A stretch of DNA of 32,830 nucleotides, taken from assembly GCA_018304145.1 (NCBI GenBank), contig JAGVWU010000012.1, positions 1 through 32,830 of the forward strand. Reading direction: 5' to 3'. The notes below the pieces were generated by a model. It saw nothing but the letters and a program-made list of their open reading frames with translations, made no database searches and was not told where the DNA came from. Both the position numbers and the translations under genes were made by a program. Source of the DNA: Candidatus Pacearchaeota archaeon (GTDB taxonomy: Archaea; Nanobdellota; Nanobdellia; Pacearchaeales; GW2011-AR1). Positions 1 to 32,830 of this stretch are shown here, piece after piece (positions within the stretch are counted from its first letter, which is position 1; the number at the start of each line of letters is the position of its first letter).

Positions 1-134
1 GAAATAATCCTGGCGGGGCTATTAACAGGATTCGAAGTCCTCAGAGATTTCTCTTGAAATCCCTGGGAATTTCAACTCTTACGAGATTGAAATAATCCTA
101 GTGGGCTATTTTTCTTTGGGAAAATAATCATACT

Positions 135-734
135 TTAATATTTATCTTTGTATCTTCCTCTAGATTCTATTGCTTTTATTCTTTGAAGTATTTCTTTATA
201 TTTATCTGCTCTATAATCATCCAGGATTATTTTCCAGCATTCCTGCCAGATTGTAAAATGCTTGGCCTCTAATGCCTGCTGAAGCAGGTGTAAATCCACT
301 GCCTTATCTTCTATTTTTTGCGAATGAAAAGCCAAGCCAAAATCTATGAAATAGATTTTGTTATCTTTTAGAATCATATTGCTTGTTGTTAAATCTCCAT
401 GGATTATATTTTGATTATGTATTTTGGTTATATTATTTGCAATTTGTTTGCAGATTTGCTTATATTCTAATTGTTCAAGATTTTCTGAAAGTTTTTCCCC
501 ATTAATATATTCCATAACAATTTCTTGTTTTTCATCACTCTTTATTATTTTTGGAACTGGAATTATGTTTTGAAGTTTGTTTATTATTTTTGCTTCTGAT
601 TTGGTTCTTGATTTTCTTAATTTTTCATCAAGAATGGAAATTCTGTAAGATTTTTTTATTCTATCCTTGATAATTTCATTATTTTTTAAATAGATGATTG
701 CTTCTGCTCCTTGCTGAATTTTTTGATTTGACAT
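135..734 (-). CDS. bud32: Bud32/PRPK-type KEOPS-associated atypical protein kinase
   Basis: Small kinase with 'GAEAIIY', 'IVMEYINGEKL', 'IIHGDLTTSNMIL' and 'IYFIDFGLAF'; size and motifs typical of archaeal Bud32. Confidence 0.9.
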   Translation of the reverse strand: MSNQKIQQGAEAIIYLKNNEIIKDRIKKSYRISILDEKLRKSRTKSEAKIINKLQNIIPVPKIIKSDEKQEIVMEYINGEKLSENLEQLEYKQICKQIANNITKIHNQNIIHGDLTTSNMILKDNKIYFIDFGLAFHSQKIEDKAVDLHLLQQALEAKHFTIWQECWKIILDDYRADKYKEILQRIKAIESRGRYKDKY

Positions 735-1008
735 ATATTTTGTAAAATAATTATGTTTATAAATCTTTGAGATTAAGAATTATTAAAATGAATAATTATT
801 CTATTAATGATTTATTAGCTTTGAGAAGAGGGGAAGTTGTTGCATTTAGAAGAGAAGAGCAAGGATATTGTATACAGAATATATGGTGGTTCATGAAATT
901 AGAGATGGGAGACTTAGCGGGAACTTTTGAATATGTCTTGTCTTGGTGTTAATTCTTTGCCTTTGGATGATATTGTTGGAAGTGTTGTTAAAATCGCTAA
1001 ATGGGACA

Positions 1009-2385
1009 CTAAAACTTAATTTTTCCCTTGAATTTTCTTGCAATTTTCATTATTTGTTTTTGATTTAATCCTTGAGAAGGGTCAATACTGGATAAATCGC
1101 TTGTGCCTGATGCAATTTCTTTTAATAATTTATATTGCTTTAGCATCTGCCTGATATCAGTTGTTGTTGTGCCTGAACCTTTTGCAATCCTGCCTAATCT
1201 TGAGGTTTGTTTTTCCAATATTTCAGGATTATCGATTTCTTTTTCTGTCATGCTGTCTATGGCAAACTGCCATTTTTTTAATTTATTTTCTTGAGCTCCC
1301 AAAAGATTTTCTGGAATTTTTGCTTTTCCCAAGCCTGGAATCATTTCAAGCATCTTATCGAAACTTCCGACATTTCCCATTTGTTTTAATTGCTCCTGAA
1401 AATCTCTTAAATTAAATTCCCCTTTTTCCAGTCTTTCTTTTGCTCTTTTTTGAGATTTTTCATCAATAGCAGACTGAACTTTTTCCAACAAGCCTTCTAA
1501 GTCTCCAAGCCCAAGAAGTCTGGAAATAAATGATTTAGGATTGAAGGTTTCAAAATCATTGGTTTTTTCTCCTGTTCCAATAAAATAAACAGGAGCTTTG
1601 GTTTCATTGCAAGCTGTCAATGCACCTCCTGCTTTTGCAGTTGAATCCATTCTTGTAATTATTACTCCATTGATGTTACAGGCTTTTTGAAATTCATAGG
1701 CTTGGTTTTTAGCTGCCTGGCCAATATCTGCTTGAATTACTAGAAAAACATGGTCAGGTTTTATTTCTTTTTCAAGATCTTTTATTTCAGTTGTCAATTC
1801 TTTATCCAAGGAATGCCTGCCTGCTGTGTCGATTATTATCAAATCAAATTCTTCTAATTCTTTTTTTAATTTTTTATAAGTTTTTACAGGATTTTTTTCA
1901 TCTTTGTCAGTAAATACCTGGATATTTATTTTTCCCCCCAGCTGTTCTAGCTGCTCTCTTGCTGCTGGACGATGGACATCAAGCCCAAGCATTGCAACTT
2001 TAAGACCTCTTTTGGAATAGTAAGCAGCTAATTTATGTGTTGTTGTAGTTTTTCCTGAACCATATAAACCTAATAGCATTATTTTGTTGTTTTTTCCTTT
2101 TTCTATTTTTAATTCGTGTTTTTCTTTTCCCAAAAGATTTAAGATTTCATCATGAAGGATTTTTGTTATATGTTCTTTTTTTTCTATGCCTTTAATTGTT
2201 TCATTTTCAGCTTCTTTCCTTATTTTATCCCCGATTTCCTTGACCAACTGAACATTAACATCTGCCCGAATAAGTGCTCTTTGCAAATCTTTAACAATCA
2301 GCTCAATTGTTTTTTTGTCAAGAAATATAGCATTAGCTATTTTGTCAAATCCTTTTTTCAGAGCTGAACCTAGTTTTTCTAACAT
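1009..2385 (-). CDS. srp54: Signal recognition particle protein SRP54
   Basis: 458 aa; 'LLGLYGSGKTTTTHKLA', 'GLDVHRPAAREQL', 'DTAGRHSLD'; M-domain at the C-terminus. Confidence 0.95.
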   Translation of the reverse strand: MLEKLGSALKKGFDKIANAIFLDKKTIELIVKDLQRALIRADVNVQLVKEIGDKIRKEAENETIKGIEKKEHITKILHDEILNLLGKEKHELKIEKGKNNKIMLLGLYGSGKTTTTHKLAAYYSKRGLKVAMLGLDVHRPAAREQLEQLGGKINIQVFTDKDEKNPVKTYKKLKKELEEFDLIIIDTAGRHSLDKELTTEIKDLEKEIKPDHVFLVIQADIGQAAKNQAYEFQKACNINGVIITRMDSTAKAGGALTACNETKAPVYFIGTGEKTNDFETFNPKSFISRLLGLGDLEGLLEKVQSAIDEKSQKRAKERLEKGEFNLRDFQEQLKQMGNVGSFDKMLEMIPGLGKAKIPENLLGAQENKLKKWQFAIDSMTEKEIDNPEILEKQTSRLGRIAKGSGTTTTDIRQMLKQYKLLKEIASGTSDLSSIDPSQGLNQKQIMKIARKFKGKIKF

Positions 2386-2602
2386 GATTGTATGTTTTAT
2401 TAGCTTAATGTAAAAAAATAATTTGAGAGCAAGCAGGTCTTCTGAGGTTCATATCTTACCCTAACTTTTAATTACATTAGTTAATTATCTATTATTATTT
2501 ACAATAATATGGGGTTTAAGAATTTTTACCTTATATAAATTGAAGGTTTTATTATTGATTTAGTACAATAATTATTAAAAGCTGTGTTAATTATTTTAAT
2601 AA

Positions 2603-3088
2603 ATGATAAATGCAACAATGTGTTTTTTGAGAAATAATGATAGCACCTTATTCTTATACAGAGAAGGTGGTGATGGAGATATTCATCATGGTTGGTATGT
2701 CCCTCCAGGAGGTAGAAACGAAAGAGGAGAAAGAGGAATAGATTGCATTGTTAGAGAATTTAAAGAAGAAACCTGTTTATTATTAATTAACCCTCAATTA
2801 AGAGTTATTGCAACTTTTTATAATCAAGGAAGAATTCTTGGAGGGAAAGAAAATCCAGAAGATTGGCAGGTAGAGGTTTATTATGCGAGGGAATTTTCTG
2901 GAAAATTAAGAGAAGAGCATTCAAAAGCTAAACCTGTTTGGATTAAAGATTCGGATTTAGAAAAGATAAGAATATATCCGGGAGATAGAAAAATTCTTGA
3001 ATTACTTAATCATGAAGGAGTTTTTGAAGTTTTAACTCAATATAGTGGAGAAGAATTAGTTCGTTTTGATTCTGTTAGAATTTTTTGA
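2603..3088 (+). CDS. NUDIX hydrolase
   Basis: Nudix box 'GGRNERGERGIDCIVREFKEETCL'. Confidence 0.85.
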   Translation: MINATMCFLRNNDSTLFLYREGGDGDIHHGWYVPPGGRNERGERGIDCIVREFKEETCLLLINPQLRVIATFYNQGRILGGKENPEDWQVEVYYAREFSGKLREEHSKAKPVWIKDSDLEKIRIYPGDRKILELLNHEGVFEVLTQYSGEELVRFDSVRIF

Positions 3089-3106
3089 TTCTTATAGAAA
3101 AACAAT

Positions 3107-4528
3107 CTACAATCCTAGACTTTCAATGAACTCCTGTTTATTGAATAATTTTAAATCCTTGTATTCCTGCCCTGTTCCAAGATAAAATATTGGCTTATGG
3201 GTTGTGTGAGAGACTGAAATGATTGTTCCGCCTTTTTCATCAACATCCGCTTTTGTCAATATTGAACCATCAATATCTATCATATCATGAAAAGCTTTTG
3301 CCTGTTCTGTTGCATCATTGCCTGCAATTGATTCTGCAACGAAAATCTTTAAATCTGGATTAGTAACTTTGCAGATTTTTTTCATTTCATCAAGAAGATT
3401 GGATTTTGTATGCATTCTTCCTGCAGTGTCAATCAAAACAACATTTATTTTATGAGCCTGTGCATATTTTATTGCATCAAAACCAACTGCAGATGGGTCT
3501 GCTCCATAATCATGCTTGATTAAAGGTATGCCCAATCTTTTAGCGTGTTCTGAAATCTGTTCTATGGAAGCTGCACGAAAAGTGTCTGCTGCTGCAAGCA
3601 CAACTGAATAATTTTTAGATTTTAAAAGATGAGCGAACTTGGCTATGCTTGTTGTTTTTCCTGTTCCGTTAATTCCAAAAAACAAGATAACAAAAGGCTC
3701 TTTTTCTTTTTTCTTGAATTCAATCGCTTCAACAGGGTCGTCAGGATCTATTAATATTTCATTTAGAGAAGATTTAAGCTCTTTTTTTATTTCATATTCC
3801 AAATCCTTTTTTGGAATTTCTTGATTTATTAATTTTTTGGAAAGCTTATCTTTTATATCTTCTACAACTTCAAGAGCAACATTGTTTTCTAAAAGAAGCA
3901 TTTCTAAGTCATTGAACAATTCATTAAAATCATCTTCTGTAATTTTATAGATAAAATTGGATTTGATTTTTGTTAGGATTGATGACTTTTCAGGAGCTGG
4001 GGTAACAAATTCATGGATAGCAAGTTCTGATTCTCCTGAATCAGAAGATTCAATCTTTCTCTTTTTTCCAAAAAATTTGCCCACTCTTTTTAAGAATCCT
4101 TTTTCAGTTTTTTCATGCCCTTTTTCCAGTTCTTCAACTGCCTGTTCAGGAGTTTCTTCTCCTTTTTCAACTTTTGATGCTATTTCCTGGGCTTTTTCAT
4201 TTTCTTCTTGAACTCTTTTGACATCCTCCTTTGTTGCTAAGGTTTTTTCTTCTATTTCCTCTTTTATTTTTTCTACATCTGGTTCATATTTTTGAAGTCC
4301 TGGCTTGAATTCCAATGGAGCTTCTTTGATTTTCTGTTTTTTTGCCTTTTCTATTAGTTTATCTGCTTTTTCTCCTGTTTTTTTGCCTTTCTTTTTTGCT
4401 GATTTTTTAGGAGCAGCAAGTTCTGATTTTTCTAAATCAGAAGATTCAATATTTACTTTTTCAGTTTTCAGTTTATCTTTAGCAGAAGATACCCATTCTT
4501 TTAACTTGTCTTTAAGGAATCCGAACAT
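3107..4528 (-). CDS. ftsY: SRP receptor FtsY with long charged N-terminal region
   Basis: 473 aa; 'FFGINGTGKTTSIAKFA', 'AADTFRAASIEQ', 'DTAGRMHTKSNLLDEM'. Confidence 0.95.
   Translation of the reverse strand: MFGFLKDKLKEWVSSAKDKLKTEKVNIESSDLEKSELAAPKKSAKKKGKKTGEKADKLIEKAKKQKIKEAPLEFKPGLQKYEPDVEKIKEEIEEKTLATKEDVKRVQEENEKAQEIASKVEKGEETPEQAVEELEKGHEKTEKGFLKRVGKFFGKKRKIESSDSGESELAIHEFVTPAPEKSSILTKIKSNFIYKITEDDFNELFNDLEMLLLENNVALEVVEDIKDKLSKKLINQEIPKKDLEYEIKKELKSSLNEILIDPDDPVEAIEFKKKEKEPFVILFFGINGTGKTTSIAKFAHLLKSKNYSVVLAAADTFRAASIEQISEHAKRLGIPLIKHDYGADPSAVGFDAIKYAQAHKINVVLIDTAGRMHTKSNLLDEMKKICKVTNPDLKIFVAESIAGNDATEQAKAFHDMIDIDGSILTKADVDEKGGTIISVSHTTHKPIFYLGTGQEYKDLKLFNKQEFIESLGL
4017..4055 (-). 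repeat. Coding palindromic element B (in FtsY)
   Basis: + strand ATAGCAAG TTCTGATTC TCCT GAATCAGAA GATTCAATC. Confidence 0.85.
4413..4452 (-). repeat. Coding palindromic element A (in FtsY)
   Basis: + strand GCAGCAAG TTCTGATTT TTCT AAATCAGAA GATTCAATAT. Confidence 0.85.
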
Positions 4529-4622
4529 GCTTTTATTACAATCTTATGGTTTATAAGGGTTTTTGAAATTAAGAAGAACAATTTATAAATTATCTGTACA
4601 TTGATTATAAAAGAGAATTAAG

Positions 4623-5282
4623 ATGGTGAAATGTCATATATATTTATTCAGGCATGGGCAGACTTATTTTAATAAAAAACATAGGTTTACTGGATGGGAA
4701 GAGAGCAAATTAACTCCTTTTGGAATTAGGCAGGCAAAGGTTATTGCTAGGAAACTTAAGAATAAAAGAATTGATGTTGCTTTTCAGACTCCTCATTCGC
4801 GTTCTAAAAGGACTTTAAAAGAGGTCCTTAAGTTTCATCCTGAATGTAAGAAAGTTATTACTGACAGAAGGATGATTGAGAGAAATTATGGAATATTAAA
4901 TGGAATGTCTCATGAAGAATTTATTAAAAAAATCGGACATCAGGAATATGATTTATTAAGAGAAGGAGATGCAATTGAAAATTTAAGTAAGGCAGATAGA
5001 AAAAGAGTAGAACATTTTCTTGGAGAAGAGGAGTTTAAATTAATTCATAGAGGTTATGATATACCTCCTTCTGGTGGGGAATCTTTTGCAGATGTAGAAA
5101 AAAGGGTTAATAAGTTTATTAAAGATTTAAAAAGATTAATCAAAAAGAAAAAAGTGAATGTTGCTATTTCTGCTTCTGGAAATTCTATAAGGTTATTCAG
5201 GAAGATAATGGAAAAAAGAAGCAAGGAAGAGGCTGTAAAATGGGTTATACTCTATACAAAAATTTTTTATTATAGAATTTAA
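4623..5282 (+). CDS. Histidine phosphatase / phosphoglycerate mutase-like protein
   Basis: 'IYLFRHGQTYFNKKHRFTGWEESKLTPFG' RHG motif and later 'GGESFADVEKRV'. Confidence 0.85.
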   Translation: MVKCHIYLFRHGQTYFNKKHRFTGWEESKLTPFGIRQAKVIARKLKNKRIDVAFQTPHSRSKRTLKEVLKFHPECKKVITDRRMIERNYGILNGMSHEEFIKKIGHQEYDLLREGDAIENLSKADRKRVEHFLGEEEFKLIHRGYDIPPSGGESFADVEKRVNKFIKDLKRLIKKKKVNVAISASGNSIRLFRKIMEKRSKEEAVKWVILYTKIFYYRI

Positions 5283-5290
5283 AATTTTTG

Positions 5291-5379
5291 TCTCCCAGAA
5301 AAACTTTTATTGTTTTTCTGGACCCAAAAATCTAAAAGATTTTTAGGTGATTAAAAATGCTTTTGAAGGCATTTTTAAT
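5291..5379. repeat. Three consecutive intergenic hairpins
   Basis: CCAGAAAAAC(5295-5304)/GTTTTTCTGG(5312-5321); AAAAATCT(5326-5333)/AGATTTTT(5337-5344); ATTAAAAATGC(5350-5360)/GCATTTTTAAT(5369-5379). Confidence 0.8.
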
Positions 5380-5409
5380 ATGATACTTATTCAATTATAT
5401 TATTATAGT

Positions 5410-5553
5410 GAAAAACATAAATAATTGAGCAAAATCTTATGTTTTTCCCTTGACCAAAGAAAATCTTGAAGGGATTTTCTGGGCCGTAGAAATCTTCTGA
5501 ATGATTTCTCCGGTAGTCAAGGCATAACTGCTCAGTATTCAATGTCCTTGACT
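5410..5553. other. Multi-helix structured intergenic segment with two alternative partners for one strand
   Basis: GAAAAACATAA(5410-5420)/TTATGTTTTTC(5437-5447); CCTTGAC(5448-5454)/GTCAAGG(5516-5522) enclosing AGAAAATC/GATTTTCT and CCGtAGAAATC/GATTTCTcCGG; second CCTTGACT at 5546-5553. Confidence 0.65.
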
Positions 5554-5724
5554 ATAATATCTAATTTCTGAAGTTTTTTTATTAATAATCTAAAAAGTAA
5601 GAGAAGAATTTTTGAATTATGTAAGTTTATTTTTAAAATTCCCCTCTTATTAAAAATTCTCTTTACTCTTCCTATCTTGTGCAACATTAATAAAATTAAG
5701 CGACTTTTATGTAACTTAACACAT

Positions 5725-5783
5725 AAAAAATGCTCTTTGCGTACGCTATGGGCTTTAGCCCATAAAAAGCAAAGGCATTTTTT
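5725..5783. other. Long intergenic hairpin
   Basis: AAAAAATGC(5725-5733)/GCATTTTTT(5775-5783), CTTTGC(5735-5740)/GCAAAG(5769-5774), TATGGGC(5747-5753)/GCCCATA(5758-5764). Confidence 0.75.
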
Positions 5784-5907
5784 GGGTGATCAAGAACCAG
5801 ACACGCCATGTGGAGAGATATGATGAAAATTGAGGGCATAATATGATAATATTTAATACAAAAAATATTAAAATATTTTTAGTCTGTAAAGAATCAATGG
5901 AGGAAAA

Positions 5908-6516
5908 ATGATTATTTTAGACATAGAAACAACAGGATTAAATCCTTCTGTGAATGGACTTTTGTCAATAGGAGCATTGTGCTTTGACAATCCTGAAAAA
6001 CAGTTTTATGAGGAATGCAGGATTGATGATAGTGATATTATAACAGAAGAAGCATTAATGATAAATGGTTTTAGCAGAGAACAAATATTTGACCAAAGAA
6101 AACAAACTCAAGATGAGCTAATTAAAAGATTTTTTGAATGGGTTGATGAACAGGAGATTAGGATTTTGGCGGGGCATAATGTTGGTTTTTTTGATTTGAA
6201 CTTTATTAAAACCAAGGCAGATAAATATAATATTAATGTAAGAATCCAATATAGAAGCATTGATTTATGCTCTGTTGCCCAATTAATATATTTTAAAATC
6301 AATAATAAATTTTTATTTGATGATTATAAAGAAAATGCAATGAGCTTGGGGGAGGTTCTTAAGTTTTGCGGATTAAAAGATGAAAGAAAATTTCATAATG
6401 CTTTGGAGGATGTTAAATTAGCTGCTGAATGTTTTTCACGATTGATTCATGGAAAAGGTTTATTTTTAGAATATAATAATTTTAAAATACCTGAATATTT
6501 AATTCAAAATAAATAA
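5908..6516 (+). CDS. DnaQ-like (DEDD) 3'-5' exonuclease domain protein
   Basis: 'MIILDIETTGLNPSVNGLLSIGA', 'LAGHNVGFFDLNFI', 'FHNALEDVKLAAECF'. Confidence 0.9.
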   Translation: MIILDIETTGLNPSVNGLLSIGALCFDNPEKQFYEECRIDDSDIITEEALMINGFSREQIFDQRKQTQDELIKRFFEWVDEQEIRILAGHNVGFFDLNFIKTKADKYNINVRIQYRSIDLCSVAQLIYFKINNKFLFDDYKENAMSLGEVLKFCGLKDERKFHNALEDVKLAAECFSRLIHGKGLFLEYNNFKIPEYLIQNK

Positions 6517-6523
6517 CTTAAAG

Positions 6524-6715
6524 GAAAATATAATATGATAACCTACAATGAGGCAAACTTTCTTTGGAAAAGAAAGTTTGACAAATAAAAAGCATTTATC
6601 TATTTTAATTATATTTGTAAATGCTTTTTATTTCAAAGAATACCTTTTCCGAGAAAAGGTAAACCAAAATCTACTCCTTGTAGGAAGAAAATATAATATG
6701 ATAACCTACAATGAG
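6524..6715 (+). repeat. 29-bp direct repeat (6524-6552 and 6687-6715) flanking a hairpin array
   Basis: Both copies read GAAAATATAATATGATAACCTACAATGAG. Between them: CAAACTTTCTTT/AAAGAAAGTTTG (6554-6580), AAATAAAAAGCATTTA/TAAATGCTTTTTATTT (6583-6633), TACCTTTTC/GAAAAGGTA (6641-6661). Confidence 0.9.
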
Positions 6716-7258
6716 TTATACGATGCATTGAGAAAAGAGAGATATAGTGAGCAGCTTCAGCCAATGGCTAAGAATTTTATTAAAGAAGTTTCCGCTTATC
6801 TGAAAGATAAAAAAGAACTTGCTGAAAAGAAAGATGAGGATTTTTCAGAGGCTGTTTTGAAAACAAAAAAACAATTTGAAAACTCTCTCGCTATATTTAA
6901 GGAATTGATACTAAGAAGAAAGAAGAAAATTCTTGATTTGGCTTTTGTTGCTGCTGAAACAGGAATTTCCAAAAGAGATTTTGAGAATATGCTTGCTGTT
7001 GAAAAAGAATGTTTTGAAGGAATAATGAAATCTCTGGAAAAAGGAGATAAAAAAATCAGCGAGATGCTAAAAGGTTCTGAGGAGGATGAAAAAAAGAAAA
7101 ACAAGATGGTTGTTTTTATTGAAGATACTGATGAGTTCTTGGATTTAGAAAGGAACAAATTAGGGCCTTTTAAAAAAGGAGATGTTGCAAATATTGCAGA
7201 GGAGATTGCCAATATTCTGATTGTAGATAAGAAAGCAGAAGGGATTAGTGAGGAGTGA
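6698..7258 (+). CDS. Archaeal GINS subunit (Gins51-like); the supplied ORF starting at 6548 is extended upstream
   Basis: 'MITYNELYDALRKERYSEQLQPMAKNFIKEVSAYL' N-terminus; C-terminal 'VVFIEDTDEFLDLERNKLGPFKKGDVANIAEEIANILI'. Confidence 0.85.
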   Translation: MITYNELYDALRKERYSEQLQPMAKNFIKEVSAYLKDKKELAEKKDEDFSEAVLKTKKQFENSLAIFKELILRRKKKILDLAFVAAETGISKRDFENMLAVEKECFEGIMKSLEKGDKKISEMLKGSEEDEKKKNKMVVFIEDTDEFLDLERNKLGPFKKGDVANIAEEIANILIVDKKAEGISEE

Positions 7259-7611
7259 AAATGAAAAAAGGAGAAATTAGCAGGTTAGAAGAGTTTTGGA
7301 GAAATCAGGAAAATTTTGGCTCTGGAAAAAGAACCATTGATGGAGCTAGAACCGGATTTATTATTGATTGGAATGTTAAAGATAGTTTTCCCCTAAGAGG
7401 CAGTTTTTCAATTTTATATGATGATGGAGATTATAGAGAATATGATGCTTTTTATTTCAGATATATTAGAGGATTATTAAATACAAAAAACAGATGGATG
7501 AATGATTCTAGAGTTGTTAAAAGTAGTTTTAGGAGATATTGTGAAAATCTTTTTTTAGGAAAGCTTGTTAACGAGTCTCCGCAGGTACAGAAAATTAAGA
7601 ATTTTCTGTAA
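7255..7611 (+). CDS. Hypothetical protein overlapping the GINS stop (GTG at 7255 or ATG at 7261)
   Basis: 118-aa ORF with natural-looking composition, overlapping the upstream stop codon. Confidence 0.6.
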   Translation: MKMKKGEISRLEEFWRNQENFGSGKRTIDGARTGFIIDWNVKDSFPLRGSFSILYDDGDYREYDAFYFRYIRGLLNTKNRWMNDSRVVKSSFRRYCENLFLGKLVNESPQVQKIKNFL

Positions 7612-7705
7612 CCAAAAAGCAAAGCTTTTTTTGTAATCGAACCGAACCCTTTGATTAGATTCGGGACAGAGAAATTTAATTAATATTGCAAAGCAATATT
7701 AAAAA

Positions 7706-7778
7706 AGCCTGCGGCCGGAATCGAACCGACAACCTACAGTTTACAAAACTATTGCTCTACCGATTGAGCTACGCAGGC
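7706..7778 (-). tRNA. tRNA-Thr(TGT)
   Basis: Reverse complement GCCTGCGTAGCTCAATCGGTAGAGCAATAGTTTTGTAAACTGTAGGTTGTCGGTTCGATTCCGGCCGCAGGC folds as a cloverleaf; anticodon loop TTTGTAA. Confidence 0.95.
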
Positions 7779-7902
7779 TTAGGATTAAATGAAATAGAAC
7801 AATTGGTATTTAAAACTTATTGTTTCGAGATATTTTATTAATTTTAATGTATCCATAGTATAATATGCATACATTTAAATATGCTAATTATTTTAATCTT
7901 AA

Positions 7903-8886
7903 ATGAAAAGGAGAGTTTATTTTAAGTCAAGTAGAATTAGAAATTTATTCTTCGAAAAAGTTTTAAAAAGTCATAAATTTAATAAATGGAATCAAATTGT
8001 TTTAAATCTTAATATTCCTAGAATAGTATTAAGTAAGTATAGAAACGGAAAATTAACTATCCCTGAGCAGGTTTATAAAAATCTTATTAATAATTTTAAT
8101 GAGAAAGATAAATCTTATTTTCAAAACAATATTTCTTATTTAAATGAAAATTGGGGTATGGTTAATGGAGGCATGTCTACTTATTTTAAATATAAAAATA
8201 TATTTGATGAAGGAAGAAAAAAAGCAATTCAAAAAATAAAAGACTCTTCTATAAAATTTGATATAAATCTTTCTTTAACAAAAGATTTGGCTTATTTTAT
8301 TGGTTTATTTATTGGAGATGGATTTACAAACAAATATGGGTATCATTATATAGTGCAATTTACAGGAGATAGTAGAAAAGAAAAAAATTATTATTTAGAA
8401 ATTGTCTCCAATATTTCAAAAACACTTTTTAATTTAATTCCTAAAATAAAAGAAGAAAATAATTCAAATACTCTGAGAGTGAATTTTTATTCAAAAAATT
8501 TATTTTTATTAATAACTGAAAGGTTTAAAATTAAGGCTGGGAGAAAGAGTAGTATTGTTTTAATTTCTGAGGAAATTTTAAATTCAAATAAGGATATATT
8601 ATTATCATGTATTGCTGGTATTTATGATGCTGAAGGATGTTTTTATTTTGATAAAAGGAAACATTATAAAAATCCTTATCCAGTTATTGCTTTGCATATG
8701 AATAATCCTGTTTTGATAAAACAAATTTCCGATATTTTTATAAAAAATAATATAGAACATTCATTTACTTCTAATTATTCCACACTTTATATTTATGGAA
8801 AAAAGTTTGTGAATGATTTTTTATCTAAAATTAGTTTATTAAATCCAAAATATATGTCCAATATAGAGTTATTAAAAAACATTTAA
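7903..8886 (+). CDS. LAGLIDADG homing endonuclease, stand-alone, two motifs, with an N-terminal HTH-like region
   Basis: 'LAYFIGLFIGDGF' and 'LLSCIAGIYDAEGCF' are paired LAGLIDADG-type helices; N-terminal segment ends in 'NWGMVNGG'. Confidence 0.85.
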   Translation: MKRRVYFKSSRIRNLFFEKVLKSHKFNKWNQIVLNLNIPRIVLSKYRNGKLTIPEQVYKNLINNFNEKDKSYFQNNISYLNENWGMVNGGMSTYFKYKNIFDEGRKKAIQKIKDSSIKFDINLSLTKDLAYFIGLFIGDGFTNKYGYHYIVQFTGDSRKEKNYYLEIVSNISKTLFNLIPKIKEENNSNTLRVNFYSKNLFLLITERFKIKAGRKSSIVLISEEILNSNKDILLSCIAGIYDAEGCFYFDKRKHYKNPYPVIALHMNNPVLIKQISDIFIKNNIEHSFTSNYSTLYIYGKKFVNDFLSKISLLNPKYMSNIELLKNI

Positions 8887-8909
8887 AACTTTTCATAGAT
8901 AATTCTTCA

Positions 8910-9401
8910 TTATATCAAATGGTTTTCATCAGACCTTTTGTAAGAATGCATTTCATCAATGGAAAACCATAATTTAAGCTCTTTTTGAGCATCCTCTTCA
9001 TTTGCAGATGCATGAATCAGATTTCCTACTTTTCTATCATTTGTGTTTGCATAATTTTTTGAAATATGGGCAAAATCCCCCCTTATTGTTCCTGGAAGAG
9101 CTTCATTTGGATAAGTTGAGCCGGCTATTTTCCTTATGACTGCAATTGTATCAACTCCTTCGAAGCAAATTGCAATAACAGGACCCTCTGTCAGATAATC
9201 AACTAAAGATTTCAAAACTTTTTCTCCATGCCTTGCTCCAACATCAAAATAATGATTTTTGGCAAAGTTTTTGTCAACCCAAACCATTTTTATTGCAATT
9301 ATTTTCAAGCCTGTTTGTTCTATTCTTTTGATAATCTCTCCAGAAAGCCCCCTTTGAACTCCGTCAGGTTTTATAAGAACTAAGCTTCTTTGCAATGTCA
9401 T
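8910..9401 (-). CDS. ndk: Nucleoside diphosphate kinase
   Basis: 'RSLVLIKPDGVQRGLSGEII', 'GSTYPNEALPGTIRGDFA', 'NLIHASANEEDAQKELKLWF'. Confidence 0.95.
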   Translation of the reverse strand: MTLQRSLVLIKPDGVQRGLSGEIIKRIEQTGLKIIAIKMVWVDKNFAKNHYFDVGARHGEKVLKSLVDYLTEGPVIAICFEGVDTIAVIRKIAGSTYPNEALPGTIRGDFAHISKNYANTNDRKVGNLIHASANEEDAQKELKLWFSIDEMHSYKRSDENHLI

Positions 9402-9453
9402 TTGTTATTTTTCTTGATTGTTTGATTTATTTTAGTTTATTAATTTTTATTCT

Positions 9454-10290
9454 TCAGTTTTCTTTTTTAGGTCTTCCTTTTTTTGGGATTGCAAGCTTGT
9501 TCGCTGACAAGGATTGAATATTTGATGCCTTTTCAGGCATTTTTTCTTGGATAGCAGGTTCATCTTCTGATGAAGATTGCCTTTTTGCAGCTTTTTCCTG
9601 TACTTCTTTTATTTCTTTTTCTGCTTTTTTTATTTTTTCATCCTCAATTTCTTTTAATTGGTCAATAACATCTTCTTCAATAATCTCTTTTTTAATTTCT
9701 TTTGGCTTTTCCTTTATTTTTGGTATTTCTTCTGAAGCTAATTTTCTTTTAATTTCAATAGTTCTTATTTCACATAAAGATAATGGATAGGTTTTTTTAA
9801 GCATCATAGATAAAGATTTTTGAAGCCTATTTGTCAGGATATCTTCAAAAATTTCCTTATTTTTTCTTTCAGAGATATAATCTTCAAGCCAATTTTTAGT
9901 TTTGTTTCTTAAAGTTTTTCTTACTGCCCTTGAAACTTTTTTTCTTGTTATTAAAAAAGGCTTTACAAGAATCATGTTTTCCTGACTTGGAGTTTCAAAG
10001 GAGTCTTCCACATAACTTATTCTTTTTCTTATCATTCTCCTTATAAAATAAGACATTAGTTTTATTTTTTCAGGATAAGCAGATGCCTTGTTATTTTCTA
10101 CATGAATTATAAAAGTTCCTTCAACACTTTTTCCTTTTAACTGCCTTGTTAAATCTAATTTGATTGTCCGGTTATTCAATTGTTCAGCAGAATCTGCAAT
10201 AAGCTCGATTTTTGCTTTAACAAAAAGCAATTCAACTGGAATGAATTTTCTTCTTTTTGTTACAAGTTTTGTTGTTTTTTCAGGCGGCAT
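9454..10290 (-). CDS. Ribosomal protein eS1 (S3Ae) with extended charged C-terminus
   Basis: 'GKSVEGTFIIHVENNKASAYPEKIKLMSYFIRRMIRKRISYVEDSFE' core, then a lysine/glutamate-rich tail. Confidence 0.9.
   Translation of the reverse strand: MPPEKTTKLVTKRRKFIPVELLFVKAKIELIADSAEQLNNRTIKLDLTRQLKGKSVEGTFIIHVENNKASAYPEKIKLMSYFIRRMIRKRISYVEDSFETPSQENMILVKPFLITRKKVSRAVRKTLRNKTKNWLEDYISERKNKEIFEDILTNRLQKSLSMMLKKTYPLSLCEIRTIEIKRKLASEEIPKIKEKPKEIKKEIIEEDVIDQLKEIEDEKIKKAEKEIKEVQEKAAKRQSSSEDEPAIQEKMPEKASNIQSLSANKLAIPKKGRPKKEN
9488..9522 (-). repeat. Coding palindromic element C (in eS1)
   Basis: + strand ATTGCAAG CTTGTT CGCT GACAAG GATTGAATATT. Confidence 0.75.
9551..9581 (-). repeat. Coding palindromic element D (in eS1)
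   Basis: + strand ATAGCAGG TTCATC TTCT GATGAA GATTGCC. Confidence 0.75.
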
Positions 10291-10301
10291 TTTGTTAATG
10301 T

Positions 10302-10616
10302 TTATTTCTCTCCAATTATTATTTTTGAAACTCTTCTTGAATGATTAGCAGTTTTGGATTTTTTGCATTCCTGACAGGTATAAATAAGGACTCTTCTTGC
10401 TGTTGTTTTGGTTTTTCTTTTCCAGGATTTTACTGCTTTTTTGCTGTATCTTCCCCAGTTTCCCATTCCTCTTGCTTTTCCTCTTTTCTTAGCTCTTGAC
10501 AAAGAACCATAAGTTAAGGTTCCTCTTTTATGTCCTGTACTAACTACATCTATTTTCTGTTCTGTTCTTTTTTTGCAAAAAGGACAGAATCTTTTGGTTT
10601 TCTTGGGAATTTTCAT
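10302..10616 (-). CDS. Ribosomal protein eL42 (L44e)
   Basis: 'MKIPKKTKRFCPFCKKRTEQKIDVVSTGHKRGTLTYGS' and 'IYTCQECKKSK' zinc-ribbon cysteines. Confidence 0.95.
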   Translation of the reverse strand: MKIPKKTKRFCPFCKKRTEQKIDVVSTGHKRGTLTYGSLSRAKKRGKARGMGNWGRYSKKAVKSWKRKTKTTARRVLIYTCQECKKSKTANHSRRVSKIIIGEK

Positions 10617-10771
10617 ATTAGTTCATAGGACACCTAACTGTTTCCTTCAAGCAATCTTCCCTTGAAGATGCAAGTCATTTCCTATATTAGCAGATACTAA
10701 CATATCTGTTAAACACAGGTTTGTTGCTGAGGTTTATTATTTATTAGTTAAATAGAGAGGTTTTTAAAGTT

Positions 10772-11086
10772 TTGCTTGTTAATGGTGTCGGAGTAAAAAT
10801 AATCTTAATGGAGCAGAGAATAAAATTTCAAAAAGGACAGCAAAGGAAATTTTTGGATTTAGTTGCTGCAAGATTGAATTGTATTTCTCTTCGAGGAATC
10901 TTGCAGTTTGGATTTGATATTAATTATAATTCTCTTAAGAATTATTATACTGGAAGAAGATTGATTCCTCTTGATTTATTTGAAGAATTATGCTATGCTG
11001 GAAAGATTGACAAAAAAGAATTAAGGTTTGAGATTATTAACGGAAATTGGGGGCAGGTTAAAGGCGGGAAGAAAGGAAGAAGATAA
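10772..11086 (+). CDS. Small protein resembling the N-terminal domain of the 7903-8886 endonuclease (start may be the internal ATG near 10808)
   Basis: 'NSLKNYYTGRRLIPLDLFEEL...NGNWGQVKGGKKG' parallels 'IVLSKYRNGKLTIPEQVYKNL...NENWGMVNGG'. Confidence 0.6.
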   Translation: MLVNGVGVKIILMEQRIKFQKGQQRKFLDLVAARLNCISLRGILQFGFDINYNSLKNYYTGRRLIPLDLFEELCYAGKIDKKELRFEIINGNWGQVKGGKKGRR

Positions 11087-11144
11087 ATTATTATTTTCCA
11101 GGATAGAAATTATTATAAGTTGTATTAATTATATAAAATTTGAT

Positions 11145-11237
11145 ATGGAAATAAAGGATTTAATAATTGTTTTGTTGTCAATTATTGCTTTGATTGTGAC
11201 TATTTTTTTATTTTATCTAGTTCTCCTGAGAAAATAA
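11145..11237 (+). CDS. Putative 30-aa single-TM microprotein MEIKDLIIVLLSIIALIVTIFLFYLVLLRK
   Basis: Read from sequence; hydrophobic core with charged ends. Confidence 0.4.
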   Translation: MEIKDLIIVLLSIIALIVTIFLFYLVLLRK

Positions 11238-11315
11238 CTCCTTAGACTTAGGTTATATTTGGAATAATAATAATTTTTATCCTTATTGAGGATTCATAAC
11301 TTATGTAACATCTAA

Positions 11316-11513
11316 ATGGAAAATTATGATTCATCGGTAGATAATAATTATAAACAAATAGAAGATATTAAAAAGACAATTAACTTTAATAAATTATTTC
11401 AAGATTTAGAGGTTAGATTAAGTGTGGTAGAATCAATTATAAAAATGTTACTCGATAAAAAAATAAAAAGGGAGAAATTGATCCAAGAATTATCTTTTGG
11501 ATTTTACTCTTAA
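11316..11513 (+). CDS. Small coiled-coil-like hypothetical protein
   Basis: 65-aa ORF, charged, helical composition. Confidence 0.45.
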   Translation: MENYDSSVDNNYKQIEDIKKTINFNKLFQDLEVRLSVVESIIKMLLDKKIKREKLIQELSFGFYS

Positions 11514-11548
11514 TTTTATTGTTTTTATTTTTAAGATTATTTAAATAA

Positions 11549-11621
11549 GGTCCCATAGTCTAATGGTTCAGAACATGTCCTTGACGTGGACAGAATCCAA
11601 GTTCGATTCTTGGTGGGACCA
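11549..11621 (+). tRNA. tRNA-Val(GAC)
   Basis: GGTCCCATAGTCTAATGGTTCAGAACATGTCCTTGACGTGGACAGAATCCAAGTTCGATTCTTGGTGGGACCA; anticodon stem TGTCC/GGACA with loop TTGACGT. Confidence 0.92.
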
Positions 11622-11693
11622 TTTATTCTTTATTACTGATTAGTAAAACTTTTTATTAAGAAATTATTTAAACTTAATTTAATATATTCCTTA

Positions 11694-11927
11694 ATGATAA
11701 ACGATTATAGAGCTAATAGAACTTTTAGGGATTATTTAATTGGCGTTGGAAAAACAGCTTTAATAGTAGGCGGAGTCTTGGCAATTCCTGTGATGACAGG
11801 TTCTTTATTTGGGTATTATCATGACGGTTCATTTCAAATGCAATTGAAAGAAGAAATTGGTGCAGGTTGTGCTGTGCTTGGAATGGAAATTGGTTTAGTA
11901 GGCTTTATTGGTGGATGTTCTGTTTAA
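11694..11927 (+). CDS. Small membrane protein
   Basis: 77 aa with two hydrophobic segments. Confidence 0.5.
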   Translation: MINDYRANRTFRDYLIGVGKTALIVGGVLAIPVMTGSLFGYYHDGSFQMQLKEEIGAGCAVLGMEIGLVGFIGGCSV

Positions 11928-12016
11928 GCTATCTAGATGGTTGTTTTTTTAGTTTATTCTTTTAGGATAATCTTTTTTCTTACTAACTTATTTACTTATT
12001 AAGTTATTAAGAAAGG

Positions 12017-12026
12017 TTTAAATATC
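12017..12026 (+). promoter_or_regulatory. Candidate archaeal BRE/TATA box
   Basis: AAAGGTTTAAATATC; position implies a transcript start near 12043, upstream of the hairpin array. Confidence 0.4.
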
Positions 12027-12075
12027 AAAAAAACTGTAAAATATGATAAAAGAGAAGAAAAAAAGAGGCGAAACT

Positions 12076-12218
12076 ACTCAAAAATCTGAAGTTATGAAGA
12101 TTTTTGAGTCAACAAAATCCTACAAAAGGATTTTGAGTGTTCAGGAATTAAAGATTCCTGACATACAGAGAATTTGTCTGCAAATTCTCTGTCTGTTCGT
12201 TTTCTTCGAAAACAAACA
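12076..12218 (+). repeat. Array of five consecutive hairpins in the leader of a small ORF
   Basis: ACTCAAAAATCT/AGATTTTTGAGT (12076-12109); CAAAATCC/GGATTTTG (12113-12135); TCAGGAAT/ATTCCTGA (12141-12161); ACAGAGAATTTG/CAAATTCTCTGT (12165-12192); TGTTcGTTTTC/GAAAACaAACA (12194-12218). Confidence 0.85.
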
Positions 12219-12376
12219 TGAAAAAATATTTACTTTTAATAGAAAACGAGGAGTTATGGGAAAGATTCAAAAAAATCATTGATAAGGATATTAATACTGA
12301 AATTATTTCTCTGATTGAAAAAAAGCTTAAAACAGCCTCTTTTTCTGGAAAGGCCCTGGGGAGAAAAGAAAAATGA
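12218..12376 (+). CDS. Small 52-aa protein overlapping the next gene by ATGA
   Basis: MKKYLLLIENEELWERFKKIIDKDINTEIISLIEKKLKTASFSGKALGRKEK*; stop TGA 12374-12376 overlaps ATG 12373-12375. Below the supplied ORF track's apparent size cutoff. Confidence 0.65.
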   Translation: MKKYLLLIENEELWERFKKIIDKDINTEIISLIEKKLKTASFSGKALGRKEK

Positions 12377-14262
12377 TAAATAATCTAAATATTGAAAATA
12401 ATATTAAAAATAAAGGACAAGTTACTATTTTTATCATCATAGCTATTGTTATTGTTGCTGTTGTTGCATTGTTCTTTATTTTCAGGACTACTGTAATTGG
12501 AGCTGTAATCCCAAAAGAATTTGAACCTGTTTATTCTTATTATCAATCCTGCATAAAGGAAAAGATTTCTGAAGGAGCATCTTTGCTTGGACAGCAGGGA
12601 GGATATATTGAAAATCCTGAATTTTTTTCTGGAAGCGAATTCATGCCATTTTCTTCTCAATTAAATTTTTTAGGGGTAGGGATTCCTTATTGGTATTATG
12701 TTTCTGGAAATAATATTGTAAAGGAGCAAAAACCTTCTTTGGATAAAATGGAATCTCAGTTGAATGATTTTATAAAACAAACAATTTCTGAATGCGATTT
12801 CGGAAGTTTTAACTTGCAGGGATTTGAAGTAAATTTAGGTGATGCAGAAGTTGAAAGTTCAATTGAAAATAATCTTATTTCAGCTAATGTTAATCAAGAG
12901 ATAAATATTGTTTTTGGAAATTCAAGCTGGACTGGAAAAACACATAGATTTAGCGTTAATTCTAATCTTGGAAAATTTTATAATCTGGCAGATAAAATAT
13001 ATTTAAACAATAAAGAAATAATGTTTTTGGAAGATTATGGGGTGGATATTTTAAGATTAAACGCCCCTGTTGATGGAAGTGAGGTCGGATGCAGTTCAAA
13101 AGTATGGGATGTTGAGGATATTAGAAACGAATTAATGGATGCTTTAGAAACAAATACCCCTTTTATTAAAATTCAAGGAAATTATTATACTATTGGAAAA
13201 AAAGAAAATCAATATTTTGTCAAGGATATTGGAACAAAAGCAGATGTGAATGTTAATTTTAGATATTCAAAAGAATGGCCCATGAAATTAGAAGTATGGC
13301 CATCTGAAAACGGAATTTTAAAAACAGACCCTGTTGGACTGCAGGAAGGACTTGGGATGCTAGGATTCTGTTATATATCTTATCATTTTGTTTATGATTT
13401 AGCCTATCCTGTTTTAATACAGATTTACAATGATAATGAGATATTTCAATTTCCAGTTGTGGTTTATATAAATAAAAATAATCCAAGAGAAGCCTTGAAT
13501 GGTGAAGCTCTTCCAGATGTTGTACCAGATTTATGCAAAAAGAAGAACACTGCTATCAAGGTGTCTACCTATTCCAAAAGCCTAGAGCCTATTGAAGCAA
13601 ATATTAAATTCAAGTGCTTTGATACTATGTGTGATATTGGAAAAACTGCAATTAATGGAAATGAAGCTGTTTTACAAACATTATTCCCACAATGCTATAA
13701 TGGGTTTATAGTTGCAAGTGCAGAAGGATATGAAACAGGAAAATATCAGATTACTGATTTAAATGAAAATGATATTATGGTTGTATTAAGCAAGAAATAT
13801 AAAATAGAATTAGAAGTTCAAAAAAATGGAAAGAAGATAGACGGTTTTAGTGTTTTAACTTTTACAAAAGATAATACCCAGACTATTGCTTATCCTGAAC
13901 AAAAGGAAATAGAGCTGTCTGAAGGGCAGTATGAGATTAAGGCTTATGTTTATTCAAATTCAAGCATCAGTCTTCAAGCAACTTCAACTGACAAATGCGT
14001 AGATGTTCCTAGAGGAGGGGTTTTAGGAGTTTTAGGATTTAGTGAAAAGAAATGTTTTGCTTTAAACATTCCAAGCCAAACAATTGATTCTGCTGTTTCT
14101 GGAGGAGGAGTCCAGAAATATTATATTGGAGAGAGTGAATTGGAAAATTCCAAAAAGATTATAATAAATGCAAATGATTTTGGAATTCCAAAAAAAATTG
14201 AAGATCTGCAAGTAAATTATAATAAAGTTGATACCTCTGATTTGGAGGTGAGGTTTGAGTAA
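12373..14262 (+). CDS. Secreted/anchored protein with class III (pilin-like) signal sequence
   Basis: N-terminal 'NIKNKGQVTIFIIIAIVIVAVVALFFIF'; long predominantly extracellular-looking region. Confidence 0.7.
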   Translation: MINNLNIENNIKNKGQVTIFIIIAIVIVAVVALFFIFRTTVIGAVIPKEFEPVYSYYQSCIKEKISEGASLLGQQGGYIENPEFFSGSEFMPFSSQLNFLGVGIPYWYYVSGNNIVKEQKPSLDKMESQLNDFIKQTISECDFGSFNLQGFEVNLGDAEVESSIENNLISANVNQEINIVFGNSSWTGKTHRFSVNSNLGKFYNLADKIYLNNKEIMFLEDYGVDILRLNAPVDGSEVGCSSKVWDVEDIRNELMDALETNTPFIKIQGNYYTIGKKENQYFVKDIGTKADVNVNFRYSKEWPMKLEVWPSENGILKTDPVGLQEGLGMLGFCYISYHFVYDLAYPVLIQIYNDNEIFQFPVVVYINKNNPREALNGEALPDVVPDLCKKKNTAIKVSTYSKSLEPIEANIKFKCFDTMCDIGKTAINGNEAVLQTLFPQCYNGFIVASAEGYETGKYQITDLNENDIMVVLSKKYKIELEVQKNGKKIDGFSVLTFTKDNTQTIAYPEQKEIELSEGQYEIKAYVYSNSSISLQATSTDKCVDVPRGGVLGVLGFSEKKCFALNIPSQTIDSAVSGGGVQKYYIGESELENSKKIIINANDFGIPKKIEDLQVNYNKVDTSDLEVRFE

Positions 14263-14264
14263 AA

Positions 14265-14297
14265 CCTACAGTTTCTTTTAGAAAAAGAAACTCTAGG
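14265..14297. repeat. Intergenic hairpin with CCTACA/TAGG termini
   Basis: CCTAcAGTTTCTTT(tagaa)AAAGAAACTcTAGG. Confidence 0.8.
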
Positions 14298-14344
14298 AAG
14301 GTAGAAAATTAAAATAGGAAAATAAGAAAATAAGAAAATAAGAA

Positions 14345-14689
14345 ATGGAACTAGATAAATATCAAGAAGAATGTAAAAGAACTGTTAAAGAATTTGAAAG
14401 TGATAAGATAAAGATAATGACTTGGGGTTTGGGAATTTCAGGCGAGGCAGGGGATGTAGCAGGATGCATAAAGAAAACATTTGCGCATGACAATGATCAA
14501 AAAAATGGGATTAGAGAAAATCTTGGAGATACTATGTGGTATATTGCAAATATATGCAATTTTTTTAATTGGGATTTAAACGAAATTTTAGAAGAAAATA
14601 TGATTAAATTAAGGAAAAGATATCCAAATGGATTTACATCTAAAGATGCTAAAAGAGAAAGAGTTGACTGGAATGAACATTATAAATAA
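14345..14689 (+). CDS. MazG-like nucleotide pyrophosphohydrolase
   Basis: 'GISGEAGDVAGCIKKTFAHD' and 'ENLGDTMWYIANICNFFNWDL'. Confidence 0.85.
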   Translation: MELDKYQEECKRTVKEFESDKIKIMTWGLGISGEAGDVAGCIKKTFAHDNDQKNGIRENLGDTMWYIANICNFFNWDLNEILEENMIKLRKRYPNGFTSKDAKRERVDWNEHYK

Positions 14690-17600
14690 AATAATAAAAA
14701 ACAGGAAAACAAAAATATTTTTTATATTAATTATATTTTTAATTTTAGTCAATATTCATTTTATTTTTGCAGCAGGGTCTTTTACTGGAGGATATAATCC
14801 AAGTTTTGCAGGAGCAACTTATGCTGTTTATGGTTCATCTACAAATCCACAATTTAATAATCCAAGTTTTTTCAGTGTTTCCGGGTTTACATCCCCTGAA
14901 GTTTATTGGCCTAAGTTCAATAAAGAGGATTGTTTTGCAAGGCAAGACATGATTCTTCAAATTGCACCTGGAGGATGCTCGCCAAGTGTTGTGACAAGCG
15001 ATTTACTGGAAGAACAGAATGTTACTGTATTTTGCAAGATAATGGCTATTCAGGTCAATCCTCTTATTGATGTTTCAAAAATAAGGAGCATACGTTTTGC
15101 AGGAACCAACCTGCCAAAAGGAGTTTCAAGCATTTCTTATTACCCAGCAAGAGCTGCGGTAAGAAGTGAAATAAGCCTGACAAGCTCTCCTGTCAAAGAC
15201 AATTTAGGATATTTGGTTATTGTTTTATCAAGGATTCAGGCTGAAAAAGATATGCCTGAATTTGTTCAGGGGAATGTAACTGCAACAATTGACTACGATG
15301 TTCAGGGGGCTTTTGGAATTGGAAAAACTAATTTTTATGTTTCTGAATTAACAGATGATGAATGGAACCAAAATTATGAAAGATATGGCTTTTGGAATGG
15401 AAAGGGTTATGTGAGAGCAGAACTTATAGAGCCTGACAGAGCAACGATTGCAGTATATAAAGATATTAATTCAAAACAAGCTGGAGTGAGTTTGAAAAAA
15501 GGAGAAATCTCAAAAGACATTTACCTAAGCGGGTTTTATTGCGCTGCAGGGATGAATATCAAATTAGAAAGCATAGATGCCCCTGTAGATGCTGCATTGA
15601 TACAGATTGATAATCAGATGGTTTGGGTTTCAAAAGGAGATACAATATTAGACGGCAAGTGCAGAGTTTTGGATTTGCAGACTTATTCAGGAGGAGGCAA
15701 AGCTAGTATAAGCTGCAATGTTCGTAATGGAAAATTTGATTTAATAATAACTCCTGGAAAAGCCAGTTTTAATGTTGATGGAGCTGAAAAACAATATTAC
15801 ATCGGGCAGAAAGTAAGAGCAAAAGATAATTTATTTTTGGGTTATGTTGGAAAAGATTTTAATGGACTTGATTTTGCTGTTTTAATAAAAGATAATTCCT
15901 CTTCAGCTGAAAGCGAATTTGCAGACAAAGGAGTTTATGGGGCTGTTGATAAAATTGTCAAAGGAACCAACAAAGCTATAACTGAAAAAAGCTTTCAGGA
16001 ATCCATCAATAAATCAATCATAGAGAATTATAAAATAAAATTAAGAACAAGCGATGTACACAAAATCTTGGACAAGGATTTTATAAAAATAGTTTTAATA
16101 GGGGAAAATTCAAATGGAGTTATGTTAAAAGAAAGTTTTATTGCAAAGGATAAGGAATGGGACAATGAAAAAGATAATGCAAAATTATTATCAAAGCAAT
16201 ATTATGATGAGGCAATAAAAAATTATGAGGATTTGGCTGATTTGTATGCAAATGAGAAAGATGAAAAAGGAGAAGTTTATGCAAGCAATGGGCTTTTGGA
16301 ATTAGCAAGGTTATCAAAAAAATTTGGAATGAATAAAAAATCAGAGGAAACTTATGACAGACTGATAAATGATTATCCAGATTCAAGCAATGCCAAACAA
16401 GCTAAAATAGAAAGAGATTTACTGACAAGATTTGATTCTTATAATGCAAGGGCATTGATTAATATTAATGGGGAAAGATATTTTTTTAATCTAATAAATT
16501 TTAAAAAACCAGAAGTACAGGATTTGAATGCAATTTTATTGATTAATGGAAAAGAGGTTCTTTTGGGCATTGATGAATTTTATGATGTTAAAAAAGACAA
16601 TAAGAATGGAACTATACAACTTAAAGAAATAAAAGATGATTATGTTAGTGTAAGATATTTTAAAGAAAGAACGGATTTATTGGGGACTGGTTCAGAGGAT
16701 GCAAGATTGACTTTATACACTCAGACAAGCCAGCAAACTTTTTTTGATAACTTCATAAATGTAAAACTTATAAACATAACTTTTAAGAAAGAAGCTAAAT
16801 TAACTCTTGATTCAAAAACTTTCGGGCCTAGAACTTCTGCTAATTTCAGTTTTAAAATTGGAATAGAAAAGAGAGCAATTAAACTTAGCCCTGATAAAAC
16901 AAAAGAACTTATTAATAGCCTGGATGAAACAATGAAAAAATGGGGAGATGCAAACAATAAACTAGGGCAGGTAGTAAAAGTATTGAAAGGAGTTTGTTTG
17001 GCAACAGCTGCAACTTTGACTGTAAAAAATTTAGTTTCAGGTTTCAACGGTGCATCAATGGCTAGAAATGCATTAATGACTAAACAAGGAGGATGGAATG
17101 ATTTTTGCAGGAAGAAAGTTGAAGATAAGGCAGCAGGAAAGAGCGGGCAGACTTATTCAAGTGTTCAGAGCTGTTTATTGGATTATAACCCTGAAATAGA
17201 AAAAGATATTCAGTTATATACAAATGCTATTGACAAAACCAATAATGACCTGAAAAAAATTCAGGAAGGTTTGAAGCCAGTGGGCACAGATCCTTTGGAT
17301 ATGGAAAAACAAGTTGAAACTGAAAAAGTAAGACAGGCTTATTATGAGCAGCATTTTAAAAGTTTTTATGAGCAGAATCAAAATATGGAAATAGCTCTTT
17401 CTAATGGGCAGAAAGCTAAACTTAGTGATGTTGCAGGAGGACATCCTGAAAAAATGACTTTGGAAGACATGAGAAATTTAGTGACATTTAACCAGGTTAA
17501 AAGTTCAGGAGAATCTATGCTTAATCCTGTATTTAATAATCAGCTTGGGAAAGATTTGCTTTATACTTATCAATTAAACGAACAGACAAGACAGAATGAT

Positions 17601-20600
17601 GCTTTAGTCAATCAGTTTAAAAATAAATACGGAGGGGAATATCCTGTTTTTTCAGCTGAAAAAGGAGCCAGACTTCAAACCATGTATGCAATTCAAGATT
17701 CTGATTCTAAATTAAAAAATGATTTAGGTTTTTCAGAAAGAATGTTTATTCATTCTGTTCCTCTTGGTTATAATGATTCTGCAATAAGAGGACAGCAAGT
17801 AAGTGTTGGACTCACTAATGAAGGAGGAATTTATAAAATAAAAAAAGTTATTAATTCAAGCGGTGACGATGTTACGCAGCCTGTTTCAAGTTATTTTGCA
17901 AACTATTATAATCTCGATTCTTTCAAATTAGCAAATATAAAAGCATATCAAAATAAAATGGCTAATGTTGAAAATTTAAGAGTTAAATTCTTTGAGCAAT
18001 CTCCTTACAAGGGCATGCCTGCTGAAATCCCTTTTGATGTTGAGAATGGCTGGTATGTTGAAATGAGTTATGTTCTAACAGGGTTTGGAAAGCCTTATGA
18101 TGAATCTGGAAGAGTCATGAATTTTTATATTTGCAATGTTGGACAAAATGGAAGAATTGAGTTCAAGCAGAGTGCTGATGATATTTGCAGATATTATAAT
18201 GGAGATATTAATAGCATTGAATTTCCTGGAATGGGTGCAGGCGAGTCAAAATCATTAATTTCAAGGGCTCAGCAGGCAATTGCAGAAGCTTCAAGACAAT
18301 ATTCTAGCGCAAATAAAGGAGTGCAGATTGGAAACAGAGTTTTCAAGACAGCAGCTTCACTTTCTGGAAACGAAGGGAGATGCTCGGATTTTATGAGTCC
18401 GCAAGATTGCAATATAATGTTTAATGTTTGTGATCCTGTTATTTGCCCTTCATCAAGATGCAATTTAGGAGGAGCTTTTCAAGTTGATAATGTCATACAA
18501 ACAGGAATTTTAGGGAGCTTGGTTTTATGCGCTCCTAATGCAAGGGAAGGAATTTTGGCTCCTGTTTGTTTGTCAGGAGTTCATGCAGGAGTTGAGGGAC
18601 TTTTGAATGTTTTTAATGAAACCAAAAAATGCTTGAATGAAAGTTTGGCAACTGGAAAAAATGTTGGAATTTGCGATGCTATTAAAAGCGTTTACTTATG
18701 CAAATTATTTTGGGAAGAAGCAACTCCTTTTATGAAGGTTTTAATTCCAAGATTGATTCAGAGTTTTTACAGCCAGGGTGTTAGAGGTGGAGGAGAATAT
18801 TTAACAGTGCAATCTGCATGGGATAATACTCAAAGCGCAATAGAATATTTCAAAAATGATTATGCTGTAAATTCAATGCAGGCATTTACATCCCGTTCAA
18901 CAGCAGAAACAGGCAGTGAGGTTTGCAAGTCATTTACTTCTGTTGCTTATCCCAATTCCAAAGATTTTTTTGACAAATTATTAGAGCCTGACAGCCCTGT
19001 TCAATTCACAGGGTGGTTTAGCGAGGATATTTTAACAACAGCCACTGTTCCTTCAACTTCTCATTATAAAGTTTATTATCATATTTACAGCGGTAAAGAT
19101 CAGCCTGCTTATTATGTTATTTATTTGAAAGATTTACCACAAACCAGCTTAGGCACAGTCCCATTATCACAGCAATATATGGTTGATAGCGGTTATATTC
19201 AAAAAGGAAATTCAGTAGATAATTCAAGAGATTTCACAGCTGTTTCTGGTTACAGGCAATTATGCATAAATGTTAATGGGCAGGATAAATGTGGCTTCAA
19301 GAGCATTTCAAGCTCATATTCCTTAACAGAAGCATCAAGCCAGTATGCTGCTGAGCAGATTAAAACAGATATTAAAACTGAAAAAGAATGTGTTGCAGGA
19401 ACTCCTTCTGCTTTAAGTTTAATCGGACTTAGTTTACAACAAGGAGCTGAAGAAATAATTAATCCTGAATTGTATAAAAGAGGAATAATAAGAGTTTGTG
19501 CAACTGAAAATCCTGGGAAAAGGGTGGATAGTTTTGGGCAATATGATAATACTAATTCAATTTTAGACAGGTGGAAACAAGTTGGTTATTGCGATGATCC
19601 TACTATAAGGTGCTGGTTAGATACAGTTAGTGTTAAAAACGTAATAAAAGACCTTGGGCTTTTGAATGAAACTCTTGGAAAAGTTGATATGAGTATTTTT
19701 AGCCAAGGATTATTGACAAATGAACAGGGAAAAACAATTGCAAGCGAAGCAAAAAGCCAAATTGATAAATTGAAAATTGAGAGAAGTGATAATAATGTTA
19801 TTGTGCAGAATAAAATTTCCGATATAGTCAAAAAACTGCAGAATTTAACCAGCATTGGGCTAAACAATGGACATAGGGCGAGAGGATTCTTTTTATTATC
19901 AGGCCTTTATAAAAAAGTTAGTGAAAGCTTGTATGGAGATAATCAAATTACAACTACCAGTTCAGCTATTTTACCGCCTGATGATAGTTTAAGAGATAAT
20001 GTTATTATCAATGTTAATTATATTGGAGGCAGGCAGATAAATTTTAGATATATTTCAGGAATTGGCTGGACATCAAAAAATAATTTTGGACAATCAATGC
20101 CAATAGAGTCTCAAGTTTCTGGAATGAAGTATGCGGATGGAATTAATTCAATTGTTAAAAGCACTATAAAAGATGAAAGCGGAAATGATGCAAAAGTTTA
20201 TACAATTGAATTAGAAAGACAAACTTTAAGCTCGGATTTTCCCGAGGAATTATCACAGCAGACTTTTAATATTTTAAAAAAATCCGGAGTTGTTGCTTCC
20301 AGCTCAACTCCTTCAGAAACTTTTAAAGGCAAGGCTTTAAAAAATCCTGAAAATTTTATTTATAAGATTTATGATAAAAAAAATAATTATTATATATTTT
20401 ATATTTATGATTTGAGCGATAAAAAATGGAAAAGAGCCCTTTCTTCAGAAGGCAATTATGACTGGAAAACTAATTTAGTGAATTTTAGAGAAACAACTAT
20501 TCTGGGACTGGCTGGAGCCAGAGGTTTTGAAACTTTATTAAAAATATACTCAAACAAAGCTAATTATGATTTTTATTATATAGATAAATCTACTGGAATT

Positions 20601-20618
20601 GCAACAATTGATATGTGA
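14673..20618 (+). CDS. Giant secreted cell-surface protein (about 1981 aa) with signal peptide and a TPR-like segment
   Basis: Internal in-frame ATG at 14673 gives MNIINKIIKNRKTKIFFILIIFLILVNIHFIFAAGS, a signal peptide; TPR-like 'YDEAIKNYEDLADLYANEKDEKGEVYASNGLLELARLSKKFGMNKKSEETYDRLINDYPDS'; Cys-rich block 'CSDFMSPQDCNIMFNVCDPVICPSSRC'. Confidence 0.8.
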   Translation: MNIINKIIKNRKTKIFFILIIFLILVNIHFIFAAGSFTGGYNPSFAGATYAVYGSSTNPQFNNPSFFSVSGFTSPEVYWPKFNKEDCFARQDMILQIAPGGCSPSVVTSDLLEEQNVTVFCKIMAIQVNPLIDVSKIRSIRFAGTNLPKGVSSISYYPARAAVRSEISLTSSPVKDNLGYLVIVLSRIQAEKDMPEFVQGNVTATIDYDVQGAFGIGKTNFYVSELTDDEWNQNYERYGFWNGKGYVRAELIEPDRATIAVYKDINSKQAGVSLKKGEISKDIYLSGFYCAAGMNIKLESIDAPVDAALIQIDNQMVWVSKGDTILDGKCRVLDLQTYSGGGKASISCNVRNGKFDLIITPGKASFNVDGAEKQYYIGQKVRAKDNLFLGYVGKDFNGLDFAVLIKDNSSSAESEFADKGVYGAVDKIVKGTNKAITEKSFQESINKSIIENYKIKLRTSDVHKILDKDFIKIVLIGENSNGVMLKESFIAKDKEWDNEKDNAKLLSKQYYDEAIKNYEDLADLYANEKDEKGEVYASNGLLELARLSKKFGMNKKSEETYDRLINDYPDSSNAKQAKIERDLLTRFDSYNARALININGERYFFNLINFKKPEVQDLNAILLINGKEVLLGIDEFYDVKKDNKNGTIQLKEIKDDYVSVRYFKERTDLLGTGSEDARLTLYTQTSQQTFFDNFINVKLINITFKKEAKLTLDSKTFGPRTSANFSFKIGIEKRAIKLSPDKTKELINSLDETMKKWGDANNKLGQVVKVLKGVCLATAATLTVKNLVSGFNGASMARNALMTKQGGWNDFCRKKVEDKAAGKSGQTYSSVQSCLLDYNPEIEKDIQLYTNAIDKTNNDLKKIQEGLKPVGTDPLDMEKQVETEKVRQAYYEQHFKSFYEQNQNMEIALSNGQKAKLSDVAGGHPEKMTLEDMRNLVTFNQVKSSGESMLNPVFNNQLGKDLLYTYQLNEQTRQNDALVNQFKNKYGGEYPVFSAEKGARLQTMYAIQDSDSKLKNDLGFSERMFIHSVPLGYNDSAIRGQQVSVGLTNEGGIYKIKKVINSSGDDVTQPVSSYFANYYNLDSFKLANIKAYQNKMANVENLRVKFFEQSPYKGMPAEIPFDVENGWYVEMSYVLTGFGKPYDESGRVMNFYICNVGQNGRIEFKQSADDICRYYNGDINSIEFPGMGAGESKSLISRAQQAIAEASRQYSSANKGVQIGNRVFKTAASLSGNEGRCSDFMSPQDCNIMFNVCDPVICPSSRCNLGGAFQVDNVIQTGILGSLVLCAPNAREGILAPVCLSGVHAGVEGLLNVFNETKKCLNESLATGKNVGICDAIKSVYLCKLFWEEATPFMKVLIPRLIQSFYSQGVRGGGEYLTVQSAWDNTQSAIEYFKNDYAVNSMQAFTSRSTAETGSEVCKSFTSVAYPNSKDFFDKLLEPDSPVQFTGWFSEDILTTATVPSTSHYKVYYHIYSGKDQPAYYVIYLKDLPQTSLGTVPLSQQYMVDSGYIQKGNSVDNSRDFTAVSGYRQLCINVNGQDKCGFKSISSSYSLTEASSQYAAEQIKTDIKTEKECVAGTPSALSLIGLSLQQGAEEIINPELYKRGIIRVCATENPGKRVDSFGQYDNTNSILDRWKQVGYCDDPTIRCWLDTVSVKNVIKDLGLLNETLGKVDMSIFSQGLLTNEQGKTIASEAKSQIDKLKIERSDNNVIVQNKISDIVKKLQNLTSIGLNNGHRARGFFLLSGLYKKVSESLYGDNQITTTSSAILPPDDSLRDNVIINVNYIGGRQINFRYISGIGWTSKNNFGQSMPIESQVSGMKYADGINSIVKSTIKDESGNDAKVYTIELERQTLSSDFPEELSQQTFNILKKSGVVASSSTPSETFKGKALKNPENFIYKIYDKKNNYYIFYIYDLSDKKWKRALSSEGNYDWKTNLVNFRETTILGLAGARGFETLLKIYSNKANYDFYYIDKSTGIATIDM

Positions 20619-20980
20619 TTATGGAAATTAGGTTAATTTTGGAAAGAGGCATGAAAGAGCTTGATGAAAAGGAGAAGTTGATTTTTGATAAATTGAGTCT
20701 TGAATATTCAAATAAAATTCAAAGGCAGCTGAAAACAGTAAATCTTATTGAAGTTCTTATAAAAGATTACAGCAAAAAAGGAAAATCGAAAAACTATTCA
20801 ATTCACGTGAAAGTTTTTTCAAATACAAGGAATTTTGATGCAGGTTCTGAGGATTGGGATTTTGCAAGGACTTTGCATAAGGCGTTTATCAAGGTTATAA
20901 ATGAGGTTGAGCATGAGTTTCATGTAAGTGATAAAGGAAAGGAGTTTAAAGGGTTGCAGAAGATAAGAAGAAGAGATTGA
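20615..20980 (+). CDS. Putative HPF/RaiA-like ribosome-associated protein
   Basis: 'YSIHVKVFSNTRNFDAGSEDWDFARTLHKAFIKVINEVEHEFH' resembles the HPF/RaiA fold pattern; start overlaps the giant ORF stop. Confidence 0.5.
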   Translation: MIMEIRLILERGMKELDEKEKLIFDKLSLEYSNKIQRQLKTVNLIEVLIKDYSKKGKSKNYSIHVKVFSNTRNFDAGSEDWDFARTLHKAFIKVINEVEHEFHVSDKGKEFKGLQKIRRRD

Positions 20981-21000
20981 TTTCTAATAATTTGAATTAA

Positions 21001-21084
21001 TGCAGGGGACAGGATTCGAACCTGTGAAGGCACTAAGCCAACACGGCCTAAACGTGTTCCGTTTGACCACTCCGGCACCCCTGC
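21001..21084 (-). tRNA. tRNA-Leu(TAG)
   Basis: Reverse complement GCAGGGGTGCCGGAGTGGTCAAACGGAACACGTTTAGGCCGTGTTGGCTTAGTGCCTTCACAGGTTCGAATCCTGTCCCCTGCA; stem ACACG/CGTGT, loop TTTAGGC, long variable arm. Confidence 0.95.
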
Positions 21085-21279
21085 ATACAAAAAGCACCTA
21101 GTATTTATCATAAATATGAAATGCTTTTTGTTTTATAAAAATGCTAAGAAATAAGGTTATAAAAAGGTAACTAAAGATTTGCAGAAGATTTAGAAAACAT
21201 ATCATTTTGGATATACTTGGTGTAAACACTAGGATATGTTTTTGGGTGGAAAAATTAAACACTTTTAGGTTGCTAATAT

Positions 21280-21813
21280 TTATTGGCTTTGTGCTGCCAA
21301 TCTAAGTAATTCATATGTATTTTGCGCCCCGCTTTCATATGTTACAGATTCTATTTCTGAAGAAAAGAAATTCCCACTGATTAATTCTATTGCCTCAAAT
21401 AAAACCAAATTCTCTGATTTTATTCTGTTCACAACATCTCTAACATAATCTACAGGATTGGGATAAAGAGAAACTCTCCTATTAAATACGTGGATAGTTT
21501 CTTTTCTCATTTTTGGTAATGGTTTTGGTTCATTAGTCATTTCTAAGAGAGAATAAGTGAACAAACCCCCCGTTACAAAGGCTGTAGCCAAACTTGAACC
21601 TTCATCATAATTCTCCTTAAAAAATCTTTCATTATGTGTAAAATAATTCCATAGTTCTTCATCTTTCCTTTGAATATCTCCAAGACCATTCATTTTGGAA
21701 AGTGTGGTCTCTAAAAGAGAAGGATTTTTAATTGCTTCCTCTGGAGAAATAAAAACATTTCTTGGAACAACTATTAGTCCATCTGCAGTATAAGTTTTTT
21801 GTGAGTCTCTCAT
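21280..21813 (-). CDS. Hypothetical protein
   Basis: 177-aa ORF with natural composition. Confidence 0.6.
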   Translation of the reverse strand: MRDSQKTYTADGLIVVPRNVFISPEEAIKNPSLLETTLSKMNGLGDIQRKDEELWNYFTHNERFFKENYDEGSSLATAFVTGGLFTYSLLEMTNEPKPLPKMRKETIHVFNRRVSLYPNPVDYVRDVVNRIKSENLVLFEAIELISGNFFSSEIESVTYESGAQNTYELLRLAAQSQ

Positions 21814-22114
21814 TTTTTTACAATTTTCAATTACTATTTAAATCTTTGTATAGATGTGTCATTTTATAGTAATTAAATTAATTTCAAATCTTAAGATAAA
21901 ATGTGTTTAAAATATTGGTCAAAAAACATAGCTACTTTGTGTAAACGAACACTACTAAAGGTAAAGATTTTGGTAATAACTTTTTTAAATGCATTTTAAC
22001 GAACTTATTTTGTTACACGATATGTTTTTACAATGATTTAATTTAAGTTTCTTTATTTCAATTATATACTCGAATGTCTTATATATTTTTAAAGTATTAG
22101 TTGTTAATTTCTTA

Positions 22115-22609
22115 ATGGCTTTATTATCAGAAGTAAAGTATGAAACAAAGATAAGAGAATTAAAAGATATTTCTCCTGAAGCAGTTTTATTCATGTTGCG
22201 TGATGTAAGAGCAGATATTGGAAGATTAGATGACTCATTTTTAGATGTCAATTTAGCAAAAGTACTAATTACAGTTGAGTCTGGACAATACGAGGTAAAT
22301 GGAAGTGTGTCAACTCGTATTAATTTATCATCTGCAAAAGATATTATTGATGCTTATAGGAAATATTCAGAAGGAGGATGTCAATCTTGTGCAAGTCTTG
22401 GAATAGAAACTATTGATGCCCAAGATGCGACATCTGGTTGGTTTTGTGAGATTTCTGACCCTGATTACAATAAAAATGCTATAGGTGATAGACCTAGAGT
22501 ACGTTATAAAGGATTTTCTCCAAAGGTAAACAAACATTATCAAAATCCTTGTAGTGCTTGGAAACCTCGTTTTTCTCTTAAACTTGATGAACTAGTTAAA
22601 AAAGAATAA
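22115..22609 (+). CDS. Hypothetical protein
   Basis: 164-aa ORF with natural composition, preceded by AT-rich promoter-like DNA. Confidence 0.6.
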   Translation: MALLSEVKYETKIRELKDISPEAVLFMLRDVRADIGRLDDSFLDVNLAKVLITVESGQYEVNGSVSTRINLSSAKDIIDAYRKYSEGGCQSCASLGIETIDAQDATSGWFCEISDPDYNKNAIGDRPRVRYKGFSPKVNKHYQNPCSAWKPRFSLKLDELVKKE

Positions 22610-22630
22610 TTCTTATATTTAAAATTATAT

Positions 22631-22730
22631 GGTCCTAGAGAGAATAGATACTCTCGGGCTGCTGAGCTTTTAGTATCTTCATTTCTTTAGATACATGTAA
22701 ACGAGTCGTTTTGCCACTAGTCTATGGACC
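22631..22730 (-). other. tRNA-like structured locus (degenerate; not a confident tRNA)
   Basis: Reverse complement begins GGTCCATAGACTAGTGGCAAAACGACTCGTTTACA and ends GGACC; 5' part resembles tRNA-Val but there is no TTCRANY T-loop. Confidence 0.3.
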
Positions 22731-22861
22731 AGTGTTTATTTGAGACTTTTAAGCTCTTAATGGTTTAACGAGCATCTACCTTTATATCCGATGCGTGTAA
22801 AAGAATATATCCTAAAGGATATACTTTCTTTTTGCTAGCTTTTGACATAGAAGAAAAGTAA

Positions 22862-23800
22862 TTACTTTTCTTTCTTTTTGCTAGCTTTTGACTCGGCTTC
22901 TTTGATTTTTAATTTATCTTCTAATCCTAATTTCTCTAATAATTCCTTGTATCTGTTTCTTATTGTGACTTCTGTAATTCCTGCAACATCTGCAACTTCC
23001 CTTTGTGTTTTCTTTTCATTGTTTAATAATGCTGCAACATACAATCCTGCAGCAGCTATTCCTGCTGGACCTCTGCCAGAGGTTAGTTCACTTCCTTCTG
23101 CTTTTTTTAATATTTTTAATGCCTCATTTTGTGTTTTTGGGGAAAGTTTTAAGACAGAAGCAAATCTATGAATATAATCTTTAGGAGAGGAGGGGGTTAC
23201 TTTAATTGCTAATTTTCTTATGATAAACCTGTATGTTCTTCCTATTTCTTTTCTTTCTACATCAGAAGCAGCTGAAATTTCATCTAAAGTTCTTGGAATA
23301 TTATAGCTTCTGCAAGCTGCATAAATGCAGGCTGCTATCACTGATTCCATACTTCTTCCTCTTACTAGTCCTCTCTGCAAAACAAATTGATAAATTCTGG
23401 AAGCTTCGTCTTTAACAACCTCGGGCAGATTAAGGAAAGAAGCTACTCTTCTTAATTCAGTCATTGCTAATCTTAAATTTCTTTCAATTGAAGTTGAAAC
23501 TCTTTCCTGCCATTTTTTTAATCTTAAGAACTTTCTTGTTGAGCCAGCGTCTAGTTTGTAAATATCAGAAATTTCTCCAACATTAGTTGTAAGTCCCTTA
23601 TCAAATTTTTGCATTGATAATGGTGCACCACCTCTTCCTTTTTTCTCTCCTGAATCAAAACTTCCCTGAAGTTCTTGAGAGGTATCAACCATTTTTTCTT
23701 CAACAATAGTTCCACAATCATTGCAGAAAACTTCTCCTCTCTGCTCGTCCCAAGTAAGACTTACACTTCCACATTCAGGGCATCTTTTAACATTTGTCAT
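22862..23800 (-). CDS. tfb: Transcription initiation factor TFB (TFIIB)
   Basis: 'RCPECGSVSLTWDEQRGEVFCNDCGTIVEEK' zinc ribbon plus two cyclin repeats. Confidence 0.95.
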   Translation of the reverse strand: MTNVKRCPECGSVSLTWDEQRGEVFCNDCGTIVEEKMVDTSQELQGSFDSGEKKGRGGAPLSMQKFDKGLTTNVGEISDIYKLDAGSTRKFLRLKKWQERVSTSIERNLRLAMTELRRVASFLNLPEVVKDEASRIYQFVLQRGLVRGRSMESVIAACIYAACRSYNIPRTLDEISAASDVERKEIGRTYRFIIRKLAIKVTPSSPKDYIHRFASVLKLSPKTQNEALKILKKAEGSELTSGRGPAGIAAAGLYVAALLNNEKKTQREVADVAGITEVTIRNRYKELLEKLGLEDKLKIKEAESKASKKKEK

Positions 23801-23935
23801 AGTTAGTATATAAACAAAAATTGTAATTTTGTACAGGTGAAATTTGTTGATGAATAGAATTCATCAATCAAAATTTTAGCAACCTTTATAAACTTAATGG
23901 AGAAATGTTTATAAAGCTTTCTATATATTTGGCTT

Positions 23936-24001
23936 TGCACAACCTGATACAAGGGTTTAAGGCTACACAGGATTGCGCAAGAGATTAATGAGGGGTGCAC
24001 A
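23936..24001 (+). ncRNA. Candidate small RNA with H/ACA-like layout
   Basis: TGCAC(23936-23940)/GTGCA(23995-23999) basal stem followed by ACA (23999-24001); TTTATAAA about 27 bp upstream. Confidence 0.3.
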
Positions 24002-24055
24002 AAATTTATTTAAAACCTAAATTTTATTCTATTGAATACCCTGTAGCTTGCTGAA

Positions 24056-25000
24056 ACAAAAAGTATTTTAGTAATTTATTATAAGATTGAAAAATGCTTT
24101 TTGTTTGTGGTAATGAAAGCTAAAGAAAACCTATTCAGGTATTTTAATAATTTGAAAATTTATTTTAAAACTCACAAGTTAGTTTTTTGAGTTGGTTAAG
24201 TTTTGACAATTGAGGATAGAATTATGAACAGAAGCTTCACTTTTTCTTTTTACACACTAACAAGAAAAAAGAAATTTTTGGCTGTCAAAGATGACAAAGA
24301 TTTTAATAGAATATAAAGATGCCCTAGAGCCTGCTTTTTTGGAGGTTCACTTAAAATTTCAATAATTCTTACAAGAATAATGACAAGAATTTTAAATAAA
24401 TTTAATGCAAACTTCTGAAAATTTAAAAGAGGAAGACAAGGATGGCAAGTCCTTGTAAGATGTTTCAAGATTCTATAAAGAATTTGTATAAAATCCTGAA
24501 ATCAAGCCTTTTTCGTCCACCTCTTTGATATATAGAGATATATCAGATAAATTAAAACATAAAGAAATACTTAAAGATTTCTGTGATACAGAAAAAAGTT
24601 TCAAATTATTTAAAAAATATAATGTGGATTATGATTTAATACCTGCAACTATCAGTGAAAAATACTTCTATTATTGTTAATCATGCAACACAGCAGCTAA
24701 TCTGACATTGGGCAGGTATAGAGGTTAGATTTTTAATATTATAATGAACTAGTTATTTAGGATGTTTTTTATTCAGAGTAAAAAGAAAACTATATCTCTC
24801 AAGAATTTTTAATTTTTGACGACTATCAGGAATTTACATTCCTGAAGTTTTAAGATTTAGTTTAGATTACTTACTCTTTTTTACTCAATTTTTAATACCA
24901 TCTTTTATTTTAAGTTAAATTTGTAAGATGCTATTAAAAAGCTTCACAGATTAAAAGCATTTTTAGTAATTTATTATAAGATTGAAAATGCCTTTAATTT
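24056..25000. repeat. Two copies of a hairpin with conserved loop (about 24056-24108 and 24952-24997)
   Basis: Shared core TTTTAGTAATTTATTATAAGATTGAAAA between AAAAAGTA/AAAAGCA and TGCTTTTT/TGCCTTT arms. Confidence 0.8.
24492..24680 (+). pseudogene. Decayed ORF fragment
   Basis: NPEIKPFSSTSLIYRDISDKLKHKEILKDFCDTEKSFKLFKKYNVDYDLIPATISEKYFYYC* with protein-like composition, no start, and upstream same-frame fragments broken by stops. Confidence 0.35.
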
Positions 25001-25241
25001 CCAAATCCATAACAAATCCTAAGGATTTGGTGATAACATTAATACGGCACCTAGTCTAAACCACGAGATTAACTACAGATGTAAAATTCATGTTTATTTT
25101 TAATTAGAAATATTCTTAACTAGCCAATATAAATTATCCTGTTAATTTTACCACTTTATACTCGTCCTACATAAAATTCATAATCTAATAAAATTAATAG
25201 AACACAATTAATTTTATTAACTTTCTCAACTAAATTCAACT

Positions 25242-26318
25242 ATGGTTGAAGTTCAAATTATAAAAAACAGAATAATAGAGGTGTTAAAAAGAAGAGGTCC
25301 GAGTCTGCCTATTCAAATAGCAGGTGAAATAAAACAGAACTCTATATTCACCTCCGCATTTTTATCAGAATTAGCTGATGAAAAAAAAATAAAAACAAGC
25401 GCTTTAATGGTCGGAGGCTCTCACTTATATCTTTTAGATGGGCAAGAAGACCAGCTGGAAAAATTCACTAAATATCTTCATCCAAAAGAAGCAGAAGCTT
25501 TTCTTTTGTTAAAAAATAACAAGATTTTGAAAGAATCTGAACAAGAGCCTGCAATAAGAGTTGCATTAAAGGAAATAAGAGATTTTGCAGAAAGCTTCAA
25601 AAATGACAATGATGTTTATTGGAAACTTATTCTCACATCAAATTCAGAAATAGAATCTCTTTTTCAGCAAAAATCAAGCAAACAGGAAATGGTTGAAGAG
25701 AAAGCAGAAAAAAAGGAGGAGAGAACAGAAATATCCAAACAAGAAAAAACAGCAAATGTCCAGCCTTTTAATTTACAAAAATCCGAATTTACTATTCAAG
25801 AGAAAATAACAGAGATACAAGAAAAAATAGAGCAAGAACTTACTGTCAAAGAAGAGCAAAACCCAGAAAAAATAAAAAAAGGGCAATCTTCTTTTTTGCA
25901 AAAAAATGAATTTACTGTAAGAAAAATAAAAAGGCCGAAAGAAATTGAAATCATGTTTGATAATCCTCTTGTTCAAAAGATAGAAAAACCAAAAAAAGAC
26001 AAGCCAAAATCAGAATTTGTTCTAAATGTAATAAAGTCTTTAGAAAAAATAAGCTTTAAAATAATTGAAGAAAAAGAGCATAAACTCAAAGAATATCTTG
26101 CATTAGTAGAAGTAAATTCACCTTTAGGCCCTATAATTTTTTTAACCCAAGCAAAAGATAAACAAACCATCAATGACTTGGATCTTCAAAAACTTCTTTC
26201 TGATGCTCAATCAATACCTCTTCCTGCATTAATGCTTTATACAGGAAATCTGACAAAAAAATCCATAGAGTATGCTGAAAAATACTCTTCTATATTAAAA
26301 ATCAAGAAAATTGAATAA
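25242..26318 (+). CDS. Hypothetical protein with N-terminal winged-helix-like region, charged linker and C-terminal domain
   Basis: 358 aa; 'IIEVLKRRGPSLPIQIAGEIKQNSIFTSAFLSELADEKKIKTS' is wHTH-like. Confidence 0.65.
   Translation: MVEVQIIKNRIIEVLKRRGPSLPIQIAGEIKQNSIFTSAFLSELADEKKIKTSALMVGGSHLYLLDGQEDQLEKFTKYLHPKEAEAFLLLKNNKILKESEQEPAIRVALKEIRDFAESFKNDNDVYWKLILTSNSEIESLFQQKSSKQEMVEEKAEKKEERTEISKQEKTANVQPFNLQKSEFTIQEKITEIQEKIEQELTVKEEQNPEKIKKGQSSFLQKNEFTVRKIKRPKEIEIMFDNPLVQKIEKPKKDKPKSEFVLNVIKSLEKISFKIIEEKEHKLKEYLALVEVNSPLGPIIFLTQAKDKQTINDLDLQKLLSDAQSIPLPALMLYTGNLTKKSIEYAEKYSSILKIKKIE
25761..25800 (+). repeat. Coding palindromic element F (strongly diverged, in the 358-aa ORF)
   Basis: CAGCC TTTTAATTT ACAA AAATCCGAA TTTACTATTCAAG; same 9-4-9 spacing, imperfect stem. 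Confidence 0.4.
25884..25920 (+). repeat. Coding palindromic element E (diverged, in the 358-aa ORF)
   Basis: CAATC TTCTTTTTT GCAA AAAAATGAA TTTACTGTAA; 9-4-9 layout, one stem mismatch. Confidence 0.55.
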
Positions 26319-26334
26319 AAACAATAATATTTAA

Positions 26335-26395
26335 AAACATCAAAAATTTACAATTTTTGTGGCTTAAAAATTATTTAGAAGAATTTTTAAACCTT
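26335..26395 (+). promoter_or_regulatory. Two-hairpin leader element, copy 1 (upstream of eS17)
   Basis: AAACATCAAAAATTTACAATTTTTGTGGCTTAAAAATTATTTAGAAGAATTTTTAAACCTT. Confidence 0.6.
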
Positions 26396-26435
26396 AAAAA
26401 TAAGCTAGTATTATAGCAAAATTTAGAATTATGAA

Positions 26436-26633
26436 ATGGGACGTATAAAATCAAAAATTGTCAAAAGAACAGCCAAAACACTGATAAGCATAGAAAATAA
26501 TAAATTTACTGATAAGTATGAAGATAATAAAAAACTATTAACGGGTTTAATGCCCAGTAAAAAAGTGAGAAATCAGGTAGCAGGTTATATTGCAAGGCTA
26601 AAAAAAATAGGAACTAAAGCAAAAACAGAGTAA
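26436..26633 (+). CDS. Ribosomal protein eS17
   Basis: 'MGRIKSKIVKRTAKTLI...NKKLLTGLMPSKKVRNQVAGYIARLKK'. Confidence 0.9.
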   Translation: MGRIKSKIVKRTAKTLISIENNKFTDKYEDNKKLLTGLMPSKKVRNQVAGYIARLKKIGTKAKTE

Positions 26634-26635
26634 TA

Positions 26636-26968
26636 ATGACAGAAAAACCAGAGACTTCAGAAAGTGAACCTTCAATACCCCAACCAGGTGATGATAATAT
26701 AATTTTTGTAGGCATAAAACCTTTTATGAATTACGTTACAGGTGTGGTGATGCAATTCAAAAATAAGGGGCAAAAAGAAGTTATTGTTTCTGCAAGAGGA
26801 AAATTTATTTCAAAAGCAGTGGATATAACAGAAGTTGCAAGAAGAACTTTTTTAAAGGATGAAAATATCTGTGTAAAAAATATAAAGATATCAAGCGAAC
26901 AATTCGAAAATAAGGAAGGAAAAAGAATTTTTGTTTCTGCCATAGAAATTATTTTAGTGAAAGAGTAA
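26636..26968 (+). CDS. DNA/RNA-binding protein Alba
   Basis: 'NIIFVGIKPFMNYVTGVVMQFKNKGQKEVIVSARGKFISKAVDITEVARRTF'. Confidence 0.92.
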   Translation: MTEKPETSESEPSIPQPGDDNIIFVGIKPFMNYVTGVVMQFKNKGQKEVIVSARGKFISKAVDITEVARRTFLKDENICVKNIKISSEQFENKEGKRIFVSAIEIILVKE

Positions 26969-27077
26969 AATAGCCAATTTTTTTATAAAAAATAATTTTT
27001 TTTAAAAAGAATAATTTTAAATACTCTTTTTACTTCATTTTATTAATAATTTTAAAAAGGAGAGGTGATTAAAAAAC

Positions 27078-27107
27078 ATGGCAAAGAAAAAAAAGAAAAA
27101 AAGATAG
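27078..27107 (+). CDS. Putative 9-aa micro-ORF MAKKKKKKR
   Basis: ATG GCA AAG AAA AAA AAG AAA AAA AGA TAG, preceded by GGAGAGGTGAT (strong SD) and followed by a hairpin plus T-tract. Confidence 0.45.
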   Translation: MAKKKKKKR

Positions 27108-27150
27108 TTCTTGTGAAAGAACTTAAAATTTTTTATTTTTTATTTTTTTA
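27107..27150 (+). terminator. Hairpin plus T-rich tract
   Basis: AGTTCTTgtgAAAGAACT then AAAATTTTTTATTTTTTATTTTTT. Confidence 0.5.
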
Positions 27151-27185
27151 TATAATATCCAAAATTTATTAAATTTTTAAATAAA

Positions 27186-27515
27186 CTAGTGTTTATTTTT
27201 TTGGTTTTTGTTTGATTTTATCTGACTTGACAGAAGTCTCTTCTTTAGTATCCGAGGGGATTTCTTTATCAATAAATTTAATTTCTCATCAATTTCATTG
27301 ATTTTGTGATACATCTTGTCTATTCTTTTATTTCTTATAATCCCAAAAATGCTTTTTGCAATTAAAAAAATAATATAGATAATAAAAATAATTCCTACCG
27401 TTTTAAAAATGGTAATTAGATTAGCAAACTTCGAAACCAATTCAGGAGGCATAGCATTTATAGAAGAATTTAAATTCAAAATGTCTTTCATATCTGTTAA
27501 ATTAATATCTGCCAT
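27186..27515 (-). CDS. Single-TM hypothetical protein with cytoplasmic coiled-coil-like tail
   Basis: 'LITIFKTVGIIFIIYIIFLIAKSIFGII' TM segment; charged C-terminus. Confidence 0.6.
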   Translation of the reverse strand: MADINLTDMKDILNLNSSINAMPPELVSKFANLITIFKTVGIIFIIYIIFLIAKSIFGIIRNKRIDKMYHKINEIDEKLNLLIKKSPRILKKRLLSSQIKSNKNQKNKH

Positions 27516-27533
27516 GATATCATTAAAAACTTG

Positions 27534-27595
27534 AAGTTTAAAAATTCTTTTATAGAATTTTTAAGCCACAAAATTTGATAAAAATTTTGATGTTT
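27534..27595 (-). promoter_or_regulatory. Two-hairpin leader element, copy 2 (upstream of the minus-strand gene starting at 27515)
   Basis: Reverse complement AAACATCAAAATTTTTATCAAATTTTGTGGCTTAAAAATTCTATAAAAGAATTTTTAAACTT. Confidence 0.6.
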
Positions 27596-27873
27596 AAAAG
27601 GGTTTTCAATAAGTTTTTAAGTTATAGGATAAGAAATTAATTTCAGGATAATTTACCCTTTCTTATCCTGCCTATCAAGGAAAAAATTTTCCGAAAATTT
27701 ATTTCCTTTGATATAATAAATAAGGTTTATATTTTTACATTGTTTAATTCCCTTTTTAATTTGATAGATTAATATATAATTAATGAATAACTGTGGAGAA
27801 GTCTAGAATGATGAGACTTCAGAACAGGCAAGTATCAAAGGTTTTTTAAACCAAATCTATTTTGTATTTTCAA

Positions 27874-27945
27874 GGCTCCATAGCTCAGTGGCAGAGCGCG
27901 TCTCTCATAAGGACGAGGTCCCGAGCTCAATCCTCGGTGGAGCCA
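27874..27945 (+). tRNA. tRNA with CAT anticodon (Met or Ile2; not resolved)
   Basis: GGCTCCATAGCTCAGTGGCAGAGCGCGTCTCTCATAAGGACGAGGTCCCGAGCTCAATCCTCGGTGGAGCCA; loop CTCATAA. Confidence 0.93.
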
Positions 27946-28001
27946 TATTCTATCCAAAAGTTTATAATTAAATTTATAAATAATATTTAGTCTCAAAAAT
28001 C

Positions 28002-28481
28002 ATGTATTTACCTTATAATTCAAGAAGACAAGAGTGGGAAAACCGAAAACAATCAGGTCCTGACAGTGATTCAGAAATGGTTCTAAATTATATACAACGT
28101 AAATTTCCAGATGCAAAAGATTTTTTAGATTTAGGGATGTGTAATGCAGGCCTTGTTAAAAAGTTAAGAGAATTAGGAAAGAATGCAATAGGGATTGATT
28201 TAAGAGTTCGAACTTGTGATGAATTGGTTGTTGCAGATGCAAGAAATCTTCCTTTTAAAGATAAAAGTTTTGATATAGTTACTGAAATTATGTTATTAGC
28301 TGATATGGATGACTTTCAATCTCTTCCTTTAACTGAACTTAAAAAAGTCATTTTAGAAACAAGAAGAGTTCTAAGAACAGGCGGAGTTTTTATTACTATG
28401 CCTTATGCACATTTATCTAGAACATACTTTAATAAAATTCTTTTTGAAGATTTAGATGTGTGGGGAGTTTATCAGAAGTAA
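28002..28481 (+). CDS. Class I SAM-dependent methyltransferase
   Basis: 'DFLDLGMCNAGLVKKLRELGKNAIGIDLR', 'ADARNLPFKDKSFDIVTEI', 'VLRTGGVFITMP'. Confidence 0.8.
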   Translation: MYLPYNSRRQEWENRKQSGPDSDSEMVLNYIQRKFPDAKDFLDLGMCNAGLVKKLRELGKNAIGIDLRVRTCDELVVADARNLPFKDKSFDIVTEIMLLADMDDFQSLPLTELKKVILETRRVLRTGGVFITMPYAHLSRTYFNKILFEDLDVWGVYQK

Positions 28482-29033
28482 TTATTCTTCTTTTATACTT
28501 TTAACTTCATAATACCATATTTCAGAATCTTTCCAGTCATTTTTATCTAAACCTGCTTTTCTTGAAAGATTCTCAAGAAATTCTGTTTTATCTGGAATCT
28601 CCTTCCAAACTTGAGGAAGAAAAGTGGAAGAATAAAACCCTTTTTTAAGAATAATTCCCATTTTCTTATCCATTTTCTTAAGCAGATCATTATAATCTCT
28701 AAAATATATTTTTTTAGGAGCAGAAAGAACAGATATTTCTATTTTTATGTTGTTTAATTCAGAAGAGGAAAGAGGCAGGAACCTAGGGTCTCTGAAAGCA
28801 GCGCTTATGGAATTATCAACAATATCTTTCCAAAGTTCCTGATGAGGATTTAGGCTTCCAATGCAACCTCTCAGTTCACCATCTTCAGTTAGAGTAATGA
28901 AACATGCTTTTTTTTCAGAATATTTTCTCTTTATATCTTTAGAAATGTCTAATTTTTCTCTATTAAATTGAGATTTTAAAGTATTCCTTGCTAACTCTAA
29001 AAGCAGACTATTTTTTTTATTTTTTTCTTGCAT
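28482..29033 (-). CDS. AMMECR1 domain protein
   Basis: 'KKACFITLTEDGELRGCIGSLNPHQELWKDIVDNSISAAFRDPRFLPLSSSEL'. Confidence 0.92.
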   Translation of the reverse strand: MQEKNKKNSLLLELARNTLKSQFNREKLDISKDIKRKYSEKKACFITLTEDGELRGCIGSLNPHQELWKDIVDNSISAAFRDPRFLPLSSSELNNIKIEISVLSAPKKIYFRDYNDLLKKMDKKMGIILKKGFYSSTFLPQVWKEIPDKTEFLENLSRKAGLDKNDWKDSEIWYYEVKSIKEE

Positions 29034-29044
29034 TTTTCTGTTCT

Positions 29045-29263
29045 TTAGAAAGAAGAGTCCTTATACTTTCCCCATCTTATTTTTTTCCATATTCTTTCAT
29101 GAAGAAAAAATAAAGGAATTTTAATAAGTGTGAGAATAAAACTAAACTTAATCGAAGCGCTTAAATCTCCATAAACAATGTAAACTGCAGCAATAATAAT
29201 TAAAAAAGATATGAATTCCCAGATAAATCCCTTTATAAAACTTCTTAATAATGTTGATGCCAT
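29045..29263 (-). CDS. DUF2061-like membrane protein
   Basis: 'LLRSFIKGFIWEFISFLIIIAAVYIVYGDLSASIKFSFILTLIKIPLFFLHERIWKKIRWG'. Confidence 0.75.
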   Translation of the reverse strand: MASTLLRSFIKGFIWEFISFLIIIAAVYIVYGDLSASIKFSFILTLIKIPLFFLHERIWKKIRWGKYKDSSF

Positions 29264-29306
29264 TTTAAATCTCTTTTTATACTAAACAATAAGAAACAAT
29301 TAATAT

Positions 29307-29540
29307 TTAAAGATTGTTTTTAGAGTGATAATTCACATAAACATCACAATCATTACAAACGGACTCGTTGCAATCTCTGCAAATGTCATTCATCCATCCC
29401 ATAAGCTCATTATCAGTTCTTGGAATCAGCCTATAACATCGCGAAAAATCACTCATTGGATTTGAATCCTCATGAAAACAATCTGTTTGATAAAAGCAAC
29501 AATATCCCTTATCAAAATCTTCACAACTTCTTCTTTTCAA
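29307..29540 (-). CDS. Cys-rich small protein
   Basis: 77 aa with nine cysteines, including 'CRDCNESVCNDC'. Confidence 0.6.
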   Translation of the reverse strand: MKRRSCEDFDKGYCCFYQTDCFHEDSNPMSDFSRCYRLIPRTDNELMGWMNDICRDCNESVCNDCDVYVNYHSKNNL

Positions 29541-29551
29541 AATTTTTAATG

Positions 29552-29665
29552 TCAGGAATTAAACCACATCATTTATGATGTGGATTCAATTTTGAGGCTT
29601 TAATTCCTGAGCATCCTAAAAACAAGTGCCTGCCACAAACCACCCCTTTTAAGGTGTGGTGGCAC
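29552..29665. repeat. Two adjacent intergenic hairpins
   Basis: TCAGGAATTAAA(29552-29563)/TTTAATTCCTGA(29599-29610) enclosing CCACATCA/TGATGTGG; GTGCC...GGCAC (29626-29665). Confidence 0.75.
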
Positions 29666-29697
29666 ATTGTTTTTTTGATTTTAATTCTATTGTCATT

Positions 29698-30561
29698 TCA
29701 TACATTCCCCAGATAAACATATTTTAAATATTTTTTCCCAATTTTATAAGCTTTTTCAAGAGTTTCTTTATGAGTAATTTCCTTATTCAGCATTTTATAA
29801 TTAGGAAAGAACCTGGAAATATGCCAAGGAATGTTGATGTCAACAGAAGCAATAAACTTTGCAATTTTTTCAAGTTCTTCGGATGAATCGTTTAAACCAG
29901 GAATAATCAAAGTAGTTATTTCTACATGAATCCTTTTTTTATGCACTAATCTTATTGTTTCTAAAATGGGAGCTAGTTTTGCTCTGCAAAAATTTGAATA
30001 AGTTTTTTCATTAAAGCTTTTTAAATCAATATTTATTGCATCAATAAATCCTGCAATTTTTTCAAGTGACTCTTTATTAATAAACCCATTTGTTACTAAA
30101 ATATTTTTCAATCCTTTTTTCTTAGCTATTTTAGCAACATCAAAAACATATTCATAGGAAATTAATGGTTCACTATAAGTATATGAAATTGAAGGACATC
30201 CTGATTTTAAAACATGTTTAATTAAATCTTCTGGAGAAACATAATCTCTATCAAACTCCTCTGCATTTTTTTGAGATAAATTCCAGTTCTGACACCAGCC
30301 ACAAGAAAGATTGCATCCAGCCATTCCTATTGAAAAACTAAAGGTTTTTGGTAAAAAATGATAAAGAGGTTTTTTCTCAATAGGATCTATATTAATAGAA
30401 ACAGGTTTTCCATAAGAAAGAGAATACAGTTTTCCATTATTGTTCTTCCTTATTCTACATTTTCCAATCTCATTAATATTTAAAACACAAAAATGCGGGC
30501 ATAATTTACATTGAACAACTTTGTCCTTAAGTTTATTGTAAAATTGAGCTTCTTTTAACAT
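29698..30561 (-). CDS. amrS: AmmeMemoRadiSam radical SAM protein (AmrS)
   Basis: 'GMAGCNLSCGWCQNWNLS' CxxxCxxC; 'CKLCPHFCVLNINEIGKCRIR' N-terminus; 'YTYSEPLISYEYVFDVAKIAKKKGLKNILVTNGFI'. Confidence 0.9.
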   Translation of the reverse strand: MLKEAQFYNKLKDKVVQCKLCPHFCVLNINEIGKCRIRKNNNGKLYSLSYGKPVSINIDPIEKKPLYHFLPKTFSFSIGMAGCNLSCGWCQNWNLSQKNAEEFDRDYVSPEDLIKHVLKSGCPSISYTYSEPLISYEYVFDVAKIAKKKGLKNILVTNGFINKESLEKIAGFIDAINIDLKSFNEKTYSNFCRAKLAPILETIRLVHKKRIHVEITTLIIPGLNDSSEELEKIAKFIASVDINIPWHISRFFPNYKMLNKEITHKETLEKAYKIGKKYLKYVYLGNV

Positions 30562-30611
30562 ATATAATTAATTATATTAAAGTTAATAAAATTTGTTACA
30601 AGTATAATTAC

Positions 30612-30962
30612 ATGTTAGAAATTCATAAAACGAGAATATTTATTGCAATAATTGCCGCTACTATTGCAATAGACTTTGCGATACTTACTTATATTTTTCA
30701 ACAACACGCATCTATCTTGCTAACAATTGAAGTGATATTGTTACCATCAATCTATATAATTAGAAACTATTATACAGAAGAATTAATTAAAAGAGATTAT
30801 AAAGAAACAACAGCTTTAATTCAACAGGATGCAACAAAATTAAAAGATAGATATTTAAAACTAAAATACTTAAATAAAACAATTAACAATGAAAAAGAGA
30901 AAGAAAAAAAAATCATAAAGCCAAAGAATCTGAAGAAAAAGTTGAAGAATATGACAGGATAA
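30612..30962 (+). CDS. Membrane plus coiled-coil hypothetical protein (C-terminus possibly frameshifted)
   Basis: Two TM segments then a charged helix; alternative frame continues after an A9 run. Confidence 0.5.
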   Translation: MLEIHKTRIFIAIIAATIAIDFAILTYIFQQHASILLTIEVILLPSIYIIRNYYTEELIKRDYKETTALIQQDATKLKDRYLKLKYLNKTINNEKEKEKKIIKPKNLKKKLKNMTG

Positions 30963-31051
30963 TAAAAGCGTTAAATAAATTAAGGCGAATGATATAATCC
31001 ATGCACAATAATATTTTTTAATTTTAGGGTACTATTACAAATCACTTTTTC

Positions 31052-31303
31052 TCAAAACATCCTTCTTAATCTTCTTACAAAAGATTTCCGGTCCCTATGT
31101 CTTGCTCTTCTTATCATCTCATTTACTCCAACTCCAACAATAGCTCCAACAGCTGCTGCAATGACAACTGAAGTCAATGGATGCTCTCTAACAACTTCTC
31201 TTGAACTTTCAGTTGCATTTTCAAATTTTTCTCCAGCAAGTTCATAAGACCTTTTAGCTCTGTTTCTTAATCTTCTTCCAAAATTATCCTCTTTTTCTGG
31301 CAT
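31052..31303 (-). CDS. DUF883/ElaB-YqjD-like small membrane protein
   Basis: 'VREHPLTSVVIAAAVGAIVGVGV' C-terminal anchor pattern. Confidence 0.65.
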   Translation of the reverse strand: MPEKEDNFGRRLRNRAKRSYELAGEKFENATESSREVVREHPLTSVVIAAAVGAIVGVGVNEMIRRARHRDRKSFVRRLRRMF

Positions 31304-31325
31304 TTTTCCCCTCCTTTTTAGTTTA

Positions 31326-31616
31326 TTATTTTATTAATTTAATTAATATCCCAATAATCAATATGATAACTCCAATTATTAAAAATGAAAGAGTTTTATC
31401 AAATCCTAAATATTCAACTAAAAAGAAAATTAGAGCAATTGAAAGGAAACCTATAGCCATTAAAATAAAAGACAATCCAATAAATTCTCTAAATATTTGT
31501 TTTTTAAAGCGGTTTAGCCTTCTTGAAACAACTTCATTTATATCCTCTCCAACATCTCTGACTAAGTCCCTGAAACCCTGCTTTAAAATGTCTTTGATAT
31601 AATTAATTACACTCAT
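31326..31616 (-). CDS. Holin-X/DUF1469-like two-TM protein
   Basis: Amphipathic N-terminus followed by two TM helices 'FIGLSFILMAIGFLSIALIFFLVEYLG...FLIIGVIILIIGILI'. Confidence 0.55.
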   Translation of the reverse strand: MSVINYIKDILKQGFRDLVRDVGEDINEVVSRRLNRFKKQIFREFIGLSFILMAIGFLSIALIFFLVEYLGFDKTLSFLIIGVIILIIGILIKLIK

Positions 31617-31864
31617 TTTTAACTCAAAAGTTACTCTAATTTTTAAACATGAATATTCTCAAAAATATAGTATTAAATATAATGATTATTTTATTAATAT
31701 ATAAGATTAAGAGATGGTGTATGATTGGGTTTTAGAATTAATTGTCTCTCTAAATCTTCTCTTGCTCTCCACAACCTGTCCTTTATAACATTATTAAAAA
31801 GTCTCGAATCATGTTAATTAAATTAAACCAATAACTTTTTATCTTTAGATTAATTATCTTTTTT

Positions 31865-32572
31865 ATGTGGTATCCATTAAACAAACAGGAATTAGAAAGC
31901 TTCATAGATAAATCCTTCAAGCAAAAAGCAAATATCAAACCTAAAAAAATTCATGGGCTAATAGTTCCTCATGCAGGATACGAATATTCAGGTATGATTG
32001 CAGGAAAAGCCATTTCCCTATTAAGAAATAAAAAAATAAAAAAAGCTGTAGTAATAGGACCGAGCCATTATCAATCATTCAACAATACATCAACAACAAA
32101 TAAAAAATATTTTGAAACACCTTTAGGAAAAATATTGACATTTAATACTGATTTTATTCAAGGAGATATAACTAACGAACATTCAATAAACAACCAAATT
32201 CCCTTTCTTCAAAAATTAGGAATAAAAGAAATAATGCCATTAATGATAGGAGAAATCACAGATAAACAAGCACAAGAGATAGCAAAAAAGATATTTAAAA
32301 TTCCTGCAATTTACATATTTTCAACAGACCTCTCTCATTTCTATGATTATGAAAAAGCAGTTAAAACAGACCAAAACACAATTAAAATATTAGAAAATTT
32401 AGATTTTAATAATTTCAGGTATGTTGATGCCTGCGGTTATTTTCCATTGTTAATAATGATGCATTTATGCAAAATAAAGAAGACTTCTCCAAGATTAATT
32501 GAATATAAAAATTCCGGAGATATTACTGGAGGCAAATCCAGTGTTGTCGGATATTGCAGTATGCGGTTTTAA
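31865..32572 (+). CDS. MEMO family protein (AmmeMemoRadiSam component)
   Basis: 'GLIVPHAGYEYSGMIAGKAI', 'AVVIGPSHYQSF', 'FSTDLSHFYDYEKA', 'CGYFPLLIMM'. Confidence 0.92.
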   Translation: MWYPLNKQELESFIDKSFKQKANIKPKKIHGLIVPHAGYEYSGMIAGKAISLLRNKKIKKAVVIGPSHYQSFNNTSTTNKKYFETPLGKILTFNTDFIQGDITNEHSINNQIPFLQKLGIKEIMPLMIGEITDKQAQEIAKKIFKIPAIYIFSTDLSHFYDYEKAVKTDQNTIKILENLDFNNFRYVDACGYFPLLIMMHLCKIKKTSPRLIEYKNSGDITGGKSSVVGYCSMRF

Positions 32573-32740
32573 TAATTCATATTCGCTTAATAATTGTAGT
32601 CCTAAACCCTATGTGGATCAATTCCAATATCATATTTCCTGTTAAAAAACCTGGCTAAAATTAAATCAGAATTCAGTGAATTAACAGAAGTTCCAACGCA
32701 TTTATTTTCTCCTATTGGCTGAAATGTAACATATAACCTT

Positions 32741-32760
32741 AGTTTGACATTTGTCAAACT
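32741..32760. repeat. Perfect short hairpin downstream of MEMO
   Basis: AGTTTGAC(atttt-type loop ATTT)GTCAAACT. Confidence 0.8.
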
Positions 32761-32830
32761 AAATTCGTCTATAAACTAATTTGACAGTTGCACAATTTTT
32801 CATTAAAACTCTAGGTATCTGTTTGTTTTT

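Follow-up and report, generated by a model that had tools for sequence, protein, structure and literature searches.

A likely RPE-like family of small in-frame palindromic elements confined to one genus of DPANN archaea

Two palindromes in the ftsY gene of a Candidatus Pacearchaeota archaeon are best read as members of a novel family of small, dispersed, in-frame palindromic insertion elements resembling the Rickettsia palindromic elements (RPEs), a reading to which we give a probability of about 0.7. The copies are dispersed, occur in some orthologous genes and are absent from others, include a clean insertion, show perfect arm pairing with double-sided changes, lie in both orientations and are restricted to one genus. 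The stretch of 32,830 nucleotides that holds the two palindromes is termed the window, and its source genome is G000. All genomes used are draft MAGs, the catalogue of copies is not exhaustive, and coding status was judged from open frames.

The exact site of FtsY copy A reads, on the minus strand, ATTGAATC-TTCTGATTT-AGAA-AAATCAGAA-CTTGCT (4415-4450) and that of copy B reads ATTGAATC-TTCTGATTC-AGGA-GAATCAGAA-CTTGCT (4019-4054). Both stems are perfect over 9 bp with loops of 4 nt, and the sole stem difference between the copies is compensatory (U-A / C-G). The preliminary description of the window had claimed two FtsY sites of shared architecture with perfect stems and a compensatory difference, which held when the exact sites were rechecked, and the peptides it gave for the two sites held as stated. 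Its proposal to align FtsY orthologues and see if the block is a clean insertion was met only in part, with similar palindromes found at other positions. The N-terminal linker of FtsY is hypervariable among the orthologues fetched from 29 relatives, and around the copies it is too variable to display a clean insertion, which GatA displays instead (see below); FtsY of the nearest genomes carries the same kind of unit elsewhere (one in G015, one in G012, at least two in G005 and one in G007). On aligning the seven FtsY seeds, the 9 pairs were found to be 100% paired, with double-sided change in four pairs and one-sided change in none. A flank pattern blind to the stem, ATTGAATC-N22-CTTGCT, matched only the two FtsY sites in the own genome, where the same pattern read backwards gave 0 matches; on 59 relatives the exact flank pattern gave, beyond the own genome, non-palindromic matches only.

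Perfect inverted repeats of at least 9 bp with loops of 3-6 number 21 in the window (nested repeats counted separately) against 3.0 +/- 1.8 in dinucleotide shuffles. Since the window is richer in such repeats than its shuffles, being a palindrome does not by itself make a site in it unusual. What sets the FtsY palindromes apart in the window is their shared flanks together with the compensatory difference, and among the 21 repeats only these two have TTC...GAA ends. Scanning the window by the refined covariance model with filters off gave four clear copies and two weak ones (Table 1); it may be added that the strong copies belonged to the training set. An Rfam scan of the window returned tRNAs only.

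Table 1. Host gene and palindromic elements located in the window
Feature	Position	Strand	Remarks
Host gene ftsY	3107..4528	-	Holds copies A and B
Palindromic element, FtsY copy A	4403..4456	-	Palindrome 4421-4442; peptide NIESSDLEKSELAAP; clear model match
Palindromic element, FtsY copy B	4007..4060	-	Palindrome 4025-4046; peptide KIESSDSGESELAIH; clear model match
Short-class element TTCATC-AGAA-GATGAA	9541..9588	-	C-terminal tail of S3Ae-like ribosomal protein; peptide RQSSSEDEPAIQEK
Weak or decayed element CTTGT-CAGCGA-ACAAG	9478..9525	-	Same S3Ae-like tail; peptide IQSLSANKLAIPK; E about 0.02
Element with one stem mismatch	25875..25928	+	In ORF 25242-26318; peptide GQSSFLQKNEFTV; clear model match
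Weak or decayed element	25752..25805	+	In ORF 25242-26318; peptide VQPFNLQKSEFTIQEK; E about 0.02

Some other features of the window were also noted. ORF 6548-7258 has at its start two inverted repeats (6556-6578 and 6641-6661), perfect over 9 to 10 bp and outside the palindrome family, and a 41-nt inverted repeat of 76% (6558-6598/6618-6658) lies in the same place. A 35-nt direct repeat, 91% identical (24066-24100 / 24961-24995), falls in the region of about 23.8-25.2 kb, which is without ORFs of 80 aa and without an Rfam match. ORF 7903-8886 on the plus strand, near tRNA-Thr (7705-7779), has LAGLIDADG-like motifs (IGLFIGDGF, GIYDAEGCF) and, judged from sequence alone, might encode a homing endonuclease.

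A total of 94 copies were curated, of which 79 have perfect arms; 47 of these 79 have 9 bp with a 4-nt loop and 10 have the 8/6 arrangement; copies of a 16-nt class (6/4 or 5/6) are shorter overall by six nt, which equals two codons. The unit has the consensus GCAAATNTTGAAT[CT] + [TC]TC-N(3-7)-loop(mostly 4)-N'(3-7)-GA[AG] + CTTGCTATC, in which the outer left and right parts are the conserved flanks, the left one being missing in some copies. Inserts measure 33-50 nt and the conserved unit about 45-50 nt. With 47 copies in the alignment to the first model, pairing held for 97.5% of the stem cells, 90 cells showed double-sided changes as opposed to 2 one-sided, and G-U pairs made up only 2 of 408 stem cells. 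As this alignment was fitted to the structure, it is compared with slid controls, for which pairing falls to 14-59% (over both alignments); the pairing and the double-sided excess are far above both slid and shuffled controls. Also, a flank pattern blind to the stem returned palindromes in 5/5 cases in G000, 6/6 in G015 and 4/5 in G005, and therefore the model is not the source of the pairing. Strong covariation is also what would be seen if the hairpin were selected as an mRNA structure, with compensatory changes arising one side at a time. Yet G-U pairs, which RNA selection would tolerate, are almost missing, the copies occupy unrelated genes in both orientations and lie between genes too, and they are present in some orthologous genes and absent from others, so we regard this explanation as very unlikely.

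The hosts are housekeeping genes, several of them with charged linkers, and include FtsY, S15, L19e, S3Ae, GatA, GatC, GatE, CysRS, a ValRS/IleRS-like gene and Asp/Asn/Lys-type synthetases, and further TruB, Nre, deoxyhypusine synthase, primase and ScpB (S3Ae, GatC and GatE were identified by reading the sequence, by alignment or by structure match). The clean insertion is found in GatA of G000, where 33 nt (exactly 11 extra codons, peptide GANKEKASSFSYENEEIWELVK) are inserted in frame and 15 orthologues are without the insertion, including that of sister G015, which is 85% identical. One possible 4-bp target-site duplication, TCTC, is present at GatA; in the copies at large, direct repeats beside the palindrome were not enriched. 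The CysRS copy is present in G005, G012 and G007 only, the other aligned orthologues being empty, and the Nre copy in G005 only. In CysRS the net gain is just 3-10 codons, short of the 48 nt of the unit, and therefore some copies are not clean insertions. Comparison of GatE and CysRS with solved structures made an insertion plausible, though not clean, and the GatA orthologues were used in their place.

Of the 91 copies that were classified, about 18 are outside any ORF of 130 aa or more, some of them being intergenic. The other 73 divide into 31 forward and 42 reverse copies, and 66 of the 73 fall in two symmetric phases, where 47 would be expected if nothing but stop-free frames mattered. 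Of the remaining seven, four are in R0, and for at least some of these the palindrome edge had been called one base off; the true number of in-phase copies is probably higher than 66. The predicted peptide is hydrophilic, xSSDxxxxSELAI from forward and xASSxxxxxEDSKFA from reverse copies, mostly as single inserts of 11-16 residues. It could be supposed that a conserved linker peptide motif, SSDxxxSELAI, is what is maintained, the palindrome being a by-product of codon choice, since forward copies have the peptide in common and several hosts have charged linkers. But reverse copies give a different peptide, intergenic copies occur, and the variable interior, Ser wobble positions included, covaries almost perfectly, which all but rules out this explanation.

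The arms in all likelihood turn over faster than the flanks, though not universally. Copies with at least 85% flank identity have 0.50 of six interior arm bases in common, the same as unrelated copies, and their loops resemble one another more than the average (0.72 vs about 0.4); this comparison has 17 pairs, largely from one subfamily, which are not independent events. For GatC of the sister genomes G000 and G015, the site and the flanks (GATTCAAAATTTGCT and ATAGCnAGC) are common, with only 8/22 palindrome bases shared (counted by hand on the alignment), and yet other arms are present at the same site of the same gene in G012, G005 and G006. As read from the sequences, these GatC arms are perfect in G015 and G006 and have one mismatch in the others. 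The CysRS copies of three genomes keep similar arms, the arms in S15 of G015 are decayed, and mismatched stems are also seen in the ValRS/IleRS-like gene of G012 and G007. Such old common copies with mismatched stems show that arm correction is not universal. An alternative is that every insertion event builds its own arms, where the mover sets the conserved ends and the inner arms are fold-back copies of untemplated or captured bases, so that a copy would start out with a perfect palindrome of its own. In its favour, near-identical flanks bring no closer likeness of the arms than is seen between unrelated copies, and the loops are more alike. Against it, the GatC copies differ in their arms at what is apparently one ancestral site, which points to turnover after insertion, the CysRS arms stay similar, and the arm bases have no local source; we consider it unlikely. 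Separately, copying of arm bases from the own flanks or nearby host sequence was tried as a candidate and rejected, no convincing signal being found.

With covariance model R1, for which only FtsY copies were used as seeds, 18, 19, 28, 13, 6 and 6 copies were identified at E<=1 in G000, G005, G007, G015, G001 and G012 respectively, and 0 to 2 weak matches per genome outside the genus. For the refined model the search covered 21 genomes within the genus and 384 across the class, from 250 genera, and no convincing match was found across the about 250 other genera; the single match outside the genus has E = 0.0099 per genome and is below the number that chance predicts. The family is thus confined to one genus of DPANN archaea. 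In the tree, the copy-rich G000, G015, G012, G001 and G005 group with G014 at a FastTree support of 1.000, and G007 falls outside this clade. G014 has one good copy; about 17 model matches in it were left out, as they come from an intergenic repeat with near-identical copies, which resembles the model but is unrelated to the family. This repeat of about 200 nt (TTTCAAATCTGGGTTTAATACCCCGAGGCTCTGCCTCGG...GCCGGTCGCGAAGCG; L217-L227, many contigs) occurs at least 17 times, in many cases where a contig ends, and could possibly be a mobile or structured-RNA repeat. Several genes of G007 (L103-L119) hold many palindromes of the SESKDSE type, whose flanks are weaker, and these palindromes may represent a related but separate expansion. 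The preliminary description had proposed a covariance-model scan, which has given many copies in the own and related genomes and essentially none beyond the genus, and had held that absence of stem covariation would refute it, which is not borne out, the covariation being strong. Its reading of a mobile or expanding in-frame palindromic element, RPE-like in concept, is supported, with mobility itself inferred; the confinement to a genus and the faster change of arms than of flanks go beyond it.

The size of the elements, the hairpin beside a conserved short tag and a stem variability like that between subfamilies of GTAG/CGTC repeats (PMC3733652) might suggest that the elements are REP-like, with a Y1 (RAYT-type) transposase as their mover, and G000 has two Y1 genes. 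Against this, Y1_Tnp matches are absent in six copy-bearing draft genomes (G005, G015, G007, G012, G001, G010), many are present in G002, which has no copies, and the copies are mainly intragenic without the GTAG/CGTC tag, making this explanation very unlikely. REP or GTAG-CGTC repeats with RAYT are likewise 20-40 bp hairpins whose stem variants carry complementary changes (PMC3733652), but they are extragenic, tagged, frequent in G-T pairs and RAYT-linked, none of which is true of the archaeal family, and its flank consensus GCAAATNTTGAAT / CTTGCTATC is no terminal GTAG or CGTC. PARCEL (PMC2996958) is also palindromic DNA read as protein and spread within genomes; it consists, however, of tandem 25-residue amphipathic repeats in surface ORFs, whereas the archaeal elements are single short hydrophilic inserts in housekeeping proteins. 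The archaeal family is therefore likely to be neither a REP/RAYT repeat nor PARCEL, and it is not a shown MITE. Nematomorpha mitochondria also have perfect inverted repeats in coding sequence, with an arm-conversion or template-switch mechanism proposed (PMC6649704); there the arms, up to 284 bp, encode native conserved protein, in contrast to a short dispersed inserted unit with common flanks.

The closest likeness is to RPEs, which are small palindromic repeats in frame in unrelated housekeeping genes, are translated, have empty orthologues and are distributed at the genus level (PMC10969869). The archaeal palindromes too are in frame in unrelated protein genes and absent from orthologues (GatA, Nre, CysRS). 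They differ in their archaeal host and in size, about 33-50 nt, which is below the RPE range of 100-150 nt (RPEs are about 150 nt); also, RPEs lose arm identity over time (PMC6649704), whereas most archaeal copies keep perfect arms whose sequence varies by copy. The likeness is functional, and no homology to described RPE families is established. In-frame mobile palindromes in essential genes are best known from Rickettsia. To our knowledge there is no archaeal case, and no archaeal precedent was found described in the literature, most subscription journals being outside the search.

In the RPE-like reading that we prefer, copies would enter in either orientation, mostly within genes, and would be translated as a short hydrophilic peptide, and the persisting ones would be those at surface-tolerant places, in the phase open on both strands. 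Their spread in one DPANN genus would take place via unidentified trans-acting machinery; no transposase or other candidate for the mover was found. As the arms can fold back, template switching during replication (quasi-palindrome correction) would probably transfer a mutation from one arm to the other or undo it, and in consequence arms would change fast and in concert, with the flanks and the palindromic form staying. Template switching in replication has been proposed for hairpins generally (PMC8794818), and arms that change together with hardly any G-U states agree with it. Mobility is inferred because the copies are dispersed and present or absent among orthologues; no transposition event or enzyme was seen. 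The trans-acting mover, translation, template switching and selfish nature are inferences as well, without expression data. A bolder reading, which we offer only as a possibility, is a parasite defined by form, with short conserved ends and arms ever rewritten as a matched pair by fold-back synthesis, so that its inheritance may be limited to the ability to form a hairpin.

Arm-to-arm sequence copying is an open question in hairpin evolution, and GatC-type sites, with intact flanks and rewritten yet matching arms across sisters, provide a natural record of it. If translated as inferred, the elements would give ribosomal proteins, tRNA synthetases and the SRP receptor of these reduced genomes extra short peptides.

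Follow-up and report, generated by a model that had tools for sequence, protein, structure and literature searches.

Palindromic units at the eS1 locus

The window, meaning the whole 32,830-nucleotide stretch of DNA analysed, corresponds to contig C57 of an archaeal MAG (G000), which has 70 contigs and a size of 1.15 Mb. Note that all genomes compared are incomplete MAGs. The genes for FtsY and ribosomal protein eS1 (S3Ae) lie on the reverse strand, and each contains two palindromic units (Table 1). In the sense direction of the eS1 tail, copy eS1a is followed by a 21-nt spacer, GAAAAAATGCCTGAAAAGGCA, and then by copy eS1b. The eS1a sense strand reads GCAAAAAGGCAATC-TTCATC-AGAA-GATGAA-CCTGCTATCCAA, exactly as described in a sequence-only reading of this DNA. 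Its stem is perfect and the predicted peptide is A-K-R-Q-S-S-S-E-D-E-P-A-I-Q. The eS1b sense strand reads TCAAATATTCAATC-CTTGTC-AGCG-AACAAG-CTTGCAATCCCA, with predicted peptide S-N-I-Q-S-L-S-A-N-K-L-A-I-P. This unit had been described as a 6-4-6 palindrome. Its flanks do place it in the same family, but the innermost stem pair is a C/A mismatch, so the stem is not a perfect 6-4-6. As had been noted, the eS1 units are 6 nt shorter than those in FtsY (42 versus 48 nt) and the reading frame is kept.

Table 1. Features of the window. E-values are from Pfam searches or covariance models R1 and R2; flank-only ranks are from the scan described in the text.
Feature	Position	Strand	Details
FtsY gene	3107..4528	-	473 aa; Pfam SRP54 E=3e-70; copies in N-terminal linker
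FtsY copy 2, 48 nt	4013..4060	-	stem TTCTGATTC-AGGA-GAATCAGAA, 9-4-9; R2 E=7.7e-10 (in training set)
FtsY copy 1, 48 nt	4409..4456	-	stem TTCTGATTT-AGAA-AAATCAGAA, 9-4-9; R2 E=3e-10 (in training set)
Unrelated dispersed repeat	about 5739..5815	+	about 75 nt or more
LAGLIDADG-like free-standing ORF	7903..8886	+	PF14528 E=3e-6
eS1 (S3Ae) gene	9454..10290	-	278 aa; Pfam PF01015 E=4e-13; both copies in tail after about aa 180
eS1b, 42 nt	9484..9525	-	R2 E=0.022; flank-only rank 5
eS1b parts	arms 9511-9506 and 9501-9496; loop 9505-9502	-	5/6 paired
Palindrome ATGCCT-TTTC-AGGCAT, 6-4-6	9525..9540		in 21-nt spacer between eS1a and eS1b; no family flanks
eS1a, 42 nt	9547..9588	-	R2 E=1.9e-5; flank-only rank 2
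eS1a parts	flank 9588-9575; arms 9574-9569 and 9564-9559; loop 9568-9565; 3' flank 9558-9547	-
Predicted secreted or membrane protein	14628..20618	+	1996 aa
358-aa protein	25242..26318	+	no Pfam match
Probable decayed copy in 358-aa protein	25752..25799	+	frame 0; inferred by eye; below model threshold
Copy in 358-aa protein	25875..25922	+	frame 0; one stem mismatch; R1 E=3.7e-4, R2 E=0.0036; outside both training sets

A further palindrome, between eS1a and eS1b, had been listed alongside them. It is present, but is not a family member, and R2 failed to match it even when filters were disabled. The window contains 38 perfect palindromes in which a 4-nt loop separates arms of 6 bp or more, compared with 26 +/- 6 in Markov shuffles. 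Hence, perfect 6-bp palindromes are cheap and this example, which is near chance and outside the element family, needs no explanation. What sets units eS1a and eS1b apart from it is that they have the family flanks.

A dispersed element with paired cores

An initial pattern search, with a guessed consensus, matched only the two FtsY copies. Covariance models R1 and R2 were built from nine and 35 copies, respectively. Because MAFFT misaligned short copies, both models were limited to copies with a 22-nt core. The sequence-only reading had suggested an RNA covariance search; R2 recovered eS1a, which had been left out of its training set, at E=1.9e-5. At E<=1, R1 produced 28 matches in the genome containing the window and 17-33 in each of G015, G005 and G007. 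At E<=0.01, R2 detected 31 copies in G005, 19 in G000, 14 in G015, 12 in G012, nine in G007, three in G001 and one each in G014, G016 and G006, with zero in the 12 other congeners, G002, G003, G013 and G017 among them. At E<=1e-4, eight of the 211 genomes of the order had a match, all in the same genus; R2 matched none of the 190 genomes from 105 other genera of the order. Against Rfam 15, nothing corresponding to the element scored above the gathering threshold, and the window yielded only four tRNAs.

The full element is 48 nt (16 codons) and has the form GCAAATTTGGAATY-YTC(N6)-N4-(N6)GAR-CYTRYTATCC, plus one or two more bases. When 57 copies were anchored at the stem base, column information fell to background beyond -14 and about +11. 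Hence, the ends are sharp. The core is 9-4-9 in 37 of the 57 copies and 8-6-8, which is equal in length, in eight; short 6-4-6 forms, such as eS1a, give the 42-nt element. At least two sequence subtypes occur, GCAAATTTGGAATC...CTTGCTATC and AAACCAAYGCAATC...CCTGCTACCAAA. The palindrome is internal and, except for a short GCAA/TTGC match, neither flank is an inverted copy of the other. Stem sequences are highly divergent among copies, and yet Watson-Crick pairs make up 437 of the 446 stem pairs, and G-U pairs only five. The covariation score is 0.73, compared with 0.23 in shuffles. Note that this score is supporting, rather than independent, evidence because most copies were selected by a model that rewards pairing.

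The cleanest evidence for paired cores is a flank-only scan. Pairing played no part in the selection of its seven sites, and the circularity of pairing-based models is avoided. Weight matrices were trained on the copies of other genomes, ignoring the core, and applied to 395 kb (about one third) of the genome containing the window. The top seven sites, in order, were in Cbf5, eS1a, FtsY copy 1, a new site on contig C40, eS1b, a site on contig C32, and FtsY copy 2. Core pairs at these sites were 9/9, 6/6, 9/9, 7/9, 5/6, 9/10 and 9/9. Pooled, this is 54 of 58 pairs, against approximately 27% in shuffled DNA; lower-ranked cores were at background. Together with the covariance model and congeneric eS1 tails, the scan bears out the earlier proposal that the eS1 and FtsY units are one in-frame family of variable stem length.

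The count of the 10-mer CTTGCTATCC (68, against 21 in a reversed control) was given no weight, since the rare CG dinucleotide occurs in the reversed control. Separately, the 395 kb contains 16 coding hairpins that combine a 4-nt loop with arms of 9 bp or more, compared with 5.4 in synonymous shuffles. The excess also appears with loops of 3-5 nt, beyond the element family, and perhaps reflects template-switch correction of quasi-palindromes. This genome-wide excess is real but general, and alone identifies no family.

Host genes, orientation and reading frame

Within the genus, in-frame copies are spread over dozens of essential genes. Host genes checked with Pfam encode FtsY, eS1, Cbf5, eL19, uL22, uL24, uL30, NAC, cyclophilin, CysRS, GatB and enolase. 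Another host is a class I synthetase with an Anticodon_1 domain according to Pfam, which we read as probably specific for isoleucine (IleRS below); a further host is a likely GatC. Of 51 stronger copies, 43 (about 84%) are in ORFs of 100 codons or more; the other eight are in spacers or short ORFs. This share is close to the 83% of the sample that is coding.

Copies occur in both orientations relative to the gene, with 24 sense and 19 antisense among those in coding DNA. Sense copies use frame 0 in 23 of 24 cases (peptides like NLESSESKDSELAIQ); the lone exception is a misassigned ORF, and its uL24 frame is also 0. Antisense copies use frame 1 in 18 of 19 cases (peptide IASSESxDSENSKFA). Other frames often contain stops and, once this is considered, the frame bias is about 10^-4.4, which is weaker than it appears. 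Some selection on frame remains, because frame 1 in the sense direction, although open in 29 of the 51 copies, is almost unused.

Elsewhere in the window, the 358-aa protein contains one copy and, upstream, what is probably a decayed copy, GCAAATGTCCAGCC-TTTTAATTT-ACAA-AAATCCGAA-TTTACTATTCAA, in which six of nine pairs remain. The orthologue in G005 has a unit at a different position. The FtsY protein of G005 (L124) has four units in its N-terminal linker, the most seen in any single protein.

Occupied and empty sites

Orthologous genes differ in the presence of the element. The IleRS gene of G012 is longer by 14 codons, located exactly where the element lies, and eight relatives have a short loop and no element; in G007, a related palindromic stretch occupies the same loop. 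The NAC protein of G005 has nine extra codons compared with that of G000. In the PUA domain of Cbf5, the element is present in G000 and G005 and absent from G015, G001 and G016. In G015, the nearest relative, neither of the eS1 copies is present, nor is FtsY copy 2. Note that, in Cbf5 and NAC, the copy substitutes some ancestral residues and is not a clean insertion. Target-site duplications were not readable at the nearest occupied and empty pairs, which are highly divergent.

At some shared sites the stems differ at several positions and are still largely paired. The sites are the uL24 tail (G000 and G015), GatC (G012 and G015) and Cbf5 (G000 and G005). These could be either two separate insertions or cases where one arm was copied onto the other.

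Length of the eS1 tail

The sequence-only reading had proposed that the eS1 tail grew by element accretion, and suggested comparing tail length with element number. Among 18 congeners, tails range from 57 to 138 aa. The mean is 106 aa with a detectable element and 91 aa without (Mann-Whitney P=0.07; Spearman rho 0.36, P=0.14), and element-free tails reach 111 and 131 aa. Each element adds 14-16 aa, and Lys/Glu-rich tail sequence lengthens without elements too. The eS1 tails of most congeners have no such palindromic pattern; those of G001, G005, G010 and G012 do. The eS1 core tree was too poorly resolved to assign gains and losses of elements. We conclude that tail growth by accretion, as suggested by these sequences, is weakly supported, and that elements are not the main cause of the tails' existence.

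Origin of the copies and maintenance of pairing

The element family is real and restricted to one genus; it is kept in translatable form and was apparently active recently. We consider it very likely that both eS1 units belong to a dispersed palindromic DNA element, 42-48 nt long and non-autonomous, which inserted many times in one DPANN genus. The copies probably arose by transposition. In such a scheme, the element would insert both in genes and in spacers of this nanoarchaeal genus, facing either way, and within genes would be retained only in a stop-free, polar frame. Insertion would add a Ser/Glu/Asp/Lys-rich peptide of 14-16 residues at a tolerated terminus, linker or surface loop, and this peptide is presumably translated. 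Comparison among genomes lends good support to both insertion and translation. Complementarity of the arms would be upheld at the DNA level, with fold-back template switching transferring a change from one arm to its partner.

Logically, the palindromes might instead be a by-product of acidic, serine-rich linkers, in which SSDSxESE peptides make hairpins and no DNA element exists. Glu-Ser (GAATC) and Asp-Ser (GATTC) codons are automatically reverse complements, and many coding copies encode ESS..DSE-type peptides. However, in the 18 congeneric eS1 tails pooled, there are six perfect stems of at least 8 bp, compared with 1.06 expected from synonymous shuffles, and none of 200 shuffles reached six. 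For the whole eS1 tail of G000, with its three palindromic registers, the equivalent comparison with its own synonymous shuffles gave P=0.042. Perfect stems also occur in intergenic copies, and in copies encoding FSLFKNKEL and SSFFDKKEN. Furthermore, antisense copies give a different peptide, and the conserved flanks extend beyond the stem to sharp ends. We regard a peptide by-product as highly improbable. Selection for RNA hairpins in many housekeeping mRNAs, acting through translation pausing, mRNA stability or protein binding, would account for predicted hairpins of -6 to -11 kcal/mol and for pairing maintained despite sequence change. However, RNA-level selection tolerates G-U pairs, and these are nearly absent here (5 of 446). 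The occurrence of both orientations, the lack of copies in most congeners and the lack of an Rfam match also count against selected hairpins, and we judge them very unlikely. The near absence of G-U pairs is why we favour a DNA-level process, namely fold-back copying, over selection on RNA folding as the means by which the arms stay complementary.

Two known types of element could in principle produce similar patterns. Hairpins of approximately 50 nt inside genes recall the byps of Magnusiomyces mitochondria, which the ribosome skips. For a skipped element, lengths of 42 or 48 nt and a nearly constant open frame would be needless, and we attach very little probability to bypassing. Short dispersed palindromes with conserved non-palindromic flanks could also be REP/BIME-type elements, or IS200/IS605-derived MITEs, moved by a Y1 transposase (TnpA or RAYT). 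REPs are tied to Y1 transposases, and such enzymes are present in the genus. However, PF01797 is absent from the element-rich genomes G001, G005, G007, G012 and G015, and is most frequent (11 matches) in element-free G002. Movement by Y1 is thus extremely improbable. Reverse transcriptases (PF00078) were rejected as the mobiliser, being found in copy-rich and copy-free genomes with no relation to copy number. Hence, profile searches of the congeners with PF01797 and PF00078 linked no mobiliser to the element.

The dispersed DNA element remains our preferred reading. A more specific version is tentative, and we hold it as a possibility that is rather doubtful. The element might represent a new archaeal class of mobile DNA, in which the flanks and YTC/GAR base are fixed and the inner stem is rewritten, with pairing preserved, by hairpin-dependent copying that also moves the element. 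The sequence might be tuned to be translatable in both orientations.

Comparison with known palindromic elements

Rickettsia palindromic elements (RPEs; Ogata 2000, 2002) are in-frame insertions in unrelated genes (PMC10969869; PMC6649704). Judged by the accounts cited, the archaeal element resembles them in several ways. Both are short dispersed palindromes, in frame in unrelated housekeeping genes and also in spacers, that add a peptide and do not destroy the protein. Both vary in presence among orthologues and, as far as these accounts go, neither has been assigned a mobiliser. In contrast to RPEs, which are alphaproteobacterial and about 100-150 nt, the archaeal element is 42-48 nt, or about a third of that length. 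Its stems differ widely between copies but are fully paired, while in RPEs repeat identity is reported to decay with time; it is also translatable in both orientations, which sets it apart from RPEs as those accounts describe them. We would class the element as RPE-like rather than as an RPE; the likeness is one of behaviour, with R2 searches made within the archaeal order only.

Coding palindromes of Nematomorpha mitochondria are perfect inverted repeats of up to 284 bp, gained and lost between species, for which fold-back copying has been proposed (PMC6649704). There too, complementarity is apparently upheld by a conversion or template-switch process. Unlike these long palindromes, the archaeal element forms a single family, which is short and has a defined consensus. 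We know of no shared flanking consensus for the Nematomorpha palindromes. REP elements (GTAG/CGTC families) are small dispersed palindromes of high copy number (PMC3733652). The archaeal element is similarly small, dispersed and present in many copies but, unlike extragenic REPs, is mostly within genes, and Y1 does not track its copy number. Byps are mobile hairpin inserts within genes, as here, and are untranslated (PMC8211752, PMC6649704). In contrast, the archaeal units keep the frame and are without stops.

Coding palindromic elements were described earlier as a feature of Rickettsia that is unique but recurrent, and searches of the open-access literature gave us no account of such elements in archaea. 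A distinct and shorter family, present in reduced DPANN genomes, would show that selfish DNA can repeatedly seed new stretches of peptide in those archaeal proteins that are most conserved. Essential genes among the hosts include those for ribosomal proteins, FtsY and tRNA synthetases. One species has 31 copies and twelve congeners have none that we detected, which makes the genus a natural system for studying mobility and arm complementarity.

Other features of the window and genus

The reverse transcriptase genes (PF00078) occur in 14 of 21 congeners, with at most five matches per genome in these small MAGs. Between the tRNA-Thr and nucleoside diphosphate kinase genes of the window is the LAGLIDADG-like ORF, and the 1996-aa predicted secreted or membrane protein has no confident Pfam domain. 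The second dispersed repeat, GCGTACGCTATGGGCTTTAGCCCATAAAAAGCAAAGGCATTTTTTGGGTGATCAAGAACCAGACACGCCATGTGG, is unrelated to the element. It is nearly identical in at least five contigs (the window, C35, C12, C40 and C4; L003, L019, L063 and L076), contains nested inverted repeats and is apparently intergenic.
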